Shown in pieces: positions 1-64,000 of a stretch of 64,000 nucleotides of DNA (positions within the stretch are counted from its first letter, which is position 1; every line of letters begins with the position of its first letter). The notes beneath the pieces were generated by a model that worked only from the letters and a program-made list of their open reading frames with translations, searched no databases and was not told the origin of the DNA. The stretch lies in assembly GCA_030428905.1 (NCBI GenBank), contig JAUIED010000001.1, forward strand, positions 124,001 through 188,000, given 5' to 3'. Both the position numbers and the translations under genes were made by a program. This stretch comes from Gammaproteobacteria bacterium. Lineage in GTDB: Bacteria; Pseudomonadota; Gammaproteobacteria; Pseudomonadales; Azotimanducaceae.

Positions 1-81
1 GTGCTGCAACTGTTACTGCTCATCGGCCTGTGCATCTGGCCGCAACTCGCTACCTGGCTGCCTGAGATGCTCAAGGGATGA
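1..81 (+). CDS. TRAP transporter large permease (DctM family), C-terminal fragment
   Basis: An open frame enters from the left edge and ends at TGA 79-81. Its 26 visible residues are very hydrophobic (a leucine-rich run, then PQLATWLP and a short basic tail), which fits the last membrane helix of a DctM-type TRAP permease. The assignment rests on this helix-like tail and on a TRAP substrate-binding protein gene 2.6 kb away on the opposite strand. The stop overlaps the next gene's ATG (ATGA), so the two are probably co-translated. Only the tail is visible, so another polytopic membrane protein remains possible. Confidence 0.5.
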   Translation: MLQLLLLIGLCIWPQLATWLPEMLKG

Positions 82-686
82 GCCGGATCGACGTACTGCT
101 GCTCGACGCTGACGGCGTAATCCAGCGGCCGGCCGACGGCTGGCTGGATTCCATAACAGCGCTCACCGACCAAAACGGAGACGCCCTGCTGGCTGACATT
201 TTCGCCGCAGAGCGCCCCTGTCTCACTGGCTCCGCTGATTTTCGCAGCGCACTGCAAGGGGTGCTGGACAGTTGGGCTATTGCCGCACCCGTCGACGAGG
301 CCCTGGCCGCCTGGACCCGTATCGAACCCATCGAGGAAGTGCTTCGGCATACAAAGCGGCTGCAAGCAGCCGGCATCAAGGTCGCACTCGCCTCCAACCA
401 GCAGACACATCGGGCTCGCTTCATGCGCGAGGCACTGGGCTACGAACAGCGCTTCGATCACCTGTATTTCTCCTGCGATCTCGGGGTGGCGAAGCCCGAT
501 GCCGAGTATTTCGAGGTGGTCGTTCAGCGATTGTCGTGCCCCGCCGCGCGCATTCTGTTTCTTGACGATCATGCGGACAATGTTGCCGCAGCGGCCGCCG
601 TCGGGCTGCAGGCGCAACTGTTTCGAGCAGATGATCACGCCTGTGAGATCAGCGACATCCTCGCGTCCTACGGGCTGCAATCATGA
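78..686 (+). CDS. HAD-superfamily hydrolase
   Basis: A 202-residue haloacid-dehalogenase-type phosphatase, probably cytosolic. Motif I is DADG with the nucleophile and acid Asp at residues 10 and 12. Motif II is Ser106 in ASNQQ, motif III is Lys139 in GVAKPD, and motif IV is the Asp pair near 163-164 (LDDH). A cap domain lies between about 17 and 90. Substrate cannot be read from the sequence. Similar proteins include phosphoglycolate phosphatase-like and epoxide-hydrolase-N-type HADs. The ATG overlaps the upstream permease stop, and the stop overlaps the next amidohydrolase start (ATGA), so the three genes form a translationally coupled operon. Confidence 0.85.
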   Translation: MSRIDVLLLDADGVIQRPADGWLDSITALTDQNGDALLADIFAAERPCLTGSADFRSALQGVLDSWAIAAPVDEALAAWTRIEPIEEVLRHTKRLQAAGIKVALASNQQTHRARFMREALGYEQRFDHLYFSCDLGVAKPDAEYFEVVVQRLSCPAARILFLDDHADNVAAAAAVGLQAQLFRADDHACEISDILASYGLQS

Positions 687-1852
687 CTGTTTGCCTCACC
701 GGTCTGCGCATATGGGATGGTGACGAGTACGTTGATGCCGATGCCCTGACCATCGACGGTGGCCGCATCGGCGCCATCGGCGACGCCGCGGAGCTCGCTC
801 AGAACGCACAAACCATCCACTGTGCCGGAGCGACACTCATCCCTGGTCTTATGGATGCCCACGTGCACCTGGAGTTGAACCCGGAACACAGCGCAGCACC
901 CACCGGCACAAGCGATGATGCCTATGAGCGCATGGCGGAACGGGCACTGGGCATGGTGCGCGCCGGCATCACCACGGCCCGCGACCTTGGCGGCGGCGCC
1001 TGGCATGAGCTGCGCTTGCGCGACGACATCGCACGCGGGGCGCGCGTGGGTCCGCGGCTGATCTGCGCCGGCCAGCCGATCACCTGCGTGGGCGGACACT
1101 GTCATTTCTGGGGAGGCGAGGCGGCAACGCTGACGGAGGCGAAGGCGGTGCTGCACCGTCAGCTCGATCACGATGTAGACCTGATCAAAGTCATGGCAAC
1201 CGGCGGCCGTATGACGCGCGGGTCGGATCCGCGCAAGCCGCAGTTCAGCACCGATACGCTGCGCGAAATCGTCGCAACAGCACACGCCCACCAGCGTCCG
1301 GTGGCCGCTCATTGCCACGGCACCCCTGGCATCGAAGCCGCCGCACTTGCCGGTGTGGATACCATCGAACACTGCAGCTGGGTGGGCGAAGCCGGCTGGG
1401 CCAGCGACTATCAGGCGCCCATTGCCGAGCTGATTCTGGAGCGCGGTATCTGGGTATCTCCCACCGTCAACCGCGGTTGGCAGCGCATGCTCGACAGCGC
1501 CACCGGCACCGTGCTGGGCCGCGTGCGCAGCGCCTACCGGAAGATGCTGGACTTGGGCATTCCTTTCGTTGCGTCCACCGACGCCGGTATTCCAGGCGTT
1601 TTCCATGCAGACCTGCCGCACGCGCTGGTGGTCTTCGCCAGGATCGCCGAGCTCAGCAACGCATCTGCGCTACGCTGCGCCACCTCGGATGCGGCGCGCG
1701 CCCTCGGCATCGAAGGAAAAACCGGGCGCCTGCGACCAGGTCTGGCTGCCGATCTCCTGCTGCTGGATGGCGACCCGCTCACGGATCTGGCGGCGGTGAC
1801 GCGACCCGTTGGGGTATGGGCGCGCGGCCGGCCTGTTATCCTTCCCAATTAG
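683..1852 (+). CDS. Metal-dependent amidohydrolase (imidazolonepropionase/prolidase-like)
   Basis: A 389-residue amidohydrolase-superfamily enzyme with the whole metal-site set: HxH at His60/His62 (LMDAHVHLE), the likely carbamylated Lys169 (DLIKVMATGG), His210 (AHCHG), His230 (TIEHCSW) and the catalytic Asp300 (ASTDAG). A small beta-sandwich formed by both termini flanks the TIM barrel. This pattern is typical of HutI-like cyclic amidases and M38 Xaa-dipeptidases. The substrate is not determined. The start overlaps the HAD gene, so the two are probably made together. Its 3' end overlaps the convergent crotonase gene by 17 bp. No signal peptide is seen, so it should be cytosolic. Confidence 0.85.
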   Translation: MTVCLTGLRIWDGDEYVDADALTIDGGRIGAIGDAAELAQNAQTIHCAGATLIPGLMDAHVHLELNPEHSAAPTGTSDDAYERMAERALGMVRAGITTARDLGGGAWHELRLRDDIARGARVGPRLICAGQPITCVGGHCHFWGGEAATLTEAKAVLHRQLDHDVDLIKVMATGGRMTRGSDPRKPQFSTDTLREIVATAHAHQRPVAAHCHGTPGIEAAALAGVDTIEHCSWVGEAGWASDYQAPIAELILERGIWVSPTVNRGWQRMLDSATGTVLGRVRSAYRKMLDLGIPFVASTDAGIPGVFHADLPHALVVFARIAELSNASALRCATSDAARALGIEGKTGRLRPGLAADLLLLDGDPLTDLAAVTRPVGVWARGRPVILPN

Positions 1853-2654
1853 GTTTGCGTTTCTCGACAAAGGCGGCGACCCCCTCCCGGTAATCGGGCT
1901 CGCGCATCATCTGGTTGAGCAGCGCCTCCGACTCGATCACCGAGCTCGCAACGTCGCGATGCAGATCGCGGTACACCTGCCAGCGGGTGGTGCGCAGGGC
2001 GTTCGGCGACACCGTCTCAATCATGCGCTGCACATACGCATAAACTTCTGGCAGCAGATCATCCGCTGCAAACAAACCGTTGATGATGCCCAGCTTCTCC
2101 GCCTCGTCGGTGGTGAACACCCGGCTCGTGAGCAGCAGATCGTTCGCCCGTGCGAGACCGCACAGGCGCGGCAGCAGCCAGGACAGGCCGTACTCCGCCG
2201 GCAGGTTCAACTTACCGTGGGCGGTGGTGAGACGCGCACCCGGAACGGCAAACCGCAGGTCAGCGAAGCAGGCGAGCGCCAACCCAACTCCGGCGGCAGG
2301 GCCGTTGATGGCGGCGATCACAGGCTTGCGCAAACCGAAGTGGTAGGCAAACGAAGCATCAAACTCCGGTGCGGTACCAAATCCGGGCATGGCGATCTCG
2401 TCGCTCGTGCCGGGGTCGTACCCGCCTTTGCGAACGTGACCCTCGAGCGCTTTTGCATCACCACCCACGCAGAAACCACGACCGCGGCCGGTGACGACTA
2501 TCGCCCGCACATCTGCATCATCATCGGCGCGCGCCAGCAGATGTCGGTACTCGGTGTGCATCCGTCCTGTCCAGGCGTTCATCCGCTCAGGTCGCGACAG
2601 GTAGATGGTGGCGATGCTGTCCGCAACCTCGTACTCGGTGGCTTTGAGCTCCAT
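1836..2654 (-). CDS. Enoyl-CoA hydratase/isomerase family protein (crotonase)
   Basis: A 272-residue crotonase-fold protein. The first oxyanion-hole segment is at about 60-70 (GFCVGGDAKAL) and the second at about 117-127 (INGPAAGVGLA). The expected acidic active-site region follows (PAEYG near 152-156), then a C-terminal helical trimerisation region. It acts on an acyl-CoA, but hydratase, isomerase or ring-cleavage activity cannot be told apart. Its ATG shares one base with the stop of the upstream TRAP substrate-binding gene, so they form an operon. The juxtaposition with an uptake system suggests breakdown of an imported organic acid, which is inference. Confidence 0.85.
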   Translation of the reverse strand: MELKATEYEVADSIATIYLSRPERMNAWTGRMHTEYRHLLARADDDADVRAIVVTGRGRGFCVGGDAKALEGHVRKGGYDPGTSDEIAMPGFGTAPEFDASFAYHFGLRKPVIAAINGPAAGVGLALACFADLRFAVPGARLTTAHGKLNLPAEYGLSWLLPRLCGLARANDLLLTSRVFTTDEAEKLGIINGLFAADDLLPEVYAYVQRMIETVSPNALRTTRWQVYRDLHRDVASSVIESEALLNQMMREPDYREGVAAFVEKRKPNWEG

Positions 2655-3745
2655 CAGCGGGCGTTGATGTAGGCTTGTTCTGACAGCGCGTGGTAGGAGC
2701 GCACGTTCTCGTAGAACGTCATGTAGGACTCGTATATTTCTTTCGCCAGCGGGTCATCACCGGCAGCCTCGCGAACCACCTCCTTGGACACATCGCGCAA
2801 GGCTTTGAGTACGTCATCCGGCAACCGCCGCAGCTCCACGCCATGTTCGTCCACGAGCGTACGCAAGGCCGCATTATTGCGCGCGGTGAACTCGGCGAGC
2901 ATGTCGTCGTTGATGGCCTGGGAGGCAATACGCACCATTGCCTGAAGGTCTTCCGGCAGCGCGTCCCAAGCCGCTTTGTTGACAATGGCCTCGAGCGTGG
3001 GGCCCGGTTCATGCCAGCCGGGATAGTAGTAGTAGCGCGCAGCTGTGTGCAGGCCGAGCGCCAGATCGTTATACGGGCCTACCCATTCGGTGGCATCGAT
3101 CACACCGGTTTCCAGCGAGGTGAAAATTTCTCCCCCCGGCAGCGCCACCGGCTCACCACCAACGCGTTTGAGCACCTCACCGCCAAGGCCTGGAATACGC
3201 ATGTTCAACCCCTGCACGTCTGCAAGCGAGTTGATTTCCTTGTTGAACCAGCCAGCCATCTGCACGCCGGTGTTGCCACTGGCCAGCGGCATCAGGTTGA
3301 AGGGCGCATACAGTCGCTCCCACAACTCCTTCCCGCCACCGTAGCGCAACCAGCCGTTCATCTCCTGCGCCGTCATACCAAAGGGAACGGTGGAAAAAAA
3401 CGCCGCCGCCGGTGCTTTGCCCCGCCAGTAGTAGGCCGCACCGTGGCCCATCTCGGCGGTGCCCTGACTCACCGCATCGAACACCTCCATGGCCGGTACC
3501 AGCTCACCGGCACCGTACACTTTGATCTTGAGCCGGCCCTGACTCATCACCTCGATGTCCCGCGCCATGCGTTCAGGCGCGGTACCGAGCCCTGGAAGAT
3601 TCTTCGGCCACGTGGTCACCAGCTTCCACTTGAAGGTCTGCTGGCTCGCGGCATCGCTGCCGGCCGTGCTTCCTTGCTGGTCGCCCCCGCAGGCGGCGAG
3701 CATCAGGGCGCCAAAGAACAGGGCGATGCGGGCGGTGGTTTGCAT
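2654..3745 (-). CDS. TRAP transporter substrate-binding lipoprotein (DctP/TakP type)
   Basis: A 363-residue periplasmic solute receptor of the DctP family, close in pattern to the 2-oxoacid-binding TakP type. The conserved stretch near 205-225 (GGEIFTSLETGVID, then ATEWVGP) is the ligand-pocket signature. The N-terminus is a lipoprotein signal peptide with lipobox LAAC and the lipidated Cys at residue 19, so it is membrane-tethered rather than free. It would hand a carboxylate to a DctQM permease. A DctM-like tail is at 1-81, but on the opposite strand, so this receptor and its permease are not in one operon here. The stop overlaps the crotonase start by one base. Confidence 0.9.
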   Translation of the reverse strand: MQTTARIALFFGALMLAACGGDQQGSTAGSDAASQQTFKWKLVTTWPKNLPGLGTAPERMARDIEVMSQGRLKIKVYGAGELVPAMEVFDAVSQGTAEMGHGAAYYWRGKAPAAAFFSTVPFGMTAQEMNGWLRYGGGKELWERLYAPFNLMPLASGNTGVQMAGWFNKEINSLADVQGLNMRIPGLGGEVLKRVGGEPVALPGGEIFTSLETGVIDATEWVGPYNDLALGLHTAARYYYYPGWHEPGPTLEAIVNKAAWDALPEDLQAMVRIASQAINDDMLAEFTARNNAALRTLVDEHGVELRRLPDDVLKALRDVSKEVVREAAGDDPLAKEIYESYMTFYENVRSYHALSEQAYINAR

Positions 3746-3754
3746 GTTGTCTCC

Positions 3755-4936
3755 TTATAGGCTGGCTGAAGGACGGTCGTGCAGCGCGCGATCCAGTCCC
3801 TGCCCCATCAGGTCGATGAAGTTATCTCTGTAGAACTTGTCGAGTACTCGCGGGCTCTGGCCGCTCAATGCATCACCAAAGCGCTTGAGCGGATTGCGCC
3901 CGCCTTCCACGTGCGGAAAGTCGGAGGAGAACAGCAGCATATCCTCGTGCGAGTTGTCGATGATCCAACCGCTCGGCTCGTGCGGGTAGGGCGTCACCCG
4001 AAACTGCCTGGCGGCGATTTCGCTCGGCCGAGCCGACAGCTTCTGCAGCCGCTCCTCGCCTTTGCGGAAGGCATCGAACCCGGAATCCATGAAACGCAGC
4101 CAGCTCGGCAGCCACGACGCGCCAAGCTCGATAGCAGCGAATTTGAGGCGCGGGAAACGGTCCAGCACGCCATCGAATATGAGCGCCGCCATGGTTTGCC
4201 ACACGGACAGCGGAATGCTCATGAAGCTTAGGCTCGTGAAGTTTTCATCGCCTCCGTGGAAATCCTTCACCGCAGGCAGGCCATTGTTCATGTAGGCCCT
4301 GCGCATTTTTTCTTCGCCGCCCACATGGGTGAGTATTGGCAACCCGGCTTCCTGCGCCAGCGCCCAGAGCGGGTCGAGCGCGGTGTGGCTCGGGCTGTGC
4401 CCGGGAGGTGCAACCGAGGGAATCACCAGCCCCTTACAACCAAGCGTAATGGCTTCTTTCGCCACATCCACGGCTGCCGCCATGTCCACCAGCGGTATGT
4501 ACGCCGTCGCCAGCAGCCGCGCGTCCACAGAGCAGAAGTCGGCGTTCATGCGGTTATGCGCGCGGGCTGCAGCAACCGCCAGCGCCGGGTCGCCACCCTG
4601 ATCCAGGCCGTAGTTGCTGAGCGCGACCGTGGTGAACACGAGCTGGCTGGAAAAGCCCAGCAGGTCCAATGCTTTGACCCGGTCGGCGCTGCGGAACGCG
4701 CCGAGGGCCAGGTGACCCTTGCGCAGCAGCAGCTCTCGCTCCTCTTCTGCGCGAAAGCTCGGGTCATCGTGTTTCGCTCGAAGGGCGGGCCCGTCCACAC
4801 CCTTCTCGCTGATCAGGCTCGCCTTTTCGTTGAACGCATCGATGTAGCGCGCCTCCATGTACTGCACCAGCGTGCCCGGCAGCTCCATCACGTGCGCATC
4901 GGCATCGTGCACCGTGCGGTTCTCCACGTACGCCAT
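3755..4936 (-). CDS. Amidohydrolase family 2 protein (ACMSD-like TIM barrel)
   Basis: A 393-residue amidohydrolase-2-type enzyme. The N-terminal motif DADAH (Asp13, His15) starts the metal site. A central His lies in ILTHVGG, and the C-terminal SSDFPHVEGG supplies the catalytic Asp. This layout is that of the ACMSD/gamma-resorcylate decarboxylase group, which decarboxylates or hydrolyses aromatic and related acids. The exact substrate is unknown. It is encoded 9 bp upstream of the TRAP receptor gene on the same strand, so amidohydrolase, receptor and crotonase form a three-gene operon. It is not homologous in detail to the M38-type amidohydrolase at 683-1852. Confidence 0.85.
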   Translation of the reverse strand: MAYVENRTVHDADAHVMELPGTLVQYMEARYIDAFNEKASLISEKGVDGPALRAKHDDPSFRAEEERELLLRKGHLALGAFRSADRVKALDLLGFSSQLVFTTVALSNYGLDQGGDPALAVAAARAHNRMNADFCSVDARLLATAYIPLVDMAAAVDVAKEAITLGCKGLVIPSVAPPGHSPSHTALDPLWALAQEAGLPILTHVGGEEKMRRAYMNNGLPAVKDFHGGDENFTSLSFMSIPLSVWQTMAALIFDGVLDRFPRLKFAAIELGASWLPSWLRFMDSGFDAFRKGEERLQKLSARPSEIAARQFRVTPYPHEPSGWIIDNSHEDMLLFSSDFPHVEGGRNPLKRFGDALSGQSPRVLDKFYRDNFIDLMGQGLDRALHDRPSASL

Positions 4937-5036
4937 GGTTCTTCTCCCCTTGAGCGGTCAATGATTCTACCAACTGCGCCAGGCGGTTCCGATGCTCCTG
5001 TTGCAGCCAGCATGCGCGGTTTGGCACCATCGGAGC
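4937..5036. other. Divergent intergenic region
   Basis: About 100 bp between the leftward amidohydrolase operon and the rightward GFA-like gene. It should hold promoters for both. I see no convincing -35/-10 pair or operator palindrome. Confidence 0.4.
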
Positions 5037-5399
5037 ATGCTGACCGGAACCTGCCATTGCGGTGCCATCGAGGTGCACGCGGAAGACACCCCCGACGAAG
5101 CCACGGTGTGCAACTGCTCCATATGCCGTCGCTATGCAGCCACCTGGCTGCACTGCACACAGGCCACCGTCACGATCATCGCCCAGCCCGACGCGCTCGA
5201 TACCTATTGTTGGGGAGACGAGATGATCAACTTCCACCGGTGCGCCCGATGCGGCTGCCTCACCCACTACACCTGCACGGAGAAAGCCGGCATCGACCGG
5301 GTGAGTGTGAACCTCAACATCGTGCCTCCCGAGCAGACCACCGGCATCCGCCGACGCCGCTTTGACGGCGCGGACACCTGGCAGTTTCTGGACGACTGA
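5037..5399 (+). CDS. GFA-family (glutathione-dependent formaldehyde-activating-like) zinc protein
   Basis: A 120-residue protein with the Cys pattern of the GFA/CENP-V fold: C6xC8 (TGTCHCG), C25xC27xxC30 (CNCSIC) and C69xxC72 (CARCGC), expected to hold two zinc ions. Such proteins bind glutathione adducts or act in C1/thiol chemistry, and most members have no proven reaction. I chose the ATG at 5037 because homology starts directly at MLTGTCHCG. A frame extending to 4992 would add 15 unconserved residues. It is convergent with the luciferase-like gene, ending 5 bp before it. Confidence 0.85.
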   Translation: MLTGTCHCGAIEVHAEDTPDEATVCNCSICRRYAATWLHCTQATVTIIAQPDALDTYCWGDEMINFHRCARCGCLTHYTCTEKAGIDRVSVNLNIVPPEQTTGIRRRRFDGADTWQFLDD

Positions 5400-5404
5400 C
5401 GGCG

Positions 5405-6187
5405 CTAAACCGCTTTCGCGATGTCCGCCAGCCTTCGCAGCTGCGCTTCATAGGACGCAAGCGTGTCGTAACGCACCGCACACACCAATCGCTCGACACC
5501 CAGCGCGGTATAACGGCGTAACTGTTCACGGCTAGCACCCGCGTCTTCCAGAGGTAGACCGACCATCGCCGTCACAGGGCCTTCGAACCCGGCAAGCGCT
5601 TCAGCAAGTTGTTCCGGATTACGCACCATCGGCAACCAGCCATGCCCGAACCGCTGCGCCCGCGGCAGTGCATGCTTTGCCTGCCCGCCAAGATACACCG
5701 GGGGCATGGCGGGCTTCGGCTCGAACAGCATAGGCTGCCCGCGGGACTGCACCACGGTATCGCTGAAACAGCTCGCCAAAAACTCGAGGAACTCTTCGGT
5801 CAGCTGGCCCCGCTGTCTCCGATCTACGCCCAGCGCGCGAAACTCGGCATCCATCCAGCCAACACCAAGTCCAAGCAGCAGCCTGCCGCCGGTCAGCTCC
5901 TGCACCGTGGCGATGGCTTTAGCCGTTGGTAGCGGCGGCCTGTACGGCACCACAAGCACGCCAACACCGAGGCCAATGCGGGAGGTTGCACCTCCCAGCC
6001 ACGCCAGCGTGGTGAAAGGGTCCGTATACCGGCCGCCGCTGCCCTCGGCGTCATCCGGTGGAATGGCGATGTGATCGGTGATCCACACCGAGTCCAATGC
6101 CAGATCTTCGGCAAGGCGCGCACCTGCCAGCATGATCTCCGGCTGGCTCTGCGGGCCCATGTTGCGCAGCGTAACGCCTACTTTCAT
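5405..6187 (-). CDS. LLM-class (luciferase-like) flavin/F420-dependent oxidoreductase
   Basis: A 260-residue bacterial-luciferase-like TIM-barrel protein. Typical features are the N-terminal MKVGVTLRNMG strand, the SVWITDHI motif near 34-41, and GGRLLLGLGVGW near 100-111, which shapes the flavin or F420 pocket. The size and sequence resemble the TIGR03619-type subfamily, often labelled F420-dependent. Whether FMN or F420 is used cannot be decided here, and no F420 biosynthesis genes are in the window. It sits 7 bp downstream of uvrD on the same strand and may be read from the same transcript. Confidence 0.85.
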   Translation of the reverse strand: MKVGVTLRNMGPQSQPEIMLAGARLAEDLALDSVWITDHIAIPPDDAEGSGGRYTDPFTTLAWLGGATSRIGLGVGVLVVPYRPPLPTAKAIATVQELTGGRLLLGLGVGWMDAEFRALGVDRRQRGQLTEEFLEFLASCFSDTVVQSRGQPMLFEPKPAMPPVYLGGQAKHALPRAQRFGHGWLPMVRNPEQLAEALAGFEGPVTAMVGLPLEDAGASREQLRRYTALGVERLVCAVRYDTLASYEAQLRRLADIAKAV

Positions 6188-6194
6188 CTGCCGC

Positions 6195-8369
6195 TCAATC
6201 CAGAGGTACGAGGTTGGCGTAGCCGAGCATCAACCACTTGGCACCGGCACCGCTGAAGTTCACCTGCACGCGCGCTCGATCGCCGCTGCCTTCGCACTGC
6301 AGCACCACGCCTTCACCGAACTTGCCATGGTGAACGCGCTGACCCATGCGCAAGGCGCCGTCGTCCGCGACCTGTTCCGCATAACCACCGCCACCGAAGT
6401 TGCGCTGCGCGACCCCGCCCACACGCACCTCTTCAAGCACATCCGGCGGGATTTCCAGTAAAAAGCGCGACGGACGATTGTAGGTATCCGTGCCGTGCAA
6501 ACGCCGAGTTTCGGCATAGGTGAGGTAGAGCTGGCGCATGGCCCGGGTAACACCCACATAGGCCAGGCGACGTTCTTCTTCCAGACGCGCCGGGTCCTCC
6601 GCAGACATTCGGTGCGGAAACAATCCCTCCTCCACGCCTGCGAGAAACACCAGCGGAAACTCCAGCCCTTTGGCGGAGTGCAGCGTCATCATCTGTACCG
6701 CCGGGCCTGCGTCCGCCTGTGCATCCCCGGAGTCGAGCGCCACCTGATCGAGAAAGTCCGCTAACGGATTGCCTTGTTCGTCTGCCGCCAGCGGAAACAC
6801 CTGGTCCTGGGAAAACTGCCGGCAGGCACGCACCAGCTCTTCGAGGTTTTCTTTGCGCGCCAGCCCTTTCTCGCCTCGCTCGCTCATGTGAAACGCCATC
6901 AGTCCGCTCAGCTCTATGCACTGCTCGGCGACCTCGTGCAACTTGGCATCTTCGACGGCTGCTGCGATGTCGTCGACCAGCCTGACAAACGCGCCGACGT
7001 TCGTATTGACGCGACCGCTGAAGACGCCGCTATTGATTCCTTCCTTGCTCGCCTGCCACATGGACACGCCACGCTGGCGCGCAAAGTCACGCACCGCTTC
7101 TACTGTCTTGTCGCCGATGCCACGGGTGGGAGTATTGATGACCCGCTCAAACGCGGGGTCCGAATGCCGGTCGTGCACCAGGCGCATGTAGGCAAGCGCG
7201 TTTTTGATCTCCGCACGCTCAAAGAATCGCTGACCGCCGTAGATGCGGTAGGGTATGTCGGCGCGCAGAAAGGCCTCTTCCAGCACCCGCGACTGAGCGT
7301 TTGAGCGGTACAGCACCGCCACATCCTGCGGGCTGCCTCCTTCATCGATCCAGCGTTCAGCGCGCTCGGCGATAAAGCGTGCTTCATCCAGGTCGTTGTA
7401 CGCGGAATACACGCGAATCGGGTCGCCTGCATCGCCCTCAGTCCACAGCTCTTTACCAAGCCGTTCGCTGTTTCTCGCGATCAGCCCGTTGGCAGCTTTC
7501 AGAATATTGGCCGTGGAACGGTAGTTCTGCTCGAGCCGAATGGTAGTGACCGGTGCGAAATGCTCCGCATAGCGATGGATGTTCTCGATCCTCGCACCGC
7601 GCCAGCCGTAGATCGACTGGTCGTCGTCGCCCACTGCCATGACATGCGCTTTGTCTCCACACAGCACTCTGAGCCAGGCATATTGAATGGTGTTGGTGTC
7701 CTGAAACTCATCCACCAGCACATGTTGAAAACGCTGCTGATAGTGCGCAAGAAGCTCGGCATCGTTGAGCCACAACTCATGGCTGCGCAGCAGCAACTCG
7801 GCGAAGTCCACCAGCCCACCCTGCTGGCACAACTCCTCGTAGGCCTCGTAGATTTTCTTGTGGGTAATCTGAAACAGATCATCACCAGCCGGCACATCGC
7901 GCGCCCGACGGCCTTCATCTTTCTGGGCATTGATGAACCATGTTGCCTGCCGTGCAGGCCACTTCTGCTCATCGATACCCAGCGCACGCATCACCCGCTT
8001 CACCAGCCGGAGCTGGTCGTCGGCATCGAGAATCTGAAAATTCTCCGGCAGGTTCGCTTCCCTCCAGTGCATGCGCAGCAGGCGGTGGGCAATGCCATGA
8101 AAGGTACCCACCCACATGCTGCGCACGGAGAGATTCAACAGGCTTTCGATGCGCACGCGCATTTCCGCTGCCGCTTTGTTGGTGAACGTCACCGCGAGCA
8201 CGCCGAAGGGGGAGGCGCCAACGGCCTCAATGAGAAAGGCGATGCGATGCACGAGCACACGGGTCTTACCGCTGCCCGCGCCGGCAATCACCAGATGGTT
8301 GGCAAGCGGCGCCATCACCGCTTCGCGCTGGCGGTCGTTCAGACCGTCGAGTATGTGGGTTACGTCCAC
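6195..8369 (-). CDS. uvrD: DNA helicase II (UvrD)
   Basis: A 724-residue superfamily-1A 3'-5' helicase, the same length class as E. coli UvrD (720). Walker A is GAGSGKT at 30-36, motif Ia TFTNKAA follows, and motif II is VDEFQDTN at about 219-226. Motif III contains GDDDQSIYGWRGA, and motif V/VI contains TLHSAKGLEFPLVFL and AYVGVTRA. A C-terminal beta domain (GDRARVQVNF region) matches the UvrD Tudor-like tail that binds RNA polymerase. It acts in nucleotide-excision and mismatch repair. PcrA/Rep are alternatives, but the C-terminal tail favours UvrD. It lies 97 bp downstream of glmS, same strand. Confidence 0.93.
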   Translation of the reverse strand: MDVTHILDGLNDRQREAVMAPLANHLVIAGAGSGKTRVLVHRIAFLIEAVGASPFGVLAVTFTNKAAAEMRVRIESLLNLSVRSMWVGTFHGIAHRLLRMHWREANLPENFQILDADDQLRLVKRVMRALGIDEQKWPARQATWFINAQKDEGRRARDVPAGDDLFQITHKKIYEAYEELCQQGGLVDFAELLLRSHELWLNDAELLAHYQQRFQHVLVDEFQDTNTIQYAWLRVLCGDKAHVMAVGDDDQSIYGWRGARIENIHRYAEHFAPVTTIRLEQNYRSTANILKAANGLIARNSERLGKELWTEGDAGDPIRVYSAYNDLDEARFIAERAERWIDEGGSPQDVAVLYRSNAQSRVLEEAFLRADIPYRIYGGQRFFERAEIKNALAYMRLVHDRHSDPAFERVINTPTRGIGDKTVEAVRDFARQRGVSMWQASKEGINSGVFSGRVNTNVGAFVRLVDDIAAAVEDAKLHEVAEQCIELSGLMAFHMSERGEKGLARKENLEELVRACRQFSQDQVFPLAADEQGNPLADFLDQVALDSGDAQADAGPAVQMMTLHSAKGLEFPLVFLAGVEEGLFPHRMSAEDPARLEEERRLAYVGVTRAMRQLYLTYAETRRLHGTDTYNRPSRFLLEIPPDVLEEVRVGGVAQRNFGGGGYAEQVADDGALRMGQRVHHGKFGEGVVLQCEGSGDRARVQVNFSGAGAKWLMLGYANLVPLD

Positions 8370-8466
8370 GCTGGTGCCGTTGAATGAAACGGCACCATTG
8401 TAGCGGCTAGAAAGCGACCGGCTCTACGGATAGAGACCATCCGCCGCGCGAGCCGGCAAACATCGG

Positions 8467-10302
8467 TTACTCCACGGTCACCGATTTGGCGAGGTTGCGC
8501 GGTTGATCCACATCCGTGCCCTTGAGCACTGCCACGTGATAGGAAAGCAACTGCAGGGGCACCACGAAAACGATGGGGGCAAGCAGACGATGCACCTGCG
8601 GCACCTTCATCACCGCCACATCGTCTGCCGGGGTGAAGCTGGTGAGGCTGTCTGTGAATACGAACAGCTTACCGCCGCGAGCCCGCACCTCCTGGAGGTT
8701 GGACTGTACTTTCTCCAGCAGCTCGTCCTCCGGTGCCACGGCGACGACCGGCATATCTTCGTCCACCAAGGCCAGCGGCCCGTGCTTGAGCTCCCCTGCC
8801 GGGTAACCCTCCGCGTGGATGTATGAGATTTCCTTGAGTTTGAGCGCCCCTTCCATAGCCACCGGGAACATGGGCCCACGACCGAGGAAGAGCGCATGAT
8901 GCCGGTCCATGAACTTCTCGGCCCATCCCTTGATTTCCTCGTCGAGCTCCAGCGTGGACGTCACCACATCCGGCAACGCATGCAGAGCATCCACGATCTC
9001 CGCTTCGCTTTCAGCGGAGAGCCCACGATAGCGGGCCAGCATGAGGCTCAGCAGCATCAGATCGGCAAGCTGTGCCGTGAAGGCTTTGGTAGAAGCAACA
9101 CCAACCTCCGTGCCCGCTTGCAGCATCAGCGCAAGGTCGGATTCGCGCACCAACGAAGAAGTAGCAACATTGCAGATGGTCAGCGTGGTCTCGTAGCCAA
9201 TCTCCTTGGCGATACGCAGCGCCGCCAGGGTGTCCGCCGTTTCGCCGGACTGCGAGATGGTAACGAACAGGCTCTTCGATAAAACGGACACCCGCCGATA
9301 GCGAAACTCGCTGGCGATCTCCACCTGGCAGGGAATTCCCGCCATTTCCTCGATCCAGTAACGGGCCACGGACGCCGCGTAGTAGCTTGTGCCGCAGGCA
9401 ACGATGGTCACCGCTTGCACGTCTTTCAACAACGCTTCGGCGTTAGCACCGAAGGCCTGTTTCATGACTTTGTGCCGGCCCAGACGGCCTTCCAGCGTAG
9501 CGTTCAGCACTGCCGGTTGCTCGAAGATCTCTTTGAGCATGTGGTGGCGGAAATGGCCTTTGTCGGTGTCGTCGTGACCGAGCTCCATCTTCACGCTCGC
9601 CCGCACCACGGATTCGTCCTGAACGTTCCACACACTCACACTGCCGCGGGTTAGCTCAACCAGATCACCTTCTTCGAGGAAGATGAAGCGGTCGGTGACC
9701 GCTTTGAGTGCCAGAACGTCAGACGCCAGGAAGTGCTCACCGATACCTACGCCAATGACCAGCGGTGAACCCACGCGCGCGGCGATGATGCGGTTGGGAT
9801 CGTCGTTGGCCATCACGCCGAGCGCGTATGCGCCTTCCAGCTCACCGATCGCCATACGCACGGCATCGAGCAGGTTGCCGGTCTGCTCCAGATACGAGTC
9901 GATGAGGTGCACCACCACCTCTGTATCCGTCTCGGACAGGAATTCGTAGCCCGCGCCCTTCAAACGTTCGCGCAGCTCTTCATAGTTCTCAATGATGCCG
10001 TTGTGCACGAGCGTAACGCGGCCATTGGACGTATGCGGGTGTGCATTGGCCTCGCTCGGTACGCCATGCGTTGCCCAGCGAGTGTGCGCGATGCCGATCC
10101 TGCCCGGCAGCGGATTCGCCTGAATGTCTGCCGCGAGCTCCCTCACCTTGCCAACCTTGCGGCGCACTTCGATGCGGCTGTCAGCGCCAGGAATAACCGC
10201 CATACCCGCCGAGTCGTAACCTCGATACTCGAGTCGCTGCAGCCCCTCGAGCAGAATCGGAGCAACGTTTCGATCCGCTACTGCGCCGACAATTCCACAC
10301 AT
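8467..10302 (-). CDS. glmS: Glutamine--fructose-6-phosphate aminotransferase (isomerizing)
   Basis: A 611-residue two-domain enzyme making glucosamine-6-phosphate for peptidoglycan and LPS. The N-terminal Ntn glutaminase starts MCGIVGAV, with Cys2 as nucleophile after Met removal, and HTRWATHG near 73-80. Two SIS isomerase domains follow (CGTSYYA, SQSGETADT, STKAFTAQ). The C-terminal LAKSVTVE tail is the conserved channel-closing end. It is encoded directly downstream of glmU (28 bp gap), the usual glmUS operon, so two steps of UDP-GlcNAc supply are co-expressed. No glmS ribozyme or GlmZ-type site is seen in the short gap. Confidence 0.97.
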   Translation of the reverse strand: MCGIVGAVADRNVAPILLEGLQRLEYRGYDSAGMAVIPGADSRIEVRRKVGKVRELAADIQANPLPGRIGIAHTRWATHGVPSEANAHPHTSNGRVTLVHNGIIENYEELRERLKGAGYEFLSETDTEVVVHLIDSYLEQTGNLLDAVRMAIGELEGAYALGVMANDDPNRIIAARVGSPLVIGVGIGEHFLASDVLALKAVTDRFIFLEEGDLVELTRGSVSVWNVQDESVVRASVKMELGHDDTDKGHFRHHMLKEIFEQPAVLNATLEGRLGRHKVMKQAFGANAEALLKDVQAVTIVACGTSYYAASVARYWIEEMAGIPCQVEIASEFRYRRVSVLSKSLFVTISQSGETADTLAALRIAKEIGYETTLTICNVATSSLVRESDLALMLQAGTEVGVASTKAFTAQLADLMLLSLMLARYRGLSAESEAEIVDALHALPDVVTSTLELDEEIKGWAEKFMDRHHALFLGRGPMFPVAMEGALKLKEISYIHAEGYPAGELKHGPLALVDEDMPVVAVAPEDELLEKVQSNLQEVRARGGKLFVFTDSLTSFTPADDVAVMKVPQVHRLLAPIVFVVPLQLLSYHVAVLKGTDVDQPRNLAKSVTVE

Positions 10303-10330
10303 GCTTTTCGTTCCTTTTCCCTGGTTAGCC

Positions 10331-11692
10331 TCAGGCTTCGCGCTTGTCCGGGCGCGTCCAGCCTTGAATGTTCCGCTGCTTGCCGCGACCTACGGCGAGG
10401 TCTCCCTTACCGACTTTGCTGGTCACCGTAGAACCGGCGGCAACGAAGCTGTCGTCTTCCAGTTCTACCGGTGCTACGAGCGTCGAGTTCGAACCGACAA
10501 ACACACCGTGGCCGATGGTCGTCTTGTGCTTGTTTACCCCGTCGTAGTTACACGTGATGGTGCCTGCGCCTATGTTGCAGCCGTCGCCGAGTGTCGTGTC
10601 GCCAATATAGGCCAGATGGTTGGCTTTGCTGCCACGACCGAAGCGCGCCTTCTTGGTCTCAACAAAATTGCCCACCTTCGCACCCTCGCCGAGCTCTGAT
10701 CCCGGCCGGATACGGGCAAACGGCCCGAGCGTGCAGCCCGCTGCGATCGCCGCACCTTCGATCACCGTGTTGGGTTCTACCCGAACGCCCTCGCCGAGCG
10801 TCGAGTCGGTGATGACGCACCCGGAAGCAATATGCACACCCTCGCCCAGCACAACGTTGCCGACGAGCACGACGTTGACATCGATGAAGACATCCTGAGA
10901 AGCCTGTACGCGACCACGTACATCAACGCGCGCCGGGTCCGCCATGGTGACGCCGCCAGCCATCAGGTCTGCGGTAACCTGCGCCTGAAAGGCCCGCTCC
11001 ACCTCGGCCAGCTGCATGCGGTTGTTCACCCCCGTCACTTCCATCTCCGACGCGGCAAACACACCCTCAACCGGAATGTTCTGCTGCACCGCAAGACCGA
11101 TGATGTCGGTGAGGTAGTACTCGCCTTGGGCGTTGTCGTTGCCGACCTGCTCCATCAGTGCGCTGAGCGTACGCTTGGGTGCCGCCAGAATACCTGAGTT
11201 GATTTCGCAGATGCCGCGCTCCTCAGCATTCGCATCCTTGTACTCGACGATCCGCTGAATGATGCCGCCTTCCCGTACGATCCGGCCAAGCTCGGCAGGG
11301 TCTTCGAACAGTGCTGTAACCAGGCTGACCGCACCGGTGTCGGCAGCACCGGCACAAGCAGCCAGCGTTTGCGTGGTGACCAACGGCACGTCACCGTAGA
11401 GCACCAGAACCGTTGAGTCTTCATCGACCCCGGGAAGCGCCTGCGCTACGGCATGGCACGTACCGTTCTGTTCCGCCTGCTCCACCCACACGGGCGAACC
11501 GGTGATCTTTGCTTTCAGGTCGTCCGCTCCTGGACGCACGACGATGTGCGTGCGCGCCGCATCAAGCGCAGCAGCAGCATCCACCACATGCTGCAGCATC
11601 GGCTTACCGCCGACTTCATGGAGAACCTTGGATCGAGATGAACGCATGCGGGTGCCTTGCCCCGCCGCGAGGATGACCACTTCGAGCGTCAT
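10331..11692 (-). CDS. glmU: Bifunctional GlmU: glucosamine-1-P acetyltransferase / UDP-GlcNAc pyrophosphorylase
   Basis: A 453-residue cytosolic enzyme (E. coli 456) for the last two steps to UDP-GlcNAc. The N-terminal uridyltransferase domain has LAAGQGTRM near 8-16 and LYGDVPL near 100. The C-terminal half is a left-handed beta-helix of hexapeptide repeats, including the acetyltransferase site around GNFVETKK and the NHLAYIGD segment. I chose the ATG at 11692 because homology begins MTLEVVILAAGQG. The frame runs open to 11767, which would add 25 unconserved residues. It forms an operon with glmS. Confidence 0.96.
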   Translation of the reverse strand: MTLEVVILAAGQGTRMRSSRSKVLHEVGGKPMLQHVVDAAAALDAARTHIVVRPGADDLKAKITGSPVWVEQAEQNGTCHAVAQALPGVDEDSTVLVLYGDVPLVTTQTLAACAGAADTGAVSLVTALFEDPAELGRIVREGGIIQRIVEYKDANAEERGICEINSGILAAPKRTLSALMEQVGNDNAQGEYYLTDIIGLAVQQNIPVEGVFAASEMEVTGVNNRMQLAEVERAFQAQVTADLMAGGVTMADPARVDVRGRVQASQDVFIDVNVVLVGNVVLGEGVHIASGCVITDSTLGEGVRVEPNTVIEGAAIAAGCTLGPFARIRPGSELGEGAKVGNFVETKKARFGRGSKANHLAYIGDTTLGDGCNIGAGTITCNYDGVNKHKTTIGHGVFVGSNSTLVAPVELEDDSFVAAGSTVTSKVGKGDLAVGRGKQRNIQGWTRPDKREA

Positions 11693-11911
11693 GAGATTGC
11701 GTGTCCGTGCCGCATGAAAGAGCACAATTATAGGCACCGGGCCATGAAAAAGGGTGATGCCAGTCACCCATTACTCACACCTGGCACACAAGCTACTTCT
11801 ATCCTATCGAGTAAGTGAACACTTACTTTATAGAACGCTCTGCGGCACTGTTCGACTTCAGGAACGGGTAACGCTAGCCTTTCGCATCGCTAGCAGAATC
11901 GGATCTAACCC
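11693..11911. other. Divergent intergenic region glmU / SRPBCC gene
   Basis: A 219-bp gap, lower in GC than its flanks, between divergent genes. It holds the near-perfect palindrome at 11810-11827 (separate entry). Otherwise no gene is seen. Confidence 0.5.
11810..11827. promoter_or_regulatory. Palindromic operator-like site (TetR-type candidate)
   Basis: Eight-base arms AGTAAGTG and CACTTACT separated by two bases (AA). The size and symmetry are those of TetR-family operators. It lies 85 bp before the SRPBCC gene and 118 bp before glmU. No regulator gene is nearby, so the binding protein is unknown. Confidence 0.45.
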
Positions 11912-12331
11912 ATGGCAACCGCTCAAGTAGTCAAAAAAATTGCCGCCCCGCTTTCAGCGGTCTGGGCGCAGCTCGGCAACTTCGCAGGCATTCGCGTGGG
12001 CGGCGCCGTCGAGTCTGTGCGATACGAGGGCGAGGGCGAAGGAATGGTGCGCACCATCGGCATGGGTGGCGGAGAGGTCGTCGAGCGTCTGGACACACAC
12101 GACGAAGCCGGGCGCCGATTCAGCTACTCCATTCTCAACGACGACTCCCCGCTGCCGTTCACCGGCTATAGCGCTTCAGTACAACTGGGCGACAACGGCG
12201 ACGACAGCACAACGGTGATCTGGACTGGCACGTTCGAACCCCGCGGGGTGCCGGAGGCCGATGCTATCAATGTCGCCACCGGGATCTACGCTGGCGCCAT
12301 CAAGGGGGCGCGGGCCGCACTCGAGAAGTAG
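11912..12331 (+). CDS. SRPBCC-family protein (polyketide cyclase/dehydrase-like)
   Basis: A 139-residue single-domain START/Bet-v1-type fold. Recognisable are the N-terminal strand with AAPLSAVWAQLGNF (about 12-25), the acidic-glycine strand pairs in the middle (GEGMVRTIGMGGGE) and the long C-terminal helix ending GARAALEK. Such proteins bind hydrophobic small molecules, and some are cyclases or hydroxylase partners. No catalytic residue can be assigned. It stands alone, convergent with the DEAD-box gene (3 bp gap), and has the palindromic operator-like site upstream. No signal peptide. Confidence 0.8.
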   Translation: MATAQVVKKIAAPLSAVWAQLGNFAGIRVGGAVESVRYEGEGEGMVRTIGMGGGEVVERLDTHDEAGRRFSYSILNDDSPLPFTGYSASVQLGDNGDDSTTVIWTGTFEPRGVPEADAINVATGIYAGAIKGARAALEK

Positions 12332-12334
12332 CGA

Positions 12335-13546
12335 TCAGGCCGGACGACGACGGCGCCGACGACGGCGTTTCTTCGGAGCTGCCTCGCTGACCTCTTCAGG
12401 TCCTGCAGACTGCGCCGGCGGCTCACCGTCCGCCTGAATACGAAAGCCAATCAGTTTCTCGATGTCGCGCAGGTAGTCGCGCTCCGTCGGTTCTGCCAGC
12501 GACCAAGCAATCCCGGCGGCACCCGCCCTGCCGGTACGACCTATGCGGTGCACGTAGCTTTCCGGCTCGTTCGGCAGCTCGAAGTTGATGACGTGTGTGA
12601 TGCCATCGATGTGAATGCCGCGCGCGGCAATGTCGGTAGCGACGAGCACCCACGCCTCACCGTCGGCAAGCGCCGCCAGCGCCTTCTGCCTGGCCCCCTG
12701 CCCTTTGCCGCCATGAATTGCCCGTGCACCAATGCCCGCCTTGTCGAGATGCCGGGCAACGCGATCCGCTCCGTGTTTCGTGCGTGTAAAGACGATGGCC
12801 CGACGTACCTCCGAGCGCTTGAGCAGCTCCGTAAGGCGCGCACGTTTGTCGGCCTTTTCCATGTGAAACACGCGCTGTTCGATGTCCCGCACGGTTACCT
12901 GGCGAGGTGACACATCCACCCGCAACGGGTCTTTGAGCACCTCACCAGCGAGTTCCGCCACAGCAGCGGGCATGGTGGCCGAGAAGAGCAGCGTCTGGCG
13001 CCGTTTCGGCGTCGCCTGCACGATACGCCGCACGTCTCGGATAAACCCCATGTCGAGCAGGCGGTCGGCCTCGTCGAGTACCAGAATGCCCACCTCACTG
13101 AGGTCGATGTATTGCTGGCCCATCAGGTCCAGAAGCCGGCCCGGTGTGGCGACCAGCACGTCCACCCCCTTGCGCATGGCCTGTATCTGCGGCGTCGGCC
13201 CTACACCGCCGAAGATGACGGCAGAAGACAGGCGAACGTTCTGCGCAAAATCAACCAAAGACTCCTGGATCTGAGTGGCGAGCTCGCGGGTAGGCGCCAG
13301 CACGAGCGCTCGCGGCCGCTTTGACGCTGGTTTACCGCTGAGCCCGTGCAGTCGCTGCAGCATTGGCAGCCCGAACGCCGCGGTTTTACCAGTACCGGTT
13401 TGTGCCAGCCCTATGAGGTCCTGGCCTTCGAGGAGCGGAGGAATCGCCTGGTGCTGAATCGGTGTAGGTTCGCTGATGTTGCGCGCCGCAAGCGCGCGGC
13501 AAAAGGGCTCCTCAATACCGAGCAGCCCGAAAGAATCATTAGACAA
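12335..13546 (-). CDS. DEAD-box ATP-dependent RNA helicase (RhlE-like)
   Basis: A 403-residue RNA helicase with all core motifs: a Q motif ([10 protein letters not shown]), AQTGTGKT (motif I), PTRELATQI (Ia), [12 protein letters not shown] (II), LFSATMP (III), IVFTRTK (IV) and [10 protein letters not shown] (VI). It ends in a basic tail with a run of eight arginines, an RNA-binding extension common in RhlE/RhlB proteins. The likely start is TTG at 13546: AGGA lies six bases upstream and the protein then starts with SNDSFGLLG. The frame is open to 13621, but that overlaps sequence upstream of the divergent gene and looks unconserved. The subfamily (RhlE, SrmB, DbpA) is not certain. Confidence 0.88.
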
Positions 13547-13653
13547 GAGATGTCCTGAGTGAGCGGGGCCGCGCACACTGATGCTTCCCCCGGGAGTTGT
13601 CAACCTGCACTGCGGGTGCAACCCTCACCGCAAGCAGGATTCGGGGAAACAGT

Positions 13654-13950
13654 ATGGGTGATCACTTCGTAGTGGTGGACTTTCAGGTAGAAGAAGACGC
13701 TCAGGATGTGGCGCTGGAACTGATTGCCGGCTACGTCGAGAATTTCTTGAGCCGCCAACCGGGCTTTACGCGAAGCACGCTACTCAAAGGCAACGATGGC
13801 TGCAGCATCGTGCACTACGCACAGTGGGAATCCGAACAGGACTTTCTTGCCGCGGGTGCGAAGGCGCAGAACCACCCGGATCTGCCACGCCTGCGCGAAT
13901 TCAACCCACGCGGACGCGGCTTCAGCAGCTGGCGAAAGTTTGGTAGCTAA
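13654..13950 (+). CDS. Antibiotic biosynthesis monooxygenase (ABM) domain protein
   Basis: A 98-residue ferredoxin-like alpha-beta protein of the ABM/YgiN type. It starts MGDHFVVVDF, has the LSRQPGFTRSTLLKG strand-turn (about 33-48) and the VHYAQWESEQDF motif (about 54-65). Members act as quinol monooxygenases or heme-degrading enzymes, or have no known reaction. The ATG at 13654 is preceded by GGGGAA. The frame continues upstream to 13597, but those 19 residues do not look like the fold. It is convergent with atpC and monocistronic. Confidence 0.8.
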   Translation: MGDHFVVVDFQVEEDAQDVALELIAGYVENFLSRQPGFTRSTLLKGNDGCSIVHYAQWESEQDFLAAGAKAQNHPDLPRLREFNPRGRGFSSWRKFGS

Positions 13951-13962
13951 CGCGCGCCCAGA

Positions 13963-13983
13963 CGCCGTCGATCAGCGACGGCG
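13963..13983. terminator. Hairpin between ABM gene and atpC (possible bidirectional terminator)
   Basis: An 8-bp GC-rich stem (CGCCGTCG / CGACGGCG) with a 5-base loop spans the atpC stop codon at the convergent junction. No T-run follows on either strand, so it is at best a weak or Rho-assisted terminator. Confidence 0.35.
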
Positions 13984-14391
13984 CTTGCGCAGCTCCTCCA
14001 CCGTGCGAAGCTGAGCGGTAGCTGCCGCCAGCTGCGAAGCGGCAAGTCCAAAATCGAATTCGGCTGCCTGGTCGGCAAGCTGGCGCTCCGCCGCCTGGCG
14101 TGCCTCTTCCGCTGCCGCTTCGTCGATATCTTCCGCGCGCTGCACGGTATCTGCGAGAACAGTGACCACGCCCGGCTGTACCTCAAGGAAGCCGCCGGAT
14201 GCGAAGAACAGCTCGGTTTCGCCGTCTTCGAACGTGAGCTCAACCGCGCCGGGTTGCACACCCGTGAGCAGCGGCGCGTGGCCCGGCCGGATACCGAGCT
14301 CGCCGATGGTGCCTCGCAGGGACACCATGACCACTTCACCTGAGAAGATTTCGTTCTCAGCGCTGACGATGTCGCAGTGCATGCTGGCCAT
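13972..14391 (-). CDS. atpC: F1F0 ATP synthase subunit epsilon
   Basis: A 139-residue regulatory and coupling subunit of the central stalk. The N-terminal beta-sandwich starts MHCDIVSAENEIFSGEV (from residue 3) and includes GELGIRPGHAPLLT near 31-44. The C-terminal helical hairpin is alanine-rich and ends ELRKRRR. It is the last gene of the atp operon, 3 bp after atpD. Length matches E. coli (139). Confidence 0.96.
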   Translation of the reverse strand: MASMHCDIVSAENEIFSGEVVMVSLRGTIGELGIRPGHAPLLTGVQPGAVELTFEDGETELFFASGGFLEVQPGVVTVLADTVQRAEDIDEAAAEEARQAAERQLADQAAEFDFGLAASQLAAATAQLRTVEELRKRRR

Positions 14392-14394
14392 GAC

Positions 14395-15795
<1,401 letters not shown>

Positions 15796-15813
15796 TTAGG
15801 AGCTCGGACCCGG

Positions 15814-16674
15814 CTAGACAGCCGCGGCACCGCCCACAATTTCTGCAATTTCCTGGGTGATGGCTGCCTGACGCGCGTTGTTGTAGATCAGCGTCAGCTC
15901 TTCTTTCACCTTTTCGGCGTTTTCCGTGGCGTTTTTCATGGCCACCATGCGCGCAGCCTGCTCACAGGCGCCGTTTTCGACGACAGCCTGATACACCTGC
16001 GATTCGACGAAGCGCGCCACCAGCCCTTCGATGAGCTGACGTGCATCCGGCTCATAGATATAGTCCCAACGGTGCGCGTAGGAGTCGTTGTCTTCCGGGT
16101 CCAGCGGCAGAAGCTGCTTGATCACCGGTTGCTGAGTCATGGTGTTCACGAAGTCGTTGCTGGCGATGTAGACCTTGTCCACCTCACCGTTTTCGAACGC
16201 GTCCAGCATGATTTTGATACCGCCGATCAGCTCGCTGACTACCGGCTTTTCGCCAACCGGCGCAAGCACCGAGCGCACATCGCCACCGACAGAGCGGAAG
16301 AAACCCGCCGCTTTGTTACCGATGAGGCCGAGCTGCGCTCCCACGCCCTTGTCGTTCCACGCCTGCATGTCGCGCACCAACGCGCGAAACAGATTGGAAT
16401 TTAGACCGCCGCACTGGCCCTTGTCGGAAGATACGACGATGTAGCCAACACGCTGGACCTCACGCTCCTGCATGTAGATATGACGATACTCCGGGTTGGC
16501 GTTGGCCAGGTGACCAATCACCTGGCGAATGCGGTCGGAGTACGGCCGCCCTTCACGCATACGATCCTGGGAACGACGCATCTTCGAGGTCGCCACCATC
16601 TGCATGGCGCTGGTGACCTTCTGCATGTTCTCCACGCTCTTGATCTTGAGCTTAATCTCTTTGCCGACGGCCAT
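15814..16674 (-). CDS. atpG: F1F0 ATP synthase subunit gamma
   Basis: A 286-residue rotor-shaft subunit (E. coli 287). It starts [27 protein letters not shown], the N-terminal coiled-coil helix, has the [11 protein letters not shown] motif near 78-88, and ends with the second coiled-coil helix ([19 protein letters not shown]). It turns inside the alpha3-beta3 head and sits on the c-ring. It lies 12 bp after atpA and 36 bp before atpD. Confidence 0.97.
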
Positions 16675-16686
16675 GGCGCTACCTCT

Positions 16687-18231
16687 CTAGTAGGTGCCAG
16701 TCTTCTTGAACTGCTCAACGGCACTGCGCATGGTGCTGACGATCTCGTCGTTGTACGCGCCGGTGTCGTTGATCTGCTTCATGAAATCGCCGTGCTCAGC
16801 GTTCATGTAGTCCAGAAGAGCGGCTTCGAAGTCGAGAACCTTCTCTACTTCCACATCCTCGAGGAAACCTTCGTTGGCCGCGAACAGCACCACGCCCATA
16901 TCGGCAACGCTCATCGGCGAGTATTGCTTCTGCTTCATGAGCTCCGTGACGCGCTGACCATGTTCGAGCTGCTTGCGTGTCGCTTCGTCGAGGTCCGATG
17001 CAAACTGCGAAAACGCCGCCAGCTCACGATACTGCGCCAGTGCCAGCTTGATACCGCCAGCGATCTTCTTCATGAAGGACGTCTGCGCATCACCACCCAC
17101 ACGGGAAACGGAGATACCCGGGCTCATGGCGGGTCGCAGACCGGAGTTGAAGTTCTGCGTTTCCAGGAAGATCTGACCGTCAGTGATGGAAATCACGTTG
17201 GTGGGTACGAACGCGGAAACGTCGCCAGCCTGGGTTTCAATGATCGGCAGCGCCGTCAGCGACCCGGTCTTGCCTTTCACCTGACCATTGGTCACCTGCT
17301 CAACGTAGGCTTCGTTGACTCGCGCCGCACGCTCGAGCAGGCGGGAGTGCAGATAGAAAACGTCACCAGGATACGCTTCGCGGCCCGGCGGGCGGCGCAG
17401 CAGCAGAGAAATCTGGCGGTAGGCCCAGGCCTGCTTGGTGAGGTCATCGTAGATGATCAGACAGTCTTCGCCGGTGTCGCGGAAGTACTCACCCATGGAG
17501 CACCCCGAATACGGGGCGATGAACTGCATGGGCGCCGGATCAGAAGCGGACGCGGCGACGACGATGGTGTATTCCATCGCACCGTTTTCTTCCAGCGTGC
17601 GCACGATGTTGGCGATGGTGGACATCTTCTGACCGATGGCCACGTACACACACTTAATACCGGAGTTCTTCTGATTGATGATGGTGTCGATGGCGATGGC
17701 CGTCTTACCGATCTGGCGGTCACCGATGATCAGCTCGCGCTGGCCACGGCCGATCGGCACCATGGAGTCGATACACTTCAGCCCCGTCTGCACCGGCTGG
17801 TTGACGCTCTTTCGCGCGATAACGCCGGGCGCGACCTTCTCGATGGGTGAGTTGGAAGTGGCGTTGATCGGCCCTTTGCCGTCGATCGGGTTACCCAGAG
17901 AGTCAACCACGCGGCCGAGCAGCTCAGGACCCACCGGCACTTCGAGGATGCGGCCGGTGCATCGGGCAGTCATACCTTCCGACAGGCCCTCGTAATCGCC
18001 GAGGACAACCACACCGACACTGTCGCGCTCGAGGTTCAGCGCCATCCCGTAGATGCTGCCGGGAAACTCGATCATCTCGCCGTACTGGGCGTCGGCGAGA
18101 CCGTGTATACGCACGATACCGTCAGAAACACCGACGATGGTGCCTTCGTTCTGTGCCTCCGCCGCGACGTCGAGCCGCTCTATGCGCCCACGGATGATGT
18201 CGCTGATTTCGGAAGGATTGAGTTGCTGCAT
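16687..18231 (-). CDS. atpA: F1F0 ATP synthase subunit alpha
   Basis: A 514-residue non-catalytic nucleotide-binding F1 subunit (E. coli 513). It starts [17 protein letters not shown], has P-loop GDRQIGKT near 170 and the conserved arginine-finger region VSRVGGDAQ near 373. It is encoded between atpH and atpG with normal 33- and 12-bp gaps. Confidence 0.97.
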
Positions 18232-18264
18232 TGCTTCTTTCCTGATTTACGGGGGACTGTGGCG

Positions 18265-18804
18265 TCAAACCCGCTGTAACGTTTCGGACAACTTGTCTAA
18301 CTTGCCGCGCACCGAGCCATCGATCACCGTGTCGCCTGCGCGGATGATGATGCCGCCGATGAGGTCACCATCCACACGGCTGGTGAGGTTGACCTCTTTG
18401 TCGAATTTGGCAGCCAGGGCGCGCGCGAGTTTTTGCGCCTGTTCATCGGACACCGGATAGGCGGAAACCACTTCCACCTCAAGTTTGCTTTCTTCGAGCG
18501 CCTTGAGCGCCTCGAACTCTTTGCTGATTTCGCTGATCAGCTCGAGTCGATCGTTTTCTGCGAGTACCTGCAGAAAGCGCTTGCCGCGATCATCGATGGC
18601 TTCGCCGCAGACATCAGCCAATTTGTAGGCTTTCTGCTGGTTTGCCACCTCAGGCGACTCCAGCAGCAGCTGAACCCGCGGATCCTCGGACACGGCGCTC
18701 AGGGTGCTGAGCATGCCCGACCAGAGGTCCAGGTTGGATTCCCGCTTCGCCAGCGCAAACACCGCGTTGGCGTAAGGTCTAGCGATTGTCGACAGTTCTG
18801 CCAT
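18265..18804 (-). CDS. atpH: F1F0 ATP synthase subunit delta
   Basis: A 179-residue peripheral-stalk cap protein (OSCP homologue; E. coli 177). It starts MAELSTIARPYANAVFALA, the typical N-terminal helical bundle. The C-terminal domain contains DLIGGIIIRAGDTVIDGS and closes with LDKLSETL. It links the b dimer to the top of F1. Confidence 0.95.
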   Translation of the reverse strand: MAELSTIARPYANAVFALAKRESNLDLWSGMLSTLSAVSEDPRVQLLLESPEVANQQKAYKLADVCGEAIDDRGKRFLQVLAENDRLELISEISKEFEALKALEESKLEVEVVSAYPVSDEQAQKLARALAAKFDKEVNLTSRVDGDLIGGIIIRAGDTVIDGSVRGKLDKLSETLQRV

Positions 18805-18813
18805 GTTGCGCCT

Positions 18814-19284
18814 TTACAGTTCGGCTGCGAGCCGGTCGAGGATGTCGGCGTGCTTGGCAGCGTCTACCGACTCGCCCAACACCTTTTCAGCACCCTGCAC
18901 GGCAAGCGTTGCCACTTGTGCACGCAGGCTTTCCTTCGCGCGGTTCACTTCCTGATCGATTTCCGCACGAGCGGCTTCTTTCAGTCGTGCACCCTCTTCG
19001 CGGGCCTCGTCCTTTGCTGCTTCGACCATCTGCTGAGCGCGTCCCCGCGCCTGCTCGATGATTGCCTGAGCCTCTTCTTTCGCCTTGGCCAGCTCGTCTT
19101 GTGCACCGCTCTTGGCTTCCTGCAGACGCCGATCGGCGTCCTCTGCAGCTTGCAGCCCTGCGGCGATCGCTTCCTGCCGCTGACGCATGGCTTCGATCAG
19201 CACTGGCCAGATGAACCGCATGCAGATCCAAACGAAGACGATGAAGACGACGGACTGCGCGATGAGCGTTGACGTTATGTTCAT
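18814..19284 (-). CDS. atpF: F1F0 ATP synthase subunit b
   Basis: A 156-residue peripheral-stalk subunit, same length as E. coli. It starts MNITSTLIAQSVVFIVFVWICMRF, one membrane helix, followed by a long charged Ala/Glu/Lys coiled coil (about 30-140). It anchors the stator in the membrane and binds delta. It is 9 bp upstream of atpH. Confidence 0.95.
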   Translation of the reverse strand: MNITSTLIAQSVVFIVFVWICMRFIWPVLIEAMRQRQEAIAAGLQAAEDADRRLQEAKSGAQDELAKAKEEAQAIIEQARGRAQQMVEAAKDEAREEGARLKEAARAEIDQEVNRAKESLRAQVATLAVQGAEKVLGESVDAAKHADILDRLAAEL

Positions 19285-19318
19285 TGCTCGCCTCTTGAGT
19301 GACTGGTTTGCGGATCGC

Positions 19319-20444
<1,126 letters not shown>

Positions 20445-20454
20445 CTATCCGCCC

Positions 20455-20826
20455 TTAGCTTCTCGCCGTTTTTACCGTCATATCAACCACTGCACCGCCA
20501 ACCGCGTGTGCAATCACCACGCCGACCAGCCCCGAGAAGAAGCCCAGCGGTGGCGGCTGAAACGCTTTCAGTGCGAAAGCAATCAGGGCGAGCCCAATCA
20601 GGAGCTTCACCACGCCATTCACCAGAACACCTTCAGCAGATTGCCTCCTGGTGGTGACCCAGGCGAAAAACGCGTTGGGTAGCACCATCGACAAACCGCC
20701 CATGAGCGCCGCTCGGCCCTGCTCTGCCTGCCAGACCCAGAGCGCGAGGGTCAGAATCATGGTCACCGCGAGCTGCAGGAGAACCACTTTGTACGCACCA
20801 GGCATGTTCTCTCCGACGATTCTCAA
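20455..20826 (-). CDS. atpI: ATP synthase protein I
   Basis: A 123-residue membrane protein with four predicted helices (about 13-30, 38-55, 75-92, 98-118). The position at the head of the atp operon and the size match AtpI, an assembly factor for the c-ring that is not part of the final enzyme. An internal ATG at 20805 (MPGAYKVV) is an alternative start. AtpI is poorly conserved, so part of the call rests on position. Confidence 0.85.
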   Translation of the reverse strand: MRIVGENMPGAYKVVLLQLAVTMILTLALWVWQAEQGRAALMGGLSMVLPNAFFAWVTTRRQSAEGVLVNGVVKLLIGLALIAFALKAFQPPPLGFFSGLVGVVIAHAVGGAVVDMTVKTARS

Positions 20827-20899
20827 GCTGCTCGCTCGTCGCTTGAAACAGACGACGGGTGAAGATTTGTCTTTTCAGCCCGCGTCAAAAGCGGCGCGT

Positions 20900-20928
20900 A
20901 TTATAGGGAGGGGTGGTATCTCGTTCAA
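20900..20928 (-). promoter_or_regulatory. Sigma-70-like promoter of the atp operon
   Basis: On the minus strand, TTGAAC is followed after exactly 17 bases by TATAAT, a perfect -10. Transcription would start about 70 bases before atpI. It lies in the 129-bp gap after parB, which suggests the atp operon has its own promoter rather than relying on read-through from parAB. Confidence 0.65.
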
Positions 20929-20955
20929 CGAAAAACGAGGTAATCAAAATGTATT

Positions 20956-21855
20956 TCAGCGGAAATGTCGCAATACGCCATCCAACTGTTCGAGATTACC
21001 GTAGCGTATCGTCAATGTTCCCTTACCAGAGTTCGCATGGTCGATCGTCACCTGCGCTCCGAGCTTTTCGCTGAGCTCTCGTTCGAGCACTCTCGTGTCG
21101 GCATCTTTCGCCGGTTTGGTCGCCGGCCGGCTGCTGCTATCACTCAACAGACGCTTCACCAGCTGCTCCGTCTGCCGGACCGAGAGCTTACGGTTCGCCA
21201 CCTCCTGTGCAGCCTGGTCCTGCAAGGTATCCGGTAAAGCCAGTAGTGCCCGAGCGTGTCCCGCTTCCAGCGCGCCTGATTCCAGGAGCATACGCGCACG
21301 GGGCGCCAGGTTGAGGAGCCGCATGAGGTTGGTAACGGCTGCCCGGGACTTTCCAACGGCCTCGGCGACCTCTTCGTGAGTAAGGCTGAACTCTTCGCGC
21401 AGCCGCACCAGTGCTTGGGCTTCCTCCAGAGGTTTGAGGTCTTCCCGCTGAATATTCTCGATGAGCGCAAGCGCTGACGCCTGTTCGTCGCTTACCTGCC
21501 GGATCAGTGCCGGCAAGGCATCCAGCTCCGCAAGCTGCGCAGCCCGCCAGCGTCGTTCACCGGCAATCAGCTCAAAACCACCAGCCGCGCGAGGCCGCAG
21601 AACAATCGGCTGAAGCAACCCCTGGTGACGAATGGAGTTGGCCAGTTCTGCAAGAGCGGCCTGGTCGAAGGTTCTGCGTGGCTGGTACGGGCTGCGATGA
21701 ATCTGATCGACAGGCACCTGACGGTGCTCACCCGCTGGCGTGCGTTCACCTACAACGACGGCAGCGGAGTCTCGTGCATCCTCAACGCCGGCTTTCTCAC
21801 CACCAGCTTTCGTCAGCAGCGCATCCAATCCTCGACCAAGGCGTCGGCTGCTCAT
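20956..21855 (-). CDS. parB: Chromosome-partitioning protein ParB
   Basis: A 299-residue CTP-dependent DNA clamp that loads at parS. It starts MSSRRLGRGLDALL. The N-terminal CTPase domain has SPYQPRR and GERRWRA near 85-105 and ENIQREDL near 133-140. A helix-turn-helix follows (THEEVAEAVGKSRAAVTNLMRL), then a C-terminal dimer domain. It is 7 bp downstream of parA. Two perfect parS sites are in recF at 32762 and 33398. Confidence 0.96.
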   Translation of the reverse strand: MSSRRLGRGLDALLTKAGGEKAGVEDARDSAAVVVGERTPAGEHRQVPVDQIHRSPYQPRRTFDQAALAELANSIRHQGLLQPIVLRPRAAGGFELIAGERRWRAAQLAELDALPALIRQVSDEQASALALIENIQREDLKPLEEAQALVRLREEFSLTHEEVAEAVGKSRAAVTNLMRLLNLAPRARMLLESGALEAGHARALLALPDTLQDQAAQEVANRKLSVRQTEQLVKRLLSDSSSRPATKPAKDADTRVLERELSEKLGAQVTIDHANSGKGTLTIRYGNLEQLDGVLRHFR

Positions 21856-21862
21856 CGTTCAA

Positions 21863-22642
21863 CTACCCCTGTTTCTGCTCTGCATATTTTCGCTTGATCT
21901 CGCCTGCCAGCGCCATATACGCCACCGCCCCGCGTGACTGCCGATCGTAGAGTATGGCCGGCAGGCCGTGACTCGGCGCTTCCGCTAATCGCACGTTGCG
22001 CGGGATAACCGTGCGAAACACCTGATCGCTGAAATGCTGAATGAGCTGGCGCGATACCTCACGGGTAAGCGAGTTGCGCGGGTCATACATCGTACGCAAC
22101 AGCCCTTCGATCTCGAGCTGAGGATTACCATGGCGGCGCACCCCCTCTATGGTTTCCAGCAACGCGGTCAGGCCCTCCAGCGCATAGTACTCGCACTGCA
22201 TGGGAATGAGCACACCGTGTGACGCCATCAGGGCATTGATCGTGAGGATATTCAGCGAGGGTGGGCAATCGATGATCACGTAGCGGTATTCACCCATGTC
22301 CGGATGCAGGCGTTGCTTGAGGCGGCTCTCACGGTCCTCCTGGCTGAGCAGCTCTATCTCCGCCGCTGTGAGATCCGTGTTACCTGGCACAACGCGTACG
22401 CTGCCTGCGCACTTTCGTGTTACATCGCTCAACGGCCGGCCTTCGATCAGCCAGTCGTACATATTCGGTACATCAGCATTCTTGTCTACGCCCAGTCCCA
22501 TCGTGGCATTGCCCTGAGGGTCTAGATCCAGAAGCAGCGTAGGGCTACCGGACAACGACAATGATGCGGCGAGGTTCACAGCCGTCGTGGTCTTGCCCAC
22601 GCCGCCCTTCTGGTTGGCAACCGAGATAACCCGAGTAGTCAC
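21863..22642 (-). CDS. parA: Chromosome-partitioning ATPase ParA (Soj)
   Basis: A 259-residue ParA/MinD-type ATPase. The deviant Walker A is KGGVGKTT at 12-19 with the signature first lysine, the A' motif is LLDLDPQGNAT near 38-48, and Walker B is YVIIDCPPS near 121-129. It forms the gradient that moves ParB-parS complexes to the poles. It is encoded 13 bp downstream of rsmG in the usual mnmG-rsmG-parA-parB order. Confidence 0.96.
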   Translation of the reverse strand: MTTRVISVANQKGGVGKTTTAVNLAASLSLSGSPTLLLDLDPQGNATMGLGVDKNADVPNMYDWLIEGRPLSDVTRKCAGSVRVVPGNTDLTAAEIELLSQEDRESRLKQRLHPDMGEYRYVIIDCPPSLNILTINALMASHGVLIPMQCEYYALEGLTALLETIEGVRRHGNPQLEIEGLLRTMYDPRNSLTREVSRQLIQHFSDQVFRTVIPRNVRLAEAPSHGLPAILYDRQSRGAVAYMALAGEIKRKYAEQKQG

Positions 22643-22655
22643 GCTTATTCTGCCC

Positions 22656-23144
22656 TTACACCTTGATCCGTACGGTAACCGTCTCGCCGCCGGTCATGTG
22701 CAGCATTTTGCCTCCTTTCGCAAGCCTAGGCTCGGCCCATCGCCATACCACATCGGCGGGTGCCACAGCCCTGCTCGCCACGTAGGTAAACGCGTGCGGC
22801 GCCTCGTAGCTGTCTATATCTGCACACAACACCTGCGCGTTTGCGAGTTGGAGCTCTGCAGCAGCCTGGGCCAAAAACCTGCACTTGCGCTCTGACCGAT
22901 CCAGCAGCACAACCGGGCGTTGAGGTTCGGCGATGGCAAGGACGAGTCCCGGCAGCCCGCCGCCGGATCCAATATCCAAAAGCGCTCCTGGTTCGTCCAT
23001 CTCTACCAGCAGCCGCAACGAGTCATCCAGGTGGCGGCTTTCCAGCCGGTGGACGTCCTTACGGGATACCAGGTTGAACGCGCGGTTCCAACGTCTGAGC
23101 AGATCCGAAAACTGAAGCAGCCGACGTTGCGCCTCCTCATCCAC
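22656..23144 (-). CDS. rsmG: 16S rRNA (guanine527-N7)-methyltransferase RsmG, short form
   Basis: A Rossmann methyltransferase that modifies G527 of 16S rRNA. The SAM motif is [12 protein letters not shown] near 56-67, the acidic loop is [14 protein letters not shown], and [10 protein letters not shown] follows. It reads from GTG at 23144, overlapping the mnmG end by 8 bp. At 162 residues it is clearly shorter than E. coli RsmG (207). About 15 N-terminal residues have no possible start, and after the KGGKML strand it ends in TVTVRIKV instead of the usual final beta-hairpin of about 30 more residues. The frame is closed by a normal stop 13 bp before parA, so it looks like a compact variant rather than a frameshift. 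Confidence 0.85.
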
Positions 23145-25008
23145 CCAGCTGCGCCCGACGTTTGCTTTGCACGAGCAGCAGCGACAGCGCCGCCGGGGTC
23201 ATGCCGGGTATGCGCGCGGCCCTCGCCAGGGTGTCCGGTCGATGGTGTTCCAGCTTCTCGCGCAGCTCGTTGCTGAGACCTTCAACCGACCGGTAATCAA
23301 TGTCGTCAGGCAAGCGAATTTTCTCATGCTTGCGGATGCGTTCGATCTCATCCGCCTGGCGTGCGATGTACCCCTCGTATTTGAGCTCGATCGTAGCCTG
23401 CAGGAGCAACCCCACATCCACATCACCAAGGGCCAATTGCAGATCCTCCGGCCGCACCTCCGGTCGTTTGAGAAAGGCAGCAAGGCTCGTTTCCTTGCTG
23501 ACGGATTGTCCACTGGCTGCAAAGAGCGTTTGCGCAAGATCTGATCCTGGCCGCACCAGTGTCTTGTCAAGCCGCTCGGAGAGCTCCGCAAGACCCCTCG
23601 TCTTTTGTTCGAAGGCCTGCCAACGCTTGTCACCGACCAGACCAAGATCTCTTCCCAGCGGTGTCAGACGCTGATCTGCATTGTCTTCCCTCAGCCGCAA
23701 CCGGTACTCGGCGCGGCTCGTGAACATGCGGTAAGGCTCGTTGGTTCCAAGGTTGATGAGGTCGTCGATCAGTACGCCGATGTACGCTTCGTCCCGCCGC
23801 GGGCACCAGGCCGGCTTTCCGGCCACCGAACGGGCGGCGTTGAGACCAGCAAGCAGGCCCTGTGCTGCTGCCTCTTCGTAACCGGTCGTGCCGTTTATCT
23901 GACCGGCGAAGAACAGCCCCTCGATAGCGCGAGTTTCCAGCGAATACTGCAGGTCTCGCGGATCGAAGAAGTCGTATTCAATGGCGTACCCGGGGCGGGT
24001 GATATGCGCCTGCTCGAAACCACGAATGGAACGCACGTACGCGATCTGTACATCAAAAGGCAAGCTCGTGGAGATGCCATTCGGGTAAAGCTCATGGGTG
24101 CCAAGACCTTCCGGCTCGACGAATATCTGGTGGCTCGTCTTGTCAGCGAACCGCACCACTTTGTCCTCAATGCTCGGACAGTAACGTGGTCCGGTTCCTT
24201 CGATAGTGCCGGAAAACAGGGGTGAGCGATCTAAAGCGCCGGCAATGATCTCGTGCGTTCGCTCGTTTGTGTGGGTGATGTAGCAGCTCACCTGCCGCGG
24301 TTGGTCGGCTTGTGTGGACAGAAAAGACATCACCGGCCGCGGCTCGTCACCGGGCTGTTCTTCCATGACGTTGAAATCCACGCTGCGGCCATCGATGCGC
24401 GGCGGCGTACCCGTCTTCAACCGGCCGACCCGAAAAGGCAGCGCGCGCAAACGTTCAGCAAGCGCAATCGACGGCGCATCGCCCGCCCGCCCTCCGGCGT
24501 GGTTTGCTTCACCAATATGAATCTTGCCGCCGAGAAAGGTGCCCGTGGTGAGTACTACTGCACTGCCGATGAAGTCGAGGCCCATCTGTGTGCGCACTCC
24601 GCGCACCCGCTCCCCCACAACAATGAGATCCACCACGGACTGCTGAAACACATCGAGCCCCGGCTGGCTCTCGACGGCATGACGAATCGCCTGACGGTAG
24701 AGCGCTCGATCAGTTTGTGCTCTTGTGGCGCGCACTGCAGGGCCCTTTCGGGCATTCAACACGCGGAACTGAATGCCAGCCGCGTCCGCGGCTTTCGCCA
24801 TGATGCCATCCAGAGCATCGATTTCCCGCACGAGATGGCTCTTACCTATACCGCCAATCGCCGGGTTGCAGGACATCTGCCCGATGGTTTCTACATTCTG
24901 GGTAAGCAGCAGCGTTTGCGCGCCAGTGCGCGCTGCTGCTAACGCAGCCTCGGTGCCGGCATGACCGCCGCCGATGACGATGACATCGTAGCTGTTAGGG
25001 TGTTGCAT
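23137..25008 (-). CDS. mnmG: tRNA uridine-5-carboxymethylaminomethyl modification enzyme MnmG (GidA)
   Basis: An FAD protein of about 623 residues that with MnmE makes cmnm5U34 in tRNAs. The FAD-binding [10 protein letters not shown] is near 13-22. [30 protein letters not shown]-like ([10 protein letters not shown]) and [17 protein letters not shown] are the family signatures. I prefer ATG 25008 ([11 protein letters not shown]). An in-frame TTG at 25020 would add four residues. It overlaps rsmG by 8 bp. A 50-bp gap separates it from mnmE. Confidence 0.96.
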
Positions 25009-25058
25009 GCTCTCGGCCAACCAGGCGGCGAGGTTTACGGGGCGCGAAGTATAGCGCC

Positions 25059-26387
25059 CTACTTTCCGATGCAGAACGTGGAGAATATCTCGCCGAGCAG
25101 ATCATCGGAGGTAACCTCGCCGACGATCTCTCCCAGATGCCGGTGGGCAAGGCGCACTTCTTCGGCAATCAGCTCGCTGTGCTGTCGCAGCACTGCAATG
25201 CCAAGGGCCGCCTCGAGCGCTGCCACACAAGCGCGCAGAGACTGCACGTGGCGCTGACGCGCTGTAAATGCCGAGGCGTCTGCCTTATGCCCAAGCGCTT
25301 CTGTGATACGCGCAGTGAGTGCCCCAAGCCCTGCTCCGGTCCTGACGGACACCATGCCGGCATCCGGCTCATCCACCAGATCTGCCTTATTCCAGACTTC
25401 CATCACCTGCAAAGCGTCTGCGAGCCACGCCGGCGGGATCTGCAGCAAAGGCGCTGAAGCGTCTCTCAAATAGATGACGAGATCGGCGTCTGTGAGCTGC
25501 GCGAGCGCTCTACGCACACCCTCTTGCTCCACTGGGTCTGTGGTTTCACGCAATCCCGCGGTATCCACCAGTCGAACAGGCAGCCCATTGAGCACTAGAT
25601 CGACCTTCAGTACATCACGGGTGGTACCTGGTATATCCGTGACGATGGCAGCCTGCTCACCGCTGAGCGCGTTGAGCAGGCTGGACTTTCCCGCGTTCGG
25701 CGCACCAACGATGGCGACGCTCGCTCCCTGGGCCAATCGCACACCGCTTTGCGCTTCGCCAAGCAGTACGCCTAGACGCTCAAGCATCTCCCGCAACGTG
25801 CGCTCCACCTCCCCGTCTGCCAGCGCATCAACTTCTTCATCGGGAAAATCGATGTCAGCCTCAAGATATACCCGCAAACGCAGCAGAACATCACCTAGAT
25901 CACGCACCCGGTCAGAAAACACACCAGACAACGATCGTGCGGCGCCCTTCACAGCGGCCGCTGACCCGCTGGAAATGAGATCTGCCACCGCTTCGGCCTG
26001 GGCCAGATCCATCCGGCCGTTACTGAACGATCGTTCGGTAAACTCACCTGGACGCGCGAGCCGAGCGCCAAACGCCAGACAGGTATCCACGATCATCTGC
26101 AACGCAACCGGACTACCGTGCCCCTGAAACTCCACCGTCTCTTCGCCGGTATAAGACGCCCCATCGTCAAAACAGAGTACCAGCCCGCTGTCGATGAGCT
26201 CTCCTTGCGCATCCCGAAACTCGGCCAGGGTTGCCTTTCGTGCCTCGAAGCGTCTGCCAGTAATCTCGACTGCAATACGCCGAGCATCGGATCCGCTCAG
26301 GCGAACGACGCCGACACCACCCACACCAGCGGCGGTGGCGACGGCGACGATGGTGTCGTCAAGCAGCTTCGGTTTGTCGGGTGACAT
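25059..26387 (-). CDS. mnmE: tRNA modification GTPase MnmE (TrmE)
   Basis: A 442-residue three-domain GTPase, partner of MnmG. The N-terminal folate-binding domain starts [10 protein letters not shown]. The G domain, inserted around 215-370, has [12 protein letters not shown] (G1), the GTTRD loop, DTAG (G3) and NKAD (G4). The C-terminus is the diagnostic CIGK, whose Cys is needed for modification. Its ATG lies 29 bp inside the 3' end of yidC, an unusually long overlap implying translational coupling. Confidence 0.96.
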
Positions 26388-28047
26388 ACCACTGCTGAGC
26401 TACGCTGAGCACGCTGTTGACGAGCCAGTAAAGCACCAGGCCAGCCGGGAAGAACAGGAACAACACCGTGAACATGATCGGCATCAGCCGCATCATGCGC
26501 TGCTGCATTGGGTCACCCATCTGCGGGCTCAGGAGTTGCTGCACATACATCGTCCCGCCCATGAGCAGCGGCAGGACGAAGTAGGGATCCATGGCCGACA
26601 GGTCCTGAAGCCAGAGCATGAAAGGCGCTTGACGGAGCTCGACGCTTTCCCACAACACCCAATACAGCGCCAGGAACACCGGCATGGGCAGCAGCATGGG
26701 TAAACAACCGCCTAGCGGGTTGGCTCCCTCCTTCTGATACAGCTTCATCATTTCCTGCTGGAGCTTCTGACGGTCATCAGAGTAGCGCTCCTGAAGGCGC
26801 TTCATCTCAGGTGCGAGCTTGCGCATCTTCGCCATGGACTTGTAGGACACGTTAAAAAGCGGGTAGAGAACGATCTTCACCAACACCGTCAGCATGATGA
26901 TCGAAACGCCCCAGTTGCCAAAGAAGCCATTCAGCCAGGCGAGGATCTCGAATAGTGGTACTGCCAGCCACCACAGAAAGCCGTAGTCCACCGTGAGATT
27001 GAGGTTCGGAGAAATCTCTTCCAGGCGGTGTTGATCTTTTGGACCTGCGTAGAAACTGGTCTTCCATACGCCCACATCCCCAACCGCCACGGTCTGCTTG
27101 GGCGCGGTATAGCCAAACACGAAAAGCCCATCGCTGCGTCGTTGGCCGAAGTACGTGTTCAGTTCGTCCGGGTTCGCTATCCAGGCGCTGAGAAAATAAT
27201 GTTGGAGAAAGGCTACCCATCCGCCAGTCACCTGGTGCCGGGCAGCCCCGTCCTCCAGGTCGTCGAACTCGAGTTTCAGATACCGTTCCTCCGGCGTGGT
27301 GATCGCTGCACCGACGTAGCTCTGCGGGCCGAACGAGAATGCTTCTTCGCTGACCGGGTCTTTGTCATCGCGCTTGATCTGCGCGAACAGGGCTGCTTCC
27401 AGAGGCCGGTCCAGGCTGTTCGGCATCTCATAGGCAACATCCACCAGATAGTCTTCCGCACGGAAGGTGAAGCGCTTTTCCACCGACAAGCCGTTGTGCG
27501 TGGCTGTCAGCCGCAGCGTACCTGTCGAGCCTTCGGCAACCTCCAGGTTCGGAGTGGAAGCGGTGTACATCGGCCGACCCTGCCCTCGGTCGACCCCATC
27601 AGGCCCCATGAGCCCACTCTGGGCTACATAGGTATGACCACCACCGTTTTCCACCAGTAGATAGGGCACATCGGGGCGGCTGCTCTCCACCGGGTACTTT
27701 GGCAACTGTACCCGCACCACGTCGCCACCCAACCGGTCGATCCATACCTTGAGCGTGGGCGTGGTTACAGTCACCAGACGATCCGAACGCGCCTCGCTGG
27801 AGGCAACAACCGGCGCCTGCGGCTCGCCGCTCAGTAACGACTCATCTGGAATATCCGACCCGCCTGCAGCAATCACCGGCTCGATGGACGGCTCTACCGA
27901 TCCGCCGCTGCTCAACTCCGGTGCGTCGCTGTAGGTTACCGGTGCTGCGTTGCGGATATAGTCCTCGTTCCAGGCCTGGATAAGCATGTAAGCGGTGGCG
28001 GCAAGGCCTATGAGCAGCAGGATGCGGAGCGCTTCGGGGGGCAGCAT
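26359..28047 (-). CDS. yidC: Membrane protein insertase YidC
   Basis: A 562-residue inner-membrane insertase (E. coli 548). An N-terminal signal-anchor helix (about 8-25) precedes a large periplasmic beta-supersandwich domain (about 60-345). The conserved five-helix core starts near WLAVPLFEILAWLNGFFGNWG, and YPLFNVSYKSMAKMR supplies the cytosolic hairpin. The last 29 bases overlap mnmE. Confidence 0.96.
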   Translation of the reverse strand: MLPPEALRILLLIGLAATAYMLIQAWNEDYIRNAAPVTYSDAPELSSGGSVEPSIEPVIAAGGSDIPDESLLSGEPQAPVVASSEARSDRLVTVTTPTLKVWIDRLGGDVVRVQLPKYPVESSRPDVPYLLVENGGGHTYVAQSGLMGPDGVDRGQGRPMYTASTPNLEVAEGSTGTLRLTATHNGLSVEKRFTFRAEDYLVDVAYEMPNSLDRPLEAALFAQIKRDDKDPVSEEAFSFGPQSYVGAAITTPEERYLKLEFDDLEDGAARHQVTGGWVAFLQHYFLSAWIANPDELNTYFGQRRSDGLFVFGYTAPKQTVAVGDVGVWKTSFYAGPKDQHRLEEISPNLNLTVDYGFLWWLAVPLFEILAWLNGFFGNWGVSIIMLTVLVKIVLYPLFNVSYKSMAKMRKLAPEMKRLQERYSDDRQKLQQEMMKLYQKEGANPLGGCLPMLLPMPVFLALYWVLWESVELRQAPFMLWLQDLSAMDPYFVLPLLMGGTMYVQQLLSPQMGDPMQQRMMRLMPIMFTVLFLFFPAGLVLYWLVNSVLSVAQQWYVTRQTEAA

Positions 28048-28071
28048 AACGTTCTCTGTTCTGGTGATTGG

Positions 28072-28350
28072 TTAGTGCGACTTGGGGGTTTGGTCGGGTA
28101 CGAGATCAACGCCGCCTGGATGGAAGGGGTGGCAGCGGAGAATACGTCGTATCGTCAGGCGGCACCCCACTAACGACCCGTGCAGGGCAATTGCCTCGCT
28201 GGCGTAGTGGGAGCAAGTCGGATAGAAGCGGCACTGTCGGCCCATCATTGGACTCAGTACGATCTGGTACGCACGAACACCACGGATCAACTGGCGTGCG
28301 ATCCAGCGGTCGATGGTTGTCAGCGTTGTGCCAGCCAGTCGAGCAGCCAC
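28072..28350 (-). CDS. yidD: Membrane protein insertion efficiency factor YidD
   Basis: A 92-residue protein with the full YidD signature: IRGVRAYQIVLSPMMG then RQCRFYPTCSHYASEAI (about 38-54) with its Cys pair, and RILRCHPFHPGG (about 68-79). It has an amphipathic membrane-associated N-terminus and helps YidC-dependent insertion. It starts with GTG inside the end of rnpA, overlapping by 31 bp, and ends 24 bp before yidC. Confidence 0.93.
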   Translation of the reverse strand: MAARLAGTTLTTIDRWIARQLIRGVRAYQIVLSPMMGRQCRFYPTCSHYASEAIALHGSLVGCRLTIRRILRCHPFHPGGVDLVPDQTPKSH

Positions 28351-28685
28351 TCGAGGTTCTCCTGAAGCGATGGTTCCGTTACGGGACCGCGCACACGAAC
28401 GACGATATCGTAAGGTGCCAGGCCATACGCCCGGTGCCGAAACGCCTCGCGAATCACCCGCTTGACCCGGTTGCGGTCATGGGCTTTCGCGACGCAACGC
28501 TTTGGCACGATCAACCCCAGGCGAGCGACCGCTATGGTATTACGTGCGGCCAACAGTTGTAAGCTACCGCGCGCCTTTCGAAGCGGTGCGTTACGGAGAA
28601 GTTGCTGGTAGGCGTTTGAAGAGAGGAGGCGCTGATGTTTTGCAAACCGCGCACCGCCTTTGCAAGCCGGGTTGATCCCGGTCAA
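28320..28685 (-). CDS. rnpA: Ribonuclease P protein component
   Basis: A 121-residue basic RNase P protein. Visible are the [12 protein letters not shown] start of the fold, [22 protein letters not shown] near 57-77 (the central RNR-box that contacts RNA) and LIREAFR. The only workable start is TTG at 28685, which overlaps the rpmH stop (TTGA), so rnpA is translated by coupling to rpmH. Its 3' end overlaps yidD. It is slightly longer at the N-terminus than usual. Confidence 0.93.
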
Positions 28686-28816
28686 ACAGCGAGACGCTTA
28701 CGACCTTTGGCCCGTCGGGCATTGAGCACTTTCCGGCCGCCTTTGGTAGCCATTCTGGCGCGGAAGCCATGTGTGCGCTTGCGCTTCAAATTGCTCGGCT
28801 GGAATGTTCTTTTCAT
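28682..28816 (-). CDS. rpmH: 50S ribosomal protein L34
   Basis: A 44-residue gene. It starts [18 protein letters not shown], continues [17 protein letters not shown] and ends AKGRKRLAV, essentially the consensus L34 of gammaproteobacteria. The stop TGA lies within the rnpA TTG start (overlap of 4 bases). It is the first gene left of the origin region and reads away from dnaA. Confidence 0.97.
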
Positions 28817-28961
28817 CGCGAACCTATCGTTTACCTATCGCCTGATTTTCGCTGGCCCAGAAGGGTTGCCGCCACAGGCTGGTTTCAAATGGGGTGCGAA
28901 TCTTATGGATGGGGGCCGGTGGTGTCAAACGGATCGTCCTTGAAATGTGGGCCAGGTAAGG

Positions 28962-28970
28962 CTATCCACC
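28962..28970 (+). promoter_or_regulatory. DnaA-box-like site (CTATCCACC)
   Basis: Two mismatches to TTATCCACA. Weak alone, but it lies in the same cluster and orientation as two better boxes. Confidence 0.35.
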
Positions 28971-29005
28971 GTCGCACCTTCAGGGCGGCTACAGGTCCGG
29001 TGGAG

Positions 29006-29014
29006 TTATGCACA
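29006..29014 (+). promoter_or_regulatory. DnaA box (TTATGCACA)
   Basis: Full match to the TTATNCACA consensus, inside the putative oriC and next to an AT-rich stretch. Confidence 0.65.
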
Positions 29015-29079
29015 CCGCTCAAGTAATAGTTGGATTAAATAAGAGTTGTGATTGATTATTACTTGGTCTGCGCGAACCT

Positions 29080-29088
29080 TGTGGATAG
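29080..29088 (-). promoter_or_regulatory. DnaA-box-like site (CTATCCACA on minus strand)
   Basis: One mismatch to consensus, in inverted orientation relative to its neighbours. Confidence 0.5.
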
Positions 29089-29191
29089 CGGTTGAAACGC
29101 ACTGTTTTATAAATAGTTTTTTGCTGTGAATTCCTGTGTATGAAATGGTGAAATCTCGGGGATCGGTTGTGCGTGGAAGTTGAGTAAAAAA

Positions 29192-29200
29192 CTATCCACA
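29192..29200 (+). promoter_or_regulatory. DnaA-box-like site (CTATCCACA)
   Basis: One mismatch to consensus. Identical 9-mer to the inverted site at 29080-29088, following an A-rich run. Confidence 0.5.
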
Positions 29201-29833
29201 GTTTGTACCCGCGCTTACCCCCAAGTTTAGCAAATGCTGCTTATTTGCTGATGAATCGTCTTTGGCCTGCAAAGAGCGAAGTAAGTTTCTGATAAACAAG
29301 CATTGCTGAAAAAAGTCACGTCTGGATATTTGTTAGTCGTAGCCAGGCGGTCGACAATGGCGCTATGATTTCCGCCCTTGCATCGACAGCCGCAGCCTGA
29401 GAAAAACCTCTCGATTCCGTTCCGAAATTCTGGTCAGACGACGAACTCAACCACTGTTCAGTTGAAAGGCTGGATGGAGACCAGCTGGAAGGCTAGTTAG
29501 GGGGGAAGGCGCACGGTGAAGGACGCACGGCGAGCGGCGCAGGCCAAACAAGAGGTATCTGCGGGCAGATTCAGGTAGAAGCAGGTAGAAGCAAGATAGA
29601 TAGACAGGCCATCGATACTCGGTGCCGAGCGGTCTAGATCAAGTTGGCGCATGTTGAACATGCTGCCAGGAGTCGCGGGTGGGGCCGCACGATCAGAACA
29701 CGGCTCGAGCGATGGCAGCGAAAGCAGGCAATATCGGGATGGCCTGCACAGAACAATGAGTACCTAAAGAGTAACTCAAGAACACATAAAGACTACGGCG
29801 CGCGAGGGCGCGTTCACTGGGGGCGTTAGCAAC

Positions 29834-31180
29834 GTGGGACACTCTCTCTGGGAGAAATGTCTGGATCGTCTGGAAGACGAACTTTCATCCGAAGAATTCG
29901 ATAAATGGATCAGCCCGCTGCATGCGAGGGAGCGTGGGAACTCGTTGGAGCTACTCGCTCAGAACCGTTACGTGCGTAATGAGGTCAAGCGGCATTATCT
30001 GACGCGGATTCTGCAGATATTGCAGGAAGAGTCGCAAGTCGAGGACAGTGCCGGTGGTGAACAGGTCATTGATGATGTTCGCCTGCTCATTGGCGGTCAG
30101 GATGAGGTTGAACCTCAACCCCTGCGGGCAGATGGTAGCGGTGGCCGTTCAGATCAGTCACTGCCTCAACTCAACGCGTCTTTCACGTTCCAGAGCTTCG
30201 TGGAAGGTAAGTCCAATGAGCTGGCAAAAGCCGCTGCCGCGCAGGTAGCGGAGAACGCCGGTCAATCTTATAACCCGTTGCTGATTTATGGTGGCGTAGG
30301 CCTGGGCAAAACGCACCTCATGCAGGCCGTGGGCAATGTGATTGCGCAACAGGATCCATCTGCTCGTGTGGTCTATCTGCATTCTCAAAGGTTTGTTCAG
30401 GACATGGTAAAGGCGCTACGCCAGGGCACCATGCAGGACTTCGTGCAGTACTACCGCTCGGTAGATGCATTGCTGATCGACGACATTCAGTTTTTCGCGA
30501 ACAAGCTGCGATCGCAGGAAGAGTTCTTTCATGTGTTTAACGCGCTGTTGGAAGGCGGCCACCAGATGGTGCTTACCTGCGATCGCTACCCTCGGGAGAT
30601 AGAGGGGCTGGAGGAACGTCTCAAGTCCCGATTCGTCTGGGGGCTGACGGTAGAGATCGAGCCGCCTGAGCTAGAAACTCGTGTGGCAATCGTCATGAAG
30701 AAGGCAGAGGAAGAGGGTGTGGAGCTCGATCCGGCGGTGGCTTTCTTTATCGCAGAACGCATCCGTTCCAACGTGCGCGAACTGGAAGGTGCACTGCGCC
30801 GTGTGATTGCCAATGCCCGCTTTACCGGTAATGGCGTATCCATCGATCAGGTCAAAAGGGCGCTGCGGGATCTCTTTGCCATTCAGCATCGGGCTGTAAG
30901 TCTGGAGAAAATCCAGCGCACAGTCGCAGAGTATTACAACATCAAGTTTTCGGATATTCTCTCCAAGCGCCGGAACAGGACCATCGCACGGCCCAGGCAA
31001 GCAGCGATGGCTCTGGCTAAGGATCTTACGAGCCATTCGCTGCCGGAGATCGGCGAGGCTTTCGGCGGGCGAGATCACACCACCGTATTGCATGCGTGTC
31101 GGAAAATCGCCCAACTGAGAGACGAAAGCCCGGAAATCGCGGAAGACTACAAAAACCTGACTCGGCTGCTTTCCGGTTAA
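29834..31180 (+). CDS. dnaA: Chromosomal replication initiator protein DnaA
   Basis: A 448-residue initiator ATPase. Domain I is at about 1-80 (LWEKCLDRL), with a short linker after it. The AAA+ domain has Walker [11 protein letters not shown] near 152-161, LLIDDIQFF (Walker B) and the sensor arginines. Domain IV ends with the DNA-recognition signature [15 protein letters not shown] near 414-428. The start is GTG at 29834 after a GGGGGCG ribosome site. It heads dnaA-dnaN-recF-gyrB and lies directly beside the box cluster it should bind. Confidence 0.97.
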
Positions 31181-31219
31181 CCCCGGCCAGCGGCTCCAGG
31201 TCGCTAAGCTGAGGACGCC

Positions 31220-32320
31220 ATGAAATTCACCATTAGCCGAGAGGCGCTACTCCGCCCGTTGCAACTGGTAACCGGAGTTGTGGAGCGTCGGCAGACGCTT
31301 CCGGTGCTTGCAAACCTATTGGTGGTTGCGCGCAACGGTGCGCTCGAGCTGACCGGTACGGACCTTGAGGTAGAACTCAAGGTGACAGTGGGCTCGGTGG
31401 ATGTAGAGCAAGAAGGCGAAGCAACAATTCCCGCCCGGAAGTTGGCAGATATCTGGAGATCGCTGCCGGACGATGCGGAGGTAAAAGTGAGTGTCGAAGG
31501 CGACCGATCGATCGTTCGGTCGGGGCGCTCGCGCTTTACGTTGTCGACTCTACCGGCAGGGGACTTTCCACGAGTAGAGGGTGGAGCTGGTGATACTGAG
31601 TTTCACTTAACACAGGATAATTTGCATAAACTCATCGCGCAGGTGAGTTTTGCCATGGCGCAGCAGGATGTACGCTACTTTCTTAACGGAATGTTGCTTG
31701 AGGTGACGCCAGACCATGTTCGAGCCGTAGCAACAGACGGTCATCGGCTGGCGATGGCGACCCAACCTTGCTCCTCCGCGGTTTCCGGGCGCGTACAAGC
31801 AATTGTGCCTAGAAAAGGGGTCACCGAGCTGTCGCGGCTGCTCGAAGGCGAGGATGACGCCACTGTCATGCTTGGCAAGAATCATGTGTCCGTGCGGTGC
31901 GGCGATTACGTGCTCACCTCAAAACTGGTGGATGGGCAATTCCCGGACTACGAGAAAGTCGTGCCTAGAGACACCAATCGCTCGGTTGTAGGTGATCGAA
32001 CGACACTAAAGCAGGCATTCCTGCGTGCCTCCATCCTGTCGAATGAAAAGTACCGCGGTGTACGTTTGAGTATCGAGTCTGAACAACTCACCGTGCGCGC
32101 GAATAACCCCGATCAGGAGGAGGCGGAAGAAACCGTTCCGGTTACCTTTGATGGTGAACCGCTTGAGATCGGCTTCAACGTCAGCTATCTCCAGGATGTG
32201 CTCAACGTAATCGAGAGTGCGGAGGTACATATTGGGCTGTCGGATACGAACAACAGTGCCTTAATAGAGTCTCCAGGACAAGAAGGCGTCGCCTACGTTG
32301 TAATGCCGATGCGGCTTTGA
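31220..32320 (+). CDS. dnaN: DNA polymerase III beta subunit (sliding clamp)
   Basis: A 366-residue clamp (E. coli 366). It starts MKFTISREALLRPLQLVTGVVERRQTLPVLANLL and ends in the typical YVVMPMRL. Three similar subdomains form a half ring. A GAGGAC site precedes the ATG. It is 39 bp after dnaA. Confidence 0.97.
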   Translation: MKFTISREALLRPLQLVTGVVERRQTLPVLANLLVVARNGALELTGTDLEVELKVTVGSVDVEQEGEATIPARKLADIWRSLPDDAEVKVSVEGDRSIVRSGRSRFTLSTLPAGDFPRVEGGAGDTEFHLTQDNLHKLIAQVSFAMAQQDVRYFLNGMLLEVTPDHVRAVATDGHRLAMATQPCSSAVSGRVQAIVPRKGVTELSRLLEGEDDATVMLGKNHVSVRCGDYVLTSKLVDGQFPDYEKVVPRDTNRSVVGDRTTLKQAFLRASILSNEKYRGVRLSIESEQLTVRANNPDQEEAEETVPVTFDGEPLEIGFNVSYLQDVLNVIESAEVHIGLSDTNNSALIESPGQEGVAYVVMPMRL

Positions 32321-32340
32321 AAGCTGTTTAACGCCAGAAA

Positions 32341-36403
<4,063 letters not shown>

Positions 36404-36459
36404 GTGAGGGCTTCCGTAGATTGCAGACAGTGTAATCCAACACGTTATGGAATGAACGG

Positions 36460-37041
36460 ATGACAGAAAGCAAACGCTGTAGCTGGTGTACCTCCCACCC
36501 GCTTTACATTGAGTATCACGACAGCGAATGGGGCGTGCCTGAGAAAGACCCGCTGGCGTTGTTCGAACGACTCATTCTGGAAGGAATGCAGGCTGGGCTG
36601 TCTTGGTGGACTGTGCTGCAGAAGCGTGCGCGCATGCGGGAGCAGTTCTTTCAATTTCGCCCTGATAATCTGGCCAATGCGTCAGAGGGCGATCTGCAAC
36701 GTTGGCTCGGTGATGCTGGACTGATCCGTCATCGTGGCAAGCTCGAAGCTATGGTGGGAAATGCTCGGGCGTTTCTGGAGCTCGAGAGCTTTACGGAATT
36801 TGTCTGGTCGGCTGTGGATGGCGTGCCGCGCGTCAACCAACATGCTCGACTACAGGAGGTTCCCGCTCAAACGGCTGAAGCAGCGTCGCTGGCCAAGCGG
36901 CTGAAAAGAGCGGGATTCCGGTTTGTAGGCCCAACTACCACGTATGCTTTCATGCAGTCCGCCGGGCTGGTCAACGACCATGTAACCACCTGCCCCTCAC
37001 ACAGCGTTTGTGCTGATAAAGCGCTTGGCTTCAGCCTGTGA
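36460..37041 (+). CDS. tag: DNA-3-methyladenine glycosylase I
   Basis: A 193-residue helix-hairpin-helix glycosylase that removes 3-methyladenine. It has the zinc ligands of the Tag family (CSWC at the N-terminus; HVTTCPSHSVC at the C-terminus), YHDSEWGVP near 20-28, and LEGMQAGLSWWTVL near 43-56. Its stop overlaps the GTG start of the acyltransferase gene (GTGA), so the two are co-translated. Confidence 0.95.
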   Translation: MTESKRCSWCTSHPLYIEYHDSEWGVPEKDPLALFERLILEGMQAGLSWWTVLQKRARMREQFFQFRPDNLANASEGDLQRWLGDAGLIRHRGKLEAMVGNARAFLELESFTEFVWSAVDGVPRVNQHARLQEVPAQTAEAASLAKRLKRAGFRFVGPTTTYAFMQSAGLVNDHVTTCPSHSVCADKALGFSL

Positions 37042-37919
37042 GTGACCGCCTTGTGTCATGGCTTGTCCGCCTGGCCGTTTGGTTCGTAAGCTTGTTACCA
37101 CTGACGGTGGCTCGAGGCATCGGTCGAGGCGTTGGCTCGCTGGTATTCATGGCTGGCGGTACTACTGCAACGACAACGCGCGAAAACATTCGTCGTTGTT
37201 TCCCCGATAAGAGCTCCCAGGCGCTGGAAGCTCTGGCCCGACAGAGCCTGAAGCACACCGCGATGCTCGCCATGGAGTCGGGTGTGCTCTGGTACTGGCC
37301 CGATCGACGCTGGCAGAAGTTAGTGCGGGAGCGGAAGGGATTCGAGCTCATCGAGCAGGCGCAGGCAGCCGGCCGGGGTGTGCTGGTGTTGGTTCCACAC
37401 TTCGGAAACTGGGAGCTGTTTGCGCTACTGCTCGGGCCCTACGGATACACCTGTTTGTATGACCCACCGCGCGTAGCTGCACTGGAGCAACCGATCGTGC
37501 GTGCGCGCGAGCGCACCGGAGGTACGCTGTTACCCATCGGCCGACGAGGTGTTCGTGCGCTTGCCAAATCTCTGCAGGAAGGAGGTATCAGCGTGCTTCT
37601 GCCCGACCAGGTGCCTGATCCAGAGTCGGGGGTGGATGCGCCTTTTTTTGGCCACGACGCGCTGACCATGACCCTGGTGCAGAAGCTCGCCCGGCGTACA
37701 GGCCCGCTGGTGGTGATGGCGTCTATTATGCGCGTACCTTCGGGATTCGCGGTGGCGGTACACCCGCTGGGAGAAGATGTTGCCAACGCAGATGAACGTG
37801 TGGCGGCTGCGGCATTGAACGCCGCTGTGGAAAATATCGTGTTGTTGGATCCAGCGCAGTATCAATGGGAGTACAAGCGCTTCAAACGCCCTCGCGCTGG
37901 CAAGGCGCGGCGTATCTAA
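37038..37919 (+). CDS. Lipid A-type lysophospholipid acyltransferase (LpxL/HtrB family)
   Basis: A 293-residue membrane-associated acyltransferase. An N-terminal hydrophobic segment (about 5-25) and the catalytic HFGNWE motif (about 117-122, His and acidic residue of HX4D/E) are clear. LLPDQVPDPESGVDAPFFG near 187-205 is the typical acyl-ACP/lipid region. It adds a secondary acyl chain to lipid A or a related lipid. LpxL versus LpxM type is not resolvable. The GTG start overlaps tag. The end overlaps trkH by 4 bp. Confidence 0.88.
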   Translation: MSDRLVSWLVRLAVWFVSLLPLTVARGIGRGVGSLVFMAGGTTATTTRENIRRCFPDKSSQALEALARQSLKHTAMLAMESGVLWYWPDRRWQKLVRERKGFELIEQAQAAGRGVLVLVPHFGNWELFALLLGPYGYTCLYDPPRVAALEQPIVRARERTGGTLLPIGRRGVRALAKSLQEGGISVLLPDQVPDPESGVDAPFFGHDALTMTLVQKLARRTGPLVVMASIMRVPSGFAVAVHPLGEDVANADERVAAAALNAAVENIVLLDPAQYQWEYKRFKRPRAGKARRI

Positions 37920-39361
37920 CGGCGCCAGAAAGCGGGTGAAACGAGTACCAGGATGGTGAAGATCTCCAGGCGACCGAGCAGCATGGCAAAGATCAGAACC
38001 CACTTTACAGGAGCATCGAGCGCCTGATAGTTCAGAGCAACTTCCCCAAGGCCGGGACCAAGGTTGTTCAGGCACGCGCCTACCGCCGAGAACGCGGTAA
38101 CGAAATCGATGTTCGACAGAAGCATCACCAGCACCGTCATCATCAGGAAAATGATCACGTAGGCGGCAAAAAAGCTCCATACAGCTTCGATGACCCGGTC
38201 GGGTACTGGCTGGTTACCAATCTTTATGGGGAAGACGCCGCTGGGGTGGATCAGCCGTTTTACCTCGCGCCAACCCTGCAGGTAGATCAGCAACACGCGG
38301 ATGACCTTGATGCCGCCCGCTGTCGAGCCTGCGCAACCCCCTGCGAACGCTGCAAGCAACAGTATGACCGGTGCAGCGCCTGGCCAAAGGCTGAAATCTG
38401 CCGTCGTGAAGCCCGTAGTAGTGGCAATGGACACTGCCTGAAAAAGGCCGTCGCGTACTGGGGATCTGCTCGATTCGTCGCCATGCTGGGCGAGGATGGC
38501 AATCACCACGGTAGCTACTACCGCGAGCAGCAGCAGATAGCTTCGTACTTCCCAATCGCGAAAATAGTGCAGGGGATTACGTCGAGCAAACACGGTGAAG
38601 TGCAGGCCGAAGTTGATACCTGCCAGTAGCATGAAGACGATAGCCACGGATTCGATGACGCTGCTGTCGAAAAAGCCCATGCTTTGATCGTGGGTGGAAA
38701 AACCACCGATCGCGACCGTAGAAAACGCGTGGCACACAGCGTCGAAGATGCTCATACCGCCGAGGTAGTAGCACAGGGCACACAGCGCGGTGAGGGTGAC
38801 ATAGATGTACCACAGCGCTTTTGCGGTCTCAGTGATACGCGGCGTGAGCTTTGTATCTTTCACCGGCCCCGGTGATTCTGCACGGTACAGCTGCATGCCG
38901 CCGATACCGAGCATAGGGAGGATTGCCACGGCCAGGACGATAATGCCCATGCCGCCAAACCACTGCAGGAGCTGACGATAGAAGAGCAATGACTTCGGCA
39001 TGTCATCGAGGCCGGTAAGCACGGTCGCGCCGGTAGTGGTCAATCCTGACAAAGACTCGAACGCAGCGTCGGTGAACGGCAGATCGGGTACGCTCATGCT
39101 GATGGGGATGGCGCCAAACAACCCGAGGCTTACGTAGAACAGCGCCGTTACGAGAAACCCGTCGCCGGCGCGTAGATCCTTAAAACGCCGGAGAGGCAGC
39201 CACATCATCAGACCGCTGCTGAGCGTAATGGCAAAGGCGATGACGAACGTCCGGATGGTGGGTTCGCCATATATGGCCGCGAGAAGCGCTGGCGCCAACA
39301 GCGTCAGGCTGAACACCGTGAGCAGAACGCCGGTGATGCGAAAAATAACCGGAAGGTGCAT
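37916..39361 (-). CDS. trkH: Trk potassium uptake membrane protein TrkH/TrkI
   Basis: A 481-residue polytopic potassium channel subunit with four membrane-pore-membrane units. Pore loops include LSGLTTTGATVLTGLDDMP near 105-123, AFSTVAIGGFSTHDQS and TATGFTTADFSLWPG-type (TTTGFTTADF) with the selectivity-filter glycines. GGCAGSTAGGIKVIRV is a TrkH signature. It is encoded 2 bp downstream of trkA, so the membrane and regulatory subunits are in one operon. Confidence 0.94.
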   Translation of the reverse strand: MHLPVIFRITGVLLTVFSLTLLAPALLAAIYGEPTIRTFVIAFAITLSSGLMMWLPLRRFKDLRAGDGFLVTALFYVSLGLFGAIPISMSVPDLPFTDAAFESLSGLTTTGATVLTGLDDMPKSLLFYRQLLQWFGGMGIIVLAVAILPMLGIGGMQLYRAESPGPVKDTKLTPRITETAKALWYIYVTLTALCALCYYLGGMSIFDAVCHAFSTVAIGGFSTHDQSMGFFDSSVIESVAIVFMLLAGINFGLHFTVFARRNPLHYFRDWEVRSYLLLLAVVATVVIAILAQHGDESSRSPVRDGLFQAVSIATTTGFTTADFSLWPGAAPVILLLAAFAGGCAGSTAGGIKVIRVLLIYLQGWREVKRLIHPSGVFPIKIGNQPVPDRVIEAVWSFFAAYVIIFLMMTVLVMLLSNIDFVTAFSAVGACLNNLGPGLGEVALNYQALDAPVKWVLIFAMLLGRLEIFTILVLVSPAFWRR

Positions 39362-39363
39362 AG

Positions 39364-40737
39364 CTAGAAGAAGCTCACGCCAACCTGGAACAGCTTCTCC
39401 ACTGCGGCCACGTGTTTCTTGTCCACGAGGAAGAGGATCACGTGGTCGTCCGCTTCCACGACAATGTTGTCGTGCGCGATCAATACCTGCTCACCCCGTA
39501 CTAGCGCCCCAATCGTCACGCCTGGCGGCAGGTCGATGTCCGACAGAGCTTTGCCGACCACTTTGGAGCTCTTCGCATCGCCATGGGCGATTGCCTCCAT
39601 CGCTTCCGCCGCGCCACGGCGCAGGCTGTGTACTCGAGCTACATCGGCGCGACGTACGTAGGTCAGGATGGAACTCGTGGTGGCCTGCTGCGGAGAAATG
39701 GCGATGTCGATATCGCCTCCTTGTACCAGGTCGACATAGGCCGGTTTGCCAATCAGGGTCATTACCTGACGCACGCCCAGGCGCTTGGCCATGAGCGAAG
39801 ACATGATGTTCACTTCATCGTCATTGGTCACTGCGCAGAACGCATCCGTCTGCTCAATGTTCTCCTCGAGCAGAAGCTCTCGATCGGTGGCGTCGCCGTT
39901 GAGTACGACTGTCCGGCGCAATGTGCCCGCCAGAACGTTACAGCGCGCACGGTCGTACTCGATGACTTTTACCGAGAAATTCGATTCGATGCTGCCGGCA
40001 AGCCGCTCGCCGATGTTGCCGCCACCGGCGATGGTGACACGTTTAAACGGTCGCTCGATGTTACGAAGCTCAGCCATGACGGAGTTAATGTGCTCCCGAG
40101 CGGCGATAAAGAAGACTTCGTCTTCCGCTTCGATCACCGTATTCCCCTGTGGAATGATGGCGCGTCCACGGCGGAAAATGGCGGCAACCCGTGTATCTGC
40201 GTTCGGCATATGTCTGCGCAGAAAGCTGAGTTCCTGGCCAACCAGCGGGCTGCCGTAGTAGGCGCGTACCGCAACCAACTGCACCCGTCCTTCGGCAAAG
40301 TCGAGCACCTGAAGCGCTCCGGGGTGTTCCAACAGTTGGCGGATGTTATCGGTTACCACCTGTTCTGGGTTGATGAGCACATCGATGGGCATGTGCTCTT
40401 TGCTGAAGAAACCCTCACGGGTCTGGTAGCTTGCCGAGCGGATGCGGGCGATCTTGGTGGGTGTTCGAAACAGCGAGAAGCACACTTGCGCTGCGACCAT
40501 ATTCACTTCGTCGCTGGAGGTGACGGCTATGAGCATCTCGGCGTCGTCGGCGCCCGCCTGTTTGAGCACATCCGGGTGCGAGGCCCAGCCATGCACGGTC
40601 TGGATGTCCAGACGGTCGCGAAGCTCCCCCAGCCGCACCTCGTCGGTGTCTACGAGCGTAATGTCGAAAGCTTCGTTGGCCAGGTGTTCAGCCAGTGTGC
40701 CACCGACCTGGCCTGCACCGAGGATGAGAATCTTCAC
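39364..40737 (-). CDS. trkA: Trk potassium transporter regulatory subunit TrkA
   Basis: A 457-residue cytosolic protein with two RCK/TrkA halves. NAD(H)-binding motifs are [13 protein letters not shown] near 7-19 and [12 protein letters not shown] near 238-249, each followed by a TrkA-C domain ([19 protein letters not shown]). It gates TrkH by nucleotide binding. Its start overlaps the rsmB stop (4 bp). Confidence 0.95.
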
Positions 40738-42011
40738 GGCCCGTGGTTCTCCGGCTGCGCTTTCACCAACTTTGCGTAGTAGAAGCCATCCGTGCGCAGA
40801 TCCGTAGGCAGCAGCTGCCAGCCGTGGCGAGTCGGCTGTCCGGTGGGCAGGTGCAGGGGCACCAACTGCGCATCGTCAGCGTCTTTCAGAAATAGCTCAA
40901 TGATGTCGTCATTCTCCTGCCGGAGGATTGAGCAGGTGCAATACAGAAGACTACCGCCCGCCTTCAACATAGGCCAGAGATTGGCCAGTAACTGCGACTG
41001 CAGAGATGTGAGCTGTGCAATGTCTTCATGGGAGCGATGCAGTTTGATATCCGGGTTGCGACGCAGGGTGCCGGTGCCGGTGCATGGGGCATCGAGCAAA
41101 ATCGCGTCGAACAACGCGCCATCCCACCATGATTGGCTGGTGGCGTCGCCAATGTGCAGCGTGAAACGCTGGTTGTGACCCAGTCGAAGGGCCTGTTCAT
41201 CGAGCACGGTGGCACGGCGCTCGCTTATCTCAACCGCCGTTGCGCGGGCGCTCGGGTGCTGCTCCAGCACGTGGAACAGCTTGCCGCCAGGCGCTGCACA
41301 TGCATCCAGAAAGGTGCCGCCTAATGGCACATCAAGCAGGTGAGCGGCCCACTGGCCGGCAGCGTCTTGCACTGAAACGAGCCCTTCGGCGTAGCCGGGC
41401 AGATGCAGTTGGGGAACGGGGGCGTGGAGGAGCAGGGTCTCAGGGTGCCAGAGCGGCTGGCAATCAGCGTCGAGCTTCGCTGTATACTGCTCTGGGGTGC
41501 CCTTCATGGAGTTGACGCGCAAGCACATGGGCGGGCGCTGTGTGAGCGAATTGAGGATTTCCAATCCATTTGAAAACTGTTCGAACACGCTTTCTCCGAG
41601 CCATTGTGGTGCCTCAAACGATTGTTCGGTTGCCACGATGGGTTCTCGATTGGCGAGCTTTCTCATCACTGCGTTTATGAGCCCCTTGGCCCACGGTTTG
41701 CGTAGTGACATCACAGCCTGAACGGACTCATCAACCGCGGCATGTGCCGGTATGCGCAGCTTATCGAGTTGATAAGCGCCAACTAACATGAGGTGAAATA
41801 CGTCCAGGTCCTTCTCTCGCAGGGGCTTTTCGAGCAGCACGTTTACGCGCTGGGACAGCATGAAGTAGTGGCGCAACACACCGTGCAGGAGTTCGGATTC
41901 AAATGCGGTCAAATGCTTGTTCGACAGATACCAATCAATCGTTCGGTTGGGACTCTTGGCTATTTGTGCGAGGAACTGCGCTGCGCGCGCGCGCTCGTTG
42001 CGGGCGCTCAC
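40734..42011 (-). CDS. rsmB: 16S rRNA (cytosine967-C5)-methyltransferase RsmB
   Basis: A 425-residue methyltransferase (E. coli 429). An N-terminal NusB-like domain (about 1-140, including [10 protein letters not shown] and KGLINAVMR) precedes the SAM domain with [32 protein letters not shown] (motif IV Cys) and the catalytic Cys in LLYCTCSI. I place the start at GTG 42011, which overlaps the fmt stop (GTGA). The frame is open to 42134 but that lies in fmt. It is coupled on both sides, to fmt and trkA. Confidence 0.94.
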
Positions 42012-42973
42012 CCGAGTAGACTGCCCACGGCGAACCAGGCTCGGTAGCCATTCAGCGCTTGCGCCGCGTCCATAATGCGGCCCTTTCCCGCTGCCAGCTG
42101 CAGCGAAGTGATGCGAAGTGCACCGTCCCCGCATCCCACAATCAAGCCGCCCCGGTCTGCGCGCACAATCTGTCCGCCGGTTCCTCCAGATTCAGCATCA
42201 ATGGCTTCGCTATCGAGTATTCGAAGGCGCACGGCGTTGCCCTGTTCGTCCAGTATGTTGGTCCAGGCAGTCATTCGCCCGCTCACTGCCCGGATCTGGT
42301 CGTGAATCTGCTTGGCGGGACGATGCCAGTCGATTCGGGCATCGTCTGGAGACAGCTTATCGGCGTAGGTTGCCAGTGCCTCCGTCTGCGGCATGCGTTG
42401 CAGCGCCTCCAGGTCCGGAAGTGCCGCGGCGAGCAGGTCGCACCCCAAACGGGCGATCTCTTCAGCCACTTGCGTTCCCGTGCGGGGGCTGTCAATGCTG
42501 CAGGTTGCCTGTGAAAGGATGTCGCCGGTATCGAGGCCCTCGTCCATCTGCATCAAGGTGGCGCCCGAGATGGTGTCGCCAGCCATGATGGCGCGCTCTA
42601 CCGGAGCTGCGCCGCGCCAGCGGGGCAGCAGTGATGCGTGAACATTTATCGCGCCGTGTTTTGGGTGGTCCAGCAGCCTGGCAGGAAGAATAAGCCCGTA
42701 CGCCGCGACCACGAGCAGGTCCAATGGCCGGCCGCAGATCTCTTCGAGAGCCGCGGCGCCTGATGCGCGCGAAGCTCGCAGTGTCGTCGGTTGCATCACC
42801 TCCAACCCATATTGCTCTGCCAGCAGTTTGACAGCGCCAGGCATCAGCTTTCGCCCCCGTCCGCTTGGGCGATCTGGCTGCGTCAATACAAACTCGGGTC
42901 GGTACCCGCCATCGAGCAGACCTTGCAGCACAATGGCGGCAAACTCAGGAGTGCCGGCAAACGCCAGTTGCAT
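42008..42973 (-). CDS. fmt: Methionyl-tRNA formyltransferase
   Basis: A 321-residue enzyme that formylates initiator Met-tRNA. The N-terminal GART domain has FAGTPEFAA near 5-13, the catalytic INVHASLLPRWRGAAP near 107-122 (Asn, His) and MDEGLDTGD with the catalytic Asp. A C-terminal OB fold binds tRNA. It is 6 bp after def, the usual def-fmt pair. Confidence 0.96.
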   Translation of the reverse strand: MQLAFAGTPEFAAIVLQGLLDGGYRPEFVLTQPDRPSGRGRKLMPGAVKLLAEQYGLEVMQPTTLRASRASGAAALEEICGRPLDLLVVAAYGLILPARLLDHPKHGAINVHASLLPRWRGAAPVERAIMAGDTISGATLMQMDEGLDTGDILSQATCSIDSPRTGTQVAEEIARLGCDLLAAALPDLEALQRMPQTEALATYADKLSPDDARIDWHRPAKQIHDQIRAVSGRMTAWTNILDEQGNAVRLRILDSEAIDAESGGTGGQIVRADRGGLIVGCGDGALRITSLQLAAGKGRIMDAAQALNGYRAWFAVGSLLG

Positions 42974-42979
42974 GCGGAG

Positions 42980-43483
42980 TCAGGCCGATTGCTTTTGCAG
43001 CTTCACCAGCTTCTTCTTGATGCGGGTGCGCTTGAGGCCGGATAGGTAGTCGACGAAGAGCTTGCCTTCCAGGTGGTCGCACTCATGCTGAATGCAAATA
43101 GACAGCAAACCTTCCGCCTCCAGGGAGAACGCGTTGCCGGAAGCATCGAGTGCATCTACGCGCACGAACTCATGTCGGGTCACAGGTTCGTAAAATCCTG
43201 GTACAGAAAGGCAACCCTCTTCCGTTTCAAGGATGTTCCCCGACAGGCTCAGCGATGGATTTATGAACACGTGAGGCGCATCTTTCGATTCCGTCACATC
43301 GATGACAATAACGCGCTCATGCACGTTTACTTGCGTAGCGGCGAGCCCTATACCGGGCGCTTCGTACATCGTCTCCAGCATGTCGTCAACGAGTTTGCTG
43401 ATGCGCCCGTCAACCTTTTGAACGGGTTTAGCCCTGGTTCGCAGGCGCGGGTCGGGGAATTCGAGTATTGGGAGAATAGCCAT
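42980..43483 (-). CDS. def: Peptide deformylase
   Basis: A 167-residue metalloenzyme that removes the formyl group from new proteins. All three motifs are present: GIGLAATQV (about 45-53), EGCLSVPG (about 88-95, metal Cys) and QHECDHLEG (about 132-140, HExxH-type metal ligands and catalytic Glu). It heads the def-fmt-rsmB-trkA-trkH operon. Confidence 0.97.
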
Positions 43484-43769
43484 AAAAAACGTGGGTTTTC
43501 GCGAGTCGGCCAGCGTGACCTATCTCTAGTATTGGTGTAATTCCTGCTGCTAAGATTGCGAAGGTTATACCTTTTTTCATACTGGTCTCATCTCTTTTCG
43601 CGCGTGCGTCATTCAGGTTCTGGGCTGATGTGCGCCGCACACGGGCCCGACGCCTGGTGCATCGCCCTCGGTTGGGAGGCCTGGGCGGAAATTGGCGAGG
43701 CATCTTCCGGGAAGAGCGGATGCGATCAGAGTGGGGTTGGATGAAGTTGCCGAGAGGGGTTTGCTGAAC
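43484..43769. other. Divergent intergenic region def / LysM gene
   Basis: About 290 bp. The def-proximal third is AT-richer than the surroundings and includes a 50-codon minus-strand frame (ATG 43580, MKKGITFAILAAG) that would overlap def by 56 bp. I do not count it as a gene. No clear promoter hexamer pair was found. Confidence 0.4.
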
Positions 43770-44876
43770 ATGTGCCGAACTGCCTATGTGCCCTACGCGC
43801 ACATCGCCTGCGTACTGCGCGCGCTGAGATTCATCGTCGGGTGCTTCACCGCACTGCTCCTGTCCGGTGCAGCCGCCGCCGACACGCTGGCGCAATACCT
43901 GAAACCCGGCCACCCGGACGTGTACACGGTTGTCAAAGGCGACACCCTCTGGGACATTTCCGGCCGCTTCCTCGACAGGCCCTGGCTGTGGCCGGAGTTG
44001 TGGCAGGTCAACCCTCAGATCGACAACCCACACCTGATCTACCCCGGGGATCGCATCAGCCTGGTGTATGTGGACGGGCAGCCGAGGTTGCGCCTGGATC
44101 GCGGAGACGCCGGCCGTACGGTTCGACTGACACCCTCCGATACCGTGTCGCTGCATCCCGAAGTGCGCAGCACACCGCTGGAAACTGCGATCCCTGCTAT
44201 TCGCCTGGATGCCATCCAGAGTTGGTTGGTGCAGAACCGTGTGGTGAGTGAAGCAGAGATGAGTGAGGCACCGTACGTCGTTCAGGGAGCGAGCGAGCGC
44301 ATCGTGCTTGGCGCCGGAGATCGTCTGTATGTGCGCGGTGTCCTGCCGGACAGCGCAAGCTATAACTTCGTGCGCAAAGGCCCGCTCTATGTTGACCCGG
44401 AGACAGAAGAAGTCCTGGGTAGAGAGGCCACCTACATAGGCCTTGGCCAGACAGTGGCGCAGGATGACGATATCGCCACCTTCCTCGTGCAGAGTACCCG
44501 CGAGGAAGTGCAGATCGGCGATCGCGTACTACCTACGGAAGAGCGGCGGCTGGAGTCCACCTTCTTTCCGAGCGCACCCCGCGATGAGACCGAGGGCGTC
44601 ATCATTTCCGTTTTCAGCGGCGTGACGCAGGTTGGTCAGTATGATGTGGTGGTGCTCAATCGTGGCGGTCGTGAGGGTATCGAGCCTGGCAATGTCATGG
44701 CCATCTACAAACGCGGCGCACTCGCACGCGACCGAATTGCCAAAGAAACCATCCGGCTGCCCAGCGAAAGGGCCGGGCTGCTGATGGTCTTCCGGGTGTT
44801 CGAGAAGTTGTCATACGGCCTGGTGCTGGAGACCGAACGGCCGCTTGCGGTGTATGACGAAGTGCGAAGCCCCTGA
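43770..44876 (+). CDS. LysM peptidoglycan-binding domain protein
   Basis: A 368-residue exported protein. A signal peptide (about 10-37, hydrophobic core CFTALLLSGAAAA, ending before DTL) precedes a LysM domain (about 51-105: YTVVKGDTLWDIS and LIYPGDRI) and a long beta-rich tail of unknown fold. Genes of this layout are conserved between def and dprA in gammaproteobacteria. The function is unproven, probably cell-wall binding. I chose ATG 43770, as the frame upstream to 43692 adds polar residues ahead of the signal peptide. Confidence 0.85.
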   Translation: MCRTAYVPYAHIACVLRALRFIVGCFTALLLSGAAAADTLAQYLKPGHPDVYTVVKGDTLWDISGRFLDRPWLWPELWQVNPQIDNPHLIYPGDRISLVYVDGQPRLRLDRGDAGRTVRLTPSDTVSLHPEVRSTPLETAIPAIRLDAIQSWLVQNRVVSEAEMSEAPYVVQGASERIVLGAGDRLYVRGVLPDSASYNFVRKGPLYVDPETEEVLGREATYIGLGQTVAQDDDIATFLVQSTREEVQIGDRVLPTEERRLESTFFPSAPRDETEGVIISVFSGVTQVGQYDVVVLNRGGREGIEPGNVMAIYKRGALARDRIAKETIRLPSERAGLLMVFRVFEKLSYGLVLETERPLAVYDEVRSP

Positions 44877-44959
44877 ATCGCACAACCACTCGGGCTACCG
44901 GCGCACGCTGAACATCGGGCCCTTGCCGCATCCTGTGGACCGCACCTCAGGATGTAGAG

Positions 44960-45820
44960 ATGACAGAAACCATAGGAGTCGTCCGGCTGGGTGAAGCGGG
45001 CTTCCCGCCGCTCCTCACAGTCATCGACGGCCCGCCGAAGCGACTCTTCTATCGCGGTCAGCTGGATGCCCTGGAAAGGCCCTGCGTGGCTGTGGTGGGT
45101 GCACGTAACTGCACCCGCGACGGGCGCGCCGCCGCCGAACGGTTTGCCGCTCACCTCGGAGAATGTGGGGTGACGGTGGTTTCGGGGCTGGCCCACGGAA
45201 TTGACACGGCAGCCCATCAAGGTGCGCTGGCAGCTGGCGGACAAACCGTGGCGGTGCTGGGCTGCGGCGCAGACCGGATTTATCCAGCGAGAAACACGAG
45301 CCTCGCACACCGTATTCTGACAGGTGGTGGTGCCCTGCTGAGCGAATACGAACCAGGCACGCCGCCGGCCAAACACCGCTTTCCGGAACGGAACCGCATT
45401 ATCAGCGGGCTGTCGACGGCGGTGCTTGTGGTCGAAGCGTCGGAGCGAAGCGGCTCGTTAATCACGGCGCGTGTGGCGCTTGAGCAGGGACGCGACGTGC
45501 TCGCGGTACCGGGCGCCATCGGTAATGCAACCAGTGCCGGATGCCTCAGGCTGATCCGTGAGGGCGCAGCGCTGGTAGACAGCCTCGAGACACTGCGATT
45601 CGAGCTGGGGCTCACCGCACCGACACGGGAGTTGCCGGTGCTGACGGATGCGCAAAGCCGGGTGCTCGGGTCACTTGAGAACGGCCCGGTAACCGTTGAC
45701 GACATTGCCATGCGGGCTGGTCTAGCGGTGCCTGAAGTGCTGATGGCCCTGGCTGAGCTGGAGCTCGAGGGGTTTGTGGCTACACATGCTGATGGGTATA
45801 GTCGGCGCCCCGTTTTTTGA
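44960..45820 (+). CDS. dprA: DNA-processing protein DprA
   Basis: A 286-residue RecA-loader for transformation. The extended Rossmann fold has VAVVGARN near 44-51, VSGLAHGIDTAAHQGAL near 73-89, PERNRIISGLS near 141-151 and EASERSGSLITARVALEQGRDV near 158-179. A C-terminal winged helix follows (about 225-280). It is shorter than E. coli DprA (374) because the N-terminal SAM-like domain is missing. The core is intact. Only 13 bp separate it from purE. Confidence 0.92.
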   Translation: MTETIGVVRLGEAGFPPLLTVIDGPPKRLFYRGQLDALERPCVAVVGARNCTRDGRAAAERFAAHLGECGVTVVSGLAHGIDTAAHQGALAAGGQTVAVLGCGADRIYPARNTSLAHRILTGGGALLSEYEPGTPPAKHRFPERNRIISGLSTAVLVVEASERSGSLITARVALEQGRDVLAVPGAIGNATSAGCLRLIREGAALVDSLETLRFELGLTAPTRELPVLTDAQSRVLGSLENGPVTVDDIAMRAGLAVPEVLMALAELELEGFVATHADGYSRRPVF

Positions 45821-45833
45821 GCGAGGTGCATTC

Positions 45834-46334
45834 ATGGCATTCGTGGCAATTCTGATGGGTTCGGAGAACGATTGGCCCGTCATGGAGGCAACAACGCAGG
45901 TGCTTTCCACCTTCGATATCGCGTTCGAAGCGCGGGTCAGTTCGGCGCACCGGACGCCGGCGGAAACGCAAGCCTATGTGGCTGACGCCGTCGCTCGTGG
46001 TTGTAGCGTGTTCATCTGCGCCGCCGGCCTGGCGGCCCACCTGGCAGGGGCGGTTGCCGCCCATACCGTGCGACCGGTGATTGGCGTGCCCATCGATGCG
46101 GGTCCGCTATCGGGATTCGATGCGCTGCTTTCTACCGTACAGATGCCAGGGGGCATTCCAGTTGCAACCGTCGCCATCGGCAAAGCGGGTGCCAAAAACG
46201 CTGGATATCTGGCAGCGCAGATGATGTCGCTGGCCGAGCCGGCACTCGCAGACAGGTTGCTGAGCGAGCGAGCCGCCAATCGCGAGAGCATTGCCGCGCA
46301 GAACGGGCGGCTGCAGGACAAAATAGCTGGCTGA
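45834..46334 (+). CDS. purE: N5-carboxyaminoimidazole ribonucleotide mutase
   Basis: A 166-residue purine biosynthesis enzyme converting N5-CAIR to [14 protein letters not shown] near 8-17 and SAHRTPAET near 38-46 are the active-site motifs (Ser, His, Arg). [25 protein letters not shown] lies near 81-105 with the usual substitutions. The start is ATG 45834 after GAGG. An upstream open frame to 45774 overlaps dprA and is not conserved. purK is not adjacent. Confidence 0.95.
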
Positions 46335-46357
46335 GAACAGTTCCTGGCGAGGGTGAT

Positions 46358-47158
46358 ATGAGGCGCTTTGGAGTCATCGGTCATCCGGTGCAGCATTCGT
46401 TGTCGCCGCGAATACACCAGGCGTTTGCCCGTCAGGTCGGCATCGCCTTGACCTACGAGAAGGTAAATTGCGACGACGACGCCTTTGAGGCGACGGCCCG
46501 GCGCTACTTCGAGGCGGGCGGCGCAGGATTGAATGTCACGCTACCGTTCAAACTCCGAGCTGCTGCGTGGGTGAACGAGCCCGTCGAAGATGCGGCAGCG
46601 ACTGGCGCAGTGAACACCATTGCGCGGGATGGCGAGCGATTGATCGGGTACAACACCGATGGTGTGGGGCTGATTGTAGACTTGGAGCGTGTCGGTGTTG
46701 ACCTGGCTGGCAGTCGCGTCCTCATGCTGGGCGCTGGCGGTGCCGCGCTGGGCGTGCTGCCAGCGCTGCTTCGAGCCGGCGTCGCTGGAGTGACAGTTGC
46801 CAACCGCACCTTGTCGCGGGCACAGGCCCTGGCCGATCGCCTTTGGGAGGCGAGGGTGGACGCCTGTGGCATGGAGGACATCAACGGAGTGTTTGACGTT
46901 GTAATCAATGCCACGTCCTCCGGTGTACGAGGAGAACGCGTGGCCATCGCGGAGCGGGTCGTTCACGATACAGTGTGCTACGACATGATGTATGGGCCGG
47001 GTGCCGTGTTCCATCAGTGGGCACGGAGCCTCGGCTGCGAGTCGCACGATGGCCTCGGCATGTTGGTGGGTCAGGCGGCGGCAGCGTTCGCCATCTGGTG
47101 GGGTGAACGCCCAGACCCGGAGCCCGTACTCGAAAGCCTCAGGGAGACTACGCAATAG
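46358..47158 (+). CDS. aroE: Shikimate dehydrogenase
   Basis: A 266-residue NADP enzyme of the shikimate pathway (E. coli 272). The shikimate-binding [11 protein letters not shown] is near 11-21, NVTLPFK near 60-66 holds the catalytic Lys, and NTDGVG follows. The NADP motif is [14 protein letters not shown] near 127-140. ATSSG near 187-191 and DMMYGP near 211-216 are also typical. The stop shares one base with the next gene's start. Confidence 0.96.
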
Positions 47159-47394
47159 TGGTCAGACGATTCATTGCTGGTGCCGTCTGTCCAGGTTGCG
47201 GCGAGCAGGATACGACGGCGGTAGAGCTAGTCGACGGCGTGCCGCAGTCGCGGTTTTGTGTGCGTTGTGACTTCAGCGATGCGACACCAACTGTTGCTGC
47301 GAGCATGCCACGTGGGCGGCTTGAGAAGCCCAGGCTGCCGAATGATGCCGATGAGATCCCGCTGCAGGTGGTACAGATTCGTGACGATCGCTGA
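47158..47394 (+). CDS. YheV-family putative zinc-ribbon protein (DUF2387)
   Basis: A 78-residue small protein. It begins VRRFIAGAVCPGCGEQD, with a second Cys pair in RFCVRCDFSD, the four-Cys zinc ribbon of the YheV/TIGR02443 group. The function is unknown. GTG at 47158 overlaps the aroE stop by one base, indicating co-translation. Confidence 0.85.
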   Translation: MVRRFIAGAVCPGCGEQDTTAVELVDGVPQSRFCVRCDFSDATPTVAASMPRGRLEKPRLPNDADEIPLQVVQIRDDR

Positions 47395-47456
47395 ACCGAT
47401 GACTCACGTTAGGCAGCTAACATCCTGAATTGGCCTTCTTTTCGGCCGGATTCTCG

Positions 47457-47485
47457 TTGGAGATGCCATCTGGCGTTGCTATACT
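47457..47485 (+). promoter_or_regulatory. Sigma-70-like promoter of the cox operon
   Basis: TTGGAG, 17 bases, TATACT. It is the best hexamer pair in the gap and oriented towards coxB, with transcription expected near 47492. Confidence 0.55.
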
Positions 47486-47525
47486 TCTGCGGCTTTTTCG
47501 GGAGCAGCATGGGAGCGCGTCGGGA

Positions 47526-47585
47526 AGCTGCGCAGAGGAAAGTTGCGCACAGGGTAGCTGCGCAAAGGAAAGTTACGTAGAAATA
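47526..47585 (+). repeat. Tandem imperfect 30-bp repeat in cox leader
   Basis: Two units. The first 22 bases of each (47526-47547 and 47556-47577) agree at 20 positions, core AGCTGCGCARAGGAAAGTT. The repeat would be transcribed as part of the coxB leader. Confidence 0.7.
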
Positions 47586-47703
47586 CGTAGGGATTCCTCT
47601 GGGCGTTTCCGCGTTTCCTATCCGTTCGCGAATAAATTTTGTTGCCGCGCTGCGATTACGCGCAACGAACAAGAGCACAAAGCGAAATAATCAAGGTGTC
47701 AAT

Positions 47704-48855
47704 GTGAGAGTGAACAAACTCAACGCCGCAGGTTGGCGTCGCGCCGCGCTTGGCGCGCTGCTGATGGCTGCAGCCGGACTCGCGTCCGCGGATGAGCTCA
47801 ACATGCCCGTGGGGGTAACAGAGATCAGCCGTTCCGTGTATGACCTGCACATGATCATCCTATGGGTGTGTGTAGTGATCGGTATCGTCGTGTTTGGGGC
47901 GATGTTCTGGTCGATCATTCACCATCGCCGTTCACAAGGCCACGAGGCGGCGCAGTTCCATGAGAACACCCGCCTGGAAATCGCCTGGACCATCGTGCCG
48001 ACGATCATTCTGATCGCGATGGCGGTGCCGGCCACGAGCACCTTGATCAAAATGTATGACACCGGTGGTGAAGACATGACGGTCGAGGTTCGGGGTTACC
48101 AGTGGAAGTGGCAGTACAAGTATCTGGACGAAGATTACCAGAGCACTTTCGGGTTTATGTCGACACTGGCGACGCCGCAGGACGAGTTCTATAACCGCTC
48201 GGCGAAAGGCGAACACTACCTTCTCGAGGTCGACGAGCCGCTGCGCATTCCGATCAACAAGAAGGTGCGCTTCCTGCTGACATCGGAAGATGTGATACAC
48301 GCATGGTGGGTACCGGATTTCGGCATCAAGCGTGACGCGGTGCCTGGCATCCTCAATGAGCTTTGGACGATTGTTGAAGAGCCCGGTGTGTATCGCGGCC
48401 AGTGCACGGAGCTGTGCGGGAAAGATCACGGTTTCATGCCAGTCGTGGTTCAGGCTATGGAGCAGGAAGACTTCGATGCCTGGTATGCCACCAAACTGAA
48501 AGAAGAACAGGAGCGCAAGGCGCTCGAAAGCATGGTTTTCACCACCGACGAGCTGATGGCGCGTGGCGAAGAGGTGTACACCAAGAATTGTGTATCGTGT
48601 CACCAGGCCAACGGCCAGGGCGTGCCACCGGTGTTTCCCTCGCTCGTCGGCAGCCCGGTCGCCACTGGTGATCGTGATGCGCACATCCGCATGGTGCTCA
48701 ACGGCGTGCCCGGAACGTCCATGCAGGCGTTCGGCGCCCAGCTCAGCAAGGCCGAGATTGCCGCGGTGGTTCACTACGAGCGCCACGCATGGGGCAACAA
48801 CGCCGAAGATATTACGCAGCCCGTCGACGTGGCCAACGTCGAAGCCGGTCAGTAA
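47704..48855 (+). CDS. coxB: Cytochrome c oxidase subunit II with fused cytochrome c domain
   Basis: A 383-residue subunit II of an aa3-type (caa3-like) oxidase. A signal peptide (about 1-30) and two membrane helices (about 48-70, 92-112) precede the CuA cupredoxin domain with CTELCGKDHGFM near 232-243. A C-terminal class-I cytochrome c follows with the heme motif CVSCH near 299-303 and a later Met ligand. It receives electrons from cytochrome c. The start is GTG at 47704 or at 47710. It is 11 bp before coxA. Confidence 0.95.
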   Translation: MRVNKLNAAGWRRAALGALLMAAAGLASADELNMPVGVTEISRSVYDLHMIILWVCVVIGIVVFGAMFWSIIHHRRSQGHEAAQFHENTRLEIAWTIVPTIILIAMAVPATSTLIKMYDTGGEDMTVEVRGYQWKWQYKYLDEDYQSTFGFMSTLATPQDEFYNRSAKGEHYLLEVDEPLRIPINKKVRFLLTSEDVIHAWWVPDFGIKRDAVPGILNELWTIVEEPGVYRGQCTELCGKDHGFMPVVVQAMEQEDFDAWYATKLKEEQERKALESMVFTTDELMARGEEVYTKNCVSCHQANGQGVPPVFPSLVGSPVATGDRDAHIRMVLNGVPGTSMQAFGAQLSKAEIAAVVHYERHAWGNNAEDITQPVDVANVEAGQ

Positions 48856-48866
48856 GGGGGTATGAA

Positions 48867-50477
48867 ATGAGCGAAGTAGTCGAAACGCACGCAGGTCACG
48901 ACGACCACGACCACCACGGCCCGGACAAGGGCCTGGCCCGTTGGCTGTTCACCACAAACCACAAAGACATCGGCACGCTGTACCTGTGGTTCAGCTTTGC
49001 AATGTTTCTGATCGGCGGCATGATGGCGCTGGTAATTCGCGCCGAGCTGTTTGAGCCAGGGCTCCAGTTCGTTGCGCCGGAATTCTTCAATCAAATGACC
49101 ACGAACCATGGCTTGATAATGGTATTCGGGGCGGTGATGCCGGCGTTCGTCGGTCTCGCAAACTGGTTGATTCCCATGATGGTTGGGGCGCCGGATATGG
49201 CCCTGCCGCGCATGAACAACCTGTCGTTCTGGATTCTGCCCTTTGCGTTCGGAATCATGATCTCCACGTTGTTCATGGAAGGGGGCGGTCCGAACTTTGG
49301 TTGGACGTTCTACGCACCGTTGTCCACCACTTATGCACCTGACAGCGTTACATACTTCATCTTCGCGGTGCACCTGATGGGGGCTTCTTCGATCATGGGG
49401 TCTATCAACGTGATAGCTACCATCCTGAACATGCGTGCACCGGGCATGACGCTGATGAAGATGCCGCTGTTCGTCTGGACCTGGCTGATTACTGCGTATC
49501 TGCTGCTGGCGGTGATGCCGGTGCTGGCTGGTGTGGTCACCATGATGTTGTTCGACATCCACTTCGGCACCTCATTCTTCAACGCCGCTGGTGGTGGCGA
49601 CCCGGTGATGTTCCAACACATCTTCTGGTTTTTCGGTCACCCTGAGGTGTACATCATGATTCTGCCGGCGTTCGGCGTGGTCTCGCAGATCATTCCGACA
49701 TTCGCCAGAAAGCCGCTGTTCGGTTATGACTCGATGGTGTACGCGGTAGCGTCCATTGCCTTCCTGTCGTTCATCGTCTGGGCACACCACATGTTCACCG
49801 TGGGTATGCCGCTCGCGGGACAGCTTTTCTTCATGTATGCAACGATGCTCATTGCCGTGCCAACTGGTGTGAAGGTCTTTAACTGGATCTCGACCATGTG
49901 GCGGGGCAGCATGACTTTTGAAACACCGATGCTGTTTGCTATTGCGTTCGTCATTCTGTTCACTATCGGCGGCTTCTCCGGCCTGATGCTGGCAATCACA
50001 CCTGCTGACTATCAGTACCACGACACCTACTTCGTGGTGGCGCACTTCCACTACGTGCTGGTACCAGGGGCGATCTTCTCGATCATCGCCGCCGTGTACT
50101 ACTGGCTGCCAAAATGGTGCGGTCGCATGTACGACGAGACGCTGGGTAAGATCCACTTCTGGCTGTCGTTCATCGGCGTGAACGTTACGTTCTTCCCGCA
50201 GCACTTTTCCGGTCTTGCCGGTATGCCACGCCGGATACCTGACTATGCGCTGCAGTTTGCTGACTTCAACATGCTGTCGAGCATTGGTGCGTTTATCTTC
50301 GGGTTTTCCCAGGTGTTCTTCATGTTCGTGGTGATTCATGCGATTACCCGGGGCAAGAAGGCTACCGATCGGGTGTGGGATGGAGCGCATGGGCTTGAAT
50401 GGACGCTGCCTTCGCCGGCGCCGTATCACTCTTTCACCCACCCTCCCAAGGTAAGCGACGCAGAGGCGCACAGCTAA
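48867..50477 (+). CDS. coxA: Cytochrome c oxidase subunit I
   Basis: A 536-residue 12-helix catalytic subunit with the heme a, heme a3 and CuB site: TTNHGLIMVFGA (low-spin His), FWFFGHPEVYIMILPAFG (CuB His-Tyr pair), AHHMFTVG (CuB His pair) and AHFHYVLVPGA (heme ligands). The K/D-channel residues look like an aa3 enzyme. ATG 48867 follows AAGGGGG. The longer frame to 48789 overlaps coxB. It has a His-rich N-terminus (HAGHDDHDHHG). Confidence 0.97.
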   Translation: MSEVVETHAGHDDHDHHGPDKGLARWLFTTNHKDIGTLYLWFSFAMFLIGGMMALVIRAELFEPGLQFVAPEFFNQMTTNHGLIMVFGAVMPAFVGLANWLIPMMVGAPDMALPRMNNLSFWILPFAFGIMISTLFMEGGGPNFGWTFYAPLSTTYAPDSVTYFIFAVHLMGASSIMGSINVIATILNMRAPGMTLMKMPLFVWTWLITAYLLLAVMPVLAGVVTMMLFDIHFGTSFFNAAGGGDPVMFQHIFWFFGHPEVYIMILPAFGVVSQIIPTFARKPLFGYDSMVYAVASIAFLSFIVWAHHMFTVGMPLAGQLFFMYATMLIAVPTGVKVFNWISTMWRGSMTFETPMLFAIAFVILFTIGGFSGLMLAITPADYQYHDTYFVVAHFHYVLVPGAIFSIIAAVYYWLPKWCGRMYDETLGKIHFWLSFIGVNVTFFPQHFSGLAGMPRRIPDYALQFADFNMLSSIGAFIFGFSQVFFMFVVIHAITRGKKATDRVWDGAHGLEWTLPSPAPYHSFTHPPKVSDAEAHS

Positions 50478-50487
50478 GGGCGTTGTC

Positions 50488-51060
50488 ATGCAGCAGGCAG
50501 GATCCAACAAGCGTACCGTTGCCAAGCTGAGCCTGATCGTCTTTGGGATGTTCGGGTTCGGCTTTGCGTTGGTGCCTTTGTACGATCTTCTCTGTGAGAT
50601 CACAGGCCTTGGTGGCGACACGGGCGGACAGTATGCCTACGACCCAGCTACTCAGCAGACCGACACCAGCCGTTTGGTGCGCGTGAATTTTGTCACCAAT
50701 ACCAACGGCGGCATGCCATGGAAATTCTGGTCTGAAAAGGGTGGTGTACGGGTGCATCCTGGTGAGCTGAAAGAGGTGAACTTCTATGTCACCAACACCA
50801 CCGATCGGGTGATGGTAGGTAAAGCAGTGCCGTCACTGGTGCCCATCTCGGCTACGGAGTATTTCCACAAGACCGAGTGTTTCTGTTTCGAACGCCAGCT
50901 CCTCCAGCCGGGCGAAACCATGGAAATGCCCATGCGTTTCATCGTCGGCTCGGAACTGCCGAAAAATGTTGAATCGTTGAGCCTGAGCTACGCGCTCTTT
51001 GACGTCACCGACTTCGCTGACGAAAAAGAGCTTGCGGCCGCAGGGTCTATCTCTGGATAA
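50488..51060 (+). CDS. ctaG: Cytochrome c oxidase assembly protein CtaG/Cox11
   Basis: A 190-residue membrane-anchored copper chaperone that delivers Cu to CuB of subunit I. There is one N-terminal helix (about 12-32) and a periplasmic immunoglobulin-like domain. The copper motif is ECFCFERQ near 130-137. It lies between coxA and coxC as usual. Confidence 0.95.
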   Translation: MQQAGSNKRTVAKLSLIVFGMFGFGFALVPLYDLLCEITGLGGDTGGQYAYDPATQQTDTSRLVRVNFVTNTNGGMPWKFWSEKGGVRVHPGELKEVNFYVTNTTDRVMVGKAVPSLVPISATEYFHKTECFCFERQLLQPGETMEMPMRFIVGSELPKNVESLSLSYALFDVTDFADEKELAAAGSISG

Positions 51061-51076
51061 GTAACAGGAGTTCGCT

Positions 51077-52000
51077 ATGGCCAACGCCAAGGCCGATCCA
51101 TCAATCTACTTTGTTCCGCACAACGGCTGGTACCCGGTTGTGGTGGCATTGGGCGCAATGCTCATGGTCACCGGCTTCGGCTCGTACCTCAATGACGTGA
51201 AGGGTGGCGGCGACGGGAGTTGGGTTCAGTTTTACACCGGTTTGACCATCCTCGCGGTGACGCTGTTTTTCTGGTTTGCCAAGGTGATCGAGGAAAACTC
51301 GCAAGGCCTTGCGAATGCACAGCTGAAGCGGTCCTACGTGTGGGGCATGGGTTGGTTCATTTTCTCAGAGGTGATGTTTTTCGCCGCGTTTTTTGGCGCG
51401 TTGTTCTACGCGCGGGTCTTTGCGGTGAGCTGGCTGGGCGGTGAAGGTGGCAAGGCGATGACCGGCGACTATCTGTGGCCAGATTTCTCTGCTGAGTGGC
51501 CGGTCATGCAGAACCCGGACAACGCACTTTTCCAGGGGCCTGACCAGAGTATGGCTTCCCCCGGAATTGCAAACTGGTTTGCTCCGGTCTATCTGCCGTT
51601 TCTCAATACGGTTCTGCTGCTGGCTTCCAGCGTCACCGTGCACTTTGCGCACACTGCCATCAAGAACCAGGACCGCACCAAGCTGATCACCTGGTTGGGT
51701 ATCACATTGGTGCTGGGTTTCGCGTTCCTGTTCTTCCAGGTGGAAGAGTACATTCACGCATATCAGGAGCTCGGACTGACGCTTTCCAGCGGCATCTACG
51801 GTTCAACGTTCTACATCCTCACCGGGTTCCACGGCTTCCATGTGACGATGGGTGCGTTCATCCTGACCATCCAGTTCTTCCGTGCGCTGAAAGGGCACTT
51901 CAAGCCAGATGATTGCTTCGGTTTTGAAGCAGCGTCCTGGTACTGGCACTTCGTAGACGTGGTCTGGGTGTGCCTGTTCATCTTCGTCTACATTCTGTAG
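51077..52000 (+). CDS. coxC: Cytochrome c oxidase subunit III
   Basis: A 307-residue seven-helix subunit. WFIFSEVMFFAAFFGALFYAR near 93-113, VEEYIHAY and FYILTGFHGFHVTMGAFIL are subunit III signatures, and it ends SWYWHFVDVVWVCLFIFVYIL. A long loop around 125-165 is typical of bacterial members. It is convergent with the DUF2909 gene (1 bp gap). Confidence 0.96.
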   Translation: MANAKADPSIYFVPHNGWYPVVVALGAMLMVTGFGSYLNDVKGGGDGSWVQFYTGLTILAVTLFFWFAKVIEENSQGLANAQLKRSYVWGMGWFIFSEVMFFAAFFGALFYARVFAVSWLGGEGGKAMTGDYLWPDFSAEWPVMQNPDNALFQGPDQSMASPGIANWFAPVYLPFLNTVLLLASSVTVHFAHTAIKNQDRTKLITWLGITLVLGFAFLFFQVEEYIHAYQELGLTLSSGIYGSTFYILTGFHGFHVTMGAFILTIQFFRALKGHFKPDDCFGFEAASWYWHFVDVVWVCLFIFVYIL

Positions 52001-52001
52001 A

Positions 52002-52262
52002 TCAGCGATCTGGCGACACCATCTGCTCATCGGAGTGGATGGTGTCGTGCCAGGGCGCGTTGACCCCCAACCGCAATTCGCCCGAGTAGATTCCGTATCC
52101 GATGGTAGCCAGCAGAGCCGCGGCTAGGGTGATACGTACACCCAAAGCATGCAGTAACCTTCTCGATTCCGGTGCTTCGGCATCCTTGAATAAAAAGGTC
52201 AGGCCGCTGAACAGGCTGATCAGAACGCCGATAAACAGTACAACGATGATGACTTTGAGCAT
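52002..52262 (-). CDS. DUF2909 twin-transmembrane protein
   Basis: An 86-residue protein with two membrane helices (about 3-25 and 42-60) and a short polar tail. Its size, and the position between coxC and surf1 on the opposite strand, match the DUF2909 family found in this exact place in Pseudomonas and relatives. The function is unknown, likely linked to oxidase assembly. Its last codons lie within the hairpin at 52010-52053. Confidence 0.85.
   Translation of the reverse strand: MLKVIIVVLFIGVLISLFSGLTFLFKDAEAPESRRLLHALGVRITLAAALLATIGYGIYSGELRLGVNAPWHDTIHSDEQMVSPDR
52010..52053. terminator. Large hairpin at coxC/DUF2909 convergent end
   Basis: A 14-bp arm (CTGGCGACACCATC) pairs with 52038-52053 apart from a two-base bulge, with a 14-base loop. 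It starts 10 bp after the coxC stop and lies in the DUF2909 coding end. It may slow or end transcripts from both sides. No T-run. Confidence 0.45.
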
Positions 52263-52277
52263 GCCGCACTGTAGCGC

Positions 52278-52982
52278 ATGCCCGCGACGATGACACGGGT
52301 GCCATTGCCGCTGACGTTGTTCGTTGTGGTCATGTTGCCGGTTGTGATGAGCCTGGGCAGTTGGCAGTTGCAGCGGGCGGAAGAGAAGCTGGCGCTGGAA
52401 TCAAGCTACCTGGAAAGCCAGGGCAGGCCAGCAGTGTCGCTCCGCGACGCAGAAGCGTTTTCGCTGGTGCGGGTACAAGGTACGTTTGATCAGCCGCTGT
52501 TTCTACTGGATAACCAGGTGCGTGATGGCCAGATCGGCTACTGGGTTTTGCAGCCGTTCAGCACGCGGGAAGAGCAAAGGGTGATCGTGAATAGAGGTTG
52601 GGTTGCAGCACCGTCGTTCCGGGACAGGCTCCCTCAGGTGGCTACGCCGGTAGGTTCTGTAGAACTGGTTGGTATCGTCTGGCCACAACTCGGTCTGCCG
52701 CCACTGCTGGAAGAGGATGCGTGGGATGCCGGACAGACGGTTATCCGCGTGCAGAGGCGCAACATCGAACGCATGGCCATATTCGCTCAGACTGATGCGA
52801 TAGAATTACGGCTACTTCAGCATTCGCCAGGTGTGCTGCTGGCCGCGCCAATACAGCCGAAGTTCTCGAGAGAAACGCATCTCGGCTACGCCTTGCAATG
52901 GTTTGGGCTGGGCGCAGTGCTAGTGATTGGATGGGGAGTAATGTTCTGGCGAAGTGAGAAAGCAGGGAGTCGTCGTGGCTGA
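52278..52982 (+). CDS. SURF1-family cytochrome oxidase biogenesis protein
   Basis: A 234-residue membrane protein with one helix at each end (about 8-26 and 208-226) and a soluble middle. Family marks are LGSWQLQRAEEK near 22-33, NRGWV near 100-104 and the C-terminal HLGYALQWFGLG. It helps insert heme A into subunit I. It overlaps the next gene by 8 bp. Confidence 0.9.
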   Translation: MPATMTRVPLPLTLFVVVMLPVVMSLGSWQLQRAEEKLALESSYLESQGRPAVSLRDAEAFSLVRVQGTFDQPLFLLDNQVRDGQIGYWVLQPFSTREEQRVIVNRGWVAAPSFRDRLPQVATPVGSVELVGIVWPQLGLPPLLEEDAWDAGQTVIRVQRRNIERMAIFAQTDAIELRLLQHSPGVLLAAPIQPKFSRETHLGYALQWFGLGAVLVIGWGVMFWRSEKAGSRRG

Positions 52983-53481
52983 TCAAGCGAAAGCCAGAAG
53001 GCAGTTGTTGTGGATGTTTGGCATTGCCTTTGCGGCGTTGGGGATATCCTACATTGTCTATTACTACGCGCAGAGCTCGGGTGGTTGGGGGACGACAAAC
53101 CATGGTGCGTTCGTCGTGCCGCCGACCAATGCACAAGATCTCGGTGTCGATGGCTTCGACACGCAGGAGAAGTGGTGGCTATGGGTAGCCACATCGGATT
53201 GCGACCAACCAGCATGTCGCGACACGCTTGAATCACTTCGCGCGCTGCATATCCTTCTGAATCGAGACGCTCGGCGAGTCATGCGAGCGGCTTTACTCGA
53301 ACACCCCCTCGACCATGACGATGATCATCTGCATACGTATGCCCTACCAGAAGATCTGACTCCCGGGGTGTACATCGTTGACCCCCTCGGCAATCTGGTG
53401 CTGCGCTACCCGCTGGATACCGAGCCGAAACCGGTGCTCGAAGACCTCAAGAGGCTCCTGAAGCTCTCCCAGATCGGGTAA
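52975..53481 (+). CDS. Membrane-anchored hypothetical protein of the cox cluster
   Basis: A 168-residue protein with one N-terminal membrane helix (about 10-30) and a soluble domain holding one CxxxxC (SDCDQPACRDTL) and an acidic His/Asp stretch (HPLDHDDDHLH). The C-terminal part (PGVYIVDPLGNLVLRYP) resembles the thioredoxin-fold end of SCO-like proteins. It is the positional equivalent of the hypothetical gene between surf1 and ctaA in Pseudomonas. GTG 52975 follows AGGGAG. An upstream in-frame GTG at 52954 is less likely. The role is presumably oxidase assembly (inference). Confidence 0.8.
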   Translation: MADQAKARRQLLWMFGIAFAALGISYIVYYYAQSSGGWGTTNHGAFVVPPTNAQDLGVDGFDTQEKWWLWVATSDCDQPACRDTLESLRALHILLNRDARRVMRAALLEHPLDHDDDHLHTYALPEDLTPGVYIVDPLGNLVLRYPLDTEPKPVLEDLKRLLKLSQIG

Positions 53482-53522
53482 ACTAGCGCGCTTTCCAATT
53501 CAGCCGATCCGGGAGCCTGACG

Positions 53523-54416
53523 TTGAGCGAGGTTATGGTCGCTCGCGCCACATGGCGTGACTATCTGGAGATGTGCAAGCCGCGCGTCGTTGCGCTCATG
53601 CTGCTGTGCGCGGTTGTGGGCATGTTTCTGGCAACACCTGGGATGGTGCCGCTGCAGGTGCTGATTATCGGCACGCTGGGAATCGGTCTGGTCGCAGGTT
53701 CGGCTGCGGTGGTTAATCACCTGGCAGATGCCGAAATTGACGCTCGCATGGCGCGCACGCACAACCGTCCGGTCGCCACGGGGCGAGTGAGCCTCACCCA
53801 GGGGCTCATGTTCTCCGCAGTCACCGGTGTGCTTGGCTTCGTGTTGCTCTATGTCTGGATCAACCCGCTCACAGCCTGGCTCAACCTGGCCTCCTGGGTG
53901 GGCTACGGTCTCATCTACACGATGTTCCTGAAGCGGGCGACGCCGCAGAACATCGTCATCGGCGGCCTTTTTGGTGCAGCACCGCCGCTGTTCGGATGGA
54001 CGGCGGTGACCAACAGCGTGGATCCGGGCGGAGTGCTGCTGGTGCTCATCATATTTGCCTGGACGCCGCCGCACTTCTGGGCCCTGGCCCTGGATCGCAA
54101 AGCGGAATACGCGTCTGTGGACATACCCATGCTGCCGGTGACCCACGGTGATGCGTTTACGCGCCTGCACATTCTGTTGTACACGGTCATCCTCGTACTC
54201 TCGACCTTGTTGCCGTTTGCCATCGGCATGAGTGGCTTGATCTATCTTGCGGGTGCACTGGCGCTGGGTGGAGGGTTTCTCTATTGGGCGATCGTTCTGC
54301 TACGTAATAAAAATCCGCGCGCGCCGATGGAGACTTTCAGGTATTCCATTGTCTACCTGATGGTGCTGTTCGGTTTTCTCATGGTGGACCACTATTTTCA
54401 CATCTCAGTCAGCTAA
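53523..54416 (+). CDS. cyoE: Protoheme IX farnesyltransferase (heme O synthase)
   Basis: A 297-residue UbiA-type prenyltransferase (also called CtaB) that converts heme B to heme O. The first Asp-rich motif is NHLADAEIDARMARTHNRP near 64-82, and the second region is ALDRKAEYASVDIPMLPV. It has about nine membrane helices. The start is TTG 53523, seven bases after GGGAG. The next ATG (53535) is too close to its own GAGG. The expected partner ctaA is not adjacent. Confidence 0.94.
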   Translation: MSEVMVARATWRDYLEMCKPRVVALMLLCAVVGMFLATPGMVPLQVLIIGTLGIGLVAGSAAVVNHLADAEIDARMARTHNRPVATGRVSLTQGLMFSAVTGVLGFVLLYVWINPLTAWLNLASWVGYGLIYTMFLKRATPQNIVIGGLFGAAPPLFGWTAVTNSVDPGGVLLVLIIFAWTPPHFWALALDRKAEYASVDIPMLPVTHGDAFTRLHILLYTVILVLSTLLPFAIGMSGLIYLAGALALGGGFLYWAIVLLRNKNPRAPMETFRYSIVYLMVLFGFLMVDHYFHISVS

Positions 54417-54465
54417 CGAAGGTTCCGTTCGCACGACGGTTCTACTATGCCTGGCCCTGATCGCC

Positions 54466-55056
54466 GTGGTGTTGGGCATGCTGTTGTACAAGGTGAGCCG
54501 TGTGCCCGTTCTCAGCGAAGAAGCACTGCGGGAGCGCGGGGTGATCGTGTTGCCGAGGCCTCGTGAGCTGCCGGCGTTCGAGCTCAAGACGCACGAGGGA
54601 GATCCTTTTACCGCGGCAAGCTTTGAGGGTCGATGGAACTTTGTGTTCTTCGGCTTTACACACTGCCCGGATATCTGCCCCACCTCCATGTCGGTGATGG
54701 CGCAAGCACGCCGACAGATCGAGGAAGCCTACCCGGATATGGTGCAGGACTTCAGCGGCGTGCTCGTGAGCGTGGATCCGGAGCGGGATACCGTAGACGC
54801 CATGGCGCGCTATGTGGGCGCGTTCTCACCGAGCTTCATCGGCGCTACAGGCACACGCGAAGAAACAGCCCAACTGGCAACCGCCGTCAACGTCGCCTTT
54901 GGCAAAGTACCGGACGGGCAGGGAGGTTACACCGTCGACCACACAGGCAACATCGTCATCATCAATCCGTACGGTCACTATCATGGCTTCATCAAGATGC
55001 CACATGACCCTGATACCGTGCGTGAAGCATTTCTGGCGCTGCGGACCACGTTTTGA
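54466..55056 (+). CDS. SCO1/SenC-family copper chaperone
   Basis: A thioredoxin-fold copper protein for CuA assembly. The metal motif is THCPDICPTSM near 64-74 (CxxxC), and the later His lies in VDHTGNIVI. The first canonical start is GTG 54466, but the membrane anchor (TTVLLCLALIAVVLG) begins upstream of it in the same frame, with no ATG, GTG or TTG available. A rare ATT at 54394, inside cyoE and six bases after GGTGG, would give the full anchor. The stop overlaps egtB (TTGA). Confidence 0.88.
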   Translation: MVLGMLLYKVSRVPVLSEEALRERGVIVLPRPRELPAFELKTHEGDPFTAASFEGRWNFVFFGFTHCPDICPTSMSVMAQARRQIEEAYPDMVQDFSGVLVSVDPERDTVDAMARYVGAFSPSFIGATGTREETAQLATAVNVAFGKVPDGQGGYTVDHTGNIVIINPYGHYHGFIKMPHDPDTVREAFLALRTTF

Positions 55057-56285
55057 TTGAACGGTTCCTGGCGGTTCGAGCGCAGAGCGAGGCGCTCACC
55101 GCCCCACTCGAGACCGAGGATTACGGCCTGCAGGCGATGCCGGATGCAAGCCCGCCGAAGTGGCACCTCGCGCATACCACCTGGTTTTTCGAGACATTCA
55201 TTCTGCTGCCCTTCGCGTCTGGCTATCGTGTCTTTCATCCGTTGTATGAGCACCTGTTCAACTCCTACTACAACGGTGTCGGCCAGCCTTTCTCGCGTCC
55301 GGAACGCGGCCAGCTGTCTCGCCCCACTGTTGCTGAGGTGTATGCCTATCGTCGTCATGTGGACGATGCTCTGGTGGCGCTGCTGGCGGAGCCTGGAGAT
55401 GCGACACATGATGAGGTCTTGCGCCGCGTTGAGTTGGGCCTGAATCATGAACAACAGCACCAGGAGCTGCTGCTCACGGATCTCAAATACAGCTTTTCCC
55501 GCAACCCGTTGGCACCGGCCTACCGCACGGATCTTGAGCCGGCGGCACCATCGGAAGATGCACAGACCCAACGCGGAACGATGGGTTTCGACGGCGGTCT
55601 GGTGCCCGTTGGTGCCGCATCGGGGTTCGCCTTTGATAATGAAACGCCGCGACACCAGGTATACCTTGCGCCGTTCGCACTTGCCGACCGGTTGGTTACC
55701 AACGGCGAGTATCTGGAATTCGTGCGGGCGGGTGGCTATGCACAACATGAACTTTGGTTGTCCGACGGATGGAGCGCGGTGCAGTCCCGCGATTGGCGTG
55801 CGCCCATCTACTGGCGCTCGGAGGGTGAGGACTGGTTTGAGTTCACGCTTGGCGGCGAGCGGTCGCTGGACCTTGCAGCACCGGTCGTGCACGTCAGTGC
55901 GTACGAAGCTGATGCCTACGCCCGTTGGGCTGGTGCCCGCCTGCCCACGGAGTTCGAGTGGGAGCATGCGGCGTCGTCGCGAAATGATGCCGGCGGCAAC
56001 TTCGTCGAGAGCGACCGGCTGCATCCCGTGGCCAGCGGTGGCAGTACGCAACTGTTCGGCGACGCCTGGGAGTGGACGAGTTCGGCCTACGGGCCCTATC
56101 CCGGGTTCAAATCGGAAGCAGGGGTGCTCGGTGAGTACAACGGCAAGTTCATGGCGAACCAGCTGGTGCTGCGTGGCGGTTCCTGCGTGACGCCGGAAAG
56201 CCACGTGCGTGCGTCGTACCGCAACTTTTTTTATCCACCGGATCGGTGGCAATTCTCTGGAATACGGTTGGCTTACGATGGCTGA
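55053..56285 (+). CDS. egtB: Ergothioneine biosynthesis protein EgtB (iron-dependent sulfoxide synthase)
   Basis: A 410-residue enzyme that joins cysteine or gamma-glutamylcysteine to hercynine. The N-terminal DinB-like domain has WHLAHTTWFFETF near 37-49. The iron motif is LNHEQQHQELL near 130-140 (HxxxHxE). The C-terminal FGE-sulfatase-like domain has LPTEFEWEHAA near 298-308 and ends RASYRNFFYPPDRWQFSGIR. It starts with TTG overlapping the SCO stop and ends 8 bp inside egtD. Confidence 0.93.
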   Translation: MIERFLAVRAQSEALTAPLETEDYGLQAMPDASPPKWHLAHTTWFFETFILLPFASGYRVFHPLYEHLFNSYYNGVGQPFSRPERGQLSRPTVAEVYAYRRHVDDALVALLAEPGDATHDEVLRRVELGLNHEQQHQELLLTDLKYSFSRNPLAPAYRTDLEPAAPSEDAQTQRGTMGFDGGLVPVGAASGFAFDNETPRHQVYLAPFALADRLVTNGEYLEFVRAGGYAQHELWLSDGWSAVQSRDWRAPIYWRSEGEDWFEFTLGGERSLDLAAPVVHVSAYEADAYARWAGARLPTEFEWEHAASSRNDAGGNFVESDRLHPVASGGSTQLFGDAWEWTSSAYGPYPGFKSEAGVLGEYNGKFMANQLVLRGGSCVTPESHVRASYRNFFYPPDRWQFSGIRLAYDG

Positions 56286-57228
56286 GTACGCTTTTTTTGA
56301 TCACCACCCGCCGCAAACGGACATACTGGATGAGGTGCTTGACGGACTGCGCGGCGAACAGAAGACGCTGTCACCGAAGTTTTTCTACGACGAAGATGGG
56401 TCTCGGCTCTTCGAGGCGATCACTCGGCTGCCCGAGTACTACCTGACGCGTACCGAGCTTTCCATCTTCGATGCGCATGATGCCGACATGCGCGTACGGC
56501 TCGACCACCGTGAATGCATCATCGAGTATGGCAGCGGCTCCAATCTGAAGATTCGACGCTTGCTGGAGATCGCTCAGCCGCGGGCCTACGTGCCCGTGGA
56601 TATCTCCAAGGAGCACCTGGCAGAGAACGCTCGGGAACTGCATGAGGCGTACCCACAGATCAGCGTGTACCCGGTGTGTGCTGACTTCACGCAACCGATT
56701 CCATTGCCGCCGCAGGTTCGCGGTATGGAAAAGACGGCTTTTTTCCCAGGCTCCAGCATCGGAAATTTCGAACCCCCAGCGGCGGTGGAATTTCTGCGCA
56801 ACGTTGCGCAAACGGTGGGTCCCGGCGGACAACTGCTGATTGGGGTGGATTGCGCCAAGTCGGCGGACGTACTCGAGCCTGCGTATGATGATGCGGCTGG
56901 CGTGACAGCGGAGTTCAACCGCAACATGCTCGTGCATCTGAACGAGCGTCTGAAGGCAGATTTCGATGTCGATGCCTACACGCATCAGGCGGTGTACAAC
57001 GTCGAGGCCGCGCGTATCGAAATGTACCTCGTTGCGCGCAGCGAACAACGCGTGCGCATTGGTGGTGAAGTGATACGCATCGCGGCTGGTGAGCGTATCC
57101 ACACTGAGCATTCTTACAAATATGCGCCTGACGCGTTTGTTGCCTTGGCCGAGCAGGCGGGCTTTTCGTGTGCTGATGTGTGGCAGGACGAACGGAGCTG
57201 GTTTGCGATCTACCTGCTGGAGGCATGA
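56278..57228 (+). CDS. egtD: L-histidine N-alpha-methyltransferase EgtD
   Basis: A 316-residue SAM enzyme that trimethylates histidine to hercynine, the first step to ergothioneine. KTLSPKFFYDEDGSRLFEAI near 31-50, YGSGSNLKIRRLL near 83-95 and FPGSSIGNFEP near 156-166 are EgtD hallmarks. ATG 56278 (MAEYAFFDH) overlaps egtB. A longer frame to 56209 is inside egtB. No egtA, egtC or egtE is adjacent, as is common for the egtBD pair of proteobacteria. Confidence 0.94.
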   Translation: MAEYAFFDHHPPQTDILDEVLDGLRGEQKTLSPKFFYDEDGSRLFEAITRLPEYYLTRTELSIFDAHDADMRVRLDHRECIIEYGSGSNLKIRRLLEIAQPRAYVPVDISKEHLAENARELHEAYPQISVYPVCADFTQPIPLPPQVRGMEKTAFFPGSSIGNFEPPAAVEFLRNVAQTVGPGGQLLIGVDCAKSADVLEPAYDDAAGVTAEFNRNMLVHLNERLKADFDVDAYTHQAVYNVEAARIEMYLVARSEQRVRIGGEVIRIAAGERIHTEHSYKYAPDAFVALAEQAGFSCADVWQDERSWFAIYLLEA

Positions 57229-57243
57229 AGCGGGAGCAGACCT

Positions 57244-58215
57244 TCAGCCGTCGCCGAGCAAGCGTTCGTCAATGTAGAAAGGATGTGCTTGGTGCCGGGC
57301 AACGATGCGTTGGAACTCGTCGGGGTTTTTCTGCCGTACGGGCTGCCCCTGACGAGCACGTATCGCACCCTGGAGGCGCGATAGCCAGAACGCCGTCGCG
57401 GCGTAGAGCGCAAACAGCGGGAAAAACCACAGCTCCGGGCGCGTGAGGGGCCGCACGGTCGCGTAACCGCGCAGCAGTGCCAGTGTGCGCTCCTGATCCA
57501 GGAGTCCTTGCGTGTCGCAGCACCAGTCGTTGGCTACTACGCAGATGTCATACAGCCAGATACCTCGCGCGGCGTGATGAAAGTCGAGCACGCCGCAGAG
57601 GGTGCCGTTTGCGAACAGAACGTTGTCGCGAAACAGGTCACCGTGGATCGCGCCGCTGGGCAGGCCCTGAATGTCCTGTCTGTTCAACAGGCTCGTCAGC
57701 GCTTCCAGGGTTTCTTCCAGCAGGCTCGCTCTGGAATAGGCGAGATGCGGGATCACCCGCCCGGCGGCAGCCTCCAGCCATGCCAGATTGCGCGGATAGC
57801 TCGGAAGATCGCTGGCCACATCAGTGGCTGCCAGGTGGATGCGCGCGAGTGTCCGCCCCACCGCTTCCAGGTGGGTGTGCGTTGGGTTGTGAATGTGGCT
57901 GCCGGGCAGCCGGTTTTGCAGCAGAGCCTTTTTACCGCCGACTTCTGTGAAACGTTTGTTCTCAGTGGTTGCCAGAGGGCAGGGTACGGGAAGGCCGTGC
58001 GCCTGCAGCGCATCCAGCAACGCAACGTAAGCATCGCCGGCAGCAGGCGGTTGTTCGAGCACGGTCAGCACGTACTCGCCTCGGGAGGTGCTGACAAAGT
58101 AGTTGGAGTTCTCGATGCCGTTCGCTGCAGGCCAGTAACGGCGCAGCGTGCCCACGTCGTAGCGATCGAGTGCCAGCGCCAGTGTGTCGGCTTCAATCTG
58201 CGTGAGTGCGTTCAA
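57244..58215 (-). CDS. thrB: Homoserine kinase, aminoglycoside-phosphotransferase type
   Basis: A 323-residue kinase of the APH fold that phosphorylates homoserine for threonine synthesis (the Pseudomonas-type ThrB, unrelated to the GHMP-type of E. coli). GIENSNYFVST near 33-43 is the nucleotide loop, and AIHGDLFRDNVLF near 192-204 the catalytic Brenner motif (HxDxxxxN). GVLDFHHAARG supplies the metal Asp. The start is TTG 58215 overlapping the DUF2782 stop. Confidence 0.9.
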   Translation of the reverse strand: MNALTQIEADTLALALDRYDVGTLRRYWPAANGIENSNYFVSTSRGEYVLTVLEQPPAAGDAYVALLDALQAHGLPVPCPLATTENKRFTEVGGKKALLQNRLPGSHIHNPTHTHLEAVGRTLARIHLAATDVASDLPSYPRNLAWLEAAAGRVIPHLAYSRASLLEETLEALTSLLNRQDIQGLPSGAIHGDLFRDNVLFANGTLCGVLDFHHAARGIWLYDICVVANDWCCDTQGLLDQERTLALLRGYATVRPLTRPELWFFPLFALYAATAFWLSRLQGAIRARQGQPVRQKNPDEFQRIVARHQAHPFYIDERLLGDG

Positions 58216-58487
58216 AACTCGACCAACACCCAGGTGGGGAGCAGCATGTCGGCGCGTTCCAGATCGCCGAAGCCTCGGGTGCCGTCGCGGGGTGTGAGGT
58301 AGTACGGCTTGCCGACTTTCGGCACCACTTTCACCATGCGCAGCTGCCCGTTCTGCCAGTACTCGTACACCGTGCGCTGCTCGCCTGCGATGATGGTAAC
58401 GTCAGGTCCGTCGAGGCTGCGTTCGGCACTGATCGCCGATACGCAGCAGAACAACGTAGCCGCAGCGGTCAGCAGGCGCCGTTTCAC
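58212..58487 (-). CDS. DUF2782 periplasmic protein
   Basis: A 91-residue exported protein with a signal peptide (about 1-21) and a beta-rich domain: GEQRTVYEYWQNGQLRMVKVVP near 35-56 and GKPYYL. The family is conserved next to thrB and polA in Pseudomonas-like genomes. Function unknown. GTG start overlaps the SDR stop, and the stop overlaps thrB. Confidence 0.85.
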   Translation of the reverse strand: MKRRLLTAAATLFCCVSAISAERSLDGPDVTIIAGEQRTVYEYWQNGQLRMVKVVPKVGKPYYLTPRDGTRGFGDLERADMLLPTWVLVEF

Positions 58488-59368
58488 TGTGGCGCCTCTA
58501 GCAGGGCGGCCATGAACGCTTCCTGCGCTGCCAGGCGCTCCGGGTCCGGCTCTCCGAAGGCGCCCAACAGTGCCTCTAAGCGACCTGCGGCGGAGGCTTT
58601 GAGCTCAGGGTGCGGAAAAAGATACAACCGGTTTTCCTTGATGCCCTGCACCACGAGTTGGGCCACCTCATCCGCTTCGATGCCCGCGCCCATGGCCAGG
58701 TGCATGATCTCGCTGTGTGCTGTTGCGGCCTGTTCCGCCGCGGTATCGGTTGGATCGAACTGCGTTGGTCGTGTGCGCTCGCTTTCAAGGATGCGGGTAC
58801 GCACCATGCCGGGACACAGCACCGACACGCCAATGCCATGTGGCTCGAGGTCCATGCGCAACGCTTCGGATAGCCCGACCACCGCGAACTTGCTGGTGTT
58901 GTACACGCCCAGGCCAGCAGATGGAACGACGCCGGCCATGGACGCCGTATTGACGATGTGGCCGCCGCCCGCGGCTTTCATGCGCGGCAGCATGGTCTGG
59001 ATGCCATTCACCACACCGCCCACGTTCACGCCCATCACCCAGTCCCAGTCCGCATAGGTTACCGCGTCCAGCGTGCCGCCGCGGTACACCCCTGCGTTGT
59101 TGCACAGCACATGCACCGGGCCCAAAGCGTCAGCAACGGTGTCGGCAACCTCAGCGAACTGGCTGCGGTTGGTGACGTCGAGCTGAACTGCCATCACCTG
59201 GGCGTTACTGCCGCTTGCAAGTTCCGCCTGCGCGATGGCGAGCGCGTCAGCGTCGACGTCGGCGATGACCACATGCATGCCTTCGGCGAGTAGTGCGCGC
59301 GCCATGGCCAGGCCAATGCCGCTGGCGCCGCCGGTGATGAATGCGTTCTTACCGATCAGGTCCTGCAT
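58484..59368 (-). CDS. Short-chain dehydrogenase/reductase (SDR)
   Basis: A 294-residue classical SDR. The cofactor motif is TGGASGIG near 9-16, NNAG near 88-91, the catalytic Ser in NTASMAG, and YNTSK (YxxxK) near 157-161. Asp after the first beta strand (IADVDAD) suggests NAD. Substrate unknown. I place the start at ATG 59368 (MQDLIGKN), 7 bp after the selenoprotein stop. A frame to 59398 overlaps that gene. It is the first gene of the chain SDR-DUF2782-thrB, or follows the selenoprotein in one operon. Confidence 0.88.
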   Translation of the reverse strand: MQDLIGKNAFITGGASGIGLAMARALLAEGMHVVIADVDADALAIAQAELASGSNAQVMAVQLDVTNRSQFAEVADTVADALGPVHVLCNNAGVYRGGTLDAVTYADWDWVMGVNVGGVVNGIQTMLPRMKAAGGGHIVNTASMAGVVPSAGLGVYNTSKFAVVGLSEALRMDLEPHGIGVSVLCPGMVRTRILESERTRPTQFDPTDTAAEQAATAHSEIMHLAMGAGIEADEVAQLVVQGIKENRLYLFPHPELKASAAGRLEALLGAFGEPDPERLAAQEAFMAALLEAPQ

Positions 59369-59375
59369 GGGTGTC

Positions 59376-59723
59376 TCAGTTGCCGAAGATATCGGCATAC
59401 ACCGACTCGTTGAAGCCGACCAGCAGCGTGCTGCCCGTATCGATGGTGGGGGCGCGCAGGTTGCCGGTTGGTCCGAGCATCGCGTTGGCCGCTTCCTCGT
59501 TGCCGGAAGGCTTGTCGAATTCGCTGACTTTCTTGCCCTTCATGACGATCAGTTTGCCCGCGTTCTGCAGGAGCTCGGCTGCATCTTCCAACTGCAGCTT
59601 GCGGCTTGCCGGTACGGTTTCAACCACTTCTATATTGCTCGCTTCCAAAAACTTGGATGCCCGGGTGCAGCTGGTTCAGCCTTTGCGGTGGTAGTACCAC
59701 AGCGCCTTGGTTTTCTTGCCCAT
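59376..59723 (-). CDS. ArsC-family selenoprotein, Sec encoded by in-frame TGA (UTSC motif)
   Basis: Read through the TGA at 59676-59678 (codon 16), this is a 115-residue ArsC/Spx-like thioredoxin-fold protein. It starts MGKKTKALWYYHRKG, then U16-T-S-C19, then a helix (TRASKFLEASN). It ends with the ArsC-family strand region LGPTGNLRAPT near 83-93 and LLVGFNESVYADIF. A GAGGAG site lies 8 bases before ATG 59723. Without read-through, only a fragment from TTG 59648 can be called, lacking the redox site and having no ribosome site. UxxC in place of CxxC plus a downstream hairpin points to selenocysteine rather than a pseudogene. Substrate and redox partner are unknown. It is 7 bp before the SDR gene. 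Confidence 0.85.
59641..59660 (-). promoter_or_regulatory. Candidate bacterial SECIS hairpin
   Basis: Starting 16 nt after the TGA, the mRNA can pair GC, an A-A mismatch and then UCCAA with UUGGA, closing a four-base loop GUUU. Loop distance (24 nt) and the leading GU are as in known bacterial SECIS elements, such as fdhF (loop about 19 nt after UGA). Confidence 0.65.
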
Positions 59724-59953
59724 GATTGGTGCTCCTCAGTTCGCCGGCCATGGTTCCCGGATGCCGGGAGCCTGTCAACGGGTGGCGCGCGTTCCGGGGG
59801 TTGTGGATACTACGGACCAGGCTGCACACCCCAGCCTCCCCCCTCCGCTTCAGGGGCAGCATCTGCGTGCAGGGTGATTGGAATTCGACAACCACTGTCC
59901 GGGCCGGACGCACAAGGAGGGCTTGCGCCGATCGCCCGTGATAGGAGGTTTTC
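59724..59953. other. Divergent intergenic region selenoprotein / DnaB-like ATPase
   Basis: 230 bp, GC-rich. It contains a small perfect hairpin (TCCCGG-ATG-CCGGGA, 59755-59769) and an AGGAGG ribosome site for the rightward gene. No clear promoter hexamers. Confidence 0.4.
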
Positions 59954-60670
59954 ATGAAGCTACAACTATCTGCTCCCGTCTTTGTGCTGCGCCAGCGTGC
60001 GCGACAGCTCGCTCGCAGTGACGGTATCCCTCTGCATCAGGCGCTGGATATTCTGGCGCGTGAGGAAGGCTACAGCCGATGGAGCCTGTTGGTGCGTCGA
60101 CATCCGGCGAAGCCTGCTCAGCGCATTCTGGCTGCAATGCAACCCGGGGAGATGCTCCTGCTCGCCGCCCGGCCGGCGCAGGGTAAGACGCTGCTCGCCC
60201 TCGACCTTCTGGCGGAAGCATTGGCCGAAGGAAGGGCAGCGTATTTCTTCACGCTCGAATACAACGCGCCGGATGTTGCGCGGGCATTGCGGGAGCTGGG
60301 CAAGGAGGCCGTTGCGCAAGCGTTGCACTTCGACAACTCCGATGACATCTCGGCACCCTATGTGATCGACGCGTTGCAGGGCGCACCTTCAGGATCGCTG
60401 GTGGTCATCGATTACCTGCAGGTGCTGGATCTGGACCGCCGCAAACCGCCCATCGAGGAGCAGATTGTGGCATTGAAGCGCTTTGCTGCGGCACGGCAGA
60501 TCAACGTAGTGCTGATTTCGCAGGTGCATCAGGGCTATGAGTTGTCGGAGCAGGCGCTACCGACGCTGAACGATGTTCGCAAGCCGAACCCGTTCGACAT
60601 CGGCCTGTTCGATCAGGCTTGCTTCATGCACGCGGGCCGGGTTGAGCTTACGTCCCTCGCTCACCCATAG
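59954..60670 (+). CDS. Solitary DnaB-type RecA-fold ATPase
   Basis: A 238-residue protein containing only the ATPase core of replicative helicase DnaB. Walker A is AARPAQGKT (compare DnaB ARPSMGKT) near 72-80, Walker B is VVIDYLQVLD near 149-158, ISQVHQGYE near 188-196 matches the DnaB sensor region, and LNDVRKPNPFD near 205-215 the R-finger segment. The DnaB N-terminal domain is absent. Instead residues 12-48 form a small helical domain (IPLHQALDILAREEGYSRWSLL) like an N-terminal module I have seen in other hypothetical proteins. It has an ideal AGGAGG ribosome site. Role unknown. It is not the main DnaB. Confidence 0.75.
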   Translation: MKLQLSAPVFVLRQRARQLARSDGIPLHQALDILAREEGYSRWSLLVRRHPAKPAQRILAAMQPGEMLLLAARPAQGKTLLALDLLAEALAEGRAAYFFTLEYNAPDVARALRELGKEAVAQALHFDNSDDISAPYVIDALQGAPSGSLVVIDYLQVLDLDRRKPPIEEQIVALKRFAAARQINVVLISQVHQGYELSEQALPTLNDVRKPNPFDIGLFDQACFMHAGRVELTSLAHP

Positions 60671-61277
60671 ACATCATCAGAAATCCGGTGAAAGCGGCGT
60701 TGTTGGGCGCAAGGCTCGGGTCCACCGTCGCTTTCATCTCGGTGATCACGTCGCGGTAGCGGGCGTAGAACGACCAGGAGGGGCGCGGCTTGTACTCGAG
60801 CCCTTCCAGATCGAAAAACGCGATGGCATTCTTCGTGGTGGTGGGCTTGATGAATACTTCCACCTCGGGCCGTAGATAAAACAGGCAGATGGTCATGAGG
60901 CTCCACTTCGCGAGCTTGGCCTCGGCGAGCACATCGAGCACCTCGTTGAAGCCTTTTTCCTGGTTGCCGTGCAACAGTTTGCGAAACCCTTCGCTGAGTT
61001 CCGCACGATCCGCACGGCTTGCGCCGTTGACGTAGTCGCGGAACTTGGGCTTTTCGAACAGCGACACCATGGAAGACCGGGTAACGATGCGCACGATGTT
61101 GTCCAGTGCGGTGGCTTGTTGTTTGAACACCTTCGGTGCGAGCAGCTCCTGGGCCTGCTCGGCGAGCTTGCCTACACGGTGTTTCTTCGCGATCTTTTCC
61201 ATCTCCGGGTCGGCAAATCCGCCGGGGTACTGACTGAGAAAGGCCGCTTCGGCTTGTTTGAGTCGCTTGACGTTCAT
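60648..61277 (-). CDS. Conserved-looking hypothetical protein
   Basis: A 209-residue soluble, mainly helical protein that I do not recognise. It starts MNVKRLKQAEAAFLSQYPGGF, has a charged helical body (about 60-150) and an aromatic C-terminal stretch (PSWSFYARYRDVITEM) ending near MSMGERGT. The coding character is good up to ATG 61277. The frame stays open far upstream but there it is the shadow of polA. Its 3' end overlaps the convergent ATPase gene by 23 bp. It is divergent from polA (42 bp), so it may share a control region with it. Confidence 0.7.
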   Translation of the reverse strand: MNVKRLKQAEAAFLSQYPGGFADPEMEKIAKKHRVGKLAEQAQELLAPKVFKQQATALDNIVRIVTRSSMVSLFEKPKFRDYVNGASRADRAELSEGFRKLLHGNQEKGFNEVLDVLAEAKLAKWSLMTICLFYLRPEVEVFIKPTTTKNAIAFFDLEGLEYKPRPSWSFYARYRDVITEMKATVDPSLAPNNAAFTGFLMMSMGERGT

Positions 61278-61319
61278 CGGCTGTAGTACATTGGCCCGAA
61301 CACCCGCTGAGCCTGCCGT

Positions 61320-64000
61320 ATGGCTGAGAAAACTGCAAAACATTCCGCCGGCGATGAGCCTCTGCTGCTGGTCGATGGCTCCTCGTACCTGTTCCGCGCC
61401 TACTTCGCGCTGCCGGACCTTTCCACGGCCACGGGCTTTCCTACCGGCGCCATCCGCGGCGTGATCGGCATGCTGCGCAAGCTTGCCAAAGACTACGAAG
61501 GCAGCCCCATTGCGGTGGTGTTCGATGCGCCCGGCAAGACTTTCCGGGATGCGCTCTACCCGGAGTACAAAGCCAACCGTGAAGCCATGCCGGAAGATCT
61601 GCGTGAGCAGATCGCGCCGATCCACGACATCATTCGTGCCATGGGCCTGCCGCTGCTGCTGGTACCTGACGTGGAGGCAGACGACGTCATCGGCACGCTG
61701 GCAGCGCAGGCCACACGGGACAAGCGCCACGTGGTGATTTCCACCAGCGACAAGGATATGGCGCAGCTGGTCAGCGACCACGTGACGCTGGTGGACACGA
61801 TGAAGGAAGTCGCCATGGACCGTGAGGGCGTGATCGCCAAACACGGCGTGCCGCCGGAGCTGATCATCGACTACCTGGCGCTGATGGGCGATACGGTGGA
61901 CAACATCCCCGGCGTGCCGAAGGTAGGCCCGAAGACGGCGGCCAAATGGCTCAATGCTTACGGCTCCCTCGATGAAGTGATGGCGCGGGCAGACGAGATA
62001 AAGGGCAAGGTAGGCGAGAACCTGCGTGAGAGCCTGCACTTTCTGCCCCTGTCCCGCGAGCTGACCACCATCAAGTGCGACGTGCCGCTGGATCTGGGGG
62101 TGCACGATCTCGTGCCCAATGAACCGGATGAGGATGTCCTTCGGGAGCACTTCGAGCGGCTCGAGTTTCGCAGCTGGCTGGAAGAGATCGGCGGCGGTGC
62201 GGGGCCTGCGCTGAGCGAAGACCGGGACTACACCTGCATCACGGATGCATCGACGCTGGCCGACTGGGTAAAACGCTTGGCCGCGGCAGAGGTCTTTGCC
62301 TTCGACACCGAAACCACTTCGCTCGCTTACATGGACGCGCGCCTGGTGGGTTTTTCTTTTTCGGTGCAACCCGGTGAAGCTGCGTATGTACCGGTCGGTC
62401 ATGACAGCCTCGGTGCGCCGCCGCAGCTCACGCTGGATGAGGCGCTGGAGCAACTCCGGCCGGTGCTCGAAGACCCGAACATTCTCAAGGTAGGGCAGAA
62501 CCTGAAGTACGACATGAGCGTGCTGGCCCGGCACGGCGTGACGCTGCGCGGCGTGGCGTACGACACCATGCTCGAAAGCTATGTGCTCAACTCCGTGGCC
62601 ACTCGGCACAACATGGATGACCTGGCCACCAAGTACCTTGGGCTGGCCACCGTGCACTACGAGGACATTGCCGGCAAAGGCGCCAAGCAGCTCACCTTCA
62701 ATCAGGTGGATGTGGAAACGGCTACGGACTACGCCAGCGAAGATGCCGACATCACGCTGCGCCTGCATCAACGACTGTGGCCTGAGCTCGAGGCGGATGA
62801 CAAGCTGGCCGACGTCTTTCGCAACATCGACATGCCGCTCATCGGTGTGCTGTCGTCCATGGAGCTGCACGGTGCGCTCGTGGACGGTGGGCTGCTGGCC
62901 GACCAGAGCAAGGAGATCGATGCGAGGCTCACAGAGCTCAAAGAGGAAACCTGGGCTATCGCCGGAGAAGAGTTCAACCTCGACAGCACCAAGCAACTGC
63001 AGGAGGTGCTCTACGACAAGCTCGGCCTGCCGGTGCTGAAGAAGACCCCGGGCGGCAAGCCGAGCACCGCCGAGCCCGTGCTCGTGGATCTCGCCCGCGA
63101 CTACGAGCTGCCCAAGGTGATCATCGAGTACCGCAGCCTCGCCAAGCTCAAGTCCACCTACACCGACAAGCTGCCGCTGCAGATCAACCAGAAAAGCGGC
63201 CGTATCCACACCTCCTACCATCAGGCGGTTGCGGCCACAGGCAGGTTGTCTTCATCCGACCCGAACCTGCAGAACATCCCGATCCGTACCGCGGAAGGGC
63301 GGCGCATCCGTCAGGCATTCGTTGCTCCGCAGGGTATGAAGATTCTCGCCGCGGACTACTCGCAGATCGAGCTGCGCATCATGGCCCACCTGTCGGGAGA
63401 TACGACACTCAAGCGTGCCTTCGAGCAGGGCCAGGATATTCATCGGGCAACCGCCGCGGAGGTGTTCGATGTGTCGCCCGCGGATGTCTCCGACGACCAG
63501 CGGCGCAGCGCCAAGGCCATCAACTTCGGGTTGATCTACGGCATGAGCGCGTTTGGTCTCGGTAACCAGCTCGGCATTTCCCGCACGCTGGCCGGTGAGT
63601 ACATCGACCGGTACTTCGAGCGCTACCCAGGCGTTCGCCAGTACATGGATGAGACCCGCGCGCTGGCCCACGAGCGTGGCTACGTGGAGACGGTGTTCGG
63701 CCGCAGGCTGTATCTGCCGGAGATCAACTCGAAGAATGTGCCGCGCAGACAAGGTGCGGAACGCACCGCCATCAACGCGCCCATGCAGGGCACGGCGGCG
63801 GACATCATCAAGCGCGCGATGATCGGCGTGCACGCGTTCCTCAAAAACGCCGATCTGGACGCCACCATGATCATGCAGGTGCACGATGAGCTGGTGTTCG
63901 AAGTTGCGGTGGCGGACGTTGAGGCGCTTGATGCCCAGGTGACGCGCATCATGGAAGGGGCTGCTGAGCTGGCTGTGCCGCTGGTGGTAGACCGAGGCGT
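61320..64000 (+). CDS. polA: DNA polymerase I, 3' end beyond window
   Basis: 893 codons are visible of an expected roughly 910-930. Domains in order: 5'-3' exonuclease (LLLVDGSSYLFRAYFALP near 15-32, MGDTVDNIPGVPKVGPKTA near 190-208), 3'-5' exonuclease (VFAFDTETTSLAYMDARLVGF, with the DxE metal pair, so probably proofreading-active) and the polymerase (SSDPNLQNIPIRT, AADYSQIELRIMAHLS, RRSAKAINFGLIYGMSAFGL, and MQVHDELVFE with the catalytic HDE). The ATG at 61320 is followed by a normal N-terminus. It lacks a stop only because the window ends. Confidence 0.97.
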   Translation, partial: MAEKTAKHSAGDEPLLLVDGSSYLFRAYFALPDLSTATGFPTGAIRGVIGMLRKLAKDYEGSPIAVVFDAPGKTFRDALYPEYKANREAMPEDLREQIAPIHDIIRAMGLPLLLVPDVEADDVIGTLAAQATRDKRHVVISTSDKDMAQLVSDHVTLVDTMKEVAMDREGVIAKHGVPPELIIDYLALMGDTVDNIPGVPKVGPKTAAKWLNAYGSLDEVMARADEIKGKVGENLRESLHFLPLSRELTTIKCDVPLDLGVHDLVPNEPDEDVLREHFERLEFRSWLEEIGGGAGPALSEDRDYTCITDASTLADWVKRLAAAEVFAFDTETTSLAYMDARLVGFSFSVQPGEAAYVPVGHDSLGAPPQLTLDEALEQLRPVLEDPNILKVGQNLKYDMSVLARHGVTLRGVAYDTMLESYVLNSVATRHNMDDLATKYLGLATVHYEDIAGKGAKQLTFNQVDVETATDYASEDADITLRLHQRLWPELEADDKLADVFRNIDMPLIGVLSSMELHGALVDGGLLADQSKEIDARLTELKEETWAIAGEEFNLDSTKQLQEVLYDKLGLPVLKKTPGGKPSTAEPVLVDLARDYELPKVIIEYRSLAKLKSTYTDKLPLQINQKSGRIHTSYHQAVAATGRLSSSDPNLQNIPIRTAEGRRIRQAFVAPQGMKILAADYSQIELRIMAHLSGDTTLKRAFEQGQDIHRATAAEVFDVSPADVSDDQRRSAKAINFGLIYGMSAFGLGNQLGISRTLAGEYIDRYFERYPGVRQYMDETRALAHERGYVETVFGRRLYLPEINSKNVPRRQGAERTAINAPMQGTAADIIKRAMIGVHAFLKNADLDATMIMQVHDELVFEVAVADVEALDAQVTRIMEGAAELAVPLVVDRG

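Follow-up and report, generated by a model that had tools for sequence, protein, structure and literature searches.

On the minus strand of the window, by which we mean the whole stretch of 64,000 nucleotides that was analysed, a gene for a small thioredoxin-fold protein extends from an ATG at 59723-59721 to a terminal TGA at 59378-59376. Its 115 codons include an in-frame TGA at codon 16, so counted because the frame is read through it, and the active-site motif of the read-through protein is U-T-S-C. The preliminary description had reported this frame, its GAGGAG ribosome-binding site and the sole in-frame TGA at codon 16, and our coordinates match it exactly. As it had also stated, ordinary ORF calling yields just a headless fragment, here of 90 codons with an internal TTG start (59376-59648). 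The features of the locus and the selenocysteine (Sec) genes found elsewhere in the same genome are collected in Table 1.

Table 1. Features of the selenoprotein locus in the window and Sec-related genes elsewhere in the host genome
Feature	Position	Strand	Remarks
Selenoprotein gene, 115-residue ArsC/Spx-like thioredoxin-fold protein	59376..59723	-	stop codon included; NF041106 113.1 bits, AlphaFold pLDDT 92.5, frame unbroken in relatives
TGA codon 16, inferred Sec (U of U-T-S-C)	59676..59678	-	base-level comparison
TGC codon 19, resolving Cys	59667..59669	-	Cys at +3 in 43/43 gammaproteobacterial sequences
GAGGAG ribosome-binding site	59732..59737	-	8 nt upstream of ATG; also conserved in related locus L001
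Predicted bacterial SECIS hairpin GC-A-UCCAA-GUUU-UUGGA-A-GC	59641..59660	-	pair counts and synonymous constraint; starts 16 nt after TGA
selA	contig C7 1976-3292		side by side with selB and tRNA-Sec
selB	contig C7 3289-5133		between selA and tRNA-Sec
tRNA-Sec (selC)	contig C7 5154-5246		tca anticodon
selD	G000:C7:26000-26884	-	L064; same contig as selA-selB-tRNA-Sec
UGSC-family TGA gene (NF041046)	G000:C16:37365-37796 (L105:1501-1932)		same genome
Second UGSC-family TGA gene (NF041046)	G000:C315:7075-7503 (L106:1501-1929)		same genome; below curated cut-off

A short-chain dehydrogenase (SDR) gene at 58484-59368 on the same strand begins 7 nt past the selenoprotein stop codon, and the two genes are likely co-transcribed here. 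Because the gene neighbourhood is not conserved, with no widely shared neighbour when about 45 NF041106 loci were compared, the adjacent SDR gene says little about function. Neither an Rfam nor a tRNA search gave a match in the window.

The read-through protein matched the NCBIfam model NF041106, 'ArsC family (seleno)protein' (ArsC_rel_Se_1), with 113.1 bits against a cut-off of 85. Its in-frame TGA aligns with the Cys of homologues and forms a UxxC motif, and the gene is thus an additional member of an already known selenoprotein family; the preliminary description had called it hidden, which does not hold for a gene with a dedicated model. The related models did not reach their thresholds: Pfam ArsC (PF03960) scored 20.1 bits against a gathering score of 24 (E 0.00078), and the Spx/MgsR model TIGR01617 scored 26.2 bits against a cut-off of 75.05. 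The AlphaFold model of the read-through protein (pLDDT 92.5) had Spx and ArsC-related proteins as its best Foldseek matches, so that the predicted fold is Spx/ArsC/glutaredoxin-like.

The bare pattern of an in-frame TGA is not significant: in the window, 192 frames that run through exactly one TGA reach 100 codons or more, and in 15 of these a Cys stands three codons before or after the TGA (UxxC or CxxU). For the same reason, the earlier argument that random stops do not prefer such a position is no proof, and homology decides. This gene stands above chance because its frame and its TGA are conserved in relatives and the part upstream of the TGA is under purifying selection.

In public genomes we found 12 loci, with TGA in six and Cys in the other six, which are all from Planctomycetota; one of the TGA loci is 93% identical and five are Krumholzibacteriota-type. 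Within the taxonomic family of the host, the gene was found over the cut-off in 77 of 151 genomes, with exactly one TGA in 76 of them and Cys in one (G034), and none of 368 other genomes of the same class had a match over the cut-off. Relatives thus carry either TGA or Cys at codon 16, and the Cys of the Planctomycetota homologues and of G034 bears out the earlier view that the TGA stands in place of the first Cys of a CxxC motif. Compared base by base, 48 sequences carry this TGA without variation, 43 of 43 from gammaproteobacteria (Sec type) and the five Krumholzibacteriota-type ones. At the codon 19 position (+3), four of these five have Ser or Ala.

Decayed frames in close relatives had been named as an outcome that would speak against a selenoprotein; the frame is otherwise intact in all 43 gammaproteobacterial sequences. 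In the part that precedes the TGA, none of these sequences departs from W-7, Y-5 and R-3, and four codons are in use for the Arg. Because amino acids before the TGA are conserved while synonymous codons vary, the head of the protein is translated.

The single Cys form in the family of the host, G034 (L065, G034:C22), reads CPAC with TGT at the Sec site; its hairpin is gone, and selA is still present in the genome. In the tree, whose inner branches are partly unresolved, it is placed inside the Sec clade, and judged from these sequences it is a probable natural Sec-to-Cys switch. The version of the gene found in two relatives from the same genus as the host (L062 and L070, in G029 and G074) is deeply divergent, which points to replacement or to an old duplication.

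The hairpin downstream of the TGA has the family-wide form GC-N-UCCAA-GUUU-UUGGA-N-GC at positions 19-38 (T of TGA = 1). Its codons are fixed or nearly so, with TCC for Ser+7 in 35/35, AAG for Lys+8 in 39/39 and TTG for Leu+10 in 37/41 sequences, whereas many codons are used for Ser, Lys and Leu at other sites of the gene. Because codons +7 and +8 lack synonymous variation and +10 nearly does, the region is under constraint at the RNA level. Standard pairs made up 85% of cells at the hairpin compared to 19-50% in slid controls. Compensatory changes were few (4 cells, 3 pairs) and covariation was modest; the fold of the single sequence was no more stable than that of shuffles. The RNAalifold consensus is also weak, so it is the synonymous constraint and the pair counts that carry the case for a SECIS element. 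Bacterial SECIS elements have been defined by a hairpin just after the UGA with a G in a small apical loop (PMC1088965), and here a GUUU loop is found together with conserved pairs and suppressed synonymous variation. The Planctomycetota homologues have not kept the hairpin; a related one, its loop beginning with GU, is present in the Krumholzibacteriota-type sequences.

The host genome is a draft assembly of 5.23 Mb, 99.6% complete with a contamination estimate of 3.8%. A search of the genome for selA, selB, selC and selD, as had been proposed, found all four, on a different contig from the selenoprotein gene. The SelA and SelB proteins of relatives from the same genus are 54-63% identical to those of the host. 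The selD gene sits in an open frame of 726 codons and appears to be fused there to a preceding domain that resembles pyridine-nucleotide oxidoreductases; the active site of selD itself has Cys (CGGCGAK). Besides the two UGSC-family TGA genes, a partial third UGSC-family match lies on contig C350. Because 133 of the 151 genomes of the family match selA, its co-occurrence with the selenoprotein gene within the family is uninformative. Six genomes with the TGA form gave no selA match (G079, G088, G092, G105, G117 and G127, three of them from one genus, g23); these are possibly incomplete assemblies.

A broken frame in standard ORF finding and the abundance of random TGA-interrupted frames in the window are what one would expect if the gene were a pseudogene with a true nonsense mutation, or if the TGA were a miscalled TGC. 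This reading is refuted by the conservation of the same TGA in 76 separately assembled genomes of the family, and the protein-level selection on the head and the lack of frame decay in relatives leave it a practically negligible probability. It is also very improbable that a shorter protein is initiated inside the gene 3' of the TGA and that the head is not translated along with it. The 90-codon ORF with its TTG start would allow this, but the active site made up of U/Cys16 and Cys19 would be missing from such a protein, the ribosome-binding site stands before the upstream ATG, and the head is conserved while its synonymous codons vary. We conclude that the internal TGA is almost certainly decoded as selenocysteine instead of stop.

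Two further readings keep the recoding and differ in chemistry. The protein could be a genuine arsenate reductase of the ArsC type that is coupled to glutaredoxin and depends on selenium, as the weak Pfam ArsC match and the ArsC/Spx fold would allow. The Pfam score is below the cut-off, however, and the sequences read have R-A-P or R-S-P aligned with the RP of relatives, that is, Ala or Ser before the conserved Pro where ArsC/Spx relatives have Arg; we used an Arg just before this Pro as the ArsC criterion, presuming the role of that residue. There is also no widely shared neighbour gene pointing to such a function, and we consider this reading unlikely. Of the ArsC label given earlier, the kinship of fold stands, and arsenate reduction by the NF041106 protein is not supported. 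A selenium-based redox switch resembling Spx, a sensor or regulator in which Sec would speed sensing, appears quite improbable as an alternative to a plain oxidoreductase.

From the sequence comparisons we hold with high confidence that the gene product is a free-standing NF041106 selenoprotein of thioredoxin fold, with SelB-dependent insertion of Sec at UGA codon 16 and redox chemistry at U-T-S-C; we infer both the insertion and the chemistry, the latter from motif and fold. SelB carrying Sec-tRNA(Sec) would bind the hairpin that starts 16 nt past the UGA, and selenocysteine would be placed at codon 16 to complete the U-T-S-C active site. The selenolate would most likely attack a disulfide or other oxidised thiol substrate, and Cys19 would then resolve the mixed selenenylsulfide, by analogy with other UxxC oxidoreductases.

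A gene that ordinary ORF calling truncates is thereby given a corrected reading, and a predicted selenoprotein family gains good comparative evidence from the TGA/Cys site, the hairpin and the full Sec machinery. Among the genomes sampled, members of this selenoprotein family are frequent within one family of gammaproteobacteria (77/151). Within the collection of papers searched, none dealt with Woeseia selenoproteins or 'ArsC family' selenoproteins, and the cited survey and reviews of NF041106-type proteins offer prediction only and no experimental description.

The earlier statement that ArsC-like selenoproteins had been predicted from marine metagenomes was right: in the Global Ocean Sampling data, Zhang and Gladyshev (2008) listed 'Arsenate reductase 2' (cd03032, UxxC) with 42 sequences (PMC2398784). 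Reviews list an 'Arsenate reductase-like protein' with UxxC (PMC9312934, PMC13188914), the 2026 review PMC13188914 under NF041106; the entry in PMC9312934 cites the Global Ocean Sampling study and is probably the same as its 'Arsenate reductase 2'. The window protein shows no essential difference from the NF041106 family, which it matches over the whole length, with Sec first in UxxC and Cys homologues elsewhere. The selenoprotein named 'Arsenate reductase' from the Sargasso Sea (PMC1088965), which is 'ArsC 1' in PMC2398784, shares the ArsC superfamily and an N-terminal active-site Sec with the window gene, but belongs to a separate model (TIGR00014 / pfam03960) and has UxxS in place of UxxC. 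With Spx (1z3e, 6gho) the window protein has the fold and the position of the CxxC motif in common, whereas its score lies far under the Spx/MgsR cut-off and binding to RNA polymerase is unsupported.
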